Position numbers and translations under genes: made by a program. From a virus: 64,000 nt of DNA. Positions 1-64,000 of this stretch are shown piece by piece (position 1 is the first letter of the stretch; each line of letters opens with the position of its first letter). The notes below the pieces were generated by a model that had not been told where the DNA came from, ran no database searches, and saw only the letters and a list, made by a program, of their open reading frames with translations. The DNA lies in the IMG/VR virus record IMGVR_UViG_3300017991_005548, positions 1 through 64,000 of that record; one strand, written 5' to 3'.

Positions 1-3000
1 ATAATTTTCAGAAGAGCTACTGGATTCGCTTTTTGAGCTTGAAGATTCTGACTGAGATGAAGAACTTTCAGAATAATTTTCAGAAGAACTACTGGATTCG
101 CTTTGCGAACTTTCTGATTGAGACGACTCACTCTGAGATGATTCTGATTGAGAACTACTTGACTCAGAATAATTTTCTGATGAACTCGAACTTCTTGAGC
201 TTTCGCTTTGCGAACTATCTGATTGTGATGAGCTTGACTCAGATTGAGATGAAGAACTCTCAGACTGAGAACTTATACTCTCTGTAAAAAGCGCACACTC
301 TTCATATACATAATTAATGTTCTCAGTTGAACTACTAGACGATTCTGATTGACTACTACTTGACTCCGATTGAGAACTACTCGACTCCGATTGAGAACTA
401 CTTGATTCTGATTGAGATGAAGAACTCTCAGAATAGTTTTCTGAAGAACTTGACGATTCAGATTGGCTACTGCTTGATTCACTCTGAGATGAAGACGATT
501 CAGATTGAGACGATTCACTCTGAGATGAGGATGATTCAGATTTGGAACTACTTGATTCTGATTGAGATGATTCACTCTGAGATGACTCTGATTTACTGCT
601 ACTTGATTCACTTTCAGATTGAGAACTCTCGGACAAAGATGAACTTGACTCGCTTTGAGAACTTTCACTCTGAGAGCTACTGGACTCGCTTTGAGATGAG
701 CTTGATTCAGACTGAGAACTTTCAGATTGAGAACTAGAGCTTTCTGATTGGCTACTGGAACTTTCAGATTGAGATGAACTCGATTCAGATTGAGATGATT
801 CACTTTGGCTACTTTCGCTTTGTGAACTGCTTGATTCTGATTGACTACTTGAACTCTCTGATTGAGATGACTCACTCTGAGAACTAATACTCTCGGTAAA
901 TAAATCACAAAGTGCGTACTCAAAATTAACATTCTCAGTTGAACTACTTGAACTTTCACTTTTTGAACTAGAGCTTTCGGAGACTGAGCTTTCGGAGACT
1001 GAGCTTTCAGAATAATTCTCAGAACTTGTACTTGACGATTCTGAATAATTTTCACTTGAAGTCGATGAACTTTCAGAACTCGCAGAATAAACTTCGCTTG
1101 AAGTCGATGAACTTGAATCCTTGGAAGAACTTGAACTTGAATCCTTGGAAGAACTTGAAGAACTTACAGGACAAACTCCAGGTTCTAGTGTTGGAGCAGG
1201 AGGAGTCCCAGAAATTACAAACCATTCCAATGAACTCGGTGACACCCATGGTTCTGTTGAGGCCGTATTATATGCAGAAGTACCTCCTAGAACATCAGAC
1301 ATTACCCATTTACTTGAATCTGAGAAATATAAGAACCTAGATCCGTTGTAATAATATGTTGTATCATTATGTACTCCAGCTATCTGGTAATTTCCATTAA
1401 ATGATATGTCTCCAGCAAGCTCAACACAAATAGTTCCTGGCAGATTCCCACTAGAAATTGAAGAACTTGAAGAAAACTGCTCTGAACTACTTGAACTTCC
1501 TGATGACTCAGAACTATTTGAATATTGTTCTGATGAACTACTTGATTCAGATTTGGAACTAGACGATTCTGATTGAGATGAGGAACTTTCTGACTGGGAT
1601 GATTCTGACTGTGAAGACTCGCTCTGAGAACTGCTGGATTCACTTTGGCTACTAGAACTTTCACTCTGGGAACTGCTAGATTCTGATTGGCTACTGTCAG
1701 ACTGGGAGCTTTCGCTTTGAGAACTTTCAGATTGCGAACTAGAAGATTCACTGTCACTCTGGGACGAATCGCTCTTTGAACTACTAGATTCGCTTTGAGA
1801 TGATTCGCTTTGAGATGATTCGCTTTGAGATGATTCAGATTGGGAACTCTCACTTTGACTAGATGATGATTCAGATTTACTACTGCTTGATTCAGACTGG
1901 GAACTTTCTGACTGACTGCTACTCGATTCACTCTGAGAGGAGGAACTTTCTGACTGAGAACTCTCGGATTGAGACGACTGAGAAGATTCTGATTGAGAGC
2001 TTGAGCTTTCTGACTGGGAGCTATCACTTTGGCTACTGCTACTCTCTGACTGAGAAGATTCAGATTGTGAACTACTTGATTCAGATTGTGAACTACTTGA
2101 TTCAGATTGTGAACTGCTACTCTCTGACTGAGATGATGAGCTTTCTGATTGAGAACTTTCAGATTTACTACTGCTCGATTCACTTTGGGAAGACTCAGAT
2201 TTGGATGATTCAGATTGGGATGATGAACTCTCTGATTTTGAACTACTGGATTCGGATTGAGACGATTCACTCTTACTACTACTGGACTCGCTTTGAGAGC
2301 TTTCGGATTGAGACGAAGAACTTTCAGACTGCGATGATGAACTCTCGGATTGAGATGACTCAGATTGGGAACTCTCAGATTGTGAGCTAGAAGACTCGCT
2401 ATCACTCTGGGACGACTCAGATTGGGAACTGCTAGACTCAGACTTACTACTCTCAGATTGAGACGATTCTGACTGTGAACTTTCACTTTGAGAACTACTT
2501 GATTCACTTTGAGAGGATGAACTCTCGGACTGACTACTCTCACTCTTTGAACTACTTGACTCTGATTGGGACGACTCACTCTTTGAACTACTTGACTCTG
2601 ATTGGGACGACTCACTCTGAGACGATTCCGACTGTGAACTTTCACTTTGAGAACTGCTTGATTCTGATTGAGAACTTTCGGACTGACTACTTTCACTCTT
2701 TGAACTACTTGATTCACTCTGAGATGATTCACTCTGAGATGATTCACTCTGAGATGATTCACTCTGAGAGCTACTTGATTCCGATTGAGAACTCTCACTT
2801 TGAGAACTTTCAGAATGCGCCAAACTTGAAGTTGATGAACTTGAATCCTTGGAAGAACTTGAACTTGAATCCTTGGAAGAACTCGAAGAGCTTACAGGAC
2901 AAATTCCGTTCTCTGTTACTGGGGCTGGAGGAGTTCCATTATCAACAAACCAAGACAAATACCCAGGACCAATCCAAGGGGGAACTAAGTTTGTACTATA

Positions 3001-3798
3001 CGCAGATACCCCTCCAAGAGTCGTTGACAATGTCCATCTACTAAGATTCGAATAAAATAGAAATCTTGATCCACTGGAATAATAAACTGTCTCATTGTAA
3101 ATGCCAACAGCACTGTAAGTAGCATTATAAGAAGTATCTCCAGCATGTTCCACACAAACATCATCTATCAAACCGCCACTAGAAATTGAAGAACTTGAAG
3201 AAAACTGCTCTGAACTACTTGATTCAGATTGAGATGAGGAGCTTTCACTATATAGTTGAGATGAGGAGCTACTTTCACTTGACTCACTTGAGATACTTCT
3301 GGAACTATCGGAATAATTCTCTGATGAACTTGACTCGCTTGAGATACTACTTGAACTCTCAGATGATCCAGAGCTAACACTATATTGTTCTGAACTACTT
3401 GAGCTACTTTCACTAGAGCTACTATCACATAAAGTTGGGAGACGAACAATAGTTATTGAAGGCCAAACGCCTGTTGTAGTTTGAGCATCAATAAATGTTT
3501 GAACCTGTGGTATTGTTGGGTCAGGAGTTATGATATCTGTGAACACCCAAGCATATTCACAACGAACATCATTAATTGATCTGTCAACATTGCCATCAAA
3601 ATCAGCATCAGGTATCTCAGGAAGTCTAGCAACAGTTATCGATGGCCAAACGCCTGTTGCTGTTTGAGCATCAACAAAATCTTGAACCTGAGCTATACTT
3701 GGGTTAGGAGTAAATTGATCTACAAAAACCCAAGCATAATAAATACGAACATCATTTATAGTGATGTCTTTGTCATTGTCGAAATCTGCACAACCCAT
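1..3798 (-). CDS. Giant serine-rich surface protein with dockerin-like N-terminus (partial, runs off left edge)
   Basis: Partial protein of at least 1266 residues; the frame from ATG at 3798 is open to base 1, so the C-terminus is missing. Residues 1-125 hold two repeats with EF-hand/dockerin-like spacing (D-rich loop, then INDVR, then an aromatic helix), the same pair that opens the next gene upstream. Long Ser/Gln/Glu/Lys linkers follow (patterns such as SSQSES). They are interrupted by two paralogous globular modules, at about 3178-2895 and 1455-1160, that share CVE, GSRFL and GTPPAP motifs, and by two short Cys-containing blocks near 945-885 and 330-280. No signal peptide is visible. A virion or tail surface protein is inferred from low complexity and modularity; the exact function is unknown. 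Ribosome site: AAGGAAAATAAA before ATG. Confidence 0.8.
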   Translation of the reverse strand, partial: MGCADFDNDKDITINDVRIYYAWVFVDQFTPNPSIAQVQDFVDAQTATGVWPSITVARLPEIPDADFDGNVDRSINDVRCEYAWVFTDIITPDPTIPQVQTFIDAQTTTGVWPSITIVRLPTLCDSSSSESSSSSSEQYSVSSGSSESSSSISSESSSSENYSDSSRSISSESSESSSSSQLYSESSSSQSESSSSEQFSSSSSISSGGLIDDVCVEHAGDTSYNATYSAVGIYNETVYYSSGSRFLFYSNLSRWTLSTTLGGVSAYSTNLVPPWIGPGYLSWFVDNGTPPAPVTENGICPVSSSSSSKDSSSSSSKDSSSSTSSLAHSESSQSESSQSESSSSQSESSQSESSQSESSQSESSSSKSESSQSESSQSESSSSQSESSQSESSQSESSQSESSSSKSESSQSESSSSKSESSQSESSSSQSESSSSQSESSQSESSQSESSKSESSSSQSESSQSDSESSSSQSESSQSESSQSESSSSQSESSSSQSESSQSESSSSKSESSQSESSSSKSESSSSQSESSKSESSQSESSSSKSESSQSESSSSQSESSSSQSESSSSQSESSSSQSESSQSESSSSQSDSSQSESSSSQSESSQSSQSESSQSESSSSQSESSSSQSESSQSESSSSKSESSSSQSESSQSESSQSESSQSESSQSESSSSKSDSSQSDSESSSSQSESSQSESSQSDSSQSESSSSQSESSSSQSESSSSQSESSQSESSQSESSSSQSESSSSKSESSSSSEQYSNSSESSGSSSSSEQFSSSSSISSGNLPGTICVELAGDISFNGNYQIAGVHNDTTYYYNGSRFLYFSDSSKWVMSDVLGGTSAYNTASTEPWVSPSSLEWFVISGTPPAPTLEPGVCPVSSSSSSKDSSSSSSKDSSSSTSSEVYSASSESSSTSSENYSESSSTSSENYSESSVSESSVSESSSSKSESSSSSTENVNFEYALCDLFTESISSQSESSQSESSSSQSESSSSQSESSQSESSQSESSSSQSESSSSQSESSSSQSESSQSESSSSQSESSSSQSESSQSESSSSLSESSQSESESSSSKSESSQSESSQSESSSSKSESSSSQSESSQSESSSSQSESSSSQSESSSSSENYSESSSSQSESSSSQSESSSSQSESSSSQSESSSSSTENINYVYEECALFTESISSQSESSSSQSESSSSQSDSSQSESSRSSSSSENYSESSSSQSESSQSESSQSESSQSESSSSSENYSESSSSQSESSSSKSESSSSSENY

Positions 3799-3809
3799 TT
3801 TATTTTCCT

Positions 3810-6800
3810 TTAACTACTCGAACTTGATGAAAACAAGTTCGAACTTGATGACGACACATTATTGAATGACTCTGAGCTAGAACTCTTAACCATCGCGTTT
3901 GTGCAATCAAACTCAATATCTTCAAAACTTTCAATCTGGAAGAAATTAATAATCGTATAAGTATGATATCCTGGGACCGTCCCTCCCAAATAAGAACCTG
4001 TAAAATTCGTTGGACCACCTTGATTAACAAGTGTCATTCTTGCTGTGATACTAGGATTCTCTACAGGGTCTATCCTATTAATTGGTATATGCACTGCCGC
4101 TACCGTCTTGACAGGACTTATATCATAATTATAATTGTATGTGAAACTATCTCCCCCATTAAATGACACGCTATCAGAAGCTATCTCCTCAGTTTCAGAT
4201 CCTGGCTCCAAATAAGTAAGAAGAACGGATAGTTGTTTCAAACATTGTGCGTCAAGTGAACTCGATGAACTATCATCAGAATATCCCTCGGACGAACTCT
4301 CTGAATAACTCGATGAACTCTCTGAATATTGCTCAGATGAAGAACTAGAGCTACTTGAATCACTTGAATTGCTCTGAGACGATTCAGATTGAGAACTCTC
4401 TGATTGTGATGACTCAGATTGAGAACTGCTGGACTCACTTTGGGAACTTTCAGATTGAGAACTATCACTCTGAGAACTGCTGGATTCAGATTGAGAACTC
4501 TCAGATTGAGAACTGGAAGACTCAGACTTAGAGGAAGAAGACTCACTCTCGGAACTTGAACTTTCTGAATATTGTTCAGAACTTGAACTTGACTCAGAAC
4601 TAACGGAACTAACAGAATATCCTCCAGATGACGATGAACTAGATGAGTCAATACTTGAGCTACTTGAGCTACTTGAACTACTGCTGTAATTAGCATTCGC
4701 ACATTCTTCACAATTGTTATAAATACTGTCAATGTTATGAGTAATTGGCTTGTCTACCAAACCAACTCTTTGGTAACAGACTCCATTTACGCTGATAAAT
4801 TCTGCTTCGGTATATGGAACAACTATATTTCCGTTCCATTCATCGATATCGAGTGCCGTAACAACGTCTTCTATTGGACATCCAAGACCATACAATCCAC
4901 TAGATGGTCCTGCAAAATTCAATCCTACAATCTTTAATTCTCCACCGACTTCAATCAATACAGTAGAACCTGAATCTCCTCCCTGCCCCATTCTTGTATC
5001 AGCACTATATAATATTTGGTCAGTAAAATATGCCTGTAAATTGGTTCCAGACCCATCTCCATAATTGACTGTTGCCGCAGTAAACTTCTGGGTCAATGTT
5101 GCAAAAGGAGGTGGAGTAATTCCTGTTGTTCTGCCACTCTTGTAAACTTGGTCCCCAATATTGTATTCAGATTTATTGGAAAATGCGAAAGGACCATGTC
5201 CAACTTCAAGGATATTAGTAGCCGCATCGTCAACATCAACTGAGAAAATCGCACAGTCTACTGAATTACTAGCAACTCCGCTTCCTCCGAACTTCATAGC
5301 TACGGCTCTTTTCACCTGACCCGCTCTATCAGTAGGAGAGACACCTCCATCATTTGGAGATGGCTGTAACATCCACAAACCAGTTGTATCGGTACTACCC
5401 TCTTCTCCAAGGAAGGCTTCCTCATAAACATGAGGGTCACTGTGGTTACTTGATATGTTCGAAAAGCTAAACTCTCCTCCACTGTAAATGACTGTAACAC
5501 TATGAGTATGAGGATTCGTAGTATCTGGATCGCCACCTGACAACAACGATCCTCCAGATGAAACAACAACACTAGAAGATATCCCATCTATCAAATTCCC
5601 AGCCTGTTGCCCAGTTATTGTAACTAAATGATAATGGCTATATCCCCAAGATTCCCCTGTACTGAAATCAAGGAAAAAATAAGTTGTTGAATAAGGAGTT
5701 CTATAATCAGGATCATATTTCAGGCCAGCACAGTGATTATTAGTAAGTGCGACCAATGAATCGTCTGTAGTATCTTTTACAATAGCTCCAAGAGTACATG
5801 CTGTTCCACTTTCCTCTATGGCACTAATTCCTCCTTGAAGTGGTCTGTACTTTTCATCATGAGGAGGACATCCGCCACCAGCACCATCTTTACAACTTCC
5901 ATGAGCGAACAGTTTCTCAACTACAATAATATCTGTTTTGGTGTTAGTTGACAAACGCTCTGGAATAAGATCATTTTCGTCTAGCTCAGAAATATCAACT
6001 TTTCTCTCTACACCGACAACTACGCATGGTTCTCCAGTATCTACACCATCAACAATCTTAGTTCCTGCCATGGCCATAACAACATTAGCTTTTGGCGCTA
6101 TTTCAGCAACATACAATTCATTGGCATCTCTTTCTTCCTGACTATCATATTCAGGAGATCTTGGGACGGCTCTTGCCGTAGCTTGACTGAAACTCCTTGG
6201 ATTAGAGCACATTGTAAATTCAATATTACCATAGCTTGAAGAACTTGAAGAACTTGAAGAGTCTATCGATGAACTAGAACTGGAAGATTCTGAACTTTCA
6301 GATTGTGAACTTTCGGAATAACCTTCAGAAGAAGAACTAGAAGATTCTGAACTCAAACTCTGAGATGATTCAGAATATTGTTCAGAAGAAGAACTAGACT
6401 TACTTGAATCAGATTGTGAACTGTCAGAATAATTTTCGGAACTTGAGCTAGATTCGCTTGAAACGCTTTGTGAACTGTTAGATTGTGAACTGTCAGAGTA
6501 GCCTTGGCTAGACTTACTTGAATCAGACAATGAACTGTCAGATTGTGAACTGTCAGAATACTCTTCAGACGAACTTGACGAACTTGGAGAACTATCCGAA
6601 CTGACAGAACTTACAGAGTACTCTTCAGAAGAAGAACTTGAACTACTGTGACTAGAACTACTTTCACACAGAGTTGGAAGACGAACAATAGTTATTGAAG
6701 GCCAAACACCTGTTGCTGTCTGAGCATCAATAAACGCCTGAACTTGCGGTATTGTTGGATCAGGAAATGTAAGGTCTGTGAACACCCATGCAAAATAACA

Positions 6801-7037
6801 ACGGACATCATTGATTGTCCTACTTCCATTACCATCAAAATCAGCATCAGGGATTTCAGGAAGTATATCTGCGGTTATTGATGGCCAAACACCTGAAGCT
6901 GTTTGAGCGTCAATGAAATCTTGAACTTGGGATAATGTTGGATTTGGAAAATATCTATCCATGAAAACCCAAGCATAATAAACGCGAACGTCATTTATAT
7001 TCAAGTCAAAATTATGTTCGAAATCTGCACAACCCAT
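3810..7037 (-). CDS. Serine-rich protein carrying a NAL1-like trypsin-fold serine protease
   Basis: 1075 aa. Residues 1-125 are two dockerin-like repeats nearly identical to those of the next gene downstream. Residues about 128-270 are a Ser-rich linker. Residues about 275-780 match the S1 family trypsin-like proteases of the plant NAL1 type: His435 in LTNNHCAG, Asp594 in VDCAIF, KSGRTTG, and Ser689 in GQGGDSGS, followed by VGLNFAG. The triad looks intact, so activity is plausible. A second Ser-rich linker follows (about 800-925). The C-terminal domain of about 110 aa begins with the CLKQL motif and ends with CTNAMVK; it is shared with the next gene upstream (7052-8578). Processing or host-surface proteolysis is inferred. 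The gap to the upstream gene is only 14 nt, so they are probably co-transcribed. Confidence 0.85.
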   Translation of the reverse strand: MGCADFEHNFDLNINDVRVYYAWVFMDRYFPNPTLSQVQDFIDAQTASGVWPSITADILPEIPDADFDGNGSRTINDVRCYFAWVFTDLTFPDPTIPQVQAFIDAQTATGVWPSITIVRLPTLCESSSSHSSSSSSSEEYSVSSVSSDSSPSSSSSSEEYSDSSQSDSSLSDSSKSSQGYSDSSQSNSSQSVSSESSSSSENYSDSSQSDSSKSSSSSEQYSESSQSLSSESSSSSSEGYSESSQSESSESSSSSSSIDSSSSSSSSSYGNIEFTMCSNPRSFSQATARAVPRSPEYDSQEERDANELYVAEIAPKANVVMAMAGTKIVDGVDTGEPCVVVGVERKVDISELDENDLIPERLSTNTKTDIIVVEKLFAHGSCKDGAGGGCPPHDEKYRPLQGGISAIEESGTACTLGAIVKDTTDDSLVALTNNHCAGLKYDPDYRTPYSTTYFFLDFSTGESWGYSHYHLVTITGQQAGNLIDGISSSVVVSSGGSLLSGGDPDTTNPHTHSVTVIYSGGEFSFSNISSNHSDPHVYEEAFLGEEGSTDTTGLWMLQPSPNDGGVSPTDRAGQVKRAVAMKFGGSGVASNSVDCAIFSVDVDDAATNILEVGHGPFAFSNKSEYNIGDQVYKSGRTTGITPPPFATLTQKFTAATVNYGDGSGTNLQAYFTDQILYSADTRMGQGGDSGSTVLIEVGGELKIVGLNFAGPSSGLYGLGCPIEDVVTALDIDEWNGNIVVPYTEAEFISVNGVCYQRVGLVDKPITHNIDSIYNNCEECANANYSSSSSSSSSSSIDSSSSSSSGGYSVSSVSSESSSSSEQYSESSSSESESSSSKSESSSSQSESSQSESSSSQSDSSQSESSQSESSSSQSESSQSESSQSESSQSNSSDSSSSSSSSEQYSESSSSYSESSSEGYSDDSSSSSLDAQCLKQLSVLLTYLEPGSETEEIASDSVSFNGGDSFTYNYNYDISPVKTVAAVHIPINRIDPVENPSITARMTLVNQGGPTNFTGSYLGGTVPGYHTYTIINFFQIESFEDIEFDCTNAMVKSSSSESFNNVSSSSSNLFSSSSSS

Positions 7038-7051
7038 TTTGTATTTTCCCT

Positions 7052-8578
7052 TTAGTTACTTGAAGTCGATGATGAAGACTCATTATTAAACGATTCTGAG
7101 CTAGAACTCTTTACCATAGCATTTGTGCAATAGAACCTAACTGAATTGAATTCCTCTATAAAATCAAAATTAACAAGCGAATACCTAGCATCATCCCCCG
7201 ATGATAAGAAATCAAGATATGAAGCAACATATGTTGTTTCAAACGTACTGTTCCTTCTAGTCATTCTAGTTGTTATTCCTAAATTCTGAGATGTATCTAA
7301 CCTGTTCTTATTAATAACAAATGATACAACTGTTTGTGTTGATGGGATGACTGCGGAATCAAAATTATAAGTAAAATAGCCATTCCCATTATAATCTACA
7401 CTATTAGATGTGAATGTATCTGAACCACCCTCAATATATTCTACTTCAATAGTTAATGGCTTGAGACATTCTGTGTCATCCAAAGAACTTGAACTACTTG
7501 ATGACTCACTGTAGTTCTCTGAGCTAGTTGAAGAACTAGACTCTGAATCTAAAATAACAGCAGAACTGGACGAACTATTAGACTGGGAACTTTCGCTTGC
7601 AGAAGATTCGCTTTGAGAAGAACTTGATTCGGACTTAGACGAACTTGACTCAGATTCCGAACTACTTGACTCAGATTCCGAACTACTAGATTCACTCTCT
7701 GAACTACTTGACTCTGAACTCTCCGACTGAGAGCTTGAACTTTGCGAACTTTCAGACTGTGATGATTCAGACTTGGAACTTTCAGACTGTGATGATTCAG
7801 ACTGTGATGACTCTGACTGTGAACTTTCAGATTGACTACTTGAACTCTCTGATTGTGAACTTTCGCTTTGAGAACTCTCACTTGCAGAACTTTCAGACTC
7901 AGAACTTTCAGACTCACTTGCAGAACTTTCAGACTCAGAACTTGAGGATTCAGAATAGTCTTCAGAAGAGGATGAAGATTCGCTTTCTGAACTACTTGAT
8001 TCTGAGGCCGAAGATTCGCTTTCTGAACTACTTGATTCGCTATTGCCCTCAGATGATGTACTTGAACTTGAGTCTAAAGAGGAGCTTGAACTTGATGTAG
8101 TTGAAGAACTTGATGAAGATACGTTATTAAAACTCTCTGAAGAACTAGACTCATCTGATATCAACTCTTCACTCGAACTTGAAGAACTTGAATCATAAAC
8201 AACAATATAACCAGTTTCTTGTTCCCCAGAAGTAGGATCTCTTAACGGAATCCATTCGTTGTCAAATAAATTCGTTGTTACAGTTCTATATTTGGGTACA
8301 TACCTTTTGATTGGTGGGTTGGGCTTTGTGATGAAAGGATCAGCATCTCCAACCTGAATTCTCACGATTTCTATGATATACCAAGCAGGAGAAAAACAAT
8401 ATCCACCATACTCATAATGGAATATCAAAATGTAAACTTTAGGAGTAACTTCGCCCGTAACGATGTCTGTGTCTTTCTTGATGTAGAACGGCTGGCCATC
8501 ATGAGTTCCTCTTAACTCATAAATACCATTAGCGTTTTCATCGCCAAAATCAATAGCGATTAGCTGGGGGAAAGACAT
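7052..8578 (-). CDS. Serine-rich linker protein with paired terminal domains
   Basis: 508 aa. The N-terminal domain (about 1-130) is a beta-rich segment I do not recognise. Residues about 130-390 are a Ser/Glu/Gln low-complexity linker. The C-terminal domain (about 395-490) begins CLKPL and ends CTNAMVK, a paralogue of the C-terminal domain in the protease gene just downstream. The serine-rich tail SSSSESFNN recurs in many proteins of this window. Probably a virion fibre or surface component (inference). Starts at ATG 8578, preceded by GGAG. Confidence 0.8.
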   Translation of the reverse strand: MSFPQLIAIDFGDENANGIYELRGTHDGQPFYIKKDTDIVTGEVTPKVYILIFHYEYGGYCFSPAWYIIEIVRIQVGDADPFITKPNPPIKRYVPKYRTVTTNLFDNEWIPLRDPTSGEQETGYIVVYDSSSSSSSEELISDESSSSESFNNVSSSSSSTTSSSSSSLDSSSSTSSEGNSESSSSESESSASESSSSESESSSSSEDYSESSSSESESSASESESSESESSASESSQSESSQSESSSSQSESSQSESSQSESSQSESSKSESSQSESSQSSSSQSESSESSSSESESSSSESESSSSESESSSSKSESSSSQSESSASESSQSNSSSSSAVILDSESSSSTSSENYSESSSSSSSLDDTECLKPLTIEVEYIEGGSDTFTSNSVDYNGNGYFTYNFDSAVIPSTQTVVSFVINKNRLDTSQNLGITTRMTRRNSTFETTYVASYLDFLSSGDDARYSLVNFDFIEEFNSVRFYCTNAMVKSSSSESFNNESSSSTSSN

Positions 8579-8731
8579 GTTATTATCTCCAAAATCATAT
8601 GCAACAATTATTTAACAGATTAATTTTTAGAATGTTTTTTACAATCCTCTGACTATAATTGATATTCACGTTCTTAATAAATTCGCGTTTTGTCAACAAG
8701 AAACCTTTTCCAAAAGCAAAAAACTACTAAA

Positions 8732-9535
8732 TTACTCCTCATTAAAGAAGTCTGACTTAATAACTTTCATAATCCCTGTGTAACGAGACATGTTTTCGCG
8801 ATAATTATATGTTGATCGATTACTTAAAATTGCCCAGTTCTGAACCGTATCTATACTCCACTTATTTAAACAAGGAATAATAGGACCAGTGGCAATCGCA
8901 ATAACATACTTGACTTTCGTGGAGATATTACCAATTTGCATTAAATTTAAACCGTAATCCAAAGTACATGGGGCGGCACCACTATCAAGATGTCTTGTTA
9001 CTATGATCTTATAACGATCTTTTAGTCTATCTACAAAAGTATCAAAAGTACTGGCTGGTTTCTTGTATTGACCACTACATGCCCTTGAGTTGACCAACAA
9101 TATGTCGAAATCTTCTGGGATATCTTTATGCGCTCTTTCTAAAATCGATGGGTTGTTCATCAATATATCATCAACCTTAGTAAAAGGACAGTGAACTCCA
9201 ATTTCCTTTGACAACAATTGAAAATAGTCAAGGTAAATTTCATTCAAACAAAAAGCACCCTTATATCTCTTTCGTTTGAATGGTATACTCGCATACCAGG
9301 TGTTAACAGTTTTGTTCCCTGTTGATTTTTCATACCGTCTTCTTGCTTGCATTGTCCCCAGTTTAATGCGATCTTCCAAACCAACAATATGTGACTGAAG
9401 TTCTTTCTTGTACTTTTTCATTACATAGAAAATACAATTTACATCATCATTCTGAATGCAAAGGTTTCTCATGTAATGAATCTGATAGACACAATCTCCT
9501 AAATGACGACCATTATGGAAATAAATCTCTCTCAT
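8732..9535 (-). CDS. GT9-like (heptosyltransferase-fold) glycosyltransferase
   Basis: 267 aa. The N-terminus has the GDCVYQIHYMRN pattern typical of ADP-heptose/GT9-type GT-B enzymes (GD at the start of helix 1, then a polar helix). The C-terminal half has an IVTRHLD strand and an IAIATGP loop, as expected in the nucleotide-sugar half. It is shorter than most heptosyltransferases (about 320-350 aa). It lies just upstream of three serine-rich genes, so it may decorate them (inference). Only 2 nt separate it from the preceding small gene. Assignment rests on pattern only; another GT-B family is possible. Confidence 0.5.
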   Translation of the reverse strand: MREIYFHNGRHLGDCVYQIHYMRNLCIQNDDVNCIFYVMKKYKKELQSHIVGLEDRIKLGTMQARRRYEKSTGNKTVNTWYASIPFKRKRYKGAFCLNEIYLDYFQLLSKEIGVHCPFTKVDDILMNNPSILERAHKDIPEDFDILLVNSRACSGQYKKPASTFDTFVDRLKDRYKIIVTRHLDSGAAPCTLDYGLNLMQIGNISTKVKYVIAIATGPIIPCLNKWSIDTVQNWAILSNRSTYNYRENMSRYTGIMKVIKSDFFNEE

Positions 9536-9537
9536 TT

Positions 9538-9858
9538 TTAGTAAGGCTCTTCAGGTGGAGCAGGAAAATCGTCTGTGTCTAATTCTTCAATTGATGGGTT
9601 AAATGCATTAAGAAATGCTTGTCTTTGCTCCAATGGAACATTTAAAAAATCCATACGTTCATCTGGAATCTTTAAAACAGCCCAACGGCCATCAATCATT
9701 TCTTTTGGGGCATCAGCCCATTTAGTTGTTGCCTGCGATTCTGGAGCAGGCTTTCCATTCTTATTTCCTATTACTGGGAATTGTGGAGAATTATTCAAAG
9801 CGTTTAAAGCCGCAATTGCAACATTCTCATCATCCCATACATAATAAAGCATTCCCAT
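9538..9858 (-). CDS. Small acidic protein, unknown
   Basis: 106 aa, strong ribosome site AAAGGAGAG before ATG. It has an N-terminal LYYVWDDENVAIAALNAL segment and an acidic, proline-rich tail ending PPEEPY. No family recognised. The stop is 2 nt before the start of the GT9-like gene, so the two are likely translated together. It is the first gene after the terminator that ends tRNA array 1. Confidence 0.6.
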   Translation of the reverse strand: MGMLYYVWDDENVAIAALNALNNSPQFPVIGNKNGKPAPESQATTKWADAPKEMIDGRWAVLKIPDERMDFLNVPLEQRQAFLNAFNPSIEELDTDDFPAPPEEPY

Positions 9859-9914
9859 TTTTTCTCTCCTTTAGAGTTTTGTTATTAATTCAAAAATCAG
9901 GAAGGGAATACCTA

Positions 9915-9942
9915 CAAAAAAGCCCCCAAAAAATGGGGGCTT
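9915..9942 (-). terminator. Rho-independent terminator ending tRNA array 1
   Basis: On the minus strand, AAGCCCCC and GGGGGCTT form an 8-bp stem around an A/T loop, followed by a T run. It lies about 55 nt downstream of the last tRNA of the array and ends that transcript. Confidence 0.9.
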
Positions 9943-9996
9943 GAATTGCTATATGGGATATATTTTTAATTGGAAATATTACCCACATAGCAATAT

Positions 9997-10084
9997 TGGT
10001 GGAGCCGACAGGATTCGAACCTGCGCGGAGCTTGCGCTCTCTTGATTAAAAGTCAAGTACCTTCAGCCACTCGGTTACGACTCC
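9997..10084 (-). tRNA. Class II tRNA (long variable arm) with UUU anticodon
   Basis: 88 nt including encoded CCA. The acceptor stem GGAGTCG/CGGCTCC is complete with A73; the T arm is GCAGG-TTCGAAT-CCTGT. The anticodon stem CTTGA/TCAAG encloses CTTTTAA, giving anticodon TTT (Lys codons AAA/AAG). The D arm (CCGAGTGGCTGAAGG) and a variable arm with stem GAGC-GCAA-GCTC are those of Ser/Leu-type class II tRNAs, not of tRNA-Lys. Amino acid identity is therefore unclear: the anticodon says Lys, the body says Ser or Leu. It is the last tRNA of array 1, separated from the others by the homing endonuclease gene. Confidence 0.85.
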
Positions 10085-10086
10085 AA

Positions 10087-10962
10087 TTAAATTATTCCAT
10101 AACTTCTCGCCCATTTACGAATTGTATTACATGTTACCCCATATTTTTTACCAATAGCAACCCAAGTCATCTTATCTATCATGTCTTTTAGCTCTTCTTT
10201 AGATGGGCGATTCTGAACCTTACGACGACTTGGCAACTTACCATTACATGAAGTACATCTGGTGCTTCTATGCTCAATTGCTTTGTTGCAATCTACACAT
10301 CTATTTGTTTTTTCTTCCTCTAGCTTTTTAACATATTCCTCTATGGTTGTTTCAATTTTACAGTTTGCACATTTGTCCTTAATGACATTTTTGATCTGGG
10401 CAACAACCATTTTTCTATGCTTTTTGTCAAGCTTATTGTATTTAGACCACCTGATTCTATATACGAACCATCCATTGTCTTCCAAATATTTATTTCTACG
10501 CTTATCACTTTTTATTATTTTTTCATCGCAATAATGTTGCTCTCCATCGATTTCTATGTCTATTTTTCTTATTGGATCAGAGAAATCGAGTTGATATGTG
10601 CCAACTCTGTGATGGTATATTAACTCTATATTCTCATTTCTAAATAACTTCTCAAAATATTTTTCTGGGTACGACATTCCTTTGCTATGATGGTTAAGTA
10701 AATACGGGACTTTATCTGGATTTTCTTTAAGAAACTTTCTTCTTGCCTTACTAATCTTTTCTTTTGTTTTCTCTGACAGTTTTCTGGGTTTTAGTTTACA
10801 ACTTAATTTCATGGCACTCGATCTTTCTCTTGATACAAAATCTCCTCGTTTTCTGGCAGACGTAATTGCCGCCATACTAACTCCAAATTCCTCAATAACT
10901 TCTCTCCATGTATGTCCTTCGTCATAAAACTTCTGAATTTCAATCCAATTGTATCTAGGCAT
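10087..10962 (-). CDS. Free-standing EDxHD (Vsr-like) homing endonuclease
   Basis: 291 aa. The N-terminus has a helix-turn-helix like segment (HTWREVIEEFGVS), then a NUMOD3-like motif (LSEKTKEKISKARRKF). The catalytic region (about 95-180) has the PD-(D/E)xK/Vsr-like pattern with DIEIDGEQHY and then a W-x-V-x-R-I-R strand, as in I-Bth0305I-type enzymes. A zinc-ribbon pair follows (CANC, then CVDC and CTSC), and a C-terminal HTH (WVAIGKKYGVTCNTIRKW). It lies between tRNA-Lys(CTT) and the class II tRNA and ends 2 nt before the latter, a classic invasion spot. Strong ribosome site AAGGAG. It would be co-transcribed with array 1 or use its own weak promoter. Confidence 0.8.
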   Translation of the reverse strand: MPRYNWIEIQKFYDEGHTWREVIEEFGVSMAAITSARKRGDFVSRERSSAMKLSCKLKPRKLSEKTKEKISKARRKFLKENPDKVPYLLNHHSKGMSYPEKYFEKLFRNENIELIYHHRVGTYQLDFSDPIRKIDIEIDGEQHYCDEKIIKSDKRRNKYLEDNGWFVYRIRWSKYNKLDKKHRKMVVAQIKNVIKDKCANCKIETTIEEYVKKLEEEKTNRCVDCNKAIEHRSTRCTSCNGKLPSRRKVQNRPSKEELKDMIDKMTWVAIGKKYGVTCNTIRKWARSYGII

Positions 10963-11005
10963 AACAACACTCCTTTTTAGTTGTATTGTTATGTATTTCT
11001 AGATA

Positions 11006-11014
11006 AGTATAGCA
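11006..11014 (-). promoter_or_regulatory. Possible extended -10 promoter for the homing endonuclease
   Basis: TGCTATACT lies about 45 nt before the endonuclease start, inside the gap after tRNA-Lys(CTT). No good -35 box is seen. Confidence 0.3.
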
Positions 11015-11051
11015 ACATCCTTTGAGAAATTGGACTTTTATGGTTCAAATT

Positions 11052-11128
11052 TGGTGGGCTGGGTGGGACTTGAACCCACGACCAACGGAGTAAGAATCCG
11101 CGACTCTATCCAACTGAGTTACCAACCC
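11052..11128 (-). tRNA. tRNA-Lys(CTT)
   Basis: 77 nt with encoded CCA. Acceptor GGGTTGG/CCAGCCC, A73, T arm GTGGG-TTCAAGT-CCCAC. Anticodon loop TTCTTAC gives CTT, reading AAG. Its D arm resembles that of the adjacent tRNA-Lys(TTT), so the two are probably duplicates. Leader 1 of this operon contains two AAG codons. Confidence 0.92.
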
Positions 11129-11133
11129 ATTTT

Positions 11134-11208
11134 TGGTGGACCTGGAGAATTTTGAAATCTCGACCAACGGATTAAAAGTCCGCGACTCTGCCTCTGAGTT
11201 ACAGGTCC
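11134..11208 (-). tRNA. tRNA-Lys(TTT)
   Basis: 75 nt with encoded CCA. Acceptor GGACCTG/CAGGTCC, A73. Anticodon stem CGGA/TCCG with loop CTTTTAA gives TTT, reading AAA. The T arm is AGATT-TCAAAAT-TCTCC with weaker pairing than usual. Leader 1 of this operon contains three AAA codons. Confidence 0.88.
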
Positions 11209-11263
11209 AAAGTGAGAGAGCATATCTACTTCGAAGACTTAACAATATGCTTTTAAACTCTCT

Positions 11264-11339
11264 TGGAGCCGCCTGACGGAATTGAACCGACATCCTCTGA
11301 GTACAAAACAGAGATAATAATCCTTTATACTAAGGCGGC
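11264..11339 (-). tRNA. tRNA-Thr(TGT)
   Basis: 76 nt with encoded CCA and discriminator T73. Acceptor GCCGCCT/AGGCGGC is perfect; T arm GTCGG-TTCAATT-CCGTC. The best anticodon arm is TCTGT/TCAGA (one T-T mismatch next to the loop) with loop TTTGTAC, giving TGT, reading ACA. T73 is shared by all three Thr tRNAs of this array, which supports the assignment. Confidence 0.75.
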
Positions 11340-11345
11340 GTCATA

Positions 11346-11417
11346 AGCCCTTGCCCAGCAACGATCTGGGACTAATCCCTTACGAGGGGATAGTTCTGCC
11401 AATTAAACTACAAGGGC
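11346..11417 (-). tRNA. tRNA-Thr(CGT)
   Basis: 72 nt, CCA not encoded, T73. Acceptor GCCCTTG/CAAGGGC. Anticodon arm ATCCC-CTCGTAA-GGGAT is perfect and gives CGT, reading ACG. The T loop ATCGTTG is atypical (TTCGAAT is usual), so function could be reduced. Confidence 0.83.
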
Positions 11418-11445
11418 ATCTTACTTAAATTTTCAAAGATCATTC

Positions 11446-11520
11446 TGGAGCATCCAATCGGACTCGAACCGATAACCCCCTCCTTACCATGGAGGAATTC
11501 TACCATTGAACTATGGATGC
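11446..11520 (-). tRNA. tRNA-Thr(GGT), first tRNA of array 1
   Basis: 75 nt with encoded CCA and T73. Acceptor GCATCCA/TGGATGC, T arm ATCGG-TTCGAGT-CCGAT. Anticodon arm CCTCC-ATGGTAA-GGAGG gives GGT, reading ACC and ACT. It starts 8 nt after the attenuator terminator, so termination there would silence the whole array. Confidence 0.9.
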
Positions 11521-11527
11521 ATAGGCA

Positions 11528-11562
11528 CAAAAAAACCCGAAGTCTTTATCGGACTTCGGGTT
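11528..11562 (-). terminator. Attenuator terminator of tRNA array 1
   Basis: Minus strand AACCCGAAGTC and GACTTCGGGTT form an 11-bp stem closed by a CGATAAA-type loop, followed by a run of T. It sits between the leader ORF (stop at 11585) and the first tRNA (11520), both on one transcript from the promoter at 11735-11762. A terminator placed before the genes it serves implies conditional read-through. Confidence 0.93.
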
Positions 11563-11608
11563 GGTCAGTATCTTTACGTTCAGGTCAAGACAACAAACCT
11601 CCCGAAGC
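11528..11608 (-). promoter_or_regulatory. Antiterminator/attenuator region of leader 1
   Basis: Leader codons 19-21 contain GGCTTCGGG (about 11609-11601), nearly the same as the terminator 3' arm (GACTTCGGG). It can pair with the terminator 5' arm CCCGAAGTC (9 bp with one G-T). The two structures exclude each other. A ribosome stalled in the upstream Thr/Lys run would leave GGCTTCGGG free to form the antiterminator; a ribosome reaching the stop codon would cover it and let the terminator form. A further upstream arm (CCACG/CGTGG, and CGAAG/CTTCG) can sequester the same segment, as in classical attenuators. Pairing is read from sequence; the mechanism is inferred. Confidence 0.75.
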
Positions 11609-11662
11609 CACGCGTTTCTTCGTGGTTTTGGTTGTTTTAGTTGTCTTGGTTGTAGCGTACAT
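11585..11662 (-). CDS. Thr/Lys-rich leader peptide of tRNA array 1
   Basis: 25 aa ORF too short for usual gene calling. After Met-Tyr-Ala come four Thr-Thr-Lys repeats, then Lys-Arg-Val-Ala-Ser-Gly-Gly-Leu-Leu-Ser. Thirteen of 25 residues are Thr or Lys. All four Thr codons occur (ACA x3, ACC x3, ACT, ACG) and both Lys codons (AAA x3, AAG x2), exactly those read by the five tRNAs downstream. Ribosome site AAGGA lies 10 nt before ATG. The stop is 23 nt before the terminator. It most likely acts by being translated and not as a product, like thrL or trpL. Confidence 0.8.
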   Translation of the reverse strand: MYATTKTTKTTKTTKKRVASGGLLS

Positions 11663-11734
11663 TTTTAAAATTCCTTATCTTCATTTAATTGAAGTTTATG
11701 AGCATTGTTCATTAAACTCGCTCAAGTTACCCCT

Positions 11735-11762
11735 ATTATAAGCTATGTTTGGAGCTTTTCAA
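11735..11762 (-). promoter_or_regulatory. Sigma70-like promoter of tRNA array 1
   Basis: TTGAAA, 16-nt spacer, TATAAT, then AGGGGTAAC on the minus strand. The same box layout and the AGGGG start region recur at 27048-27075 before tRNA array 2. The start site would be near 11728, about 65 nt upstream of the leader ATG. A small hairpin CTTCA/TGAAG precedes the ribosome site. Confidence 0.85.
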
Positions 11763-11786
11763 GCGCAACTGAGATTTTTTTTGAAA

Positions 11787-12995
11787 TTATGGACAAGTCT
11801 CGTTTCCAACAGTAGGAACGTATGATGGCGCACCTTTCCATCCTGCCCAAGTATCAGTTCCAACACCATTAGCTTGGAGTGCATCCCACTTAATGGTCAA
11901 ATTACCATATGACCCCAAACTAGAAGCATCAAATGTAACGAATGTAAAACTGCTATTGGGAATAACTGTGGTTGAAGTTAGTGTACCTACATAAACTCCA
12001 GCAGAAATCCTGTTGTTATATTGAGAGTTTGTTCCCAAATTGATCCATACATGATGGTAAATATTGCTTCTTAAATAACAAGCAACTTTTTGAAATGTGG
12101 AATAAGATCCGCCAATTCTTAATTGCATTGATCCATTATAAGTGTTATTCCAAGATTCTGCTGGACTATTGCTATACGTACCTGGACATATTATTTTTGA
12201 TTCTCCATTGTACCATGAGACGAATCCTGTCCCATCATGCAACCAGTTAATGCTGTTTGCCGTTCCAGTCCAACAAAGAGTAACTTTCATTCTAGGATCT
12301 GAATTCCCCCCACACATAATTTTGGGCAATGGAGGTCCATCACTTTCTGAAGAACTTGAGGAACTATCTGGAGGTAAACCAGAACTGGAAGATTCAGAGT
12401 ATGAACTCTCAGAGTATGAACTGGAAGATTCAGAGTATGAAGATTCAGAATATGAACTGGATGATTCAGAATATGAACTTTCGGAGTATGAACTGCTAGA
12501 CTCTGAAGAATTGCACCCTCCTTCACATACTTCTATTACTTCTCCCTCTGTGTAATTTAGATATGCTCCTGGAGTTGCTAAGACAATTGCATCCTCACTA
12601 CCCCAATTTGTATAAGTCCCTTCATCAAATCCATTAATACAGACAGTTCCCTCTGAGATATTGCCAAAAAGAGTTGGTGGAGAAAACCAAAGGGTATTTT
12701 TAACTTCTGATATCCCACCAATTGTTACGTTAACACATTCAATAGAGCTTGAAGAAGATGGTGCGGCCAAAGATTCTGAAGAAGATGATCCTCCACCAAA
12801 AGACTCTGAAGATTCAGACAAAAGGCTCTCGGAGGAAGAGCTTGCGAGTTCACAAGCCAAACAGGAATCAAAAGTACCCTCAATCTCAAATGGGAAAGCA
12901 TTTCTTGGTTTTGTTGTTTCACCAGAGAATTTGTAACATTGACCATCTATCTTTATAGATGATCCTTGATAATCATCAAATACTTTGCTTGACAT
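11787..12995 (-). CDS. YQG-module surface protein with Ser/Tyr linker
   Basis: 402 aa, the most downstream member of the ten-protein family in this window. Residues 1-52 are the family N-terminal module (KVFDDYQG, CYKFSGET, FDSCLACEL). Next come a short Ser linker, a middle domain of about 75 aa with two Cys motifs (CVNVTI, CEGGC) that is shared with the genes at 23521 and 24098, and a second linker of repeated SSYSES. The C-terminal domain (about 240-402) looks like a jelly-roll/carbohydrate-binding fold rich in Trp, Gly and Asn. Probably a virion receptor-binding or decoration protein (inference). Confidence 0.8.
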   Translation of the reverse strand: MSSKVFDDYQGSSIKIDGQCYKFSGETTKPRNAFPFEIEGTFDSCLACELASSSSESLLSESSESFGGGSSSSESLAAPSSSSSIECVNVTIGGISEVKNTLWFSPPTLFGNISEGTVCINGFDEGTYTNWGSEDAIVLATPGAYLNYTEGEVIEVCEGGCNSSESSSSYSESSYSESSSSYSESSYSESSSSYSESSYSESSSSGLPPDSSSSSSESDGPPLPKIMCGGNSDPRMKVTLCWTGTANSINWLHDGTGFVSWYNGESKIICPGTYSNSPAESWNNTYNGSMQLRIGGSYSTFQKVACYLRSNIYHHVWINLGTNSQYNNRISAGVYVGTLTSTTVIPNSSFTFVTFDASSLGSYGNLTIKWDALQANGVGTDTWAGWKGAPSYVPTVGNETCP

Positions 12996-13060
12996 AATTG
13001 GGATTCCAGCACATTTTGTTTCGAAATATTTTTCTTTGTGCTATACCCAAATACCTGCAA

Positions 13061-13252
13061 TTATTTTTTGGATCGTTCCCTATTTAACGACTCTCTAAGG
13101 GAATAAGTGTCGAAGGCCATGACCGAAATCATTTCAAGCATTACTTGATCCAAAGGCTTATAGCCACCTTTATACAATTTTAGTAAACTCTCTACGTGAT
13201 AATTATGTTTGGCGATTCTCTCCAATTCCCCTAACAGCTTCCTCTTCCTCAT
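13061..13252 (-). CDS. Small basic protein, unknown
   Basis: 63 aa, rich in Lys/Arg and Leu, predicted helical. It overlaps the 3' end of the preceding receiver-like gene by 50 nt in another frame, and no clear ribosome site is seen, so the start is uncertain. No family recognised. Confidence 0.45.
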   Translation of the reverse strand: MRKRKLLGELERIAKHNYHVESLLKLYKGGYKPLDQVMLEMISVMAFDTYSLRESLNRERSKK

Positions 13253-13652
13253 TTGTACCAGCCATTAGTTTAATCCTTTTCTTTGTTTTCTCGATAACGT
13301 CAGCAAACTTTGAACCCCCAAAAGGGCAATAGTGACATTCCATGTCTTTATTCCTCATTTCCCTCATCATAACCTTTGCTCCACGCAAATTTAATGAGTG
13401 AACAATGATAGATAATTTCTTATTTGGAGTCTCATGAAGTCGTCTTGCAACAGTAGCCCCAGTATTAAATTCATCACTATCTACATACTGTCTTCCCTCA
13501 AGATCATGATCTAGGAAAATATAGTCATACTTATTGGTATTTAGCCACTCCATTGCAAGGTCAACTTGGTCAGTAATGTCTAACTGACATGGTAAATGCT
13601 CTCTAAAAATTGCGATTCTTCTTGGGTCATCTTCCAGGATAAAAACTCTCAT
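13203..13652 (-). CDS. Receiver-like domain protein (cREC type)
   Basis: 149 aa. The N-terminus VFILEDDPRRIAIFREH and the strand YDYIFLDHDLEG give a CheY-like fold with acidic pocket residues and the phospho-acceptor Asp position. The extra His in FLDHDL and the HSLN strand fit the cyclic-phosphate-processing receiver (cREC) family, proposed to act in RNA or nucleotide phosphate processing in phages and defence islands. No output domain. Starts with a 4-nt overlap with the upstream metalloprotease-like gene, so translation is coupled. Confidence 0.6.
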   Translation of the reverse strand: MRVFILEDDPRRIAIFREHLPCQLDITDQVDLAMEWLNTNKYDYIFLDHDLEGRQYVDSDEFNTGATVARRLHETPNKKLSIIVHSLNLRGAKVMMREMRNKDMECHYCPFGGSKFADVIEKTKKRIKLMAGTNEEEEAVRGIGENRQT

Positions 13653-14047
13653 TGTATCTCCTTTATGAATTCTTCATCTTCCATTAATTCATCCATTGCT
13701 TTTTCGACCTTATCTGCCGTTTTCTCCAACAGAAACTCTCTAAGCAAAGGTATGGCCATTATAAAATATAAAACGCCATACTTTCCAAATTGCCATTTAT
13801 GATGCAATTCATGGGCGACAACACTCACGAGCATCTCTGGAGCATCTTTCCCATAATGAATTAGGTTTATCTCTGATGGTTTCTTCCAATCAAAACTGCC
13901 TAATATACCATTATTAGCATCATATTTCTCATTCCAATATATCTTCACACCTGAAGGGTCAGCAATTGGGTAAGGCAACCTGTCTTTGGCCTTAGAAATA
14001 ATTTTTACGAAATATTCTTGTTCCTTTTGAGTTAGTTCTTGTTTCAT
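13649..14047 (-). CDS. HExxH metallopeptidase-like protein
   Basis: 132 aa. The motif VVAHELHHKWQFGKYG holds two Zn-binding His and a catalytic Glu; a downstream Glu in FLLEKTAD fits the third ligand of a minimal gluzincin. A hydrophobic segment (LYFIMAIPLL) lies between them. The small size is like phage mini-metalloproteases. Substrate unknown. It has its own likely promoter at 14079-14106 and overlaps the next gene by 4 nt. Confidence 0.65.
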   Translation of the reverse strand: MKQELTQKEQEYFVKIISKAKDRLPYPIADPSGVKIYWNEKYDANNGILGSFDWKKPSEINLIHYGKDAPEMLVSVVAHELHHKWQFGKYGVLYFIMAIPLLREFLLEKTADKVEKAMDELMEDEEFIKEIQ

Positions 14048-14078
14048 TCCCCGAACCCCCTATAAATTCTCTAATACT

Positions 14079-14106
14079 ATTATAACTTCAAAAATACATA
14101 TTCCAA
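14079..14106 (-). promoter_or_regulatory. Sigma70-like promoter
   Basis: TTGGAA, 16-nt spacer, TATAAT on the minus strand, about 35 nt before the metallopeptidase-like gene. It has the same 16-nt spacing as the tRNA promoters and lies just after the terminator of the previous unit. Confidence 0.6.
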
Positions 14107-14113
14107 GAGCCAC

Positions 14114-14144
14114 AACAAAAAAGACCATAGATACCTATGGTCTT
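14114..14144 (-). terminator. Rho-independent terminator
   Basis: AAGACCATAG and CTATGGTCTT form a 10-bp stem with a 4-nt loop followed by T residues on the minus strand. It ends the transcript of the 88-aa gene at 14184-14450. Confidence 0.9.
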
Positions 14145-14163
14145 TAAATTAGTGTTTTATTGA

Positions 14164-14195
14164 TAGAGTTTAGAGTTTAGAGTTTAGAGTTTAGA
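14164..14195. repeat. Tandem heptamer repeat (tagagtt) x4.5
   Basis: Four and a half perfect copies of a 7-nt unit that spans the stop codon of the 88-aa gene. The last full codons and the trailer are made of repeat, so copy-number change would alter the C-terminus. Probably slipped-strand replication. Confidence 0.85.
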
Positions 14196-14450
14196 ATCTC
14201 TAAGGGCTGTAAGGGCATCAATCCTACCTTGCATTAAAGTGATTCTGTCATTTAACTGTTCAACCGTCAATTGACTTAATTGAGCCTGTCTAATAATTGG
14301 TCTGATGACTTGAGCAGTATATTTGGCGATCAAATCTCTTCTTACTCTACCAGGCTTTTCATCAGGATAATCGTTTGTAACGATGTCCTGTAAAGTTCTT
14401 CCGCCTTCAAGTTTAGTTTTTACATCTTCAAGTTGAGTATCATTTAACAT
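14184..14450 (-). CDS. Small helical protein, unknown
   Basis: 88 aa, predicted all-helical with a C-terminal coiled-coil-like stretch (LTVEQLNDRITLMQGRIDAL). No family recognised. It is transcribed alone: a TTGTATAAT element lies 46 nt upstream and a strong terminator lies 40 nt downstream. The stop codon lies inside the heptamer repeat. Confidence 0.6.
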   Translation of the reverse strand: MLNDTQLEDVKTKLEGGRTLQDIVTNDYPDEKPGRVRRDLIAKYTAQVIRPIIRQAQLSQLTVEQLNDRITLMQGRIDALTALRDSKL

Positions 14451-14495
14451 TTTTAATCCTCTAATTTTGAATTTTGATTAATATTTTTGTTTCTA

Positions 14496-14501
14496 ATTAT
14501 A
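14496..14501 (-). promoter_or_regulatory. -10 element (TTGTATAAT)
   Basis: TATAAT preceded by TTG, about 46 nt before the 88-aa gene. The same TGTATAAT context occurs before several other genes in the window. No convincing -35 box. Confidence 0.4.
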
Positions 14502-14523
14502 CAAAGAAAATCCTTTATGAATT

Positions 14524-15510
14524 TTATGGTGGACTACTCTTATATGGATGTCCAGTTGGTAAACTTCCTTCTTGGCCCCACTTCCAAGCGAGATATCCCT
14601 CAACCTCTTGACGCTCTGTGTTTGTTAGTGCCTTTCTATAAACAAGAACCTCTGCATAATCTGCTTGCATGAAGTTACTATATCCCTCATTCAGTGCGCC
14701 CAAGGTAAGTGTAGAGCTATAGTTCGGAATAGATGTGCTAGTTTCTGTACTTGTTTTACTTAAGCTACCGTCCACATACAATTTTGATCTTTGAGAAGCG
14801 ATCAAAGATCCGTCAAATACTGTTTCCATCATATAAACCGTTCCACTACTGAAAGTTTGAGGATCGGAATCCCACCTATCCCCAATACCGTTAATATCGA
14901 TATATACATAACTATCATTCCAATAGAACATGCCATAAGCGTATTCCCCGAATTCGCCAAAACCAGTGCGCTTAGCGATAATGCCATCTGGATCTCCACT
15001 TAAAGTTGGTTTTAGCATTACCAATATTGTTAATCCTGAAGTTCCGTCTAAAGTGTCATCGTCTGGAACAACCAATATGTCTGAAACTCCATCAAATCTA
15101 ACGACATATTTTCCATCTAAGGCATTTGAGACATATGTGGGTTGATCAGTACCCGTACCTTGAGCCGCATGGTTTTCATTCCCTGATTTATCGTCCCATT
15201 GACTAACGAATCCTCCTGATTCAGTAATCGTATCAGAGTCGTCTGCATCAAGCCACAGAACTAAATTTGATATATCGGACGGCATAAATCCATCTGAACT
15301 CGAAGAACTACTTGAAGATACGTTGTTGAAACTTTCAGAGCTTTCTGAAGAACTTGATTCTAGAGCACACTCTAGACAAGAATCAAAAGTTCCACCTACT
15401 TCAGATGGATCAGTATCAACTGGGGCCAAGGTTTCTCCTACAAAAAGATAACATTCTCCATTTATTTTAATTGAAAGCCCTTGGTAATCTTGTAAAATCT
15501 TATCTGCCAT
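14524..15510 (-). CDS. YQG-module LamG-like surface protein 1
   Basis: 328 aa. Module 1-52 (ILQDYQG, CYLFVGET, FDSCLECALES), linker SSESFNNVSSSSSSSS, then a LamG/concanavalin-like domain from about 75 (LVLWLDA, VSQWDDKSGN) to the end (EVEGYLAWKWG, HPYK). This is the laminin-G-3-like lectin fold, often glycan-binding. Last of six tandem paralogues; its ATG overlaps the stop of the preceding one (TAATG), so translation is coupled. Confidence 0.85.
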   Translation of the reverse strand: MADKILQDYQGLSIKINGECYLFVGETLAPVDTDPSEVGGTFDSCLECALESSSSESSESFNNVSSSSSSSSDGFMPSDISNLVLWLDADDSDTITESGGFVSQWDDKSGNENHAAQGTGTDQPTYVSNALDGKYVVRFDGVSDILVVPDDDTLDGTSGLTILVMLKPTLSGDPDGIIAKRTGFGEFGEYAYGMFYWNDSYVYIDINGIGDRWDSDPQTFSSGTVYMMETVFDGSLIASQRSKLYVDGSLSKTSTETSTSIPNYSSTLTLGALNEGYSNFMQADYAEVLVYRKALTNTERQEVEGYLAWKWGQEGSLPTGHPYKSSPP

Positions 15511-16469
15511 TATGGTGCCGCTCCTTTGTATGGATGTGTTAACGGTAAATTATCTTCTAGCCCCCATTTCCAAGCAAGATAGCCTTCTAATTTTTGTCTG
15601 GTGTCAGTTGTTATATCGTTCTCAATAACGATTATCTCGCAAATGTATCCATCCAAACGTTCGGTTGCTCTGTCAGCGACTCCCATTCCTTGAGAAGCGG
15701 TATTTGAAGTATTTCCTGCGGTTTGAAATGCTGTTGGCCCAGAAAGCGTTCCGTCATAAGTCGAATATACTTGTGCATTAGCCCAATCTGCAATAGAAAC
15801 AAACATATGTGGGTCTGTATCGGTTGTTTGCCAAAAAATTTCTAAATAGGAATCACTATCTAATCTTCTACCAGCAGTACCCAGGTCTCCAGCTTCAACC
15901 TGATGCTTTAATCTTGTGGAACCACTATTCTGATAAACCTCAAATAGAATATTTGTCCCAGTAATAACATCCTTCTTGTGAACAGTTAAAATCATAGCAG
16001 AAGGAACGTTTTGTAGATAAGCACCCGACCCGATAGCAATACTGTCATCTCCATCAAAGTCTATTACATTTAAGCCATTTTGCGTTGTGGCACCAGTAGT
16101 TGGCTGTTCGGCACCAGTTCCTTGAGTTAAATGATAATCATTTCCTGATTTATCATCCCATTGACTAACACTCCCTCCAGAATCAGTAATGGTATCTGTA
16201 TCAGCCGCATCATACCAACCTAGCAATGTCAATTCTGCTGGGGTGAAACCTCTACTTGATGAGCTACTTGATGAAGATACATTGTTAAAACTTTCAGAAC
16301 TTTCTGAAGAGCTAGATTCTAAAGCACACTCTAAACAAGAATCGTAAGTTCCACCTATCTCTGAAGGGTCAGTGTCAACTGGAGCAGTCGTTTCCCCTAC
16401 AAAAAGATAACATTCTCCATTTATCTTTATTGAAGGTCCCTGATATTGTTGTAAAATTTTATCTTCCAT
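15510..16469 (-). CDS. YQG-module LamG-like surface protein 2
   Basis: 319 aa, same three-part build: YQG module, serine linker with SESFNN, LamG-like domain with WYDAADTDTITDSGG and VSQWDDKSGN and the closing LAWKWGL and HPYKG. The LamG interior differs strongly from its neighbours, while the module and linker are almost unchanged. Stop/start overlaps (TAATG) on both sides. Confidence 0.85.
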   Translation of the reverse strand: MEDKILQQYQGPSIKINGECYLFVGETTAPVDTDPSEIGGTYDSCLECALESSSSESSESFNNVSSSSSSSSRGFTPAELTLLGWYDAADTDTITDSGGSVSQWDDKSGNDYHLTQGTGAEQPTTGATTQNGLNVIDFDGDDSIAIGSGAYLQNVPSAMILTVHKKDVITGTNILFEVYQNSGSTRLKHQVEAGDLGTAGRRLDSDSYLEIFWQTTDTDPHMFVSIADWANAQVYSTYDGTLSGPTAFQTAGNTSNTASQGMGVADRATERLDGYICEIIVIENDITTDTRQKLEGYLAWKWGLEDNLPLTHPYKGAAP

Positions 16470-17434
16470 TATGGTGGCGCTCCTTTATATGGATGATCTG
16501 ATGGTAAATTATCTTCTAGACTCCATTTCCAGGCCAAATAACCTTCGAGTTTTTGTCTTGTATCCAAAGTCTCGTCTTCAACAACTATTAACTCCCCAAT
16601 AGCTCCATCAAAACGTTTATTTCCTCCCCCAACATCTCCATCCCCGATCTCAAATAACTGAGTTGTATCATTGGGAATAGAAGTTGGGTTCGTTTGAACA
16701 GACTCAGCTTGCTCAACCCCATTCACAAAACATCTAGCATCTCCATATGTCCCACCCTGAGGTCTTGTCATTACAGTTATGGTAGGGGTACTAAGAGTTA
16801 CTGGTGTATATTTGTCATTACCATTATTATATCTCCAAGCCCATCCATCAGAACCAACAGACACCTTAATTGAATTTGTGACATTTCCACTAAAACCACA
16901 CCAACGATCATCTGAAGTTACACTACTATCAACCACTATGACTACGGCAATCATAACATCAGGGTTAGCTCCAAGACCAAGTCTTGAATTTATAGATAAT
17001 TCTTTTTGTGGGAAATCTAGAATATTTAACCCATTTATATTTCTTGTTCCTGTAATTGGTTGATCTGATCCGCTTCCTTGAGTTACATCATAATTATTCC
17101 CAGACTTGTCGTCCCATTGACTTACATTTCCACCTGAATCCGTTATGGTGTCAGAATCTGTTGCGTCCCACCAACCAACAGGACTGACATCTAATGGATT
17201 AAACCCTCTACTTGATGAAGAACTGCTAGAAGAAACATTATTAAAACTCTCCGAACTGTCTGAGGAACTAGAAGTACTTGATTCCAATGTACACTCAAGA
17301 CAAGAGTCAAAAACCCCACCTATTTCAGATGGATCTGCATTAATTGCTTCAGTTGTCTCTTCAACAAATAAATAGCATTGTCCATCTATCTTAACTGAAG
17401 CCCCCTGATAATCTTGAAATATCTTAACTGACAT
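16469..17434 (-). CDS. YQG-module LamG-like surface protein 3
   Basis: 321 aa from the ATG at 17434 (reading MSVKIFQDYQG), chosen because it overlaps the upstream stop as TAATG and matches its paralogues; an in-frame ATG 12 nt earlier is less likely. YQG module, serine linker, LamG-like domain (VGWWDATDSDT, VSQWDDKSGN, LAWKWSL). Confidence 0.83.
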   Translation of the reverse strand: MSVKIFQDYQGASVKIDGQCYLFVEETTEAINADPSEIGGVFDSCLECTLESSTSSSSDSSESFNNVSSSSSSSSRGFNPLDVSPVGWWDATDSDTITDSGGNVSQWDDKSGNNYDVTQGSGSDQPITGTRNINGLNILDFPQKELSINSRLGLGANPDVMIAVVIVVDSSVTSDDRWCGFSGNVTNSIKVSVGSDGWAWRYNNGNDKYTPVTLSTPTITVMTRPQGGTYGDARCFVNGVEQAESVQTNPTSIPNDTTQLFEIGDGDVGGGNKRFDGAIGELIVVEDETLDTRQKLEGYLAWKWSLEDNLPSDHPYKGAPP

Positions 17435-18315
17435 TATGGAACCCACTTATTATTCAAATAATTAATCACAGTATCTTGCTCAGAACTTGTCAAATCTTCG
17501 TTATAGAAAATCAATTCGCAAAGAGCCATTTTTAAATACCTAACATTCCCTGAGATAGGATCACCACCTATACGGATGTTGTTATAAACTGATCCTGCAA
17601 TTGTTGAACCTCTCTGAAACTTAGAAACTTGTATCTGATCAAAAGTAAAACTAGCTGATGCAACTCCATTAACTTCAAAATCACCATCTGTATAACAAAA
17701 ATCATTGGCATCATTTGTTGGTCTCCAAGCCGCAACAGTTCCACTAGCTAGTCGAATGTTACCTCTATCGCCTGCATTTGAGACCAAACCACTACAACAT
17801 CCAGTATTTGGCTGACCAGACTTTACAATGACTGCCGCAAAGACCCACTCCATATCTGTAACATTAATAGAATTCCTTTGCAGAAAATCATTTGAACCAT
17901 CAAAAGTTAAAGTGTTAAGATTATTTTGAGTTTCCAATTCTGTTTGAGGCTGATTCGACCCAGTTCCCTGAGTTACATGGAAATTGTTTCCTGATTTATC
18001 ATCCCATTGACTAACAAATCCACCTGAATCGGTTATAGTGTCCGTATCAGATGCGTCATACCACAAAGACAAGCCTGGGATATCATATGGGAAGAAGCCA
18101 CTTGATGACGAACTGGAAGAAGAAGTATTTCCTATGCTTTCAGAACTGTCTGAAGAACTTGATTCTAGAGCACACTCTAAACACGAACTAAAAGTCCCAC
18201 CTACCTCTGATGGATCGGTATCTACTGGAGCAGTTGTTTCTCCTACAAAAAGATAACACTCTCCGTTTATCTTAATTGAAGGACCTTGATATTCTTGTAA
18301 GATTTTATCATCCAT
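17434..18315 (-). CDS. YQG-module LamG-like surface protein 4
   Basis: 293 aa from ATG 18315 (MDDKILQEYQG), overlapping the upstream stop as TAATG. Module, short linker SSDSSESIGNTSSSSSSSS, LamG-like domain with LSLWYDASDTDTITDSGG and VSQWDDKSGN, ending in an INYLNNKWVP helix. It has an extra GCCSG cysteine pair near the middle. Confidence 0.83.
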   Translation of the reverse strand: MDDKILQEYQGPSIKINGECYLFVGETTAPVDTDPSEVGGTFSSCLECALESSSSDSSESIGNTSSSSSSSSGFFPYDIPGLSLWYDASDTDTITDSGGFVSQWDDKSGNNFHVTQGTGSNQPQTELETQNNLNTLTFDGSNDFLQRNSINVTDMEWVFAAVIVKSGQPNTGCCSGLVSNAGDRGNIRLASGTVAAWRPTNDANDFCYTDGDFEVNGVASASFTFDQIQVSKFQRGSTIAGSVYNNIRIGGDPISGNVRYLKMALCELIFYNEDLTSSEQDTVINYLNNKWVP

Positions 18316-19181
18316 TATATGCCCCACTTATCAGACAAATAATCTTCCACTTGTAATCTCTCACTAGTCGTTAAAGCTCTATTGTATATTATTATTTCTC
18401 CAATATCACCATTAAAAGTCTCCCCAATACGCAAACTATAATTAGATGGGTTGGCAAAATCATTTGTTGTTAAGTCGCTGAACTGGGAGGTTCCATTCAT
18501 CCAAACATTCTGGCCAACACCATCTTCATTCCTCATGGTAAAATAATTCCAGTTATTACCTCCAGTCCAAGACCACTGACACCTTCCTCCAGCACTCCAT
18601 TCTCCAAAATCGAAATACCCATCACCAGTACTCCACGTCAAGTGACATCCAATTCTATTTACTTCTCTTGGATTTGAAAAAATTGGATAGCTTGCTGTAG
18701 TTACGCTTCTTTTCTGAACGATGAACATTGTTATATCATCTTGAGGCCATGTATATGGATCTTTATCCATGTAATCTCCCCCATCCCATCTAATAATATT
18801 ATTGCCATTTTGAACATTTGTTTGATAGGTTGGTTGTAACGAACCAGTCCCTTGAGTAACATCATTGTCATTACCTGATTTGTCATCCCATTGACTAACA
18901 CTGCCAGAGGATTCTGTTATGGTATTAGAATCAGCCGCGTCAAGCCACAATTGAATGTCTGCAATATCATATGGGAAGAAACCACTCGAACTGGAAGAAG
19001 AACTTGAATCCAACGAACTTGATGAACTTTCTAGAGTACACTCCAAACAAGAATCATAGGTCCCTCCAATCTCAGATGGGTCAGCATTAATACTTTCAGT
19101 TGTTTCCTCAACAAATATATAACACTGCCCATCGATTTTAACAGAAAAGCCTTGATAATTTTGAAATATCTTAACTGACAT
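18315..19181 (-). CDS. YQG-module LamG-like surface protein 5
   Basis: 288 aa from ATG 19181 (MSVKIFQNYQG), overlapping the upstream stop as TGATG. Module, linker, LamG-like domain (IQLWLDAADSNT, VSQWDDKSGN, VEDYLSDKWGI). The interior is rich in Trp, typical of sugar-binding beta sandwiches. Confidence 0.83.
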   Translation of the reverse strand: MSVKIFQNYQGFSVKIDGQCYIFVEETTESINADPSEIGGTYDSCLECTLESSSSSLDSSSSSSSSGFFPYDIADIQLWLDAADSNTITESSGSVSQWDDKSGNDNDVTQGTGSLQPTYQTNVQNGNNIIRWDGGDYMDKDPYTWPQDDITMFIVQKRSVTTASYPIFSNPREVNRIGCHLTWSTGDGYFDFGEWSAGGRCQWSWTGGNNWNYFTMRNEDGVGQNVWMNGTSQFSDLTTNDFANPSNYSLRIGETFNGDIGEIIIYNRALTTSERLQVEDYLSDKWGI

Positions 19182-20104
19182 CAGATTCCCCACTTATCCA
19201 TTAAATAATTTTCAACAGTAATTCTTTCACCATCTGTTAAATCTCTATCATAAATAACAACTTCTCCACAATAGAACCTGGCATAAGCATTGTTCCCTCG
19301 ATTAACTCCTAATCTAATTCTACTTGAAAAAAGACTAAAAGTATCATTTCTAGTTGAGCCTGTTTGACTACCGTTTAAAAAGGCTTTTTGTTGAGATCCT
19401 GTATTCCAAGCTGTAAAAAGATATCTAGTATTATTAACTGGACTTCCATATGTTATCTGCCTTTGAGTTGTGGTAGCATCATGATATCTATAGTCCATAT
19501 TAGCTGACCCTGCAAAACTTAACTGTAATGCTCCAGCAAAATTAAATACATTATGACTACTATATATACCATCATTAGTGTCAAATGGAGAGAACGCAGT
19601 AACAGCCATAAAAATTGTAAATGCTCCTGATGGACTTGCAGATAAGTTTTCCATATCATCATCAACTCCATCAAAAAACATACAGCCAAGGCCATTAAAA
19701 CCAGAAGAAAGATATTGAGGTTGTTTGGTTCCAGTCCCTTGAGTTAAATCCCACCCTCCAGTCCATTTGTCATCAATTTGGGAAATAGATCCTGCTGACT
19801 CTGTAATCGTATTAGAATCTGATGCATCATACCAAGCATAAAGGTTGTTGATGTCATATGGGTAGAAACCACTTGAGGAAGAGCTACTGGAAGAAACATT
19901 ATTGAAACTCTCAGAACTTTCCGAAGAACTAGAAGTACTTGAAGAACTAGACTCTAATTCACATTGAAGACAAGAGTCGTAAATTCCACCAATCTCAGAT
20001 GGGTCAGCATTAATTGCTTCGGTAGTTTCCTCAACGAATATATAACACTGCCCATCGATTTTAACAGAAGAGCCTTGGTAATCTTGAAATATCTTGACTG
20101 ACAT
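19181..20104 (-). CDS. YQG-module LamG-like surface protein 6 (first of the tandem set)
   Basis: 307 aa. Module (IFQDYQG, CYIFVEET, YDSCLQCELES), serine linker, LamG-like domain (LYAWYDASDSNT, ISQIDDKW, VENYLMDKWGI). First gene of the stop/start-coupled run of six, so it sets translation of the others. It starts 42 nt after the release factor stop. Confidence 0.83.
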   Translation of the reverse strand: MSVKIFQDYQGSSVKIDGQCYIFVEETTEAINADPSEIGGIYDSCLQCELESSSSSTSSSSESSESFNNVSSSSSSSSGFYPYDINNLYAWYDASDSNTITESAGSISQIDDKWTGGWDLTQGTGTKQPQYLSSGFNGLGCMFFDGVDDDMENLSASPSGAFTIFMAVTAFSPFDTNDGIYSSHNVFNFAGALQLSFAGSANMDYRYHDATTTQRQITYGSPVNNTRYLFTAWNTGSQQKAFLNGSQTGSTRNDTFSLFSSRIRLGVNRGNNAYARFYCGEVVIYDRDLTDGERITVENYLMDKWGI

Positions 20105-20146
20105 TAGTATAAAAAGTTTTGATTGTCTCGATATTTATTTCAAGAT

Positions 20147-20864
20147 TTACCCTCTTAACCCCTTGCTGATTTTGGAATACTCATCATAGATCAGGTTCAA
20201 TTTCCCTTTCATAATATCTTGGGGTCTGAACTTTTTCTTTATTCTTTCGTCCTTAACTCTACTCTCAATGAAATTATAGGTTCTAACCCTGGTCCCTCTG
20301 CCCATGTCTCCTATTTGCTCTCTACGTTTATTATTATGATCGTTATGGTCCTTTGCGCCTTGCATGGCGTTAATACGGCTAGTAACGACTGAGAGAGCTA
20401 TTTGACGGTTTCTGTGCTGATTCTTGGTATTGGCGCAAGCAGATATGCCAGTAGGCTTATGAGTTATCTTGACATTAGAGGCAGTTCTATTCCTATGTTG
20501 ACCACCAGGACCTCCACCACAGAAACATTCAATTTCGAAATCAGCCATATTTAACTGATATTCGTAACATTCTGTGTATGGAAGAACTGCAACAGCAATA
20601 GTAGAGGTATGTCGTCTACCTTTTGACTCTGTGGGGGGACACCTCTGAACGCGATGTATGCCGCTTTCTAAAGAGAACTTATTGGTGAGATTTTTGCCTG
20701 ACAACAGGAATGAATATGAAGAAACAGAATGGCTAAAGACAATCCATGGAGATGTCTTCTGCCTTACAATACCCTTGGTACATTTTTACCATGTCTACTA
20801 AGAAAAGTTTGGAGTCTTCTCCACCTTCTCCAGCTTTGAGTTCGAGTACAATTTGTTCTTTCAT
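20147..20864 (-). CDS. RF1-like peptide chain release factor with programmed +1 frameshift
   Basis: Two frames joined at 20735. The first frame starts at ATG 20864 after a perfect AGGAGG and gives 43 residues (LELKAGEGGEDSKLF, VDMVKMYQ), the start of release factor domain 2. It then meets UAG inside CTTTAGC. A +1 shift continues for 195 residues: SLESGIHRVQR, then PPT in the stop-reading position (P-x-T as in RF1, not SPF as in RF2), then the catalytic GGPGGQHRN. Total about 238 aa. The alignment to RF1 runs straight through the junction. The N-terminal domain 1 is absent, as in PrfH-type factors. Predicted to release peptides at UAG/UAA. It has its own promoter at 20892-20919. A sequencing indel is the alternative. 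Confidence 0.85.
20732..20738 (-). other. Programmed +1 ribosomal frameshift site (CTTTAGC)
   Basis: The heptamer CTT TAG C at codons 43-44 matches the prfB site CTT TGA C except that the stop is TAG. P-site tRNA-Leu can slip from CUU to UUU. No strong internal Shine-Dalgarno like that of prfB lies directly upstream (only AUGGAU), which is a difference. Confidence 0.75.
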
Positions 20865-20891
20865 AATAAACCTCCTGAGGTTACAACGATC

Positions 20892-20919
20892 ATTATACCA
20901 TTTATTATAGGAAAATCAA
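20892..20919 (-). promoter_or_regulatory. Sigma70-like promoter of the release factor gene
   Basis: TTGATT, 16-nt spacer, TATAAT. The start site would lie near 20885, about 10 nt before the AGGAGG ribosome site. Confidence 0.65.
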
Positions 20920-20920
20920 G

Positions 20921-21322
20921 TTATTCTGTTAGATCTGTTAATTTGAACTGAGGGCTGTTTACACTTGCTTGTAAAGGCTCGACTGGAGTTATATTATCTT
21001 CTAATTCTTCTTTTGTTGCACCAATTATTTGAAGAACCTCTCCATCAATATTGTCTACATCAAACTTTCTATAGCTAATTTTGGTCATTTCATCTCCATC
21101 AAAAACAGCGTATGGATAGACAATTTGTGGGTGATCCTCTCCATTTAGTCTCATATTCATTAATTGAGATTCCAAATCAGGATCATCTAAATGAATTCGA
21201 ATAAATTCTTTATCTTCTTGAATTCCCCAAGGTGAATCATCAAGTTTAACTATAATAATATCTCCTTTCTCGTGAACCCCATGTAGACTAAATCCATTAT
21301 TTACAAGTGCTATTAATGCCAT
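20921..21322 (-). CDS. Acidic protein of unknown function
   Basis: 133 aa, beta-rich N-terminal half (IIIVKLDDSPWGI) and acidic C-terminal half. Not recognised. It lies between the beta-helix YQG protein and the release factor promoter, and its stop is immediately before that promoter. Confidence 0.6.
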   Translation of the reverse strand: MALIALVNNGFSLHGVHEKGDIIIVKLDDSPWGIQEDKEFIRIHLDDPDLESQLMNMRLNGEDHPQIVYPYAVFDGDEMTKISYRKFDVDNIDGEVLQIIGATKEELEDNITPVEPLQASVNSPQFKLTDLTE

Positions 21323-21332
21323 ATTATTTCTC

Positions 21333-22493
21333 CTATGTGTTTAATTCAAATGCTCCAATATCTGGAGGATCTTTTCTAGTTGTTCCAAGTATATCTGTCT
21401 CTACTCCAGAAATAGCTATCCCAGCCGCATAGATGTCAGCACTAGAATTTTTAACACTATGATCAGACCCAACTGTCGTCCATTGATCGGAGCTGGATTT
21501 ACTTATTAAATTACCACTTCCCAACCAAGAATTCGCTGTGGTATCAGAAGAACAACAATAGTCAACATTTTCTGTAATAATTCCAAGTGTGTAAAAATCA
21601 TCCCCACCATTATCCATACTAATGTTGTTCTGGCAATTCCAATCAACAGTGACATCATTTAAGGTGCGGATGTAAAAACCTCTTGTTCCATAGTTGTAAA
21701 TAGAATTATTATATGTATTAAGAGTGTAGTTATATGTGCCATCATTCTCATAAAGTTGAAATGCTACTGCACCATCTCTTGTTTCACTTCCCGAACAATA
21801 GAATGAATTATTGATAATATTAAATACACCATCTACGTTATAGACATTAATAAATATACAAAATGCGCTATTAGCTCCCTGTAATTGGAATACGCAGTTC
21901 TTAACTGTCAAATGATTCGCATGACCTTCACCTTGAGCAAACAATGTGGTAGCAAATGTATTTGTCCCGATTACTCTCATTCCATCAATTTCTACATATG
22001 GGTCAACAATTGTAAATACACTACCACTTGAAGAACAATACGCCCCATTGAGGGCAGTTGTTCCATCATGTTTGTGGCCATCTGCTGGAGCTATTTTTAG
22101 ATGATTATTCTCATCTTGATTAGTGCCTCCACTAATTACACATGTTCCTGCGTTAAACCCTGAATCAACTAAGCCGAGAACGACACCTCTGTCCGTAAAG
22201 TCTGTATTTCTAGCCGCTTCAAATGCGGCTAATGAAGAATAATCTCCATCGATGTTTTTTATTGTATAAACTTCTGGATCTCCAAATGATGAAGTAGAGC
22301 TAGATTCCGAATAAGCTTCAGATGATGATGAAGAACTGGATTCTAATTTACATTCCAAACAAGAGTCGTAAGTTCCACCTATAACACTTGGGTCTGTATT
22401 AAATGGTTGAGTCGTTTCTCCAATAAATTTATAACAAACATCATTTATTTTAATAGATGCTCCTTGATAATCATCAAATATTTTATTTGCCAT
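21333..22493 (-). CDS. YQG-module parallel beta-helix surface protein
   Basis: 386 aa. YQG module (IFDDYQG, CYKFIGET, YDSCLECKLES), short serine linker with SEAYSESSS, then a right-handed parallel beta-helix-like domain (about 90-386). The repeating pattern of short strands and Asn/Cys ladders (VEIDGMRVIGTN, LTVKNCVFQL, FNIINNSFYC, NTYNNSIYNYG) is that of pectate-lyase-like or right-handed beta-helix proteins, and it ends with PDIGAFE, as many of them do. Possible polysaccharide binding or lyase; no catalytic set can be assigned. Confidence 0.8.
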   Translation of the reverse strand: MANKIFDDYQGASIKINDVCYKFIGETTQPFNTDPSVIGGTYDSCLECKLESSSSSSSEAYSESSSTSSFGDPEVYTIKNIDGDYSSLAAFEAARNTDFTDRGVVLGLVDSGFNAGTCVISGGTNQDENNHLKIAPADGHKHDGTTALNGAYCSSSGSVFTIVDPYVEIDGMRVIGTNTFATTLFAQGEGHANHLTVKNCVFQLQGANSAFCIFINVYNVDGVFNIINNSFYCSGSETRDGAVAFQLYENDGTYNYTLNTYNNSIYNYGTRGFYIRTLNDVTVDWNCQNNISMDNGGDDFYTLGIITENVDYCCSSDTTANSWLGSGNLISKSSSDQWTTVGSDHSVKNSSADIYAAGIAISGVETDILGTTRKDPPDIGAFELNT

Positions 22494-22508
22494 AATTTAC
22501 TCTTTTCT

Positions 22509-23012
22509 TTATGGATAATTGGTAGGCAATAAATTCCCATAAAAAGTTACTGTTGGAGCATAAGCAACTTCTACCAAATCACCTACTTCCACATCAAAAG
22601 GTACAGATTGAGTTTTTGATCGTACTCCTCCACCTCTATACTCTTCAACATTATTGATTTTAATGCTACAAGTGTAACCAAGGTTACCAGTATGCCAAAC
22701 TCTCAAAACTCCATCTCTTGGGACAGAATCTATTAATGTTGAATATGTCCCACCAACTCCAGTTTTATAGAAATAATTCTCGCTAAGATAATATGCGACT
22801 GCATGTTCTATTGCAGTTAATGTAGTTCTACCTTGACTGTCTGCTGTTATATATGCAGAATAACCTGATATATTGTCATAGATCACAGAACTTAAACTAG
22901 CATCTTTAGGAGTTCCATCTGTTTTAGTTCCAACATACTCAAAAGCTTTTTGAGTTCCTTGGTCATTTATGACAATAGCAGAGCCAACATAAGAATAATA
23001 ATGTTTACTCAT
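22509..23012 (-). CDS. Small two-part surface protein, unknown (paralogue of 23027-23509)
   Basis: 167 aa without the YQG module or serine linker. The C-terminal 70 residues (RVWHTGNLGYT, VEVAYAPTVTFYGNLLP) are shared with the next upstream gene, while the N-terminal halves differ. Probably beta-sandwich structural proteins of the same particle; function unknown. Spacing on both sides is about 15 nt. Confidence 0.65.
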   Translation of the reverse strand: MSKHYYSYVGSAIVINDQGTQKAFEYVGTKTDGTPKDASLSSVIYDNISGYSAYITADSQGRTTLTAIEHAVAYYLSENYFYKTGVGGTYSTLIDSVPRDGVLRVWHTGNLGYTCSIKINNVEEYRGGGVRSKTQSVPFDVEVGDLVEVAYAPTVTFYGNLLPTNYP

Positions 23013-23026
23013 AATTCACCTCATTG

Positions 23027-23509
23027 TTATGGATAATTAAATGGCAATATAACGCCATAAAAAGTTACTGTTGGAGCATAAGCAACTTCTACTGAAGCGC
23101 CTTCCGCAACATTAAAGCCTCTCGACAAAGTAAAAGATTTTGCATGTGATGATGCATATATTTGCGATCCGTTAACAACTACTCGCATTGTATATCCAGC
23201 GTTACCAGTATGCCAAATCCTCATAACTCCCTCTGCGGGAGCACTAGACCATAAAGTACTTAAACTGCCAGTAACACCACTGACAGAAGCGTAATTGGTA
23301 AACGCCAACAAATACTCTGCCCCATCATAGTCTGATTTCCCCTGTGGATCTGCATATGTAAATATAGACCCATTAGATGTTCCTGTCACTCCTGATGGGT
23401 ATGCACTAGGCACTCCTGTTGTTTGACCAATACGTTCAAGGTATACAACCTCATCCCCAATATCATACGAGACTCCATCTCCTTGATCTGATGTAAAATA
23501 ATAACTCAT
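23027..23509 (-). CDS. Small two-part surface protein, unknown (paralogue of 22509-23012)
   Basis: 160 aa. C-terminal part RIWHTGNAGYT and VEVAYAPTVTFYGVILPF matches the paralogue; the N-terminal half is Gly/Ser/Tyr-rich. Same operon as the flanking YQG-module genes. Confidence 0.65.
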   Translation of the reverse strand: MSYYFTSDQGDGVSYDIGDEVVYLERIGQTTGVPSAYPSGVTGTSNGSIFTYADPQGKSDYDGAEYLLAFTNYASVSGVTGSLSTLWSSAPAEGVMRIWHTGNAGYTMRVVVNGSQIYASSHAKSFTLSRGFNVAEGASVEVAYAPTVTFYGVILPFNYP

Positions 23510-23520
23510 AACTTTACTCC

Positions 23521-24087
23521 TTAAAAAGATCCTTGTTGATATTCATAAACTGTTGGGGTTACATCAATAGATTTTTGGTTATATTCCCAAACATTTTGTG
23601 GGAAGCAAGCCTCTTCACAAACATCAACAACTTGGTCTTCTGAGAAATTCTGATAAGCAAGTGGAGCGTCAAGAGTGATGATGTCTTCTGCTCCATAGTT
23701 TCTGTAATGACCACTGTAAATCGCATCTATACAAACAGGTCCTTCGTTAATGACCCCTAAAAATGGGGGTGGTGAGAACTGCAATCCATTTATGTTTTCA
23801 AGTACATGTTGAATAGTACCATTAGTACACTCATAAGAACTTGAAGACGATTCATTACCAACAGATTCTGAAGATGAACTTTCTGCTCCAATAGATTCAG
23901 ATGATTCTGACAATGAACTTTCAGATGAAGAACTATCTAAAGCACATTCCAAACATGAATCAAAAACTTCTTCGATTTCAATTGGATAAGAATTAATAGG
24001 TTTTACGGTTTCACCGATCCATTTATAACAAACACCATTAATCTTAATGGATGCTCCTTGATAATCGTCAAATATTTTATTCGCCAT
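23521..24087 (-). CDS. Short YQG-module surface protein
   Basis: 188 aa. Module (IFDDYQG, CYKWIGET, FDSCLECALDS), serine linker, then the middle domain of about 75 aa with two Cys motifs (CTNGTI, CEEACF) seen also at 11787-12995 and 24098-25516. It lacks the large C-terminal domain and may be a minimal or truncated member. Confidence 0.78.
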   Translation of the reverse strand: MANKIFDDYQGASIKINGVCYKWIGETVKPINSYPIEIEEVFDSCLECALDSSSSESSLSESSESIGAESSSSESVGNESSSSSYECTNGTIQHVLENINGLQFSPPPFLGVINEGPVCIDAIYSGHYRNYGAEDIITLDAPLAYQNFSEDQVVDVCEEACFPQNVWEYNQKSIDVTPTVYEYQQGSF

Positions 24088-24097
24088 AATTTACTCC

Positions 24098-25516
24098 TTA
24101 AACTGCTCCACCATCATAAACTGCTCCCCATTCTGATCCAATTGCAGTTCTCCCTGCTTCAGCGGCACCTCCCGCAGTGTATTTACTGTTGCCGAACGTT
24201 GGGATTCCTGCGGCAGGTTTTAACGATTGACCTCCCCATGAAATCAGAAGTGCATCATAGTTAGCAGTAGACAGGGCATCGTAAGGAGTGCCACGAGCTA
24301 TTTCTGCCATGAACTCATGTATTACTGTGACGTTAGAAACATCCCAGTTGCTGAGGTCTTGGTCAAAATTAGGTTGGAACCTAATGGCTTGTTGAATATC
24401 AGTAACGCTTGATGTATCCCACACCCCTATCGGCTGATTGAATACGCCTCTACTGGCTAAAGTTGCACCTAGCATATTTGCCAGTGTTGTCACGTTACCC
24501 ATGTTTGTAAAGTTTTGGATCGCGCCATTGAATAAAGGACAAGTATTAAACATACCTGAGCAGTCAGTGACACTATTCATGTCCCAGTTCCAATTTGCGC
24601 TTGCGCCTGTCATTCCAGTACATCCTGCGAACATCCATGAACAATCCGAACACGCCGACAAATCAGGCACATCAGATGCGGTGATTTCAAGGCCACTACA
24701 ACTCGAAAATGCGTTAGCCATCTGAGGCCACTGATACGTTCCCCACTGTCGAATTTCTTTGAGCTTTGATGCATATCCCCATCCTGAAATCCAACCAGAA
24801 GAAGAAGAGAAGTCAACAGACATTTCATACTCGGTATCTGCGTCAGGATAGATATGTTCGATTATAAATCCACCAGTAACCGTTTGTTGGTTTCCATCAC
24901 CCCAATCAATATATGTTGTGTTAGGGTTACCTATGTAAATTTGAACTGTTTTATTCTCTCCTGAATCCCACAATGCTTTAAAAAGATCACCCTCAGGGTA
25001 AGAACTGCTTGACGAACTTGAAGTTGAACATGGATCATCACAAACCTCTACAACTTGTCCAACCGAATACTTACTTGCCGCACCTGGCTCAACTAAAGAA
25101 ATACCAATCCAAAGACCAACATTTATCTCTCCAATATCATTTCCATTTACACAAACAAAACCTGAAAAAGTATTTAATGGAGAAGTTGATTCAAAGCCTA
25201 ATACATTTCCTACAATGGTTAATATTGAAACAGTGGCACAACCTTCTGAACTTGATGAAGAAACATTTTCTTCACTTTCTGAAGAATTGGAACTAGAAGA
25301 ACTGCTAACATTACCAATTGATTCAGAAGATGATGATTGAGTACTTTCTGATGAACTTGATTCAATAGCACATTCGAGACAATTATCAAAAACTTCTTCT
25401 ATTTCGCTTGGGCTTGAATTAACAGAACTAGTTGTTTCACCGATCCATTTATAACAAACCCCACCTATTTTAATTGATGCTCCTTGATAATCGTCAAATA
25501 TTTTTTCTCTACCCAT
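24098..25516 (-). CDS. YQG-module surface protein with BspA-like (DUF285) repeats
   Basis: 472 aa. Module (IFDDYQG, CYKWIGET, FDNCLECAIES), linker, Cys-bearing middle domain, then a PKD-like start (TYIDWGDGNQQTV) and repeats of the BspA/DUF285 type (SWMFAGCTGMTGA, SGMFNTCPLFNGA, LSNWDVSNVTVIHEFM). Such repeats occur in surface adhesins and phage proteins. Starts at ATG 25516 after AGAGAG. No terminator lies between the last tRNA of array 2 and this gene, so read-through is possible. Confidence 0.82.
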   Translation of the reverse strand: MGREKIFDDYQGASIKIGGVCYKWIGETTSSVNSSPSEIEEVFDNCLECAIESSSSESTQSSSSESIGNVSSSSSSNSSESEENVSSSSSEGCATVSILTIVGNVLGFESTSPLNTFSGFVCVNGNDIGEINVGLWIGISLVEPGAASKYSVGQVVEVCDDPCSTSSSSSSSYPEGDLFKALWDSGENKTVQIYIGNPNTTYIDWGDGNQQTVTGGFIIEHIYPDADTEYEMSVDFSSSSGWISGWGYASKLKEIRQWGTYQWPQMANAFSSCSGLEITASDVPDLSACSDCSWMFAGCTGMTGASANWNWDMNSVTDCSGMFNTCPLFNGAIQNFTNMGNVTTLANMLGATLASRGVFNQPIGVWDTSSVTDIQQAIRFQPNFDQDLSNWDVSNVTVIHEFMAEIARGTPYDALSTANYDALLISWGGQSLKPAAGIPTFGNSKYTAGGAAEAGRTAIGSEWGAVYDGGAV

Positions 25517-25591
25517 AAAAAATCTCTCTAGATAATATTGATAAATAGTTCAATATATATATCTGAGAAACCTTTGGAAAAATAGAGAGTT

Positions 25592-25673
25592 TGGTATGGG
25601 GGGTGGGACTTGAACCCACAGAAATTCACTTGTTTATAAGACAAGCCGCTTAACCAAATTTGCGTACCCCCAC
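25592..25673 (-). tRNA. tRNA-Ile(TAT), last tRNA of array 2
   Basis: 82 nt with encoded CCA. Acceptor GTGGGGG/CCCCCAT, A73, T arm GTGGG-TTCAAGT-CCCAC. Anticodon arm CTTGT-CTTATAA-ACAAG gives TAT, reading the rare ATA codon. Leader 2 uses ATA for both of its Ile residues. The variable loop is rather long (9 nt). Confidence 0.85.
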
Positions 25674-25798
25674 ACAGGTAAGAAGTTTTGGGGAGGTGGG
25701 GAGGCTCACTGGGGTAAGTGGCTTCTTATTATATTGCCGTCCATTGTGTCAGCCCGTTCTCCTTCTAACGGGTGTTTCCGATGACATGGCATCCCCTT
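25674..25798 (-). other. Structured spacer between tRNA-Val and tRNA-Ile
   Basis: About 125 nt with no ORF or tRNA. Minus strand holds a hairpin CCCGTT/AACGGG and a longer-range AAGAAG/CTTCTT pairing around a C-rich loop. It may be a processing spacer or a small RNA. Confidence 0.35.
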
Positions 25799-25875
25799 TG
25801 GTGGGCAGTACAGGACTCGAACCTGTCACGACCTCGGTGTAAACGAGGCATTCTAGCCAAATGAATTAACTGCCC
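25799..25875 (-). tRNA. tRNA-Val(TAC)
   Basis: 77 nt with encoded CCA. Acceptor GGGCAGT/ACTGCCC, A73, T arm ACAGG-TTCGAGT-CCTGT. Anticodon arm CCTCG-TTTACAC-CGAGG gives TAC, reading GTA. Leader 2 contains four GTA codons. Confidence 0.92.
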
Positions 25876-25906
25876 AGTAAAATCATATTCGAAATACTTC
25901 TTTCAT

Positions 25907-25934
25907 ATTATAACCTAAATTTCCTTTAGTTCAA
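25907..25934 (-). promoter_or_regulatory. Internal sigma70-like promoter in tRNA array 2
   Basis: TTGAAC, 16-nt spacer, TATAAT, about 30 nt before tRNA-Val(25799-25875). It could express the Val/Ile pair without passing the attenuator. Confidence 0.55.
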
Positions 25935-25941
25935 CAAACAA

Positions 25942-26017
25942 GCTGATTTATTTTTTGAAGGGTTTGAACCTTCTAGATGGTGTAAGCATCGTTAACCTGT
26001 TTTTTGCTGTAATCAGC
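25942..26017 (-). pseudogene. Degenerate tRNA-Val(TAC)-like sequence
   Basis: Outer ends GCTGATT/AATCAGC pair perfectly. An anticodon-like arm with loop CTTACAC (TAC, Val) and a T arm GAAGG-TTCAAAC-CCTTC are present. However, there is no D stem, only one base of variable loop, about 8 extra bases between T arm and acceptor, and no CCA. Most likely a decayed tRNA-Val copy. Confidence 0.5.
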
Positions 26018-26026
26018 CTTTATTTT

Positions 26027-26103
26027 TGGTGGACCTACACGGATTCGAACCGAGATTTCCTCCCTGCCAGAGAGGTGTGTTAGCCATTAGTCACTATAAG
26101 CCC
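26027..26103 (-). tRNA. tRNA-Ala(GGC)
   Basis: 77 nt with encoded CCA. Acceptor GGGCTTA/TAGGTCC (two G-T pairs), A73, T arm with TTCGAAT. Anticodon arm CCTCT-CTGGCAG-GGAGG gives GGC, reading GCC/GCT. Leader 2 has two GCC codons in its Ala/Val run. Confidence 0.83.
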
Positions 26104-26137
26104 TTTTTGTTTCATAACTCGTTGATAATTAACGACT

Positions 26138-26216
26138 TGGTGGAGACGGTCGGAATCGAACCGACCACATGCTGGTTGCAAACCAGTATCGCCAAAGCCT
26201 TGGTACATGCGCCCCC
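26138..26216 (-). tRNA. tRNA-Ala(TGC)-like, atypical D arm
   Basis: 79 nt with encoded CCA. Acceptor GGGGGCG/CGTCTCC, T arm GGTCGG-TTCGATT-CCGACC. Anticodon stem CTGG/CCAG with loop TTTGCAA gives TGC (Ala). The D region (TACCAAGGCTTTGGCGA) does not fold as a normal D arm, so function is uncertain. Confidence 0.65.
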
Positions 26217-26221
26217 AAGTT

Positions 26222-26443
26222 TTAAACGCCTAATTCGTTATCCTCAAAAAACACAACATCCGAAATCGGTTCTAGTCTTTCGTATGTCTCATTCCATATT
26301 TCAATTTCTTCATCCGTCAATGCAACCTTGTCATTTTTACAGTTCCATCGATCTTTGTCTGGACACCAACAACTGCCTTCTGCATGTATCCATTGTGCCA
26401 TGCATTTCTCAAACATTTTCTTGTAATCTACGTTGTCTTCCAT
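26222..26443 (-). CDS. Small Cys-containing protein inside tRNA array 2
   Basis: 73 aa from ATG 26443, chosen because GGAG lies 8 nt upstream. It has the pattern CMAQWIHAEGSCWCPDKD then CKNDK, a possible metal site, and an acidic C-terminus. No family recognised. It sits between two tRNA-Ala genes and would be expressed with the array. Confidence 0.6.
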   Translation of the reverse strand: MEDNVDYKKMFEKCMAQWIHAEGSCWCPDKDRWNCKNDKVALTDEEIEIWNETYERLEPISDVVFFEDNELGV

Positions 26444-26508
26444 CGTCTGTCTCCAGTATCTGGTCATTTATACGGACATCATGGCCACATAAATGGCCAC
26501 ATAAGTCT

Positions 26509-26585
26509 TGGTGGAGCATAAGAGACTCGAACTCTTGACATCCTGCTTGCAAAGCAGGTGCTCTAGCCATCTGAGCTAATGCCCC
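26509..26585 (-). tRNA. tRNA-Ala(TGC)
   Basis: 77 nt with encoded CCA. Acceptor GGGGCAT/ATGCTCC, A73; normal D arm; anticodon arm CCTGC-TTTGCAA-GCAGG gives TGC, reading GCA/GCG. Leader 2 carries GCA twice and GCG once in its Ala/Val run. Confidence 0.94.
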
Positions 26586-26646
26586 AAAATACGGGATACC
26601 TAAGCATTGCCCGTTTTTGAATGGATGTCGAAACATTGCCATTCTT

Positions 26647-26739
26647 TGGTGGAGAAGATTGGAGTCGAACCAATTAAAATTGTTTGCCGAAGAGAGCCTT
26701 ATAACAAGCTCAGTTTGCCCTCCGCAGGGCATCTTCTCC
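26647..26739 (-). tRNA. Class II-like tRNA with irregular anticodon loop
   Basis: 93 nt with encoded CCA. Acceptor GGAGAAG/CTTCTCC, A73, D stem GCCC/GGGC and T arm ATTGG-TTCGACT-CCAAT are sound. The variable region is long (about 19 nt). The anticodon arm GAGCT/GGCTC encloses eight bases (TGTTATAA) instead of seven, so the anticodon is ambiguous (GTT for Asn, or a register giving TAT). Could be an odd functional tRNA or a decaying one. Confidence 0.65.
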
Positions 26740-26776
26740 AGTTGTTTTAGAACTCTGTTCGTTAAAACATCGTTCT

Positions 26777-26853
26777 TGGTAGTTGGGACAGGACTCGAAC
26801 CTGCATCCTCCGATATGTAAAAACGGTGCTCCGCGCAATTAAGCTACCCAACC
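26777..26853 (-). tRNA. tRNA-Val(TAC), first tRNA of array 2
   Basis: 77 nt with encoded CCA. Acceptor GGTTGGG/CCCAACT, A73, T arm GCAGG-TTCGAGT-CCTGT. The anticodon stem CCGTT/ATCGG has one T-T mismatch; loop TTTACAT gives TAC (GTA). It begins 27 nt after the attenuator terminator. Confidence 0.83.
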
Positions 26854-26879
26854 AACAATAATAAATTGTAAAAGATCAC

Positions 26880-26910
26880 AAAAAAAGCCCTGTCATTTCT
26901 GACAGGGCTT
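26880..26910 (-). terminator. Attenuator terminator of tRNA array 2
   Basis: Minus strand AAGCCCTGTCA and TGACAGGGCTT form an 11-bp stem with a GAAA-like tetraloop, followed by seven T. It lies between the leader ORF stop (26933) and the first tRNA (26853). Confidence 0.95.
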
Positions 26911-26959
26911 AAACCGACTTCTGGAAACTACATCATCCAGAAAGAGCAGAAAAGCCCTG
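26880..26959 (-). promoter_or_regulatory. Antiterminator/attenuator region of leader 2
   Basis: Leader codons 20-23 contain GGCAGGGCTT, one base different from the terminator 3' arm GACAGGGCTT, and can pair with the 5' arm AAGCCCTGTC (10 bp with one G-T). This is the same position in the leader, the same one-base G/A difference and the same distance to the terminator as in leader 1. Upstream, CCGTC/GACGG and GCAGA/TCTGC can form competing hairpins. The read of mutually exclusive folds is direct; regulation is inferred. Confidence 0.77.
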
Positions 26960-27019
26960 CCCGTCTGCGACTACCGCGACGGCTACTACTGCTATGGCTA
27001 TTTCTACTCTCTTTTTCAT
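26933..27019 (-). CDS. Ile/Ala/Val-rich leader peptide of tRNA array 2
   Basis: 28 aa. It starts Met-Lys-Lys-Arg-Val-Glu, then twelve residues in a row are only Ile, Ala or Val, then DGQGFSALSG. Codons in that run are ATA x2, GCC x2, GCA x2, GCG, GTA x3, GTC x2, read mainly by the tRNA-Ile(TAT), Ala(GGC, TGC) and Val(TAC) genes downstream. GGAG lies 9 nt before ATG. It resembles ilv-type leader peptides in composition, but no biosynthetic gene follows. A small membrane peptide is the alternative reading. Confidence 0.8.
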   Translation of the reverse strand: MKKRVEIAIAVVAVAVVADGQGFSALSG

Positions 27020-27047
27020 AAAACATATCTCCAGTTACGTTGCCCCT

Positions 27048-27075
27048 ATTATAAGGCATCTATTTGGCTTTTCAA
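27048..27075 (-). promoter_or_regulatory. Sigma70-like promoter of tRNA array 2
   Basis: TTGAAA, 16-nt spacer, TATAAT, then AGGGGCAAC. Near-identical in boxes, spacing and start region to the promoter of array 1. It lies just after the stop of the P-loop-like gene at 27101. Confidence 0.87.
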
Positions 27076-27100
27076 GCTCGAATCGAAAATAAATTCGTCT

Positions 27101-27661
27101 TTATTGAAGAAAAATCAAAAAAAACTCTCTGTGCCTGTTGCAAGCAGATGAAGCGAACTCTTTTATGTTCTCCATATCTTCATTTGAAAGGTGCGAAGCA
27201 CAATCAACAAAGACATATGTTGGCTCCAAACCCAGACCCCAACAGGACCGAGAAGATAAGAGAAAGTGGATATTGAAGCCATCTGCTTCAGTCATTTGAG
27301 GCCACTCAATGTGGTCAATACTATGGTCTCTTAATGTAGCATTGCACATGTTCCTATGAAATTCAAGTTGTCGTGCGTTATGCGAGAACACAGCAGAATC
27401 TACTCTATTTCTAGCAATAAACTCCATAAGTGCAGTTGAATGACCACTTCTTCTTGTTGCCCTAGCATGTACTGTACACCATGAATCAATCCAATTGGGA
27501 TAAGAACTACCACTATCCCAAAATCGCGCTTGGTTTTGACATGTTCTTGAAATGGAAACAAGGGTCTCCAAAGCCCCCAATACCGTATCCTCACAATTTG
27601 AGACGATATTAACGGCTCTGGTTTGCATAGAGTCTAGCTTTACGACTCCGCAATTAGACAT
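27101..27661 (-). CDS. P-loop NTPase-like protein with atypical Walker A
   Basis: 186 aa. RRSGHSTAL near residue 70 occupies the place of a Walker A loop with His instead of the usual Lys, and YVFVDCAS near residue 148 looks like a Walker B strand. Phage NTPase-like proteins with G-H-S/T in place of G-K-S/T are known. ATP binding is uncertain. Its ATG overlaps the stop of the preceding gene (TAATG). It is the last gene before the tRNA array 2 promoter. Confidence 0.5.
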   Translation of the reverse strand: MSNCGVVKLDSMQTRAVNIVSNCEDTVLGALETLVSISRTCQNQARFWDSGSSYPNWIDSWCTVHARATRRSGHSTALMEFIARNRVDSAVFSHNARQLEFHRNMCNATLRDHSIDHIEWPQMTEADGFNIHFLLSSRSCWGLGLEPTYVFVDCASHLSNEDMENIKEFASSACNRHREFFLIFLQ

Positions 27662-27993
27662 TATTCTTCTGCTTCTTCTGGACCTTGTTCGTCGCCATCA
27701 GCTTCATCAGGATCATCCACCTCAGGCTCAATAATGCGCATCTGAGGCATTACGGTAGAATTCATCTTTCTTCTGTTCTGAGCTTCTCTTCTTTCATCAT
27801 TGATGACTTCAAAATAGTATTGAAGAGTGCCCATCAAATAACGGTATGAACCAGTCCACTCATGGAACTCATTGTAATTACCTTCATCAGAAACGTTATT
27901 CCCCATAATGAAGAACTCTCTTACGTTTTTGATTTCGACTTCCGAAGATCTCTGTTTTTCCTGTTCAGTTTCTGGGATCAGTTTGATAATCAT
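27661..27993 (-). CDS. Small acidic protein, unknown
   Basis: 110 aa. N-terminal part has a YNEFHEWTGSYRYLMGTLQYYF helix-like segment; the C-terminal 25 residues are almost all Asp/Glu. Coupled by stop/start overlap to the P-loop-like gene. Not recognised. Confidence 0.6.
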   Translation of the reverse strand: MIIKLIPETEQEKQRSSEVEIKNVREFFIMGNNVSDEGNYNEFHEWTGSYRYLMGTLQYYFEVINDERREAQNRRKMNSTVMPQMRIIEPEVDDPDEADGDEQGPEEAEE

Positions 27994-28008
27994 GCTTTTC
28001 TCCTGTGA

Positions 28009-28926
28009 TTATATGTTGAGTTTTTCCTTAAGAATTTTCCTAAATGTCTTGGCCGCACCTTCTGGGGTAGCATTTTCCAAGTACCATTGATAGCCGTTTT
28101 CGGCAATTTCCTTGATATTATACCGATTTTCTAAGTCTTTGAGATCAGTATCCTCATCAATATAGATATAATGTTTACCTTCAACCAGTGGATTATAGTA
28201 ATAGGGCTTGTAATTAAGCAGTAAAGGCTTCTTCATCATCATGTAATCGATTTCTCTCCGATTCTTCTTGTCAGTAACGACAGTTGACCTTCCACCAAGA
28301 ACGATACCATATTTACTTCTAGCCATATAATCTCGATATTCATCATCATTCAGTGGTCTTCCGGTTTTCTTCAAACCTTGATCGCTTCTGATGACCTCAA
28401 TTCCTTGTTTTTCTAACTCTGGAAGAAGCTTATGTCTGGCTTTCCAGTTCTTGCCACAGAAGAAACCAAGTCTATCAATTTCAACTTCTTGTTGAAGTTC
28501 TTCTTCTCTGCCAACAAACTTGGTGAACAAACGACTTGGAAAAAATGTCCAAGGACAGAACTTATCTCTGAACACTTGAAGTTCCTCAAGAGATTTTGGG
28601 ATCATCTTCTTTCTATTCATATATCTATGAACTCGTTTAGTAGAAACATGACAATCTTGGACTTTGATAATCAAATCAAAATCATAATTGTAAACTCCCA
28701 GAGAATAACATGGACTTGGATATTCCCACAAATCAAGATAGATCTTCTTACCTGCACACTGCAATATAGTAGCTCGATACCATCTTGTTACTTTTAATGC
28801 TTCCTCATGATAAAACATGTCGTAAAGATCACTGTTTTTGAGAGCATTCAAAAGGTATGGCATCCCTAGAGTACCACCATATCCGTCCAACTGCTTTTTA
28901 TTAATACCTAACTTGATTTTTTCCAC
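28009..28926 (-). CDS. GT-B glycosyltransferase-like protein (CgeB/GT1-type C-terminus)
   Basis: 305 aa. The C-terminal half has the pattern YMARSKYGIVLGGRST, IDYMMMKKPLLLNY and a final NGYQWYLENATPE helix, as in CgeB-like or exostosin-like transferases where a Glu/Asp-rich strand and a late helix close the donor site. The N-terminal half holds LDLWEYPSPCYS. Last gene of the glycosylation island. Donor and acceptor unknown. Confidence 0.6.
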   Translation of the reverse strand: MEKIKLGINKKQLDGYGGTLGMPYLLNALKNSDLYDMFYHEEALKVTRWYRATILQCAGKKIYLDLWEYPSPCYSLGVYNYDFDLIIKVQDCHVSTKRVHRYMNRKKMIPKSLEELQVFRDKFCPWTFFPSRLFTKFVGREEELQQEVEIDRLGFFCGKNWKARHKLLPELEKQGIEVIRSDQGLKKTGRPLNDDEYRDYMARSKYGIVLGGRSTVVTDKKNRREIDYMMMKKPLLLNYKPYYYNPLVEGKHYIYIDEDTDLKDLENRYNIKEIAENGYQWYLENATPEGAAKTFRKILKEKLNI

Positions 28927-28936
28927 TTTACTTCTC

Positions 28937-30247
28937 CTATGATCTAAATGGCAAATGTTTAATTAATTTCCTCTCGCCTTTTGTCTTTTGAGAAACTGGT
29001 TTTGGAGTCGGAGGAACTTCTTCAATCTTCTCTATCTTTGGTTCAACAGTAACAGTCTTAATATCAGTGTTGACCCTTTGGATATTCTGGTTACTGGACC
29101 CAACAGAAACGTCATCTCCCGTATTATCAACAGAAACTACACGATAAGATTTCTTAACTTCTGGGACTTCTTCAATCTCTGTAGTTCTAACAACAGGTTC
29201 TTGCGATTTCTTAACCTTAGCGGCAGTAGTCATTTCTCTTGATGCGGATATAAGTTCATCTCTTTTCTCAAGATTCTTTAAATAAGGTTTCTGAGCGTCT
29301 TCTGGCTCATCTTTCGTCTTATCCTTATCTCCTGGCTTACAATACATGCCCCAAGTTCTTTCATCCTCAACTTTTCCTAACTTTCCTGTCACTTCTTCCA
29401 TAGCCTCTGAGAATGGCATGTGAGGGAAACAAGTAAGACCAGAATCAGGATTACAGTTGTAAACCTCAAGTCCTTCTTCCTTGAAATATGGCTGAAGTTT
29501 GGGATAATATTCAGTATTCATTATCTTGTATGTCTTCTTATTGCAGTTAACAGCACCTTTCTCTCGTCTTTCATCAAAATGATAAGTGTAGTCTTCAGAC
29601 ATTGTGAAATCTGCACCCAAAAGATAAATTCTTCTAAAACCAAGCAAGAAAAGGATTCTGACAGCAGGAAGCATAACGCTTCTACCTCCACCATACTGTC
29701 CACTATTTCCCCAGTTAATTTTATCTTCGAAAAGCCAACGGCTTGCCTCAAATTTCTCATTCCTATGAAAGAAAACGCAATTAGGGCACTCGCCAACAAG
29801 AACTTTCTTGCCCTCTTTCTTCATTTCTGACCAAGTATCATTATCAAAAATTGGCTTCTCAGCATGAGCATGTGGAACAAACTTAGTAATTGCTGGATCA
29901 AGCCAAATTGATTTAAGAAATCTCTGAGGATCATCTACGCATGACCAAAAAGTTGGTCGAAAAGTCGCAGGTCCATTGTTTACCCCATAAGTGATGACCC
30001 CTGGTTTTTTTAACGCCGCAAGATCATACATCCCACTTACTAAACTTGGCCCATTAAGAATCAAAAAAGCAGAAGCTCCTTTGTATTGACCAACCAAATT
30101 TAACTGAGCGCACTCTCTGGTAAAGAAGAATGGAGTCTGCTGATAATATTCATTCGACACGCAATGTCCAAGGTGTCTATCTCGATGATGCCTGAATGTC
30201 TTAATATCATTGCCGTCTTTAAGTAAGCTTCTACGTCTGGTTCCCAT
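28937..30247 (-). CDS. DUF115/MptE-like (Maf-type) glycosylation protein
   Basis: 436 aa. Residues 50-260 match the DUF115 / 6-hydroxymethylpterin-like fold found in flagellin glycosylation (Maf) proteins and phages: FLILNGPSL, ITYGVNNGP, FWSCVDDPQRF and RIYLLGADFT. The C-terminal 130 residues are charged, Pro/Lys/Glu-rich and probably disordered. Maf proteins transfer nonulosonic acids to Ser/Thr of flagellin, which fits the NeuB/NeuA pair and the serine-rich proteins in this window (inference). A -10 element lies 30 nt upstream. Confidence 0.65.
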   Translation of the reverse strand: MGTRRRSLLKDGNDIKTFRHHRDRHLGHCVSNEYYQQTPFFFTRECAQLNLVGQYKGASAFLILNGPSLVSGMYDLAALKKPGVITYGVNNGPATFRPTFWSCVDDPQRFLKSIWLDPAITKFVPHAHAEKPIFDNDTWSEMKKEGKKVLVGECPNCVFFHRNEKFEASRWLFEDKINWGNSGQYGGGRSVMLPAVRILFLLGFRRIYLLGADFTMSEDYTYHFDERREKGAVNCNKKTYKIMNTEYYPKLQPYFKEEGLEVYNCNPDSGLTCFPHMPFSEAMEEVTGKLGKVEDERTWGMYCKPGDKDKTKDEPEDAQKPYLKNLEKRDELISASREMTTAAKVKKSQEPVVRTTEIEEVPEVKKSYRVVSVDNTGDDVSVGSSNQNIQRVNTDIKTVTVEPKIEKIEEVPPTPKPVSQKTKGERKLIKHLPFRS

Positions 30248-30275
30248 ATATATTCTCCATTAAGAACTTTTTTTC

Positions 30276-30281
30276 ATTATA
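30276..30281 (-). promoter_or_regulatory. -10 element (TTGTATAAT)
   Basis: TATAAT with a TTG extension about 30 nt upstream of the DUF115-like gene, overlapping the stop of the preceding gene. -35 not evident. Confidence 0.4.
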
Positions 30282-30594
30282 CAATAACCTCTTCACCAAA
30301 CTCAACATCGAACCCAGTTACTAGAAAGGTTTTTTCTTTTGTTTCGCCATTAAATGGTTTTACATAATATTCTACTACAATTTTAGTGAATTCATCAGCC
30401 GAGGCATCGAGTCGGATAGATTTAACCGCTCCATTGCTGATTTCTTCATTTTTTACATTACACTTTATATCCATTCCATGGATGTAGAACTGAGAATAGT
30501 GTTGTCTACCAAATATTCTTCCATCAGAAATGCAAATGGGGGATGGAAATGAAGAATCAAGTCTCCCTCCATGGAAATTACTATGTTCGGACAT
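30277..30594 (-). CDS. Small beta-rich protein, unknown
   Basis: 105 aa from ATG 30594 (MSEHSNFHGG), which has AGAGG upstream and avoids overlap with the previous gene. It ends in strands TKIVVEYYVKPF and FLVTGFDVEFG. Its neighbour at 30597-30944 shares a similar ending (VDFLANDREEA), so both could be small structural or accessory proteins. Not recognised. Confidence 0.6.
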   Translation of the reverse strand: MSEHSNFHGGRLDSSFPSPICISDGRIFGRQHYSQFYIHGMDIKCNVKNEEISNGAVKSIRLDASADEFTKIVVEYYVKPFNGETKEKTFLVTGFDVEFGEEVIV

Positions 30595-30596
30595 CC

Positions 30597-30944
30597 TTAT
30601 ACCTCTATTACGTGCTCGTCCCATAGCTTTTGCGCTTCTTCTCTATCATTTGCTAAAAAATCAACATCTAAACGAGATATGGGGAATCTTGCAACCTTAC
30701 CTTTTTCCCCATTTGTCCCGTAAGTTTCAATTATTAAGTAACAGACATCTCCAGCAACAACCTCAATTGTGGCACGTTTAAGAGTATACTCATCTGGTAG
30801 TTCCCATGTATCTTTTGCGTCTATTTCAATCTTATCCCATGTTAACTTTTCAAAATCTGGACCATGTTCTCCGCTCATGTTACACATTTTTTTTGGACGA
30901 CCAAAAAGACAACAAAGACAAGTATCTGATCTTAATTTTTTCAT
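30597..30944 (-). CDS. Small Cys-containing protein, unknown
   Basis: 115 aa. N-terminal CLCCLFG and CNMSGEHGPD give a possible metal site; the rest is beta-rich. 2 nt before the next gene. No family recognised. Confidence 0.6.
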   Translation of the reverse strand: MKKLRSDTCLCCLFGRPKKMCNMSGEHGPDFEKLTWDKIEIDAKDTWELPDEYTLKRATIEVVAGDVCYLIIETYGTNGEKGKVARFPISRLDVDFLANDREEAQKLWDEHVIEV

Positions 30945-30947
30945 GAT

Positions 30948-31688
30948 TTACCTTTGGATATTTGGCCCACCCCTATCATGATTGAGATGATATTGAGGAA
31001 GAACATTTAACGGTCTTCTGCCACCCATATGAACTCTAAACTGTCGGTCAGATTTCGTTCTTCTCCAAACATCTCTAAGTCTGTGGCAGTATCTCCCTAC
31101 TTTCGTTCCATCTTCCTGAACATCACCCTTCTCTTTGATTGCCTCAACTCTTGCCAATTGAAAATATCCAGCACAGGTTTTTCTTCCGCTAATCCATTTC
31201 TTTGGCCAATCTTTGGGAATTTGAGCCACATCCTCGATTACACAAGGATAAACTCTCTCGTCATTTTCGAAATATTCTATGCAAAAGGGAATATCTAAAG
31301 AATGACGATCAGCCCCAAGAACTTTTGTTTCGTCTTTATAATCATCACTCTCTAGCTTCTTCTTAATATCATCAAAAAACATTGGATCATACACCATATC
31401 AGAATCGGCAAACAAAATCCAATCAGCTTCTGTTGCTCCTGCCCTCATATTTCGAGGAATAGCCCTATTAGGAGCCTGTTTAGGGGTCAATTCGACATCA
31501 AGTATGTTCAAACCCTTTTCTTTAAAAAAATCAATAACCTGAGGAGTTGTTGGATCTCCATTTTCAGGGGTATAAGAAATGCTAACCAGTATGTCTGGTA
31601 TATCTCCTTTCTGTTGCAATATCGAACTGAGCATCCAACACAATCTTCGTTGATATGAATGACAATGTATACAAATTTCTAATTTCAT
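30948..31688 (-). CDS. GT2-family glycosyltransferase
   Basis: 246 aa, GT-A fold. N-terminal EICIHCHSYQRRL, central ILFADSDMVYDP with the DxD metal site, and a late LRDVWRRTKSD segment. Typical size for a single-domain GT2. Sits with GT and methyltransferase genes; acceptor unknown. Confidence 0.75.
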   Translation of the reverse strand: MKLEICIHCHSYQRRLCWMLSSILQQKGDIPDILVSISYTPENGDPTTPQVIDFFKEKGLNILDVELTPKQAPNRAIPRNMRAGATEADWILFADSDMVYDPMFFDDIKKKLESDDYKDETKVLGADRHSLDIPFCIEYFENDERVYPCVIEDVAQIPKDWPKKWISGRKTCAGYFQLARVEAIKEKGDVQEDGTKVGRYCHRLRDVWRRTKSDRQFRVHMGGRRPLNVLPQYHLNHDRGGPNIQR

Positions 31689-31697
31689 AAAAACTCC

Positions 31698-32351
31698 TTA
31701 AGCTTTAACAAACCACCAAGATCTGATTACACCTCCAACAGCATGGATCTTATAACCATATCTCGCTCCATAATAATCTACTACCGTTTTGACATGATAA
31801 TCCAAACCTCTCCCCCAATAATCTTTCATGCCAGAATTCTCACCATCTTTATAATCATGACCTGCTACCACTCCACCCGTTCTAACTTTAGGAGTCCATG
31901 CATAGATATCATTAAATATTCCTTCCAAACTGTGGTCGCCATCGATGTATACAAAATCAAGAAGGCCATCTGGGATTTCCTGATAAACCTCAATACTAAA
32001 TGCCTTGACTAATTCAACCCTTCCAGCATCAATAAATTCTTTCAGATGATTCTCACAATCTTTTTGTCGATTACTTCCATCCTTGTCATACTTTTCTTTC
32101 CCATAACCAGATCCAAAATCATCAATCCATGGATCAATACAATAGTATTTCTGCAAATCTGATTTAGAAACCATGTGGTGAGAAAACGTCCCCTTGTCAA
32201 CCCCTATTTCTGCTCCGAATTGATATTTCATATCTTTGCAAAGCTTAGGAAAAAAGTGATCTCGGTACTTATTTTTTCCTTTCTCTTTAAGGATCTTACT
32301 CGCGACTTCTTCAACTTGATTGATTATTTGTTCATTCCTGTACTTCACCAT
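31698..32351 (-). CDS. SAM-dependent methyltransferase (Methyltransf_24 type)
   Basis: 217 aa from ATG 32351, chosen for GGAG 6 nt upstream; an earlier in-frame start would overlap the previous gene. GAEIGVDKGTFS is the SAM loop, then YYCIDPW, and LDFVYIDGDHSLEG with GGVVAGHDY. Such enzymes methylate sugars or lipids in cell-wall and glycan clusters. A TATAAT element lies about 35 nt upstream. Confidence 0.75.
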   Translation of the reverse strand: MVKYRNEQIINQVEEVASKILKEKGKNKYRDHFFPKLCKDMKYQFGAEIGVDKGTFSHHMVSKSDLQKYYCIDPWIDDFGSGYGKEKYDKDGSNRQKDCENHLKEFIDAGRVELVKAFSIEVYQEIPDGLLDFVYIDGDHSLEGIFNDIYAWTPKVRTGGVVAGHDYKDGENSGMKDYWGRGLDYHVKTVVDYYGARYGYKIHAVGGVIRSWWFVKA

Positions 32352-32382
32352 AGAAAACTCCAGCATTATTGTATTCGAATTT

Positions 32383-32388
32383 ATTATA
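32383..32388 (-). promoter_or_regulatory. -10 element (CTGTATAAT)
   Basis: TATAAT, extended TG form, at the stop codon of the preceding gene and about 35 nt before the methyltransferase start. No clear -35. Confidence 0.4.
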
Positions 32389-33175
32389 CAGTTTCGTCGT
32401 AGATCCCACCCCATCCATTTGGGTTGGCCTTATAGGGTCTTGTCCCCCTCATCGCCTTGGTAAGAATCTTCTTGTTCTTCTCCTGACAAGCCAGATCATT
32501 TTTTAAATTTGGCTTAGAATGTGGTTGATGAAAAAGATTTATGCTTTCCATTGTCTCTCCAAGCCAAATAACCTTGGCTCCTGATCGCCCCATTCTTGTA
32601 AAAAGATCAAAATCTTCAGAACCCCACCCTACAAAAGCTTCATCAAAACCTCCGACTTTATGCCATTGATCAATGTGAGCACACTGACAGCCGCCAGCAG
32701 TAGTTCTTTTTTTGATTCTCCCCCGTCTACATGAAGCTAAATTTTCGAATGGGTCAAGTCTCCCTTTGTATATCTGATTAGCTATTTTTGGTTTCCAATA
32801 CATAGTCCTAGACTCAATGAAAACATTTGGAGCAACTCTCTTCAAAATCTCATCAACAAAAGTTGGCCCGAAAAAGATATCAACATCAGTGGTCATGATG
32901 TATGGAGTTCTAGCATTTCTAATTCCCACATTGTTCATCTTCGCTCTTTCAAATTCTTCCCCAAGAGGCTCTTGAACAATTCTAATCAATGGTTCGCATT
33001 CTCTGGATTCAAAAAACTTCTTAAGTTCATCATAATTCTTACTCCCACCATCAGCTATAACCACCTCAAAATCTTTATTGGTTTGCTTTTCTAATGATAA
33101 TAAGAAAAACTTTGTGATATTCTTTTTAAGGTCTAACCGATCCCTATTAGAAGCGGCTATAGTCAAGGTTTTCAT
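32384..33175 (-). CDS. GT2/GT7-like galactosyltransferase-type glycosyltransferase
   Basis: 263 aa. FEVVIADGGSK, MTTDVDIFFGP (DxD) and GGFDEAFVGWGSEDFDLF, the hallmark of GT7-C/chondroitin-polymerase-like transferases. Start overlaps the upstream stop (TAATG). Confidence 0.78.
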   Translation of the reverse strand: MKTLTIAASNRDRLDLKKNITKFFLLSLEKQTNKDFEVVIADGGSKNYDELKKFFESRECEPLIRIVQEPLGEEFERAKMNNVGIRNARTPYIMTTDVDIFFGPTFVDEILKRVAPNVFIESRTMYWKPKIANQIYKGRLDPFENLASCRRGRIKKRTTAGGCQCAHIDQWHKVGGFDEAFVGWGSEDFDLFTRMGRSGAKVIWLGETMESINLFHQPHSKPNLKNDLACQEKNKKILTKAMRGTRPYKANPNGWGGIYDETV

Positions 33176-33909
33176 TACTTCTCCTTTGGCGGGGCGTATC
33201 TATACGATGGAAGTCCCTGATAGTGTATAAAATGAACTCTTTTGGAATTAATCTCTTTCTTTGTATATGAAGAATACTTCCATAAATTGCAAAATTCTGG
33301 CTCATGCAGTTCCCAGTATTTCTCTTGTCCCATCCATCCTCCAGATCTACGATCCATCGCCCTTGCAAGTGGAGGCTCCGCTGAATTCCCAGGTTTCTTT
33401 TCCCAACATTCTATGATCTCATCTGGGAAGGTCTTATCTCTAATGTAAAGGAATCCTGCATTAGGAAGCTTTCTGGTATCCTTCTTGCCTCTCCAGAAAC
33501 ATTTCCTGCGCTTATATTGCTGTAAATTAGCTTGACAGTATTCCTTCTTCCCCATAACTTCCCAGAAATCATTCGGCAATGCTTTTTTTGCGTGACAATC
33601 CCAATCAATAAACACAATCTCATCATAATCTTCCATGGCTATCTTTAAAATATCCAATTTATGTCGATATTGATTAGAAGACAAATCATATGGATGTGGA
33701 TCTTTGTCCAGAAGAACCAAATTATCCATTGAAAATCTATCCCTGAGATGATTATAATTCTCTTCTCCGAATATATAGGTTACAAATGGTGCTGTGAATG
33801 GATTCTTCAGAGTTTTATTGATATCATATTCCATCTTATAACGTCTTTCCACAACCCTATTCTCTCTTGAGAAAATCCCCCACAGTCCTCTTATAAATGC
33901 TCTTTTCAT
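33175..33909 (-). CDS. RGLWG-family GT-A glycosyltransferase, copy A
   Basis: 244 aa from ATG 33909 (MKRAFIRGLWGIF), chosen for AGGAG upstream and agreement with the paralogues. Motifs: RGLWG at the N-terminus, IVFIDWDC (DxD-like), DFWEVMGKK, AGFLYIRD, and a closing HFIHYQG. One of four paralogues at 33175, 33921, 35205 and 35947. Probably GT8/GT32-like. Confidence 0.7.
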   Translation of the reverse strand: MKRAFIRGLWGIFSRENRVVERRYKMEYDINKTLKNPFTAPFVTYIFGEENYNHLRDRFSMDNLVLLDKDPHPYDLSSNQYRHKLDILKIAMEDYDEIVFIDWDCHAKKALPNDFWEVMGKKEYCQANLQQYKRRKCFWRGKKDTRKLPNAGFLYIRDKTFPDEIIECWEKKPGNSAEPPLARAMDRRSGGWMGQEKYWELHEPEFCNLWKYSSYTKKEINSKRVHFIHYQGLPSYRYAPPKEK

Positions 33910-33920
33910 AAGTTTCTCCT

Positions 33921-34649
33921 TTACCAACCAACCCTCAATCTTCTGTGGACCTGTTTTTTATTTAAGTGTTTGAAGCACCTGTTTTTTGATGCATATTGTT
34001 CTTTGGAAAATACCTTGCACTCATCTAGATAGAAAAAATCAGGCTCAAAATTATTCCAATACTCTTCCATACCTTGCCATCCACCGAGAAGATCATCTGT
34101 GTATTTTGCAATAACTCTTTCTTCAGACCATGGCCTACCCATATCTTCCCATAACTGCAATAGATCCTCTGCCACTTTCTTCTCTCTACAATAGACAAAA
34201 CTAGCACAAGGGATCATCTTCAAATTTTCAGTTCTCCACTTGGCTTTTCTTCTTTTGTAAGATCGAAGTATAGCTTGTAGAGGTTGCTTTTTGCTAAGGA
34301 CTTCCCAGAAATCTTCTGGCAATCTTTTGATTGGATATGTGTCCCAATCAAGAAATACAACTTCATCAAATTCCTGCATACCTTGATAAAGAACCTCCAA
34401 CTTATGTCTGAACTGTTCTGTATCTATATCCCAGACAATCGGCCTCTTATCGACCAGTTTCGCGTTAAAACCCTCATCTACCAGGAACTTATAGTTATCT
34501 TCCCCAAATACATAAGCGGTAAAAGGCTCGTTCCATGGATTCGCTTTCAAAACCTTAATGTCGTTATCTATTTTGGAGCGCCTTTTATATAAACGACGAC
34601 CTTGATGGTCATGAATGCCCCACAAACCTCTTATAAAGCCTCTTTTCAT
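33921..34649 (-). CDS. RGLWG-family GT-A glycosyltransferase, copy B
   Basis: 242 aa from ATG 34649 with AAGGA upstream. MKRGFIRGLWGI, VVFLDWDTYP, DFWEVLSKK, PCASFVYCRE, and final NRCFKHLN. Very similar to copy C (35205-35936), so a recent duplication flanking a methyltransferase gene. Confidence 0.72.
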   Translation of the reverse strand: MKRGFIRGLWGIHDHQGRRLYKRRSKIDNDIKVLKANPWNEPFTAYVFGEDNYKFLVDEGFNAKLVDKRPIVWDIDTEQFRHKLEVLYQGMQEFDEVVFLDWDTYPIKRLPEDFWEVLSKKQPLQAILRSYKRRKAKWRTENLKMIPCASFVYCREKKVAEDLLQLWEDMGRPWSEERVIAKYTDDLLGGWQGMEEYWNNFEPDFFYLDECKVFSKEQYASKNRCFKHLNKKQVHRRLRVGW

Positions 34650-34653
34650 CAAC

Positions 34654-35208
34654 TTAATCCTTATCTAAATCACTTACTTTGAAAAGCCAACTAGTATCAA
34701 TGAATTTCTTATGTGGTATCCCTAAAACTTCATGAACAGCCTTCCTAACAGAATCTCTCTTAATATCATGGCCAGTAATATATCCAGTTTTCTTGACTTT
34801 TGGCAACCACTTTATAATATCATTCTTAACGGCTTCATATTGATGGTTGCCGTCAATATATACCAAATCTAAGCTCTCATCTTCGAACTTATCAACTGCC
34901 TCATCTCCAGGCATTTTGTATTTTTTAAGTTTATCTTTGTGTGGAGCCATTTTTTGATCGAACATCTTCTCTACAAGCTCCATTGGCCTGCTTTTAGAAG
35001 CGCCATCACTATCATCATAACCATTCTGCCAAGGGTCAATGGCATGAATCATTTTGATATTATTGTCAGATGCAAAAATTGACGTACTATCTCCTGAATA
35101 ACAACCAATTTCTACCATAACAATATCTTTCATATCACTAACGTATTTAATCATATTCTTAAGGCCGTTTATGAGTTTGGCCTTTCTTCGCATTATATTC
35201 CTACTCAT
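34654..35208 (-). CDS. SAM-dependent methyltransferase (Methyltransf_24 type)
   Basis: 184 aa from ATG 35208 (the preceding in-frame TTG is weaker). VMVEIGCYSGDSTSIF is the SAM loop, IHAIDPW follows, and LDLVYIDGNHQYEAV with TGYITGHD. It is inserted between the two near-identical glycosyltransferases B and C, overlapping the latter by 4 nt. Confidence 0.75.
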   Translation of the reverse strand: MSRNIMRRKAKLINGLKNMIKYVSDMKDIVMVEIGCYSGDSTSIFASDNNIKMIHAIDPWQNGYDDSDGASKSRPMELVEKMFDQKMAPHKDKLKKYKMPGDEAVDKFEDESLDLVYIDGNHQYEAVKNDIIKWLPKVKKTGYITGHDIKRDSVRKAVHEVLGIPHKKFIDTSWLFKVSDLDKD

Positions 35209-35936
35209 TTCCAACCTCTCTTTAATCTACCAGCAACCTGCTTTTGGTTTAGGTGCTTGAAACATCTGTTCTTTGTTTTATATTGCTCTCTTGAGAACAA
35301 AATACATTCATCTAGATAGAAGAAATCAGGCTCGAAGTTATCCCAATAAACATCCATACCCTGCCAACCACCTAAAGCCTCATCCATGTATCGTGCCATA
35401 ATTATTTCTTCAGACCATGGTCTACCTCTTTGCTCCCACATTTCACAAAGTCTTTCAGTAACAGCCTTATCTCTACAATAAACAAAGCTTGCGCAAGGAA
35501 CTTTTCTCTGCTCATCTTTTCGCCATGTAGCTTTCTTTCTGTGGTAAATACGTAAAATAGCCTGAAACGATCTTTTCTTGCCAAGAACTTCCCAAAAATC
35601 CTTTGGTAATGGTTTCGTTGGTAATGTATCCCAGTCAAGGAATACCATCTCATCGAAATCATTCATCCCTTGATCGAATGCTTCAAGTTTATGTCTGAAT
35701 TGCTCTTTTTCCATATCCCAGACAATTGGTTTCTTATCGACCAATCTGGAATCAATCCCTTCGTCCAAAAGATACTTATGATTGTCCTCTCCAAAAGTAT
35801 AACAAACATAAGGCTCGTTCCAGGGATTCATCTTAAGTAGTTTAATGTCATTATCAATTTTAGAACGTCTTTTATAGAGGCGACGACCCTGATGATCATG
35901 AATCCCCCATAGACTTCTTACAAAACCTCTCTTCAT
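35205..35936 (-). CDS. RGLWG-family GT-A glycosyltransferase, copy C
   Basis: 243 aa. MKRGFVRSLWGI, MVFLDWDTLP, DFWEVLGKK, PCASFVYCRD, NRCFKHLN. The N-terminal 30 residues are nearly the same as in copy B. Acceptor unknown. Confidence 0.72.
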   Translation of the reverse strand: MKRGFVRSLWGIHDHQGRRLYKRRSKIDNDIKLLKMNPWNEPYVCYTFGEDNHKYLLDEGIDSRLVDKKPIVWDMEKEQFRHKLEAFDQGMNDFDEMVFLDWDTLPTKPLPKDFWEVLGKKRSFQAILRIYHRKKATWRKDEQRKVPCASFVYCRDKAVTERLCEMWEQRGRPWSEEIIMARYMDEALGGWQGMDVYWDNFEPDFFYLDECILFSREQYKTKNRCFKHLNQKQVAGRLKRGWK

Positions 35937-35946
35937 TATTTATACC

Positions 35947-36693
35947 TCATAGTAAATGTAAAAAACATGATTTCTTTCCATCTAACATGGTTTGTGAATA
36001 GACGGATTTTCTTCTTAAATTGCAAACCTCTGGCTCAAACAAATTCCAGTAGACTTCTGAACCACACCAACCACCACAGAAATCATCAATGTATTTAGAC
36101 ATTGCAGGTTCATCATCAAAAATCAAACTTTTTTCTCGGAACCGAAGTTCCAATCCTCTTTTCTGTCTTTCCGCCTGCTTTTCGTCAACCCATTTATGAA
36201 GGCCATCCCATATATCTATCATCTTTTCTGGGATAGAATCATCTCTAAAATAGGCGAATCCTCCATTACAAACTTTTCTAAGATCTGTTTCTCTCCAAAG
36301 GCACTTTTTAGTCCTATATTGGAATAGGTTAGCCTGGAAGGACTCTTTTTTACCCAATTCGTCCCAAACATAGTCGAATTTATCAGTTGGCACACAATCC
36401 CAATCGAGAAAAGCAATCTCATCAAAATAATTGAATGCGATATGAAAAATCTCTAGTTTATGACGGTACATCTCCGTTTCAAGATCCCACATGGTTGGGA
36501 ATGTATTTACGCAGATGGAGTTAAAGCCATTATCTTCCAGCCATTTGTGGTTCTCATGCCCAAACGTAAATATCGTAAACCAATCTCGTTCTTTGGTTTC
36601 AAGAATTTCCTTTTGGATTTTACCGTTACGATGTTTCCAAACATCGCCCCACAAACCTCTTATGAATGCTCTCCTTACAGTGGACATTCCCAT
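35947..36693 (-). CDS. RGLWG-family GT-A glycosyltransferase, copy D
   Basis: 248 aa, more diverged: RRAFIRGLWGDVW, IAFLDWDCVP, CNGGFAYFRDD, SCFLHLL. It has an insert of about 25 residues before the FCGGWCG motif. Starts at ATG 36693, with GAGGAG 5 nt upstream, overlapping the preceding gene by 19 nt. Confidence 0.7.
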   Translation of the reverse strand: MGMSTVRRAFIRGLWGDVWKHRNGKIQKEILETKERDWFTIFTFGHENHKWLEDNGFNSICVNTFPTMWDLETEMYRHKLEIFHIAFNYFDEIAFLDWDCVPTDKFDYVWDELGKKESFQANLFQYRTKKCLWRETDLRKVCNGGFAYFRDDSIPEKMIDIWDGLHKWVDEKQAERQKRGLELRFREKSLIFDDEPAMSKYIDDFCGGWCGSEVYWNLFEPEVCNLRRKSVYSQTMLDGKKSCFLHLL

Positions 36694-37481
36694 CCAAGCT
36701 CCTCAGATAACTCTTTCAGTTCATCATTTTGAGTTAATTTGACGAAACGATTGTCGTCTTTGACAGTTTCCCATCTTTTGAGAACATTCATCGACTGGGC
36801 ATCCTTCTTTTTCTTCATTCCGTCAAAACTACTTCCCCATGATCTCCCATGACCTATCTTCATGACTGTATTCAATCGACTATCATCTTCTTTGAGGTCA
36901 AGAATTGTTTCCAACAACCTTCTGTACTGTGGATCTGAAAACCATTCATCATATTTAAGAACAACCTTATGTTCAAAATTCTGAGTCTTGTTCAGACATT
37001 CTTTGGCCATTTTTATCCACATTTTTGAGAAACTATTTGGATTTGACAAAAGTCTGTTCCTACCCCAGTTTAATACACTAGCATATTGGTTATATGGGTC
37101 TCGTATTACAAGGACATTATCTCTTCGTTTACTAAACTCATCCAGTCCATATTGTTGACAGAAATAATGTTTCTGCTCTCGAATCTCTGGGTTGAGTCCA
37201 ATATCGAATACTGTAAACTCCGTTCCGAGAATGATCGCACTTGGCTTGGAATTTCCAACCTCATCATAATGAGTCAGTTCCTTATATCCCAACTCATCTT
37301 TAGTAAAAGCCCAAAAAGGGATTTCAAAACCAACCATCTTGCCTTTCTTTCTGCCAAGCTGAGACATACAGTTCTTATAAACAACTGAATCAAAATGACC
37401 TATAAGCCAAGATGTGATTGCATGCTGTCCAGTTCTCTGTACTCCCACTACATGAATTTCTCTATCAGTTGCGTAATTCAT
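36675..37481 (-). CDS. Sulfotransferase-like protein 1
   Basis: 268 aa. N-terminal VVGVQRTGQHAITSWLIGH fits the PAPS 5'-phosphosulfate loop (here Q-R-T-G-x-H), and VLVIRDPYNQYASVL fits the 3'-phosphate-binding strand and helix (R...S). Would sulfate a sugar or other acceptor. Overlaps the 616-aa GT gene by 4 nt. Confidence 0.6.
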   Translation of the reverse strand: MNYATDREIHVVGVQRTGQHAITSWLIGHFDSVVYKNCMSQLGRKKGKMVGFEIPFWAFTKDELGYKELTHYDEVGNSKPSAIILGTEFTVFDIGLNPEIREQKHYFCQQYGLDEFSKRRDNVLVIRDPYNQYASVLNWGRNRLLSNPNSFSKMWIKMAKECLNKTQNFEHKVVLKYDEWFSDPQYRRLLETILDLKEDDSRLNTVMKIGHGRSWGSSFDGMKKKKDAQSMNVLKRWETVKDDNRFVKLTQNDELKELSEELGWECPL

Positions 37482-39328
37482 TTTACCTCACGAATTATGA
37501 ATATAAAATCTTCCTCTTTGGGTTCAATAACCTCGCACTTAGGGCATTCAAAATCATTCTTCTTGTTTATTTTTTCACAAGTATCTGACCCACCATGTTC
37601 AAAACATAACATGGGATGAGGTTCTTCCTCAGGCATATTGGCGTTTTGTTCGACAATTTCTTGATCGATCTCAAACCCACCCTCATGTTCTTCAACATAG
37701 TCTTCCATTTGATCATCAGACCCAAAACACTCTTTCTCCTGATTAGCCGCTTCAACTTGCTTGATCTTCTCAGCAAGCTCACTAATTGGCCTTCTGCTAT
37801 TGCCTTGAGTAAATCCATGATTTCTCTTAAAATTAGCGACTCCACCAAGATGAGGATCAAAACGGTTGCAGACAAAAAACATGTAAGTATCCTGACTTGG
37901 TACAGGCAATTTTCTCTCTCTTAAAAGTGAAACACAAAAACGAGTAAATTTCGCCTTATGCAACTGAATAAAAGAAATAGTTCTTTTTGTGTTGTGATAA
38001 AATCTTCTGCCTTTTACTTCTCCCTCATCCATCATGGGTTTAGCGTTTTTAAGCTTTCGCCTCCAATGCCCAGTGGCCCATTTGTCAAGCTTTTTGATGT
38101 GTTCTGGTCTGCTATATGACCACTTATGGCCACAATAAGCGTATTTCTTCATATCTTCGTTGAATAATGGTTTGTCATTGGTCGCATAACTATCTGCATC
38201 CAATTTCAACCAATAATCTGTTTTGACATGTTCTGCTGTTCCAAAAACAAACGCACTCAGCATTTCTTCTCTATGATCATCAGCTTCTGGGAAAGACCAT
38301 GGAATTAATTTCACATTAGGAAGTTTAAGAAACTCTAACCTTTCGTCATTCAGTTCCATCCCATTAACAAAAACCATAACAGGATATTTATCGATGTTTT
38401 TGTACTTTCTCCAGTTAGGAAATGTCAACCTAAGAAATTCTACATATTTCTCATCACAGGCAGTAACAATTGTTACATCATCAATAATCCCATCTCTGAC
38501 TTTCAAATATTTTCTAAGTCTTTTATCAGCATATTGAAGGTAATGGTTGATATTTGCTGTATTGTTTTCACACATCTCTTCGAATTCTTTCTTCCAATGA
38601 TCGCAATTTGGAAAATCCAAACAATGCTTCTTACCATGGAAGTGGACAACTCTCTTGTCCTCTACCTTTTCTCCAAACTTTACGCTAACATTGTATTTAA
38701 TTGGGGCGATGTGGACTTTCAAACCCCACTCGTCAGCAGAGGGATATAGAATCTGGAAGGCAACTTCATCTGGAATAAATATCCTGGCTTTAGATCCCTT
38801 GTGGGCCAGATTTACCCAATCAGTTACGAATTTCGTCCACTTCTTAGACTTTCTGAACGAAAGGATGCCAGTGTTCACTGCTGGATTTTCCTCAAGAGCT
38901 TTCTTCATATGTCTTTCTTCAGCGATGCCGTCAAATTTCTTAACTCTTTTTGCCATTGTTCGGCCATTTGACTTCCATCCACAAAAATGAGGTATTGAAA
39001 CATCTGCATCGTCAAGATAATCAAACATTTCATCAATACTACCTTTAAGAACCATATCAGAATCAAGCCAAAGTGTTCTGTCATAAGGAGGGTTAGCAAA
39101 CATATCTGTTTTTCTGACAAGAGTTTTTAGTTCATGCTTCTCGTCATTATGGATAATATCAACATTGTAATGCTTACAAACATCGTCAAATTCATGAGGG
39201 TAGGGATCTTCAAGATAAAACGTAATAGGGCCATCCCAGTGCCTTCTAATCGTTTCGAGAGCGACGATTGCTCGGACAATACATTGATCTCCCCTATTAA
39301 ACATAATAATTCCGCGTGTTTCTTCCAT
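37478..39328 (-). CDS. Two-domain glycosyltransferase with C-terminal zinc ribbon
   Basis: 616 aa. Domain 1 (about 1-240) is GT8-like: IIMFNRGDQC, RTLWLDSDMVL, AVNTGILSF and HFHGKKH. Domain 2 (about 275-500) is a second GT-A domain with VTIVTACDEKYVEFL and WLKLDADSYA. The tail (about 570-610) has CFEHGGSDTCEK and CPKCE, a probable zinc ribbon. Two catalytic domains suggest sequential addition of two sugars (inference). Preceded by a TATAAT element. Confidence 0.72.
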   Translation of the reverse strand: MEETRGIIMFNRGDQCIVRAIVALETIRRHWDGPITFYLEDPYPHEFDDVCKHYNVDIIHNDEKHELKTLVRKTDMFANPPYDRTLWLDSDMVLKGSIDEMFDYLDDADVSIPHFCGWKSNGRTMAKRVKKFDGIAEERHMKKALEENPAVNTGILSFRKSKKWTKFVTDWVNLAHKGSKARIFIPDEVAFQILYPSADEWGLKVHIAPIKYNVSVKFGEKVEDKRVVHFHGKKHCLDFPNCDHWKKEFEEMCENNTANINHYLQYADKRLRKYLKVRDGIIDDVTIVTACDEKYVEFLRLTFPNWRKYKNIDKYPVMVFVNGMELNDERLEFLKLPNVKLIPWSFPEADDHREEMLSAFVFGTAEHVKTDYWLKLDADSYATNDKPLFNEDMKKYAYCGHKWSYSRPEHIKKLDKWATGHWRRKLKNAKPMMDEGEVKGRRFYHNTKRTISFIQLHKAKFTRFCVSLLRERKLPVPSQDTYMFFVCNRFDPHLGGVANFKRNHGFTQGNSRRPISELAEKIKQVEAANQEKECFGSDDQMEDYVEEHEGGFEIDQEIVEQNANMPEEEPHPMLCFEHGGSDTCEKINKKNDFECPKCEVIEPKEEDFIFIIREVK

Positions 39329-39362
39329 AAATGCAAATTCCTTGTGAGGGTTACTCGATTTT

Positions 39363-39368
39363 ATTATA
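39363..39368 (-). promoter_or_regulatory. -10 element (CTGTATAAT)
   Basis: TATAAT with a TG extension about 35 nt before the 616-aa gene, in the gap after the 84-aa gene. No clear -35. Confidence 0.42.
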
Positions 39369-39385
39369 CAGGGATAATTGTGGGA

Positions 39386-39640
39386 TTATATACTTCGGTG
39401 CTTATTATTTGCAATCCAAGTTATTCCTTGATAAATCCCAGGTTTATAGTAGTCAAATCGGTATTGTCTTTTGAGTTGGGCAAGTTCTTCATCTGTGAGA
39501 TCTTCGAAAGTTTTTCCTTCTGGCAAAAACTGCTCTTCGGATCTCTGGAAAACATCCATATCCTTAGACACGTCATCGTAAGTATCTACAGCGTCCCTGG
39601 GTTTAGAAATAGCTGGTTGAAAACGTTCCATTTCGAACAT
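39386..39640 (-). CDS. Small protein, unknown
   Basis: 84 aa with strong GGAGG 8 nt before the ATG. Acidic, helix LTDEELAQLKRQYRF, ends with Gly/Ile/Trp strand IYQGITWIANN. Stands alone between larger genes. Not recognised. Confidence 0.6.
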   Translation of the reverse strand: MFEMERFQPAISKPRDAVDTYDDVSKDMDVFQRSEEQFLPEGKTFEDLTDEELAQLKRQYRFDYYKPGIYQGITWIANNKHRSI

Positions 39641-39670
39641 AATAACACCTCCAAGTATTTATTCAATACT

Positions 39671-40612
39671 CTACTGGAGATACCCTAGTTCTTCCAAAAG
39701 TGCCATGGCCCTTTCATTCTTTGTGAATTCATCAATTCTATCTTGATGTTCTGACTTCTTCCATTTGCCAACTCTATTGGATGAGATCTTCTTTGCTTCC
39801 CCTGCCCAGGCATAATTAGTTTTTACATTAGTAGAATCCTGATAATCAACCAATTCTTTCTCATATGGGATACCTATATGAGAACATACCCTCTGCAATG
39901 TCTCTTCTGGCTTTATTACAAGATCTTCATATTTGACTATCATAGAGATATCTTTAAATTCAAGACCCTTTGTAACATCATTAACCCATCGATCTATATC
40001 TACCCAATATTGCCCAGGATGATATGGATGAACCGATGTAGTAACATCTCTTCCATCTCTTATCAAATGTATAAGCTTTACATCGCCCTTGAATATTTTA
40101 TGAATTTCATCAAAAACTAAGATATTTTTAGGTGTCTTTTCACACCAGATCTTCCCATCCATGTCATGTCCGTCAAGCTCTCTTATGATTCTAATAAGTC
40201 TTGTTGGATTTGGATAAAAGGCAAAAAGTTCTTCATCAATGGCATGAATCTTCTCATGAGCACCAAGTATACTAAGCAAAAGAGTAGTCCCTGATCTACC
40301 ACACCCTCCAACAATAACTGGAGAACCATATTTCTTGAGAGCCTCTACCTCTCGATACATCCAAGTGTTTATTGTACCAGATGAAACCATCTCTTTGAAC
40401 AACTTGACAAACAACTCTGGATTATTCTCAGCAGGCTTTTCGTAAGAAACTCTCCATGAATCTCCCCAAAGCCATTTCCCTCCACTCTCAAAATGAACGA
40501 ACTGCGAAGAAGCCCCTTCCTCTATCTTATATATTGACTCACCAGGATGAGTATAATATTTATACGGTTCTATTGTAAGTACTTTGTCTATAGAAGCTTT
40601 GGTTATTTTCAT
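39671..40612 (-). CDS. Sulfotransferase family protein 2
   Basis: 313 aa. VIVGGCGRSGTTLLLSIL is the PAPS-binding P-loop (GRSGTT), KTPKN follows, and LIHLIRDGRDVTTSV gives the 3'-phosphate site. This is the Sulfotransfer_3 class. The first 80 residues are an extra domain of unknown function. Overlaps the NeuB gene by 4 nt, so the two reactions may belong to one glycan. Confidence 0.8.
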   Translation of the reverse strand: MKITKASIDKVLTIEPYKYYTHPGESIYKIEEGASSQFVHFESGGKWLWGDSWRVSYEKPAENNPELFVKLFKEMVSSGTINTWMYREVEALKKYGSPVIVGGCGRSGTTLLLSILGAHEKIHAIDEELFAFYPNPTRLIRIIRELDGHDMDGKIWCEKTPKNILVFDEIHKIFKGDVKLIHLIRDGRDVTTSVHPYHPGQYWVDIDRWVNDVTKGLEFKDISMIVKYEDLVIKPEETLQRVCSHIGIPYEKELVDYQDSTNVKTNYAWAGEAKKISSNRVGKWKKSEHQDRIDEFTKNERAMALLEELGYLQ

Positions 40613-41310
40613 TGCATCCTCACGAAACTGTCACAGAAGCCCCTTAATCTTCTAAGATCTTCACAATCCATAGATCCCAGATGCCCCTTCTCATAATTTG
40701 CTTGCAACGATTTATCAAGAGTAAAGTGTTTTTCTACAACCTTAGCTCCGCGAACAACAGAAGCAATTGCCGCAGTTAATCCAAAAGTATGATCACTAAA
40801 ACCCATGTATCTTGAGTTTTTAAAATCGCAATTTGGAATATCTTCTAAACGTGCTGGATAATCTGAGATACATAAAAAATAATGGACGTTATCTCCATCA
40901 TATCGAAAATCATTCTGGTTAAAACCGTTAGATACATAGACTGGCTTGTTAGTTGCCATCACTTTATGACATAATGCCATGTCTTCAAAAGTTCGACTTG
41001 CTATCTTGTAACTGGAGAAGCTCAACTGTTCGCACCAATAGAATCTTTCCTCATCAAAAACGGAACAAAGAACCCCAAGGTCAATTGAATCGGCATATCT
41101 CTTGATTCTACTTAGCTCTGGTAATGTAATTTCAGCATACTTCTTTCTGTCATCACCAAATAGTCTTTGTGATGAATATAGTTGGAATTTCACCATATCT
41201 GCTCCAAATGTCTTGCATTGAAGCATCATACTAAATATCGCATCAATCGATCCGCCATGTTGAGGATGCAGTTCTGCTATGATCTCAATTCTTTCGTTTT
41301 TTGGTTCCAT
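40609..41310 (-). CDS. NeuB-family nonulosonic acid synthase (short)
   Basis: 233 aa. EIIAELHPQHGG, then GADMVKFQLYS, then MGFSDHTFGLTAAI and KVVEKHFTLD: the NeuB TIM-barrel motifs (metal-binding His and the PEP/ManNAc site). Typical NeuB is about 340 aa with a C-terminal antifreeze-like SAF domain, which is absent here, so it could be a minimal form. Converts an N-acyl-hexosamine plus PEP into a sialic, legionaminic or pseudaminic acid; which one cannot be told. Overlaps NeuA by 26 nt. Confidence 0.78.
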   Translation of the reverse strand: MEPKNERIEIIAELHPQHGGSIDAIFSMMLQCKTFGADMVKFQLYSSQRLFGDDRKKYAEITLPELSRIKRYADSIDLGVLCSVFDEERFYWCEQLSFSSYKIASRTFEDMALCHKVMATNKPVYVSNGFNQNDFRYDGDNVHYFLCISDYPARLEDIPNCDFKNSRYMGFSDHTFGLTAAIASVVRGAKVVEKHFTLDKSLQANYEKGHLGSMDCEDLRRLRGFCDSFVRMQ

Positions 41311-41911
41311 TGAGTCTTTCCTCCACTTCTTTTACATTGTCAATATCATGCACATCTATATAATTTGTAACATAGACACCACTTCTCGTACTAAGAGACT
41401 TTTGATAAACATACTCCCTTCTCATTATTCTAAAAGCGGCATTCATTATAAGATCCTCATTAACACTAAATATCTCACTTCGGTCGAACTTTATAAATTT
41501 CTCAAGTGCTCGATCTAAATCATCACTATTGATCTCTGGAGAATTCGCCTGTACTGAAATTACGATGTCTGGAATACCAACTGTATCATAATTAGGGCTA
41601 ACTATTGTACCTGCCTCTGGATTAACAAGAACATCCGTTGCATGTATAATTGCGTCCTGTTTAAATACATGATCTTCTGCCAACTCTTCTGGTCTAACAA
41701 TAACTCCAGCCCTATGGCCCAAGGCTATGCCCCAAATTTCCTTATCTTCAGTTGAAACATAAACCCTATCAATATATTCAGACTTTTGGCAGGCATTTAT
41801 TGCCCAAGCCAACATCGGAACACCACAAACTGGGTAAATGTTCTTTCTAGGCAATCTTTTAGACCCACCTCTTGCAGGTATTACGGCAACAACTTTTTTC
41901 CCATCAATCAT
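41285..41911 (-). CDS. NeuA-family CMP-nonulosonic acid cytidylyltransferase
   Basis: 208 aa. VVAVIPARGGSKRLPRKN is the CTP-binding P-loop of NeuA/KdsB-type enzymes, followed by YVSTEDKEI and VSVQANSPEI. Activates the NeuB product as the CMP-sugar. Overlapping genes in the order NeuA, NeuB, sulfotransferase suggest one pathway. Confidence 0.85.
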   Translation of the reverse strand: MIDGKKVVAVIPARGGSKRLPRKNIYPVCGVPMLAWAINACQKSEYIDRVYVSTEDKEIWGIALGHRAGVIVRPEELAEDHVFKQDAIIHATDVLVNPEAGTIVSPNYDTVGIPDIVISVQANSPEINSDDLDRALEKFIKFDRSEIFSVNEDLIMNAAFRIMRREYVYQKSLSTRSGVYVTNYIDVHDIDNVKEVEERLNGTKKRKN

Positions 41912-42528
41912 ACAATTGTCTCTTTGTACTCTTGGCTCTTCGTTTTGTTGCTCTTATGCATTCTATATCTATAGAAAGGGAACTTCAAATGATGGATTTT
42001 GTATTTCTCTCCGAGTCTCTTTCTCAATTCCTCTTCCTCTCTATGTCTCATAGCAGGATTGTAACCACCTAATTCAAGGAGCAAATCTCTACGATACATA
42101 ATCCCACAAGAAATTGGATCTGTTTCTGCGTACTTTCTTTCAATCTCATGCTCGAAATTATCAACATGATAATAATCGCAAGAAACGCAGAATGCATCAT
42201 GATTACTCATCAAATAAGTTCTCATGAAAAAGGCGAGATTCTTGTTAATGAAATCATCGGCATCAACTCGAACAGCAAATTGCCCTCTAGCGGCCCTTAA
42301 GCCAACGTTAGACGCTTCTGCGACTCCCAGGTTAGTTTCATTCCTAATGTAAATGATATCCTTAAGGAATGGCTTTACAACTTCGCTTGAGTTGTCTGTA
42401 CTGTTATCATCAACCAGAATGATCTCAGGCTCAATATTAGCTTGGTCAAGACAACTTCTTAGGCATCTTGCCAAGTACCTTCCATAGTTATAGTTAGTGA
42501 TGATTATTGAAACGTCACTTGTCTTCAT
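41908..42528 (-). CDS. GT2-family glycosyltransferase
   Basis: 206 aa from ATG 42528 with GGAGG upstream. SIIITNYNYGRYLARCL, ILVDDNSTD, VRVDADDFIN (DxD). Standard GT2 A-type core. Overlaps the upstream methyltransferase by 4 nt and NeuA by 4 nt. Confidence 0.85.
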   Translation of the reverse strand: MKTSDVSIIITNYNYGRYLARCLRSCLDQANIEPEIILVDDNSTDNSSEVVKPFLKDIIYIRNETNLGVAEASNVGLRAARGQFAVRVDADDFINKNLAFFMRTYLMSNHDAFCVSCDYYHVDNFEHEIERKYAETDPISCGIMYRRDLLLELGGYNPAMRHREEEELRKRLGEKYKIHHLKFPFYRYRMHKSNKTKSQEYKETIV

Positions 42529-43121
42529 GATATTACCTCCAATTGAACACCCTCCCAATCAATAACTGTACCAGATCCGAGAGCATTCCAATCCTTTTCT
42601 TCTCCAATATATTTTACAACTTTTAGGTCTTCAGATGACTTTATAAAATCGATAACCTTATCTCCTTTCTTCGTCACTAACCCATAATCATGTATTACGA
42701 TGATCGGATTCTGATTGATAGAAACCCCAATGGCATTCTGGATGTCCATTCTCAGGTTCTTCTCAGTGTGAATACAATCTATTAAAACGAAACCTATATT
42801 TTCTAGGTCCCATTCTTCATTATAAACATCTTTTTCGATAATTTTATAATTATCCAACCCAAGTGAAGAACATAATTTGTCAGCATTGCGAACCTGCTCT
42901 ACTGAATGATCAAAGCCATACACTTGTTTTCCCAATTGTTTCGCTACAGTTGCAAGAACAGCAGTTGTATTCCCAGATGAAGTACCCACTTCCAAAATAT
43001 CTCCTTCAAAAGGACACTCCAACAAAATATCAATAACATCTTTTTTGAACTTGAGGGTTGTCGTCGCCTTCACTTTATCTTTATGCTGGATCTTACTCAA
43101 TAACTCTTCAAAACTATCCAT
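42525..43121 (-). CDS. SAM-dependent methyltransferase (Methyltransf_24 type)
   Basis: 198 aa. GDILEVGTSSGNTTAVL SAM loop, YGFDHS, GFVLIDCIHTEK. Similar class to the methyltransferases at 31698 and 34654. Acceptor unknown. Confidence 0.75.
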   Translation of the reverse strand: MDSFEELLSKIQHKDKVKATTTLKFKKDVIDILLECPFEGDILEVGTSSGNTTAVLATVAKQLGKQVYGFDHSVEQVRNADKLCSSLGLDNYKIIEKDVYNEEWDLENIGFVLIDCIHTEKNLRMDIQNAIGVSINQNPIIVIHDYGLVTKKGDKVIDFIKSSEDLKVVKYIGEEKDWNALGSGTVIDWEGVQLEVIS

Positions 43122-43788
43122 TAATATAACCCTCCAATACAGAAAACCACTTGCTCCTATCCCCTTTCAGCCCACCTCTTCCTTGATGTAAGAAAAATGG
43201 ATCATCATTGATAAATGATTGTTCACAATAAACTTCAGGGAATACGTGCTTCTCTTCCATCTCTTTATTGTTCCTTGAGTTGGGCAATATTAAGAATTCC
43301 AGACCATTGTCTTCACAAAATTTCGTAAGATTACCGCCAGTATCTTGATGTTCATGAGAAAAAACCAAATTGTTGTCCGTTAGGAAACTCCGACGCATAA
43401 ACATGAACTGAGGTCTAGCAATACCCAGAGATTCTTCGTATCTTCCTGATACAAAAGCATATTTGTCTGCCAATTCTTTTAAATCCTTCACCCATTCTCT
43501 AACAAAAACCGTATCTGGATCAAGTATGCAAACGTATTCATTCTTGCAAAACTGAAAAGCTTGATTCACCCCATTCGAATGACTTTCTGAACCTAATGAA
43601 CCTTTGTAATTACCTGGTTCTATGTGTATACCAGATTGATCCTTGAAAATTGCATTTAATTCAGATAAATCATTCGAATTGTCAACAATTACGACATTGT
43701 AATCACACAAAACGAACCTTTTTATGCTATTGGTCAACAATTTTATAAACCTGACCGATTTGTAGTTTACTATAACGAAATCTATCAT
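43114..43788 (-). CDS. GT2-like glycosyltransferase
   Basis: 224 aa. DFVIVNYKSVRFIKL, VVIVDNSND, VCILDPDTVF (DxD), as in rhamnosyltransferase-like GT2. Short C-terminus. Overlaps neighbours by 8 and 4 nt. Confidence 0.78.
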   Translation of the reverse strand: MIDFVIVNYKSVRFIKLLTNSIKRFVLCDYNVVIVDNSNDLSELNAIFKDQSGIHIEPGNYKGSLGSESHSNGVNQAFQFCKNEYVCILDPDTVFVREWVKDLKELADKYAFVSGRYEESLGIARPQFMFMRRSFLTDNNLVFSHEHQDTGGNLTKFCEDNGLEFLILPNSRNNKEMEEKHVFPEVYCEQSFINDDPFFLHQGRGGLKGDRSKWFSVLEGYING

Positions 43789-44915
43789 GAAACATCCTTT
43801 ATAACACTATCTAATATTTTCTTTGCGACTCCACCTGGCTTAAACAGTTGTTTTTCCCTAACTTCATCAAATAGGTCTGAGAAATCTTTTGCCGTAACTC
43901 GATTAACAGCCTCTTCAAACTCTTCGAAGTTCACCTCATGATGTAAAAAGTCCTCAACAGAAGAACTCTTGGAACAAAGTGGACAATTATAAGGTTTGTC
44001 ATATATCAAACTCGATAACTCTTTTCTTTTCTTATCCCTGATCTGTTTTTTGCAGAATGGGCAAACAATCCTATCCCCCAAATTAGCACAAAAATCATGA
44101 TCATACAAAGGTCTAAAATTTCTCTCGTAAGGCTTGCAATTAACATTAACAATAGGTATACCCATCATAACGGCTTCTTTAATCGTTGAAGAACTGCTGT
44201 TAACCAACACATCACAAGCAGTCATTAACTCCATTGTCGGATGAGGAAACCACTTCTTATCTTCTATGTAGATATCCCCTCTCAGATCCTCTGTTGTCCT
44301 CTCTTTCGCTCTCGCTTTAACAACAACACAGTAATCCATCCTTCTTAGATAGTCAAAAACAACTCTGAAATCCACTATCCCGACATCTCTTAACCTGGGA
44401 ACAATAACGAGAGCTTTTTTCTGGTCTTTGGGCAAGCCATATTCGCGGATAACCTCATCTCTATCAATTTTAAGATCATATTTAGGCAATCCACAATAGA
44501 TATTCTTCTCAGACATAGTATTGTAGTACTTTGCAAAATATTCTCCTGGCATCACGATCTTATTGGCTCTGTTCTTATATAAATTGTGATATCCAGCATG
44601 TTTAAAATCACTCATATGGGTTAAAACTACGGTATATACATCTCCATTTAAGAAATTAAGCCCTCTATTCTCTGAAACGAATACAGGAGTCCTAACACCC
44701 AATAATGCTCGTCTAGCGTTTTTATTGATGATCTCAAATCCATAAATCTCACTCAATTGCCGTAAATTGTCAAGATTATCACATATGTTATTAAACCCTT
44801 TCTTACAGATTATATAAAAACGAGATTTTATCCCTAATTTATTGGCTTCTATTGCCATAGGGATAAAATATTTCAGCATATGAGTTTGTAGAACAACAAA
44901 GTTGATGAAATTCAT
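43785..44915 (-). CDS. GT-B transferase (CDP-glycerol/epimerase-like) with inserted zinc ribbon
   Basis: 376 aa from ATG 44915 (GAGGAG upstream; the stop of the previous gene is 1 nt away). IVPRLRD, HPTMELMTACDVLVNS and KEAVMMGIPIVNV are the donor-site motifs of TagF/UDP-GlcNAc-epimerase-like GT-B folds. About 285-330 there is an insert CPFCKK then CPLCSK, a zinc ribbon absent from the paralogue at 46149-47135. Confidence 0.68.
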   Translation of the reverse strand: MNFINFVVLQTHMLKYFIPMAIEANKLGIKSRFYIICKKGFNNICDNLDNLRQLSEIYGFEIINKNARRALLGVRTPVFVSENRGLNFLNGDVYTVVLTHMSDFKHAGYHNLYKNRANKIVMPGEYFAKYYNTMSEKNIYCGLPKYDLKIDRDEVIREYGLPKDQKKALVIVPRLRDVGIVDFRVVFDYLRRMDYCVVVKARAKERTTEDLRGDIYIEDKKWFPHPTMELMTACDVLVNSSSSTIKEAVMMGIPIVNVNCKPYERNFRPLYDHDFCANLGDRIVCPFCKKQIRDKKRKELSSLIYDKPYNCPLCSKSSSVEDFLHHEVNFEEFEEAVNRVTAKDFSDLFDEVREKQLFKPGGVAKKILDSVIKDVS

Positions 44916-44916
44916 C

Positions 44917-46152
44917 TTACTCCTCAATGCCTGGAGATTTGTAATAAAATAACTGCATGTCTTTTCTCTGACATGTCAGCGGAGTCAGTTGAATGTTTTC
45001 GTCATATCTTCGATAATCTTCTGGCTCTATGCAATAATCAAACTTCCCAGTGTTGGTTTTGGCCCCCAACATATCTGATAACTCATAAATCAATACGTGC
45101 TTACAAACCCTTAATAGACCCTTCACTAACCGTGCCTTTTCCTCTCCTTTCGGAAGGTGCATAAGAAATCCCATACTAACGCCAAGATCAAAATAGTTGT
45201 CTTCATAATTCTCTAAGCAATATTTCCTCATGTCTCGACAGAAAAAATGGGCGTTTCTATCTGAAAAAAGTTCCCTAGCTTGATTTAACGCTTCTTCACT
45301 GATGTCGAACCCTACAGCTTCACAATCATATCTATCAACAGCATACAATAAATTTCTACCTACATTACACCCAACTTCAACGATATTATTTACATCAGCT
45401 TCATTGGAAATCTGATCAAAATAATCATACATAGATTTAGTTCGATCCTTTTTGACCTTAGAATTCAGATAGTTGCCCTTTATGGTCTCACCTTTGTATT
45501 TAACATACAAATTCTCTCCCCAATAATTCGCTTTTTTCTTTCTTAAAATATAATATTTGTAAGAGCCATCTACCTCATCAAAATACTCATAATTAGGATT
45601 GAATGATTTGAATGATTCATCCACTTTCTTAATATCAAAAAGACTACAATCAGCTTCATTAACCTCATGAGTTCCTTTATCAAATCCAATAACAATAATC
45701 CCATCTTCTTTTAGTATAGAAAACCACTTTTCTAAAGTAATATTTGGATTTGGGGCGTGATCTAAAGAATTCGAAAAAATGATATCCCACTTCTCGTTCC
45801 AATCTTTTGGAAAATTCGAGAAATCCATTACGAAATCTGCATTAGATTCTGGAGAAATATCAAGAGAACTCACAGAAACATTTTTGTCTTTTAGCCCCTC
45901 TCTCCAAACATCTCGTTCATGGTTGTTTCTCGTCCCAAGGCAGATCATCTCAGAACCGTCTTCAACCAAATCATATATTTTGTCACAGCATTCTAAGTAA
46001 TGATTTTTATCTCTCTTCTTGTAGGCTTTGGCCTTATGTCTTTTAACCTGAGCATCAACATACTCATCTTGACTTACTCCCTCGTCGTAAAACCTTTTCT
46101 TAACAAAGTTAAAATCAAAAGTATTTTTAAATGCTCTTTTCTTCTTTCTCAT
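44917..46152 (-). CDS. Tandem two-domain methyltransferase
   Basis: 411 aa. Domain 1 (about 70-190) is a degenerate Rossmann fold (MICLGTRNNHE, SSLDISPES, WDIIFSNSLDH). Domain 2 (about 240-400) is a standard methyltransferase (VEVGCNVGRNLLYA, AVGFDISEEAL, FDLGVSMGFLMH). A two-headed enzyme: probably only domain 2 binds SAM normally. Confidence 0.72.
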   Translation of the reverse strand: MRKKKRAFKNTFDFNFVKKRFYDEGVSQDEYVDAQVKRHKAKAYKKRDKNHYLECCDKIYDLVEDGSEMICLGTRNNHERDVWREGLKDKNVSVSSLDISPESNADFVMDFSNFPKDWNEKWDIIFSNSLDHAPNPNITLEKWFSILKEDGIIVIGFDKGTHEVNEADCSLFDIKKVDESFKSFNPNYEYFDEVDGSYKYYILRKKKANYWGENLYVKYKGETIKGNYLNSKVKKDRTKSMYDYFDQISNEADVNNIVEVGCNVGRNLLYAVDRYDCEAVGFDISEEALNQARELFSDRNAHFFCRDMRKYCLENYEDNYFDLGVSMGFLMHLPKGEEKARLVKGLLRVCKHVLIYELSDMLGAKTNTGKFDYCIEPEDYRRYDENIQLTPLTCQRKDMQLFYYKSPGIEE

Positions 46153-47135
46153 AATAATTTCTCCAATATATTTTTAGAAACATCTCCTTTTTCGAATAGG
46201 TGTTTTTCACGCGACTCTTGAAAACTACCTTTCAAATCAGTAGACATAATTTTTTCAATTGACCTTTTAATCTTCTCAACATCTGCCGAGACAGCAAGAT
46301 TAATGACATAGTCGTAGTCATATAAAAAATCAAAACGTCTTGACGATTTCACACAGAAGTTGATAAAAGGTACATCCATCATAACACATTCTTTTGATGC
46401 AGTTGAATCAAAATTAACTACAAAATCGCTAACAGACATAAGTTCCATTGTAGAATGAGGATACCAACTAAAATCTTCAACATATGTATCCCCTCTATAT
46501 AATTCGTGATTCTTCATCCCTGATTGAATTGGATCTTTCCCTCTCGTTTTAACAATAATGCTATACCCCATCTGATGCAACGACTCATAAGCTCTTTGCA
46601 AAACTGTAAATAACTTTCCGTTAAGATATTTTACACGAGGAAATATGACAAGAGCATTCTTCTCTCCAACTCTATATCTCCTTCGCACAGAATCTGGATC
46701 AATGACTACGTCATACTTTGGACTACCAAAATACAAATTTTTGGGACTCTCCTTTTTAAAATACTGCGCAAAAAATTCACTTGGCATACATACATGATCA
46801 ACATCGTCTATATAATGATCATAATGAACTGTAAAATCTCTCATTGAAGTGATTGCCACACTCTTTTGGCAGGAAGAGATATTATCAATGTTCACTCCTT
46901 CAATAGAAAAAACAATCGAATCTTTGTCTTCAATCTTTCTACGATAATTCACTACGAATCCATGATCAAAAGCCATTTCTTCAAGGAGATGCTTGTGTGA
47001 AGCTGGGTTGTGGTACTTTTGAGTTTTATAGACATGCAACTGAGATTTAAGACCCAAACGATTCCCTTCTTTAATAAGGGGAATGTAATATCTTAATGCC
47101 GCCATTTGATCTAGTATGAATCTTAGATTGCTCAA
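46149..47135 (-). CDS. GT-B transferase (CDP-glycerol/epimerase-like)
   Basis: 328 aa, paralogue of 43785-44915 without the zinc ribbon: MPSEFFAQYFKK, LYFGSPKYDVVID, LVIFPRVKYLNG, HSTMELMSVSDFVVNF, KECVMMDVPFINF. It may transfer a polyol- or sugar-phosphate; activity not certain. Confidence 0.66.
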   Translation of the reverse strand: MSNLRFILDQMAALRYYIPLIKEGNRLGLKSQLHVYKTQKYHNPASHKHLLEEMAFDHGFVVNYRRKIEDKDSIVFSIEGVNIDNISSCQKSVAITSMRDFTVHYDHYIDDVDHVCMPSEFFAQYFKKESPKNLYFGSPKYDVVIDPDSVRRRYRVGEKNALVIFPRVKYLNGKLFTVLQRAYESLHQMGYSIIVKTRGKDPIQSGMKNHELYRGDTYVEDFSWYPHSTMELMSVSDFVVNFDSTASKECVMMDVPFINFCVKSSRRFDFLYDYDYVINLAVSADVEKIKRSIEKIMSTDLKGSFQESREKHLFEKGDVSKNILEKLL

Positions 47136-48058
47136 ATTATTTCCTCATACTGTTTACACATATCTTCTTTCCCATAATCATAAAACGCCATACGATTCTG
47201 GCAAATTTTATAATGTATATAGTCACTCTGCAATACTCTTATTATCTCAAATAACTCTTCTGCATCTTTAAACGTCCTTACAAAATCCTTTGCATACTCA
47301 ATACAAGCGTCAGCTTCGCTATGAATGAGAGGAATTAACCCACAACTCAGCCCTTCTGGTATATGGTTGGGGCCTGGTTCAAACAATGATGCTGATACAT
47401 AAACATCATGCTCCCTTAGTAATTCTGGCAATGCATGATAAGGTTGAGCCGATATCTTTCGACAATACTGTAAACTACCTTTCATCGGCCTCCCTATAAA
47501 AGTGAATTGAGCAATCTGTGGATTTCTATTACAAAATCTATCCAATTCTTTGTAAATAGGATAACCCTTATATATGTTATCTGAGAAATGGTGAGTTACG
47601 ATCTTTAGTGGGGACATTGGCCTTCTTGATCTATCCTCTCTATAAAAAAGAGTTCTATCGCTACCATTTCTAATGACAACCGAATTAGAAACATTCATCC
47701 CCTTATCTATAAAATACCCTCTGAGCCATTCACTTACAAATACAGTCTTGTCAGCAACCCTTTTATTAGATTGAATAATGAGATCATCCAACCCCTTGCT
47801 GTTTGGTCTATGAGCATCATTTTCATTGATTCGATGAATGACCTTAGCCCCTTTCTTCCTTTGCTCTTCAACTTCCTCCAAACTAAATGTAACGCTTCTA
47901 TCACGAACATCCATCAGAACAATTACGTCAACGTCATTCGACAGATCAAAAACTACATCATGTCCTTTGCCAGAGAAATAGGCAGACAACATCCTAAGGA
48001 CTTGATTCCCCCCTCCGTATGGACCATCTACTATTCTTCTGTTAAAAGCTATTTTCAT
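47132..48058 (-). CDS. GT4-family glycosyltransferase
   Basis: 308 aa. GPYGGGNQVLRMLSAYF N-terminal loop, TVFVSEWLRGYF, FEPGPNHIPEGLSCGLIPL donor-site E-x7-E-like motif. GT-B fold, retaining. Overlaps the neighbours by 1 and 4 nt. Confidence 0.8.
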   Translation of the reverse strand: MKIAFNRRIVDGPYGGGNQVLRMLSAYFSGKGHDVVFDLSNDVDVIVLMDVRDRSVTFSLEEVEEQRKKGAKVIHRINENDAHRPNSKGLDDLIIQSNKRVADKTVFVSEWLRGYFIDKGMNVSNSVVIRNGSDRTLFYREDRSRRPMSPLKIVTHHFSDNIYKGYPIYKELDRFCNRNPQIAQFTFIGRPMKGSLQYCRKISAQPYHALPELLREHDVYVSASLFEPGPNHIPEGLSCGLIPLIHSEADACIEYAKDFVRTFKDAEELFEIIRVLQSDYIHYKICQNRMAFYDYGKEDMCKQYEEII

Positions 48059-48804
48059 TAATCTCTGAACCTACGAACTCTTATGCTACCTTTCTTCGCT
48101 AGTTTATAATGTTCATCTATAAGCTTCATAGTTTTCTTTCTTTCGATCTCAGCCTCTCTAAGATTAGGACCATGGCCACTATCATCTGGACTATGAACCC
48201 ATGTCTCAACCATAATTGAACCCTTGTTAGAGTGATTTATGATATTCTGAGTTACATCATAAGGATTTGGGAGATGCTCATATACATCCATAATACAGAC
48301 GATATCAAAATTACATGAGAATTTAGGATTCGAATAATCCGCTGTTATCTCATGCACTTCGCATTCAACCCCTGCCTTGTTCAACCTCCACTTAGCAAAC
48401 TCAAGATGTTCTCCAGCTACATCAACCAAAACAAACTTCATGTTCGACACATCTTTAGTTTGAGTGACCCAATGAGTAAATGGAGCGATTCCACATCCAT
48501 ATTCCAAAACAACACTGTTATCTTTTAGATATGGATTAAAAAATCTTCCATAATTGAACCCTCTTCTATAAACCATCTGACGGAATACCTGCCATGCCCC
48601 AATATCTTTATAGAAATCCATTTTTGATTGTAAAGATTCTCTAGGCTTCATATCCCAAAGGTCTTCAAAAGTCATTCCACTTACAGCTTCACATGTATCG
48701 GACTCTGGCAAATCAGGCTTACGCCCCTTTGCTCTTGTCCCCAATATCTCTGCCTCTTCTGGAGTTACTCCATAATACTCACATAAATCATCACACCAAA
48801 CCAT
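48058..48804 (-). CDS. SAM-dependent methyltransferase (class I)
   Basis: 248 aa. VVLEYGCGIAPFTHWV SAM loop, LVDVAGEHLEFAK, IVCIMDVYEHLPNPYDV. Classic Methyltransf_11/23 form. Start 1 nt overlap with the downstream gene. Confidence 0.8.
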   Translation of the reverse strand: MVWCDDLCEYYGVTPEEAEILGTRAKGRKPDLPESDTCEAVSGMTFEDLWDMKPRESLQSKMDFYKDIGAWQVFRQMVYRRGFNYGRFFNPYLKDNSVVLEYGCGIAPFTHWVTQTKDVSNMKFVLVDVAGEHLEFAKWRLNKAGVECEVHEITADYSNPKFSCNFDIVCIMDVYEHLPNPYDVTQNIINHSNKGSIMVETWVHSPDDSGHGPNLREAEIERKKTMKLIDEHYKLAKKGSIRVRRFRD

Positions 48805-48815
48805 GTTAATTCCTC

Positions 48816-49442
48816 TTATTTGTTATAAAGTATGCATAGACCAAATTTGTCTCTTATAAACTCTATTCTTACATCGTCATCTTCATAAACGTCTTCTGTA
48901 ACAACTTCAGATCCAAATATCTCTTCAAGAACATAAAGTTCCCATGCGGCATATACCTTCTTGTTCTGAAAATTGTTTGAAGCTCTCTTAAGAGCCTCAT
49001 AGACATTCATAGAGATATCATGGGTCATGAAGTTAACCTCATTCTCCAAAGCTAATTTTACTAAATTCCTGGTCAGTATATATGGATGGGCATCAAGGAA
49101 AAGAAGGTCTGGGTTATATTTCTCAAAAAGTCCTTCCTCTTTCCCAGTTACATCCTCAACATGCAAAGTAAAGTCTTTCTTGTCCATGAACTTCACTTTG
49201 TCTTCAATATCCCAAGAGTGAATCTCAAGATCTATTTCCAGGTATTTTGCAATATCATAAAAAACTCTGGTTGAACATCCATACTGCACTCCAAACTCCA
49301 AAAGAACTTTGGGTCTATTCTCTTGGAAATATTCAAAAATACCTCTCACTTCTTCTTTAGAAACTGTTTTGGCTTTTTTCAGTATCCTTGGCAATTGACT
49401 ATTATCAAAAAAATCATCGAAATTCTTCATATTCTTCTCCAT
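48816..49442 (-). CDS. Methyltransferase-like protein (Rossmann fold)
   Basis: 208 aa. VLLEFGVQYGCSTRVFY, IHSWDIED, PDLLFLDAHPYIL, NFMTHDIS: the Methyltransf_24-like order with DAH in place of DGDH. Probably methyltransferase; acceptor unknown. Confidence 0.65.
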   Translation of the reverse strand: MEKNMKNFDDFFDNSQLPRILKKAKTVSKEEVRGIFEYFQENRPKVLLEFGVQYGCSTRVFYDIAKYLEIDLEIHSWDIEDKVKFMDKKDFTLHVEDVTGKEEGLFEKYNPDLLFLDAHPYILTRNLVKLALENEVNFMTHDISMNVYEALKRASNNFQNKKVYAAWELYVLEEIFGSEVVTEDVYEDDDVRIEFIRDKFGLCILYNK

Positions 49443-49444
49443 CT

Positions 49445-50323
49445 TTAAACAAACTCCTGAAATAACTGGTCAAATCTTGGTACAATTACTTCATGTAAAA
49501 AATTCTGCACATTTTGATAATTATACATGACATAATCCTTACTCTTAAATATCTTTTTGGCGATCTCATCAGGCTCACATAAACAATTGGGGTGAATAAC
49601 CTCAGAAACAATCCCGACATCAGTAGCAACAACAGGTACTTTCCTATAAGTAGCTTCTAAAACTGCTTGTGGACCGCCCTCTGTTCTAGATGAAATAATA
49701 TAAGCATCCAACTTGTCATAAAGAGGATTTAAATTATCAACTTTATGATGATATTCATATCGTATACCTCGTTTCTCAAGTTCACCAATGACATACTCTC
49801 TACAAAAACCTGCCAAAACTACATTGACCTCGACCGATTTGTTAATTTCTTCAATAGCGTCGATTAGAATATCTGGTCCTTTCACTAACTTTGCTTTTCT
49901 TGTCCTCGTTTCTCCATCCTTTTGAAAAGAACCGATGTTGAAAAACTTGTTTGGCTCAACTTCATACTTTGGTTCCCTGGCTTTTGATAACACCCAGTAA
50001 GGAATCTGCCTAATATTGTCATTTACGCCGAGATCCTGCATCTCTTTAAAAGTGAATCTGTTGTTGGTTACGCAAGCAACTGCTTTCTTCAACAGATCCA
50101 ATTTATACATCTTAATCTGTGGCTTATTAATGTGATGTAAATGCGCTACTACTGGTCTTCCAAAATTTAATGCTCTACCAAGTGACCAAAAATCAACAGA
50201 CCAGATTATATCAGGTTGTTTTCTCGGTCCAACAACCTCAAGGCTTGTATATTTTTGGAAATCTTTCTTGATATTGTCAAGAACCCAATTCGCACCATCA
50301 GAAACAACTGCTATCTTTGTCAT
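49445..50323 (-). CDS. GT4-family glycosyltransferase
   Basis: 292 aa. VAHLHHINKPQ, FNIGSFQKDGE, LVKGPDILIDAIEE, SSRTEGGPQAVLEATYRKVPVV (E-x7-E donor motif). Overlaps the next upstream gene by 4 nt. Confidence 0.82.
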   Translation of the reverse strand: MTKIAVVSDGANWVLDNIKKDFQKYTSLEVVGPRKQPDIIWSVDFWSLGRALNFGRPVVAHLHHINKPQIKMYKLDLLKKAVACVTNNRFTFKEMQDLGVNDNIRQIPYWVLSKAREPKYEVEPNKFFNIGSFQKDGETRTRKAKLVKGPDILIDAIEEINKSVEVNVVLAGFCREYVIGELEKRGIRYEYHHKVDNLNPLYDKLDAYIISSRTEGGPQAVLEATYRKVPVVATDVGIVSEVIHPNCLCEPDEIAKKIFKSKDYVMYNYQNVQNFLHEVIVPRFDQLFQEFV

Positions 50324-51354
50324 TCTCCAAGGACTCCCTCTATCAGTTTAACGAATTCTTTAGCCCTTGCATCGATAGTATGATGATTCTTGAAAGTGTC
50401 CTTCGCGTTAGCAACAATTCGTTCTCTTTCCTGATCGTTATCAACATAATACTTGATTCTCTCAAGAAAATTGTCTTGAGTTACCGACACATAGTTAAAC
50501 CCATCTTCCAAATGAAGTTCCTTTTCTCCATATGGCTTCTCACCAACGTATAATGTCCCACAACCCATAGACTCGAAGATTTTATTGAAAGCTAAGTGAT
50601 ATCTCCCTCCACAACTTACCAAAATCTTCGATTTACTAATAACTTTCGCGTACTCATCTCTAACCATAGGAGTATGTTTGAAGTTGAAACCGCAATGTGG
50701 ATAGTTTTTGTATACAATCCCTATCTTATCTGAAATTCCAGATAATGCTTTATGCATACCTCTTCTAAACCTGTAAAAATTACCCATGGCACCAAGAGTA
50801 ATGACATCATGTTCTTTAGGCAGTCCATAATCCTTGAAACATGTCTCCTCAACACACCTCGGATGAGCTACGAATTTCATATGATCTCGTATTCTCTTGT
50901 CAAAAAACGAGTTAAAATCTTTTGGATTTGAATATGGTGGGGTAAAACAGCAGAACATATGACTGAATTGCAACCCTCCGAGATCGTTCGAAAATTTCCT
51001 CGGTTTTCTTGCCCAAAAATCACTAAGAGCAAAAACCTTCTTTACTCCCTTTACCTTCCCAAACCCAGTTGGGAAATTCCATAGGTTTTCAGGTATATTG
51101 TAGTGATTTATATAAATGTCACCAACTTTCTCATTTGGAGTGAAGTAACTGTAAACAATATCAGGTTTGTCATCTCCATATACTTGAGAAATAATCTCTC
51201 CCAGGTCGGTATGCTTATAATTTGGCCATCCTGGTCCATACATCTGAGTATCACATGCCCTATTGACACATTCCATGTCGTAGATCATGTTCCCAGAATG
51301 CCATCCCTCCCGATTAACATTCAAAAGCAATACTTTATACTTACTCAGAGACAT
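50320..51354 (-). CDS. CgeB-like GT-B glycosyltransferase
   Basis: 344 aa from ATG 51354 (AAAGGAGG upstream). VISKSKILVSCGGRYHLAFNKIFESMGCGTL is split here by a long helix; the SMGCGTLYVGE and DFNYVSVTQDN motifs match CgeB-type C-terminal domains. Overlaps the upstream GT gene by 14 nt. Confidence 0.65.
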   Translation of the reverse strand: MSLSKYKVLLLNVNREGWHSGNMIYDMECVNRACDTQMYGPGWPNYKHTDLGEIISQVYGDDKPDIVYSYFTPNEKVGDIYINHYNIPENLWNFPTGFGKVKGVKKVFALSDFWARKPRKFSNDLGGLQFSHMFCCFTPPYSNPKDFNSFFDKRIRDHMKFVAHPRCVEETCFKDYGLPKEHDVITLGAMGNFYRFRRGMHKALSGISDKIGIVYKNYPHCGFNFKHTPMVRDEYAKVISKSKILVSCGGRYHLAFNKIFESMGCGTLYVGEKPYGEKELHLEDGFNYVSVTQDNFLERIKYYVDNDQERERIVANAKDTFKNHHTIDARAKEFVKLIEGVLGE

Positions 51355-52276
51355 ATTCCCTCCTTTCGAAATACAATGCGAACATAGCCTTAAAACCATA
51401 AATCGCCACATCCCAAGACCATCTACTAACTATTTCTGCCTGAAAATTCTTCGCCTGTTCAATTCTAAACTCATCATCTTTCATTTTTTCTATTGCTTCA
51501 CAAAGACTATCAACATTCCTATCAATTAGCAGTCCTTTTTCTCCATCTTTTATCATATCTGTAGCGGCCCCACTTCTTGTTGAAATAGGAGCCAAACCCA
51601 TTGCTCCAGCTTCCATGAGGGGGTTATTCAAACCTTCAGTTTTGGACATACAGACATGGATATTGGCTTTTGAGTAGAAATATGGCATTTCTTCAAGTGT
51701 CAATTTTCTATTGTATTCAGCGGTTATGATTTCTGCATTAACCTTTTTACAAGCTTGTTTAACCAGATCAAAACCCTTGTTGGCAGATCCACGACCAGAA
51801 ACACTTACCTTTATCGGACCTTCCAAAGGTTGGAATGCATTCTCATTCTTCTTTATGTCAAATACATCTAAATTCACTCCATGTCCAACATTCAAAAGTG
51901 GCTTGTCATCCACTATACCACTAAAAACGTCAAACATTCTTGAATTTACTACATGGAATATAGAGCATTTATCTTTGATCGAAGCACATCTTCCTGGGAA
52001 CCCATGTTCATACAATCCTTTGGGACCTTCTGGATGCTCTCTATGTAGAAATTCACATCTCAACCCCATTATCGTTTTCTCTTTGGGTGGATATCCACCC
52101 CTCAAAGGAATTGGATCAAGAACATACACTAAATCGTAGTCTTTAGACATATTCTTGATACCCTGCTTTCTATAAGCGATATCTATATCATATTCTGTAA
52201 TGCGTTTCTGGATCTCATGACAATGTCTGTCAAAAATCCACCCTTTCTGATCTGCGACTAATAAAATCTTCTTCAT
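51341..52276 (-). CDS. GT4-family glycosyltransferase
   Basis: 311 aa. LLVADQKGWIFDRH, VSVSGRGSANKGFDLVKQA, SKTEGLNNPLMEAGAMGLAP, DGEKGLLID. Donor-site E-x7-E motif clear. Overlaps both neighbours. Confidence 0.84.
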   Translation of the reverse strand: MKKILLVADQKGWIFDRHCHEIQKRITEYDIDIAYRKQGIKNMSKDYDLVYVLDPIPLRGGYPPKEKTIMGLRCEFLHREHPEGPKGLYEHGFPGRCASIKDKCSIFHVVNSRMFDVFSGIVDDKPLLNVGHGVNLDVFDIKKNENAFQPLEGPIKVSVSGRGSANKGFDLVKQACKKVNAEIITAEYNRKLTLEEMPYFYSKANIHVCMSKTEGLNNPLMEAGAMGLAPISTRSGAATDMIKDGEKGLLIDRNVDSLCEAIEKMKDDEFRIEQAKNFQAEIVSRWSWDVAIYGFKAMFALYFERREYVSE

Positions 52277-53088
52277 AAACTACTCCAGTATCTTTGCAGT
52301 GGAAGTGTTAGTATGTCAATTGTATTTCTCCCTGCCTTACATGAATTACAATCGTAAAATTCGTTAAATCTCTGACTTTGGGGATGACCTCCATACCAAT
52401 GCAGAGCATAAGATTCCTGAGTGATATGAATAACGTCCTCATATACCTTATTTATCAGGTAAGACTCAGGAATTGGATAGAAATAATTTGGAGGAGCATT
52501 AAAAAGAACATTCTCACTTTCCCACTCTTCTCGATGCTTAGAAAACAAATCCCGAAACATGAATGGCCCCAAACTATTGTAATCCTTAGGATCATAACAG
52601 TCCATCATCTCATTCATAATTTGTTTTACGACAGGACAATACTTCTTTGCCCCTATAACGCCAACAGGAGCATAAATACCACAAGATTGCGCCCTATATA
52701 TGCTGTAGATAAAATCAACGTCAGGAAGGCTGTAAAATGGTCTTAGTATTATCTGATCTGTATCAAGATAATACCCACCATTATTGTAAAGCCACCACCA
52801 TCTAAAAAGATCGGATTGATAATTTGGGGCATAAGTGGGGAAAAGGTTTGATTCGACTACTTTTACACCGAGTTTAGACAAGGCTGGGATGTAGTCAGTA
52901 AACAAACGGCCCTCTCGCTGGAAATCCTGCTTCTCTACTCCCCATTTAATGTCTTTGGCAGACTGCTTGGAGAGATAGAGTTCGATCTCAGCGTCAGGAT
53001 GGTGTTTCCTTAAAGAAACAAAAGTCAGGAACCGAAGATATGACAACTCAGTTCCTGACCAAAAAAGTCCAAATTTTAACGGAATCAT
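52273..53088 (-). CDS. GT32-family (OCH1-like) glycosyltransferase
   Basis: 271 aa. NYQSDLFRWWWLYNNGG then YLDTD is the DxD sugar-binding signature of GT32 and capsular transferases. C-terminal HWYGG is typical too. First gene of the island (transcribed first), with a TATAAT element 33 nt upstream. Confidence 0.85.
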   Translation of the reverse strand: MIPLKFGLFWSGTELSYLRFLTFVSLRKHHPDAEIELYLSKQSAKDIKWGVEKQDFQREGRLFTDYIPALSKLGVKVVESNLFPTYAPNYQSDLFRWWWLYNNGGYYLDTDQIILRPFYSLPDVDFIYSIYRAQSCGIYAPVGVIGAKKYCPVVKQIMNEMMDCYDPKDYNSLGPFMFRDLFSKHREEWESENVLFNAPPNYFYPIPESYLINKVYEDVIHITQESYALHWYGGHPQSQRFNEFYDCNSCKAGRNTIDILTLPLQRYWSSL

Positions 53089-53120
53089 TGGGTTGCCTTA
53101 TAGTTGTCAACAACCCAAAT

Positions 53121-53126
53121 ATTATA
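53121..53126 (-). promoter_or_regulatory. -10 element (CTGTATAAT)
   Basis: TATAAT with TG extension, 33 nt before the first gene of the glycosylation island. No clear -35. Confidence 0.42.
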
Positions 53127-53129
53127 CAG

Positions 53130-54557
53130 TTAATCTTCCCACCATTGATCAACTTGCTCTAGTCCAAGACCTTTTAATTCTTGAATAGTTTCTTCTACAG
53201 ATTTACTGCCATAAATTCCGTATGTGTTCTCCATTTCTTCGCAAAAACCCCCAACCATTTTAAAAACTTGACACAAATACTGCCTTTCACTACTTCCAGC
53301 ATCATAATAAGAGTCTGCTAATTCTCCACTTTCCCTTCTAAAAGCAAAAGAGAAACAATCTTGGCTGAATTCTGGATCATATGGATCAAGCTTTGAAATA
53401 CAGAAAACACATGGATCTACTTCATCCGTTTTTAATTCCTGAAGGAGTCTCGCATTTTCTTCTGCCTTCACCAATACGTTGAGATCAAAAAACATCTTCT
53501 TGACCTCTTCCAGGTTATATGTCCCACCTTTGATCGTAACGGTTCTATCAGGCTCAATCGTGTAAAATGACTCATCCTCTTCAGGTTCATCTGGAACAAC
53601 TGGCGTTTTGGCGAAAAACGAATCTGGATACATAAACTGCATCCCAAGACGCTTCGCAAAAGTCTTATCAGTTGTTTGATCTCCAACCATAATGCATTCA
53701 CTCACATTCAGCTTGTATTTGTAAATATAAGGAATGGCCATCCCTGATTGAGGCTTACGGCAATAGCAACTTACTGGCGGAACCTTATGAGGACAATAAG
53801 AGACCTCAACATCATTACAAATTGCTAAAGTTGCATTCGTAACTTCGAAACACAACTCGGCACCTTTTTCAGTCAACTCGCCTTTTGCAATACCAGATTG
53901 GTTTGATACCCCAATAAGGTAATATCCAAGCTTTTTATAGGCCCGTAAGACCTCTCCCGCCCCTTTCCTTACTTTGATCTCTGTTGGCTTTGTAGGGTAC
54001 TTCCCATTGCCTCCAACAGTCTCCCTCAAAGTACCATCATAATCAAGGAAAATTGCTTTGTTTGTAAAACCCTCCCTTGGTTCCCTTCTGAACACTCTTT
54101 TCTCCACATTTTCAAAACCTTCGTCTTTCGTCGGTTTTTCAAATTCTTTCTTCATTTTGAAAAAGACAGAAATAGGGAACATGTTCGGATCTTTCTTAAC
54201 TTCTTTCAGATCCTCTTTGTCATAAAACACCTTGCCATATCGTTCCATCATCCTCTGCAAAGCATTAATCTGACAATCTTCCACAGAAGTTGACATCCAA
54301 AGACAACTGATCGGAACATCATGCTTCTTACACATCTCAATAAAAGGCTTGCGCTTATCTGCTTGCATAAAAGTGCAATCAAGAACAACAGAGTTCCCAT
54401 TTTTGAGAGAAGCCTCAAGTTTCGGCAACAAATCGAGTGTTCTCCCACCCTCTTTATCTCGGCTTAAATACGCATATGTATGCTTCTTCATGATTTCCTT
54501 TACTGCCGAGCTTTTCCCACTTGCAGGGAATCCAACCGTCATGATTGCTTTTTGCAT
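53130..54557 (-). CDS. Kinase-phosphatase fusion (P-loop kinase plus GmhB-like HAD)
   Basis: 475 aa. Residues 1-150: P-loop kinase of the polynucleotide-kinase type (GFPASGKSS, then LDCTFMQADKR). Residues about 165-320: HAD phosphatase (IFLDYDGTLRET, IGVSNQSGIAKGEL, VGDQTTD) with the zinc-loop CPHKVPPVSCYCRKP typical of GmhB heptose bisphosphatases and related enzymes. Residues about 330-475 unknown, with CVFC. Kinase-then-phosphatase order resembles T4 Pnkp (RNA/DNA end healing), but the CPH zinc loop also allows a sugar-phosphate role. Both readings remain open. Confidence 0.7.
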   Translation of the reverse strand: MQKAIMTVGFPASGKSSAVKEIMKKHTYAYLSRDKEGGRTLDLLPKLEASLKNGNSVVLDCTFMQADKRKPFIEMCKKHDVPISCLWMSTSVEDCQINALQRMMERYGKVFYDKEDLKEVKKDPNMFPISVFFKMKKEFEKPTKDEGFENVEKRVFRREPREGFTNKAIFLDYDGTLRETVGGNGKYPTKPTEIKVRKGAGEVLRAYKKLGYYLIGVSNQSGIAKGELTEKGAELCFEVTNATLAICNDVEVSYCPHKVPPVSCYCRKPQSGMAIPYIYKYKLNVSECIMVGDQTTDKTFAKRLGMQFMYPDSFFAKTPVVPDEPEEDESFYTIEPDRTVTIKGGTYNLEEVKKMFFDLNVLVKAEENARLLQELKTDEVDPCVFCISKLDPYDPEFSQDCFSFAFRRESGELADSYYDAGSSERQYLCQVFKMVGGFCEEMENTYGIYGSKSVEETIQELKGLGLEQVDQWWED

Positions 54558-54575
54558 TGATTTACTCCTTTAATT

Positions 54576-55001
54576 TTAACACAACATTCCATAATCCCAT
54601 TCTCCCGCTACAGCACCACACTCTTTGCAGTTAATCTGTCCTTTATTCTCTAGACCAAAACCGAATCTAATTATCGTAGTATAACTTTCTTCAAGGTCTG
54701 CACTTCCGCAACTCCAACATCGTATCGGACTTCCCTGGCTGTCCCAAAAACCAAGCAGTTCTGCTAATAACTTGAATTCTTGGCTCCCAACCTCGTTATT
54801 AATAACAAGAAGTCTTCTATAAAGAAGATATTGCTCTTTGTCACTAAATCTACAGTAGTTTTCCTGAATATAACAAGACAGATATTCACGTCTCATCAAA
54901 TCAATTTTGGAAGATGATGTGAACTCCCCATGGAACCCTAGAACAGAGATAACACAAGGCATTCCTTTCTGGAAACTCGTATAGTAACAGACCTTTGACA
55001 T
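54576..55001 (-). CDS. Zinc-ribbon protein, unknown
   Basis: 141 aa. The C-terminal 55 residues have CWSCG and CKECG, a probable zinc ribbon. The rest is helical and unfamiliar. Directly abuts the membrane protein gene upstream (0 nt apart). Confidence 0.6.
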   Translation of the reverse strand: MSKVCYYTSFQKGMPCVISVLGFHGEFTSSSKIDLMRREYLSCYIQENYCRFSDKEQYLLYRRLLVINNEVGSQEFKLLAELLGFWDSQGSPIRCWSCGSADLEESYTTIIRFGFGLENKGQINCKECGAVAGEWDYGMLC

Positions 55002-55274
55002 TTATTCCTCGAAAACATCCAACTTATCATCGGACCCTTCAAATTGTTCCATACGAACTTGAATATATGGAGCCTTGTCAAAAGTGGAGAACGTCTTCGC
55101 AGTTGCAAGAATCATAAAAACAAACAGGAAAATGCCTGTCATGAAATTATTGTAGTTAAGCGCAAGCATCTGACCCAACGTAAACATAAAAAGCATCATA
55201 AAGATGATGCAACAAGGGACTATGAATCCCCAGGTAAGATAAATCGCGGTATAAACTTCCATGAACTCTTGCAT
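55002..55274 (-). CDS. Small membrane protein
   Basis: 90 aa from ATG 55274 (AGGAG upstream). Two transmembrane helices (about 7-33 and 40-60: CCIIFMMLFMFTLGQM, GIFLFVFMILA) and an acidic C-terminal tail. Phage small membrane proteins of this kind act in lysis, superinfection control or metabolism; function not known here. Confidence 0.65.
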   Translation of the reverse strand: MQEFMEVYTAIYLTWGFIVPCCIIFMMLFMFTLGQMLALNYNNFMTGIFLFVFMILATAKTFSTFDKAPYIQVRMEQFEGSDDKLDVFEE

Positions 55275-55312
55275 TTTCGGGACTCCTTTTCTTAGTTTAT
55301 ACCAATACAATA

Positions 55313-55346
55313 AACCCCCTTAACTAAAAGTCAAGGGGGTTTTCAA
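55313..55346 (-). terminator. Rho-independent terminator
   Basis: AACCCCCTTGAC/TTAAGGGGGTT hairpin followed by T-rich sequence on the minus strand. It ends the transcript of the Nudix gene (stop at 55363). Confidence 0.8.
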
Positions 55347-55362
55347 AATATTTCCGATTTTC

Positions 55363-55860
55363 TTAAAGGTTGACTTTTCGAAGATGTTCAACCAGACCTC
55401 TCTGTGATGGAAATACTAGTTTCTCCATCTCATCAAGATCGCACCATTTATACTCACAGATCTCTGGAATCTTATTTGGACCCCAGTACGAAGCACATCT
55501 CATTTCATGATTTTTCAGCACTCCATTAGTATCGTTGAGTAAATACAGAATCACATCTTTGTCCTTCATTGAGAAAGTATAGAATGGACTAGTTGATTGG
55601 CTCAACTGTAATTCAACACTTCTAAGAATATCGATGCCCGATTCTTCTTTAAGTTCTCTAGTTGCGGTTGCAATCAAACTTTCCCCATATTCCTGCTGTC
55701 CTTTAAAAACTGTCCAGCACTGATCTTTGGGGTATTTGGTTGTTCTGCCAATTAAATACTTTCCGTCCTGTGAGCGAACAATAAACCCAGCAGAAACCAC
55801 TCGTTTTGGTCTTCTTTCGTTTCTACTACCCTTTTCGCTATCCCTACGAACCTCTGACAT
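55363..55860 (-). CDS. Nudix hydrolase
   Basis: 165 aa. The Nudix box is seen as G-QQEYG-E-x7-RELKEESGI (GX5EX7REUXEEXGU). Preceded by a basic N-terminal tail (EKGSRNERRPKR). Hydrolyses a nucleoside diphosphate derivative; the substrate cannot be told. Common in large phages for nucleotide clean-up or RNA decapping. Confidence 0.88.
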   Translation of the reverse strand: MSEVRRDSEKGSRNERRPKRVVSAGFIVRSQDGKYLIGRTTKYPKDQCWTVFKGQQEYGESLIATATRELKEESGIDILRSVELQLSQSTSPFYTFSMKDKDVILYLLNDTNGVLKNHEMRCASYWGPNKIPEICEYKWCDLDEMEKLVFPSQRGLVEHLRKVNL

Positions 55861-55869
55861 ACCCTTCTC

Positions 55870-56700
55870 CTACATTAACATTGCGTCTACTGATAAAGAT
55901 TCCCCAACATCTTTATTATACCCACCTTTTTGTAACAGACACGCCATTTTACCAATATATCTGTCACGAATAGGCTCAAAATACATACTTTTTATGAAAT
56001 TCCCCTGAATCCTGGCATAAATTGTAAACTTTCTCTCTTTATGCTCATAATTCACAAAAATATACATGTCTGAAACTGATTCCTTCGGATCGACAAGATA
56101 AGTGTGTTGTACAGGAACCTCCCTCATCTCTTCCTCAGTCTGAAACGGTCTCGTCCTCCCTTTAAATTTCATTCCAGATGTCAAAACCTTGACAGTTCTT
56201 GTTCTAAAGCTCTTCTCATCTCTCACTATAAGAATATTGTCATTGTTTCGAACCGCTTCTTGTAGATTAGTTGAACACTGGTGGTTTTTAATCCATTTAT
56301 CAACTACATACATCGCCCCCTTGTCTACAAAATCAAAAATCCTTTTCTTTGCATCTTTGGAGCACCAGTTATCTATCTTCGCGTTATCCTCTTTTGTTAA
56401 CTCATAAGTAAAATTAATTCTCTTCCCACTCTTAACTTTCTTAGGCTCTGGCTTAGGCTCTGGCTTAGGCTCTGGCTTAGGCTCTGGCTTAGGATTAGAC
56501 TCCAGAATCTTTTCCTCGAAACTTTCGATGAACTTAACTTCAACCTCTGAACACTCTATTGAATGTTCAGCAACTTTTATCGCTCTTGCCACACAATGAG
56601 GATTACCTTCTTCCAGAATAAAACAACAGTTTTCAATATCATTATGAAGATCAGCGAGTTCTTTCTTATACATCAAAGCTATGTCTTTCCAATCGTACAT
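55870..56700 (-). CDS. Protein with (Pro-Glu-Pro-Lys) repeat hinge, unknown
   Basis: 276 aa from ATG 56700, which overlaps the helicase stop as TGATG. Helical N-terminus, then a PEPKPEPKPEPK hinge (about 70-90), then a beta-rich C-terminal domain (INFTYELTKED, HTYLVDPKESV). No family recognised. Coupled to the helicase, so a partner of it is possible. Confidence 0.65.
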   Translation of the reverse strand: MYDWKDIALMYKKELADLHNDIENCCFILEEGNPHCVARAIKVAEHSIECSEVEVKFIESFEEKILESNPKPEPKPEPKPEPKPEPKKVKSGKRINFTYELTKEDNAKIDNWCSKDAKKRIFDFVDKGAMYVVDKWIKNHQCSTNLQEAVRNNDNILIVRDEKSFRTRTVKVLTSGMKFKGRTRPFQTEEEMREVPVQHTYLVDPKESVSDMYIFVNYEHKERKFTIYARIQGNFIKSMYFEPIRDRYIGKMACLLQKGGYNKDVGESLSVDAMLM

Positions 56701-58997
56701 CAAACAACCTGCAATATCTTCTTTCCCGTAGATAACTCTTTGATGATATTATTGAGGTTTGTGAATCGCCTCTTAATTGAGCTACGACTTGGAGCTAATC
56801 TATACATATGATCATTCCCATATATGTATAAATGTTTCTCGGCCCTAGTAAACCCTGTATAAACCAATTCTTTGTTCATCATGATAGATGCCTCAGATGA
56901 CATCAGCATAATGATATGCTTTGACTGAGATCCCTGGAATTTATGAACAGTAATCACCCAAGCGACCATGATCTCATCCATCTCCTGTCCATAGTAATAT
57001 ATGATATCATTATCAAACTTGACAAGTATGAACTTCTCTTTTTTGTCGCTTTTCTTTGGATCTCGAATCCTTTCCCCAAGATCAGTAATTACTCCCATAT
57101 CCCCATTAAACACACTCTTGTCATAATTATTCTTAATTTGGATAACTCTATCCCCAATATAGAATTTTTTGAACTCTCGCTCTAAGAATTTAGTGGTCAT
57201 GTTGTTTTTGGAAGCCATCTTCTGCTGAACAATTTCATTCAACCTATGAACTCCACAAGTTCCCTTCTTCATAGGAGAGATAATCTGAAGATCCTCGATA
57301 TCCTCTTTTTCAGTGTATTTGTCAATAAACTTGATTAATTCATCCTCAATAGTATTGGAATTCAACTCTTTCCATGTGATATCTGTAGCAGTTTCTGGTA
57401 TCGCAGTAACAACACCATTCGAAACACTATTAGCTATCAAACTAATATAGCTGTTTTCATCCTGCCTATGAATTTTATCAAGAGTCACAACATTTGCACA
57501 ACCCGATTTGACAATGTCTGCCAGAAAATTACCAGGAGAAACAGATGGCAACTGGTTCTTATCACCAACAAAAACAATATTGGTTCTAGGGTTACTGTCA
57601 ACAGCAACCATCAACGCATACATTGTATCAATACCTGCCATACTGATCTCATCTACCAGTAAAATCTCTTGTTCAATCCCTTTTCGAGGAAGAACATCAT
57701 CTGGGCCGATATCCAAGCCTCTATGAATAGTAGTAGCGGCTCCACCAGTCCTTTCAGACAACACTTTGGCCGCTTTTCCAGTTGGGGACATCATATTCAT
57801 AGAAAGTTTCTTCTTTCTTGCCAAATAATAGATACATCTACAAATTGTTGATTTTCCAGTACCACCACCACCAGTTATTACAGAGACCCTGTTATCAAAA
57901 ACACTTTTGATTGCCTGTTTCTGAGTTTCATCCAGTTTAATATCTCGCCCCAGGAAAAAAGATATATTTTTCTCGGCATCTTCTATATCTTTGTCACTGC
58001 ACTCATATCTGGATGGTTTCTGATTTCTTTTATGTAGAACTTCAGCAACAAACTGCTCTCTTTCCCAAATATGGGTTAAATATACGAATGACAGACCCTC
58101 TCCATGATCTTTTACAGCCGTAAATGGACTGCTGGGATCTTTGACAATATGCGGAATCAACTTGGCATAATTGCTATTAAATTGATTACCCAGAGCTTCA
58201 TCACATTCAGCCAATGTTTTAATTACTGACTTTTTCAAAGTGGTATAAGGTATACATAAATTCCCATTGGAAGAGGAGTCGTCTTTAATACAATATTCCA
58301 TACAAGCTGAGATCCGAAACTCAACCTTAACGTTTCTATTGATCTTATGAGCGATAACGTCAGCACTCAAAAACCCAATACCTCTCAAATTAGTCAACAG
58401 ATATGGATTCTCTTGAAGCTTTTCTTTGGTCTTATGTTCCCAAATTTCATATGCTTTATCAGCAAGTTTAACTGGGATATTGCATTTTATAAACCACTCA
58501 TATAGATTTCTCTTATGTTGTTTCTTTTGCCACTCTTCCTCAATAGCCTCAAGTCTGTTCTCTGTAATCCCGTTAATACATAACAACCTTTTCGGGTGAT
58601 TATCAAGGATATCAATTATCTCATCAACTTCAAAAGTTTTGAGTATTTCTGTCGCCCTTGACTCTTTGATGTTTGGCAGTTGCATCAGGAAACTTTTCAT
58701 GGCCTTCTGATTTGTTGGCACATCCTGATAATAACCAGAAGCTTTGTACTGTTTCCCTCTTTTCGGATCATCAACAAAATCGCCAACAAAAATATAACTA
58801 TGCCCTTCTGGCCTATCCCCTTCGGCCATCGTTTCTACAACAATAGTAAAAGACTTCCACCTTTCATTCATGTATGGTCGGACTAACTTCTGCAAACCTT
58901 TATTATATCTTTCACTATATGGATCTAGATTACAGGCAAGAATTGCAAAATTATCACGACGAAAAGTAACCTTCTCAACAATGCAGGGAAGTTCCAT
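56700..58997 (-). CDS. RecD2-like SF1B DNA helicase
   Basis: 765 aa. N-terminal RecD2 region with helix-hairpin-helix-like LRGIGFLSADVIAHK, then motor motifs: GGGGTGKST (Walker A), LLVDEISM (Walker B/DEIS), GDKNQLPSV, DKIHRQ, and VHKFQGSQ plus VYTGFTRAEKHL. This is the RecD2/TraA type. Acts 5'->3' in replication or recombination. Length normal for RecD2. Confidence 0.93.
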   Translation of the reverse strand: MELPCIVEKVTFRRDNFAILACNLDPYSERYNKGLQKLVRPYMNERWKSFTIVVETMAEGDRPEGHSYIFVGDFVDDPKRGKQYKASGYYQDVPTNQKAMKSFLMQLPNIKESRATEILKTFEVDEIIDILDNHPKRLLCINGITENRLEAIEEEWQKKQHKRNLYEWFIKCNIPVKLADKAYEIWEHKTKEKLQENPYLLTNLRGIGFLSADVIAHKINRNVKVEFRISACMEYCIKDDSSSNGNLCIPYTTLKKSVIKTLAECDEALGNQFNSNYAKLIPHIVKDPSSPFTAVKDHGEGLSFVYLTHIWEREQFVAEVLHKRNQKPSRYECSDKDIEDAEKNISFFLGRDIKLDETQKQAIKSVFDNRVSVITGGGGTGKSTICRCIYYLARKKKLSMNMMSPTGKAAKVLSERTGGAATTIHRGLDIGPDDVLPRKGIEQEILLVDEISMAGIDTMYALMVAVDSNPRTNIVFVGDKNQLPSVSPGNFLADIVKSGCANVVTLDKIHRQDENSYISLIANSVSNGVVTAIPETATDITWKELNSNTIEDELIKFIDKYTEKEDIEDLQIISPMKKGTCGVHRLNEIVQQKMASKNNMTTKFLEREFKKFYIGDRVIQIKNNYDKSVFNGDMGVITDLGERIRDPKKSDKKEKFILVKFDNDIIYYYGQEMDEIMVAWVITVHKFQGSQSKHIIMLMSSEASIMMNKELVYTGFTRAEKHLYIYGNDHMYRLAPSRSSIKRRFTNLNNIIKELSTGKKILQVV

Positions 58998-59020
58998 GAG
59001 ATATCTCTTTCTTTGGGGGA

Positions 59021-60079
59021 TTAAATGGAGATCGTTACATATTCAATTTTTGATCTTCCATAAGTATAAACGAGGTGTAGGTTTCCGTCATTTTCTATCA
59101 TGTAAGGATAGCTCAACTCTTCGGAAACGCATTTGTCCTGATCTTCACTATCAATAGATTCTCTGACAACTAATTCATTAGCAACTTCAATATTCATAAC
59201 ATAATCAGGGTCTTCTTCATATGGATTATGTTTATCGTCTAATTTTATTTCTTGAATAACTAGTGGTTTTCTATAGAGTTCACTTGGATTGCTTACCAGG
59301 AATGCTCTTCCATCAACAGTAACAACATCAACCCCACTATTAGGATTAGGGAGATTCGTTTTTATCGGAGATATCCAGCCACTACCCATACTATACTGAA
59401 CACGTCTTGAGTAGTAGATACAATCTAATCCTCCAGAAGATCTGAAAAAAGCATGAGCATTATTATCTACATCTTTCCATATGGCAGGCTGAATAACCCC
59501 CATGCTGACACTTGGTCTTCCATTATATGGGTTCCTATATTGAACTTTTCGTTCTACTGCCAACGGTTTGCTTCTATAGGCATAATCCCACTTGCCATCT
59601 GAGATAATATATCCTTCCATATAGCTTACCCAATCGCAAAAAGTTTCAACCGAACTCCCACAAACAACACTATGCTCTCCAGTTGGGATGGGTTTCGTCT
59701 TTACAGGCCCATTCAAACCAGCAGGCAACGTTTGACTGTCATTTCTTATGTCTCTTTCGCAAGTAGAAGAATCCCAATCTGTTACATTATGAATGAAAGT
59801 CTGCCACCTATCACAAAACTGACCTGCTTTTTCAAACATCCATAGTTTATCTTTATGAGCAAAAAGAATTGGATTCCATCTTGGTGTAGGGTCTTGAGCA
59901 CCAAGAATAATATTTTCTCCTTCATCATTTAAATTGTGAAGAAAAATTGCTACATCAGGAGCGCCTTCTCTTGTGCCTCCGAACCAAGCAAAAACTGGAT
60001 GATCTTCCCAGAATTCTATAGTTGCGGCATGTACGGATCTTGTGGGGGTGTCTAAAAATCTTCTGTCTGTTATTTGCAT
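59021..60079 (-). CDS. BNR/sialidase-superfamily propeller protein
   Basis: 352 aa from ATG 60079 (GGAG upstream); an earlier in-frame ATG lies inside the terminator and is rejected. TRSVHAATIEFWED, FAWFGGTREGAPDVAIF and the spacing of propeller blades match the BNR_2 sialidase-like family. Catalytic residues cannot be confirmed. Either a sugar-degrading enzyme or a binding propeller on the virion. Notable next to the NeuB/NeuA genes of the same window. Confidence 0.6.
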   Translation of the reverse strand: MQITDRRFLDTPTRSVHAATIEFWEDHPVFAWFGGTREGAPDVAIFLHNLNDEGENIILGAQDPTPRWNPILFAHKDKLWMFEKAGQFCDRWQTFIHNVTDWDSSTCERDIRNDSQTLPAGLNGPVKTKPIPTGEHSVVCGSSVETFCDWVSYMEGYIISDGKWDYAYRSKPLAVERKVQYRNPYNGRPSVSMGVIQPAIWKDVDNNAHAFFRSSGGLDCIYYSRRVQYSMGSGWISPIKTNLPNPNSGVDVVTVDGRAFLVSNPSELYRKPLVIQEIKLDDKHNPYEEDPDYVMNIEVANELVVRESIDSEDQDKCVSEELSYPYMIENDGNLHLVYTYGRSKIEYVTISI

Positions 60080-60092
60080 CGTTGATCTCCAA

Positions 60093-60140
60093 TAAAAAAC
60101 TCTGCTACCCAATAATTATACTATAAGATAGCAGAGTTTT
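60093..60140 (-). terminator. Rho-independent terminator
   Basis: AAAACTCTGCTA and TAGCAGAGTTTT form a 12-bp stem with a large loop, then T residues on the minus strand. It ends the NHL gene transcript. Its loop contains TATAAT (60115-60120), a possible -10 for the next gene. Confidence 0.8.
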
Positions 60141-60166
60141 TGAAATTTTCAAGGAAAAAGACTAAA

Positions 60167-61174
60167 TTAGTCGTAAACTACAACGAACATCTTTCCAGCA
60201 GGGCTAAAAGCTACTGCTGTATTTTCATCGTTATAGGTAGTTCCATTGAAATCGTTAATTACAGCAGGAATACCTTCTGTATTAACTTTAACCAATCTTG
60301 TGCCATTGGCCGCATTAGCATCAATAACGTAGAGGTTACCAGATGCATCTACGGAGCAGTGACGAAGTTCGTTGTACTGACAGTTAAATGCAGTTGTTCC
60401 AAGAGCTTTCCCTGCAACTCCAGATCCAGAATGGAGATAAACCCATCCACGAGGAGTAATTTTCTTGATTTTGTAGTTGGCAGTATCACAAACAAATACA
60501 TTACCATTCGCATCACAAGCAACGCCAAGAGGATTGTCGAAAAGAGTCTTTGCAGTAGTTGCAACATTTTCGCCGTCTCCAGCAGTATCACCTGCATAGG
60601 TATAAACCGTACCATCCTTAATTCTACGAATTGAGTCGTTACCTGAATCGGCAACATAAACAGTACCACTTGGATCTACATCAACATCCCATGGAGTATC
60701 AAACTTAGCGGCTCCACCAACGCCATCAGTATGACCAGCTACGCCACCACCGTCTCCAGCGAGAACGCTTACATAACCATCTCTGATAACTCTAATCTGG
60801 TTGTTTCCAGAATCAGCAACATAAATGTTACCACTGTTGTCGCAGGCCAAACCAACTGGAGCATTAAATCTAGCATCCAAAGCTGGGACGTTAGCCAATG
60901 TTCCGTTATCTCCTGAGGTTCCATCTTCTCCAGCGTAAAGAGAAACTCTTCCGCCTTCATCAATTTTGAGAATAGTATGTCTGTCTAAATCAGAGACATA
61001 GATATTACCACTATTGTCTACGCAAACACCAGATACAGAAACTGATCCTTTTGCAGTAAGCTGATTAGGGCCAGCTTCCAACTTAGCGGCAATCTCAGCA
61101 TCTGTTAAGTTAACACCAAGAGCCGCAGTCGTTGCAAGATCGCTCTGAGTTATTCTAATTACACTATTAGCCAT
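60167..61174 (-). CDS. NHL-repeat beta-propeller protein
   Basis: 335 aa. At least five NHL blades (VCVDNSGNIYVSDLDRH, LACDNSGNIYVADSGNN, VDPSGTVYVADSGND, ACDANGNVFVCDTANY, VDASGNLYVIDANA). Likely a virion propeller or binding protein. Strong AGGAGG before ATG; alone between terminators, so probably highly expressed. Confidence 0.8.
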   Translation of the reverse strand: MANSVIRITQSDLATTAALGVNLTDAEIAAKLEAGPNQLTAKGSVSVSGVCVDNSGNIYVSDLDRHTILKIDEGGRVSLYAGEDGTSGDNGTLANVPALDARFNAPVGLACDNSGNIYVADSGNNQIRVIRDGYVSVLAGDGGGVAGHTDGVGGAAKFDTPWDVDVDPSGTVYVADSGNDSIRRIKDGTVYTYAGDTAGDGENVATTAKTLFDNPLGVACDANGNVFVCDTANYKIKKITPRGWVYLHSGSGVAGKALGTTAFNCQYNELRHCSVDASGNLYVIDANAANGTRLVKVNTEGIPAVINDFNGTTYNDENTAVAFSPAGKMFVVVYD

Positions 61175-61265
61175 TTTTATTCCTCCTAAAAACCATTTAA
61201 GGATTCATTCGTTTTCTTATTCTAGAAAACTTTTTGTTCTTCCTTTCTCACTTTACATTTTTTAT

Positions 61266-62600
61266 TTAGAGTCTGTTAGCCGCCTCTTCAGACAGCAATG
61301 ATCTTACTCCATCTCTAAGAATAACATGGGCAGAGTTACTTGAATCTTTGAACGCATCCAATACAACTGAAAGACCATTTGTCCTACGATCCAAATATGG
61401 GTTATCTATCTGTTCAATATCACCAGTTAGAATAACCTTTGTATTCTCTCCCGCTCTTGTTATGATCGTTTTTATCTCAAGTGGAGTAAGATTTTGAGCT
61501 TCATCGATAATGATATATTGATTATGAATACTCCTACCTCTTATATAAGTTAGAGGCTCAATAAAGATTTTATCACTAAGCTCAGCTATCTTTTTCCCAC
61601 TCATCTTCTTCTGACCCTTTTTCTCAGGTGATTTTGCTTTATTACTATGAACAATCTCCAAAGCATCATAAATGGGTTGCATCCATGGGTCTAACTTCTC
61701 ATTCACATCTCCTGGTAAAAAACCAATATCTCGACCCATTGGTTGAACAGGTCTACTAATGAGCATTTTTTCATACCTTTCTTCCTGCTCTACCATATAT
61801 TCACCAGCGGCTGTTGCAAGCAAGGTCTTCCCAGTCCCTGCCATTCCTACCAAACATACCAAATGGATATCATCATCTAACAATGCATCCAAAGCAAAAG
61901 CTTGCTCTCTATTTTTTGATTTAATCTTTAATGATGGAGGTAAAAAATCTAATCTCTCTACCATAGATCTGTCCTTACTGACTCTGGCAAGCATATTTTT
62001 GCTTTCATCTGGACTTTGGACCATTAGGTAGTAATTGCCCCAAGGAATGTCATCATCATCAAATACCCACTCTACAGGACATTCATCCTTTAGTTTAATT
62101 TCAGCATATGTTTTTCTATTAACCTCAACAGTACGGAATCCTTCATCAAGAATAACACTTTCGCATACTCTGGTTGCTTCATAGCATTCAGCCCTGATCC
62201 CAAGAGCATTCGCTTTCAGTCTAACGTTAATATCTCTTGAAATAACTATACACTCATTCTCTGGCTCTTGAGCCTTCATAATATCTGCAATATGAAGTAC
62301 ATGAAAATCGACATCCTTCTCCTTTCTATAGGTTCCTAAGTTGCCATTATAAATAACTCTTATTTGACCTTCCCTATCATCTCCTAATCTAACCCCTTTT
62401 CTTAAATCCCCCAATTCTCTGAATTTGTCGAGTGATCTAGAAACTTGACGGGAGTTTCGCCCTAACGCCCCATTGTCTCTTTTGAATGTGTCTAGCTCTT
62501 CAATCACTCCGATTGGAATAATCACAGTATGTTCCTCAAAACTGAATATCGCTTCAGGATCTTGCAACAGAACATTTGTGTCAATAACGAAATTTTTCAT
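61266..62600 (-). CDS. phoH: PIN-PhoH ATPase
   Basis: 444 aa. PIN nuclease domain (about 1-140: FVIDTNVLLQDP, ISRDINVRLKA) joined to a PhoH P-loop ATPase (about 230-444: VGMAGTGKTLLA, IIIDEAQNLTP, ILTGDIEQIDNP). This is the PhoH2/YlaK architecture, an RNA helicase/nuclease in bacteria, and it is common in large phages. Acidic PIN residues are present (D7 and others). Confidence 0.9.
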   Translation of the reverse strand: MKNFVIDTNVLLQDPEAIFSFEEHTVIIPIGVIEELDTFKRDNGALGRNSRQVSRSLDKFRELGDLRKGVRLGDDREGQIRVIYNGNLGTYRKEKDVDFHVLHIADIMKAQEPENECIVISRDINVRLKANALGIRAECYEATRVCESVILDEGFRTVEVNRKTYAEIKLKDECPVEWVFDDDDIPWGNYYLMVQSPDESKNMLARVSKDRSMVERLDFLPPSLKIKSKNREQAFALDALLDDDIHLVCLVGMAGTGKTLLATAAGEYMVEQEERYEKMLISRPVQPMGRDIGFLPGDVNEKLDPWMQPIYDALEIVHSNKAKSPEKKGQKKMSGKKIAELSDKIFIEPLTYIRGRSIHNQYIIIDEAQNLTPLEIKTIITRAGENTKVILTGDIEQIDNPYLDRRTNGLSVVLDAFKDSSNSAHVILRDGVRSLLSEEAANRL

Positions 62601-62618
62601 TATTCCTCCTTTATGGAT

Positions 62619-62981
62619 TTATTTTGGCGTGTTCTTCTTTTTCTCTTCTTTCTGGGAAGCCTTCACTTCATCCATAGAAGAGTAAACTTTTGTGACTTTG
62701 CCAAAAACTTTTTTGGTCCAACCATTGATTCGACCATGATTGTTTCCAATTAAACAACCACGTTTATCGTTTTTAGCTTTAACTAGGTGAGTATATAGGT
62801 TCCCTCGAACCTTGCAGTATACCATATCCCCGACTTCGGTATCCTGCCATGTGGTGGGTACAAGCTTTACTGGTTGCTTGCTTTTGATGAGTGGAGTCAT
62901 GCTGTTTCCAGGTTCTCGACTGATGATCGACTCCCCTTCCAACAACTTATTGACTTTCCAATTATGCATCCATTCTTCCAT
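62619..62981 (-). CDS. S24/S26 peptidase-like protein
   Basis: 120 aa. PGNSMTPLI (nucleophile Ser of the S24/S26 fold), VGDMVYCKVRGNLYTHLV and CLIGNNHGRINGW match the signal-peptidase/LexA catalytic fold. The DNA-binding domain of LexA-type repressors is absent and no transmembrane helix is seen. The usual general-base Lys is not obvious, so activity is uncertain. Confidence 0.65.
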   Translation of the reverse strand: MEEWMHNWKVNKLLEGESIISREPGNSMTPLIKSKQPVKLVPTTWQDTEVGDMVYCKVRGNLYTHLVKAKNDKRGCLIGNNHGRINGWTKKVFGKVTKVYSSMDEVKASQKEEKKKNTPK

Positions 62982-63092
62982 TCAGTGACTTTTGTTGGTC
63001 ATTAATTCAATAATGATCCGACCTTTTCCTACCGACACTATTTTAGGAAAATAAAATCAACATTTAAATCACTGTTCTACAACAAAATAGAA

Positions 63093-63296
63093 CTAAGAAT
63101 CCTTCTTCTCCTGTTCCCTTTGTTTCTTTGCATATGCTAAACGTTTATTCCAAGCCTTTCTTCTTCTTTCGCAAGCTTCACAAGGCTTTATGCCAAACGT
63201 CTTTGTAATTTTGGCGAATGTATCTCCGAAACCTTCAGAAGGTTGAGACCAAATCTTTTTTGTCCTATTCCAAAACCATTTTATCCACTTAATCAT
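63093..63296 (-). CDS. Small conserved phage-type Cys protein
   Basis: 67 aa. GFGDTFAKITKTFGIKPCEACERRRKAWNK is a pattern (G-D-T-x-A-K-I-T-K ... C-x2-C) I have seen in short phage proteins; split here by line. Basic N-terminus with several Trp. Function unknown. Overlaps the phosphatase gene by 4 nt. Confidence 0.6.
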   Translation of the reverse strand: MIKWIKWFWNRTKKIWSQPSEGFGDTFAKITKTFGIKPCEACERRRKAWNKRLAYAKKQREQEKKDS

Positions 63297-63763
63297 AACT
63301 TCAAAAACCTCGAAAATAATTCCCTTGCCTTAGGGTCTTTTACAATCTCCAAACCGTGATCTATTATCATCCCATTCGGTCTATGTTTATTTCTGTCAAG
63401 TAAGTGAATAGCCCTTTCTGGACCCAAGAATTTGCAACCAACGATATAAGCAGTAGCAGAGCTTCTGGAAATGCCAGCCCAACAATGAACCATAAGATTT
63501 TTTGGGTTAACTTCTTTTACCCACTGAATAATCTCCTCAACATCCTCTTTCTTTGGAGAATGGTATCCCCAATCGTCATATCTCTTATATGGAACATCAT
63601 CCATATATTTGATCAGGATGTCTTTAGCATGCTTTTCTAAACCATTCAGTGGATGGTTATCCATTCTGTACTTACAATCCCTTAAAGAAATTACATGCCA
63701 TCTTTTAGAGTGTTGCTTCAACTCTTTTGCGGCTTCTTCTGCACTGAAAATTTGAATGTTCAT
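63293..63763 (-). CDS. Dual-specificity/tyrosine-type phosphatase
   Basis: 156 aa. The P-loop is MVHCWAGISRSSA (HCxxGxxRS) near residue 95, with a candidate general acid Asp in DDWGYHSP upstream. Length fits small DSPs. Could act on phosphoproteins, RNA 5' ends or sugar phosphates. Start region fits the TATAAT element 20-25 nt upstream. Confidence 0.82.
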   Translation of the reverse strand: MNIQIFSAEEAAKELKQHSKRWHVISLRDCKYRMDNHPLNGLEKHAKDILIKYMDDVPYKRYDDWGYHSPKKEDVEEIIQWVKEVNPKNLMVHCWAGISRSSATAYIVGCKFLGPERAIHLLDRNKHRPNGMIIDHGLEIVKDPKARELFSRFLKL

Positions 63764-63783
63764 AATTACTTCCCTTATACTTA

Positions 63784-63789
63784 ATTATA
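63784..63789 (-). promoter_or_regulatory. -10 element (TTGTATAAT) in divergent gap
   Basis: TATAAT with TTG extension about 20 nt before the phosphatase ATG, in the only divergent gene gap of the window. Confidence 0.45.
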
Positions 63790-63841
63790 CAAAGGCTTTT
63801 TGCCACTTTTACTTGAACAAAAACAAAAACGGCTTACTAAT

Positions 63842-64000
63842 ATGGATCTAATAGACTTCGGTTCTGGACACCCAAAACATTCAAAGTTTTTTGAATACTT
63901 TATCTCACAAACAGAGAATATTAAAATCAAACGATATCTAAGTATCGGTTCTTATAACCCAAAGAAACTCATTGATAAAAAAGTAGGATACTTTCAATTC
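63842..64000 (+). CDS. Start of a plus-strand gene (partial)
   Basis: ATG at 63842 opens 53 codons to the right edge without a stop (starts MDLIDFGSGHPKHSKFF). The opposite strand is broken by stops, so this may be the first gene of a rightward unit. No ribosome site is visible. Product unknown; the IKRYLSIGSYNPKKL segment is not diagnostic. Confidence 0.5.
   Translation, partial: MDLIDFGSGHPKHSKFFEYFISQTENIKIKRYLSIGSYNPKKLIDKKVGYFQF

Follow-up and report, generated by a model that had tools for sequence, protein, structure and literature searches.

Predicted ribosome-mediated attenuators with leader codons matched to the phage tRNA arrays that follow them

The closest described relatives of the elements reported here are the attenuators that enterobacteria place ahead of amino-acid operons. 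E. coli thrL, trpL and pheM share with the phage units a promoter, a short leader carrying the relevant codons, a choice between antiterminator and terminator, and the profile obtained when the RNA is folded for successive ribosome positions; the Phe leader of our virus (MNNLNNIFRFFSHL) resembles pheM in particular. Enterobacterial attenuators, however, control biosynthetic enzymes or a synthetase, whereas the phage units would control tRNA arrays, with one leader sensing up to seven amino acids and seven units running in parallel in a single virus. T-box riboswitches also sense tRNA charging and act on transcription termination. They contact tRNA themselves, with no need for translation, and their targets are synthetase or transport genes; a comparison with Rfam gave no T-box in the phage leaders. 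The role of the tRNA genes carried by phages has been disputed for decades, with codon compensation on one side and the replacement of destroyed host tRNAs on the other. Phage tRNAs stand in for host tRNAs that anticodon nucleases or retron effectors have destroyed (PMC10264068, PMC11555353). The replacement would be the same here, but supply would be regulated by the shortage itself, and the main texts of those two papers mention neither attenuation nor leader peptides. Terms for such control are likewise absent from papers on huge phages (PMC7162821), jumbo phages (PMC7824862) and Atu_ph07 (PMC6102473), and a full-text search, outside whose reach most subscription journals lie, returned no report of attenuator or leader-peptide control of phage tRNA genes, an absence that is no proof. 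While attenuation as a class of mechanism is known, the tRNA-array target, the leaders for multiple amino acids and the parallel units of a phage are undescribed in the literature searched.

The window, that is, the whole stretch of 64,000 nucleotides that was analysed, makes up the first 64,000 bases of a virus record 296,327 bases long; the same virus is also represented by the 476,248-base IMG/VR contig IMGVR_UViG_3300018080_008436. Two units lie within it. For the one preceding Ile, Val and Ala tRNA genes, an earlier note had described a promoter, a 28-residue leader with a run of 12 Ile, Ala and Val residues, an 11-bp terminator with seven T, and an array in the order Val(tac), Ala(tgc), Ala(ggc), Val(tac), Ile(tat). 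All of these elements are found on the minus strand where that note had placed them, ARAGORN returns the same tRNA order, and the leader does contain a mimic of the terminator 3' arm (GGGCAGGGCTTT, at 26962-26951). The features of this unit are:

27048..27075, minus strand: promoter of the sigma70 type, TTGAAA-N16-TATAAT
27029..27032, minus strand: Shine-Dalgarno motif GGAG, 9 nt before the ATG
26933..27019, minus strand: leader ORF of 28 codons, MKKRVEIAIAVVAVAVVADGQGFSALSG and stop
26966..27001, minus strand: regulatory run IAIAVVAVAVVA, 12 codons for Ile, Ala and Val
26951..26962, minus strand: antiterminator segment GGGCAGGGCTTT, which mimics the terminator 3' arm and pairs with the 5' arm
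26880..26910, minus strand: intrinsic terminator with an 11-bp stem, AAGCCCTGTCA-GAAA-TGACAGGGCTT at 26910-26885, and T tract
26777..26853, minus strand: tRNA-Val(tac) (ARAGORN)
26509..26585, minus strand: tRNA-Ala(tgc) (ARAGORN)
26027..26103, minus strand: tRNA-Ala(ggc) (ARAGORN)
25799..25875, minus strand: tRNA-Val(tac) (ARAGORN)
25592..25673, minus strand: tRNA-Ile(tat) (ARAGORN)

The run reads ATA GCC ATA GCA GTA GTA GCC GTC GCG GTA GTC GCA, with ATA as its Ile codon both times, and the seven T of the terminator, counted up to 26880, include two within the stem. The second unit of the window, to which that note refers as another array with a leader of matching codons, precedes Thr and Lys tRNAs and is confirmed as well:

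11735..11762, minus strand: promoter
11585..11662, minus strand: leader ORF, MYATTKTTKTTKTTKKRVASGGLLS and stop
11653-11615, minus strand: Thr/Lys run TTKTTKTTKTTKK
11597..11610, minus strand: antiterminator segment TGGCTTCGGGAGGT
11529..11562, minus strand: intrinsic terminator AACCCGAAGTC..GACTTCGGGTTTTTTT
11052..11520, minus strand: tRNA array Thr(ggt) Thr(cgt) Thr(tgt) Lys(ttt) Lys(ctt) (ARAGORN)

After searching for all tRNA genes of the virus and reading the array starts, we found that seven of its eight multi-gene tRNA arrays are preceded by a matched leader and terminator. In addition to the Thr/Lys and Ile/Val/Ala pairs, five more lie outside the window:

Phe leader, MNNLNNIFRFFSHL, upstream of tRNA Phe, Phe
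Glu/Pro leader, MNNYMYIREPEREEPPAFGRRSADL, upstream of Glu and Pro tRNAs
Arg/Trp/Ile/Val/Asp/Met/His leader, MNVVRDMHIIRRDWSHRASDLRYRMF, upstream of tRNAs for these seven amino acids
Ser/Leu/Cys/Tyr leader, MKSLSLSLCSSYLSLRWTGLCVQRT, upstream of Cys, Tyr, Leu and Ser tRNAs
Gln/Asn leader, MSVQVQQNNQNNQALEGFGRLFSA, upstream of Gln and Asn tRNAs

Each of these five carries a TTGAAA..TATAAT promoter, a ribosome-binding site of the AGGA, AAGGA or GGAG type, a leader of 14-28 codons and a terminator. Throughout the units of the virus an intrinsic terminator stands between the leader and the first tRNA gene, with a T tract ending 53-68 nt past the start of the leader stop codon. An ORF with a Shine-Dalgarno-like site, putatively translated, is present in all seven leaders. 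A search for the 37-nt form of the promoter, allowing up to 2 mismatches, gave three sites in the virus record, all of them at tRNA leaders, and none in the reversed control. Of the multi-tRNA arrays seen, Met..Gly alone has no leader, and the single tRNAs of the virus lack one as well.

Several features of these tRNA loci may be recorded alongside. Behind each of the Phe and Glu/Pro attenuators (stretches L035 and L036), and ahead of the first tRNA, lies a further intrinsic terminator in tandem with the first. The Met..Gly array (stretch L044, minus strand, 1900-3900), where a leader attenuator is absent, contains many degenerate or oddly inserted tRNA-like sequences, and a single tRNA with the amber anticodon CTA (G000:197398-197469, minus strand; L039) has its own TTGACA/TATAAT promoter without a leader. 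Furthermore, an element of about 36 nt recurs inside or beside tRNA genes, consisting of a 6-bp hairpin GAACYT..AAGGTTC followed by YTWCAGCAA (L036, minus strand, around 1586, 2081 and 2296; L038, minus strand, 3867; L046, plus strand, 4458). At L036 859-986 it forms part of an insert of about 57 nt that interrupts the anticodon loop of what is otherwise a good tRNA; these elements are possibly small tRNA introns or mobile inserts.

How specific is the match between leader and array? Each of the seven leaders was scored against each of the seven arrays, and the resulting matrix is dominated by its diagonal: among the 5,040 permutations of the assignment, the observed sum is reached by the true one alone. 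At the level of amino acids, the match is overwhelming. The Ile/Val/Ala leader on its own has a match score of 4e-9, equalled by the amino-acid sets of 3 of the 335 other arrays. At the level of codons, i.e. of isoacceptors, the match is moderate, 69 of the 71 matched regulatory codons being strictly readable by the anticodons of their own array where the codon usage of the virus predicts 65.0 (P=0.012); the other two are GTC, both in the Ile/Val/Ala leader. Both Ile codons of this leader are indeed ATA, and the proposal that they are specific to tRNA-Ile(TAT) has the moderate support just given. Elsewhere in the virus, ATT ATT precedes tRNA-Ile(GAU) as ATA ATA precedes tRNA-Ile(UAU) here, and in the sixth leader (Ser/Leu/Cys/Tyr) the codons for Leu and Ser cover every anticodon that its array has for these two amino acids.

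The RNA downstream of the ribosome was folded for each position of the A site, with an assumed E. coli-like footprint reaching 11 nt downstream of the A site and with E. coli thrL, trpL and pheM as positive controls. In all seven leaders, as long as the A site lies on the run, the 5' arm of the terminator is sequestered ahead of 3' arm synthesis with a probability of 0.7-0.99; this probability drops where the run ends or no more than a few codons from that point, a shape also given by the three controls. For the Ile/Val/Ala leader it drops only to 0.3-0.6, because weak alternative pairings persist. The antiterminator pairing is exclusive with the terminator and is located just 3' of the regulatory codons. 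As a readout, the equilibrium probability of the terminator proved mostly uninformative: the terminator wins at every ribosome position in four of the seven leaders, and the E. coli controls are not clearly discriminated either. Therefore, the switch must be kinetic, with the antiterminator made ahead of the terminator 3' arm.

In six of the seven leaders, the ORF forms a stronger duplex with the terminator 5' arm than dinucleotide shuffles do (p 0.0025-0.005), and combining leaders by Fisher's method gives p 7e-10 for the seven and 2e-21 for all 19 phage leaders. For Ile/Val/Ala, the duplex reaches -18.5 kcal/mol against -10.5 +/- 2.2 for the shuffles (p 0.0025); together with the match score and the five further matched leaders of the virus, this bears out the earlier assertion that chance is very unlikely. 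The Phe leader is not significant in the duplex test, because its pairing segment sits past the stop codon, as in trpL and pheM, while the ribosome-position fold does show its pairing.

Comparable arrangements exist in other giant phages that are unrelated to this virus. We scanned 336 array starts in 25 phage records blindly for an ORF of 9-45 codons and a terminator hairpin upstream of the array. This is a convenience sample that gives no estimate of prevalence, and since several of the metagenomic phages look related to one another, it counts sites rather than independent origins. At a threshold of p<1e-5, 23 of the 46 ORF-plus-terminator sites match their own array, where 2,000 permutations gave 1.4 such matches on average and never more than 6, which backs the idea of an attenuator matched to its downstream tRNAs. 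Matched leaders occur in the metagenomic phages LR745206 (634 kb), LR756504 (636 kb), LR756502 (642 kb) and LR756501 (735 kb), and examples from the survey are:

metagenomic phage, MILSLCLSLSLSLQKLGVV, before Leu/Ser/Cys tRNAs
metagenomic phage, MTTSFQQQQQQQINRTD, before four Gln tRNAs
metagenomic phage, MKTVNTNIAIVEIAVIGGAEEG, before Glu/Ala/Ile/Val/Gly tRNAs
Agrobacterium phage Atu_ph07, ..EIIAIERNVFVRAEAAMFWYPI.., before Ala/Arg/Phe/Pro/Ile/Tyr/Trp/Met/Glu tRNAs
Caulobacter phage CcrSC, ..RQFVRQIQFVRVNR.., before Val/Ile/Val/Gln/Asn/Arg/Phe tRNAs

In the ribosome-position fold, 12 leaders of the huge phages of the first round give the same kind of switch. A credible case is absent in 17 of the 25 records, with phage G as one further, tentative record: the leader of this Bacillus phage (Cys/Asp/Phe/Tyr/Glu/Thr/Ser) matches in composition, its antiterminator pairing is weak (-7.4 kcal/mol), and we call it an attenuator only tentatively. 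Most of the mid-size phages surveyed, and some of the large ones (XacN1 in part, LR745208, LR756508, CBB, Phosso), have no matched leader. The apparent matches of L134 Leu and L146 Lys, both in other phages, were rejected as sequence without leader plus terminator, and the weakly scoring XbC2 Ser was left out of the count.

Relatives of the window's virus that carry tRNA arrays were sought with promoter patterns, PhoH, a RecD-like helicase, the terminase and two array-flanking proteins, and the 476-kb record of the virus itself was the sole such sequence to emerge. The relatives picked up through the terminase (50-76% identity) are on short contigs without tRNAs, and promoter-pattern matches in a Bacillota MAG and two other viral contigs lack tRNAs as well. 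Covariation was therefore examined in the Caulobacter/Brevundimonas family alone, where the CcrSC leader is conserved across ten jumbo phages. Their runs include YRQFVRQIQFVRVNR, YRQFVRQIQSVRVNR (CcrBL9, with one Ser), YRNNVRQIRVRQFN, YRNNVQQIQVVRFNR, YRQFVQIQVVRNFR and YRQFVRQIQVVRNIR. Past the Tyr, residues are reordered, lost and gained, and save for the one Ser of CcrBL9 every residue is Arg, Gln, Val, Ile, Asn or Phe. These are the amino acids of the arrays, although the annotated tRNAs differ by phage, with Phe, Asn or Arg unlisted in some. Across the ten phages, changes in the 12-nt antiterminator segment go along with changes in both arms of the terminator: CcrSC has CGGACGGGCC in the leader, GGCCCGTCCG as 5' arm and CGGACGGGCC as 3' arm, where eight relatives have GGCGGGCC against GGCCCGCC. 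Leader and 5' arm pair at 12 of 12 positions in eight of the ten, and at 11 and 10 positions in the remaining two. The change in the antiterminator also swaps Thr for Ala in the peptide, and since this swap follows the RNA pairing, what seems to be selected is the pairing together with the codon classes rather than the peptide. The earlier note had named two findings that would speak against it, a conserved functional peptide and arms not conserved as alternative pairings. Neither was seen in this family, the only one compared, where residues are reordered, inserted and deleted around a nearly constant amino-acid set and the alternative pairings are kept through compensatory changes.

Could the leader ORF instead encode a small peptide with a function of its own, such as a membrane or signal-like one, with the tRNA match arising by chance or from codon adaptation? 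MKKRVEIAIAVVAVAVVA does resemble a short hydrophobic segment. However, the other leaders of the virus differ from it wholly, are mostly polar (KT, EP, QN, RWIVDMH) and each fit their own array, and in the Caulobacter family order and length change while the amino-acid set hardly does, with the Thr/Ala swap tracking the RNA pairing; we thus give this reading very little credence. That the terminators end upstream transcripts or insulate the arrays, with the intervening ORFs incidental, would fit the frequent separation of phage transcription units by terminators, as well as the tandem terminators after the Phe and Glu/Pro leaders. Yet each terminator lies between a dedicated promoter plus leader and the tRNAs, has a 5' arm complementary to the leader, and would leave the amino-acid match unexplained, which makes this second reading improbable, if a little less so than a functional peptide.

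The two remaining alternatives concern what is sensed. A leader RNA binding uncharged tRNA directly, in the manner of a T-box, would respond to an identical signal, but the long codon runs would then have no explanation. Moreover, at the gathering threshold Rfam returned the tRNA family only for the window and the other leader loci, with no amino-acid operon leader or T-box, and at a relaxed threshold it gave nothing relevant, T-boxes included, for the Phe and Ile/Val/Ala leaders. We put practically no weight on such direct binding. Sensing of general amino-acid starvation rather than of tRNA shortage deserves more consideration, as the stall would be mechanistically identical and charging is the signal for classical attenuators. 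Against it, the output is tRNA genes and not synthesis or uptake, so that extra uncharged tRNA would bring no relief, and the isoacceptors are partially matched (ATA with tRNA-Ile(UAU), ATT with tRNA-Ile(GAU)); neither point is decisive, and we regard starvation sensing as a possible but unlikely reading.

Drawn from the anatomy, the codon-array match, the alternative pairings with their switch close to where the run ends, and covariation within a single phage family, the preferred reading is that each unit is very probably a ribosome-mediated transcription attenuator with phage tRNAs as the regulated genes. RNA polymerase would start at the unit promoter while a ribosome translates the leader. 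With cognate charged tRNAs plentiful, the ribosome would clear the run and cover or pass the antiterminator segment, allowing the terminator to form and transcription to stop before the tRNA genes. With any of them short, it would stall in the run, the downstream segment would pair with the terminator 5' arm, and polymerase would enter the array that encodes the scarce tRNAs, whose products would relieve the stall and close a self-correcting loop. Translation, stalling, read-through and biological purpose are what we infer from sequence. The purpose is likely a self-correcting, on-demand supply of tRNA, e.g. when host tRNAs have decayed or been cut by anticodon nucleases, and we hypothesize that the natural trigger is tRNA loss to host anticodon nucleases, consistent with PMC10264068 and PMC11555353.

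Apart from the tRNA units, the window holds a phage release factor gene of the RF1 type (20864-20147, minus strand), with RF-1 and PCRF domains and the PxT motif in VQRCPPTESKGRR. Its frame is broken at CUU UAG C (20744-20727) and resumes in +1, which looks like the autoregulatory frameshift of RF2 (prfB), but at UAG in an RF1; no Shine-Dalgarno-like stimulator was seen upstream of the break. TAG is the stop of only 5 of the 56 long ORFs of the window, yet of two of the seven leaders. At 39671-41911 on the minus strand, genes with NeuB, cytidylyltransferase and sulfotransferase domains lie among glycosyltransferase-like genes, possibly a surface-sugar pathway of the phage.

What do these leaders mean for the biology of phages that carry tRNA genes? 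A sensor built into the array tells what the phage responds to, namely a shortage of cognate charged tRNAs, and so the question of the role of phage tRNAs becomes directly testable with reporters and cultured phages. The leaders could also serve as natural, codon-specific stall reporters, and textbook attenuation would be extended to tRNA genes and to viruses. On balance, we lean somewhat towards the view that several unrelated lineages of giant phages independently run a tRNA homeostat, in which each group of tRNA genes would be silenced by a leader peptide reading the codons that its tRNAs serve; the phage would in this way sense which tRNAs the host, or its anticodon-nuclease defences, had taken away during infection, and would replace just those.
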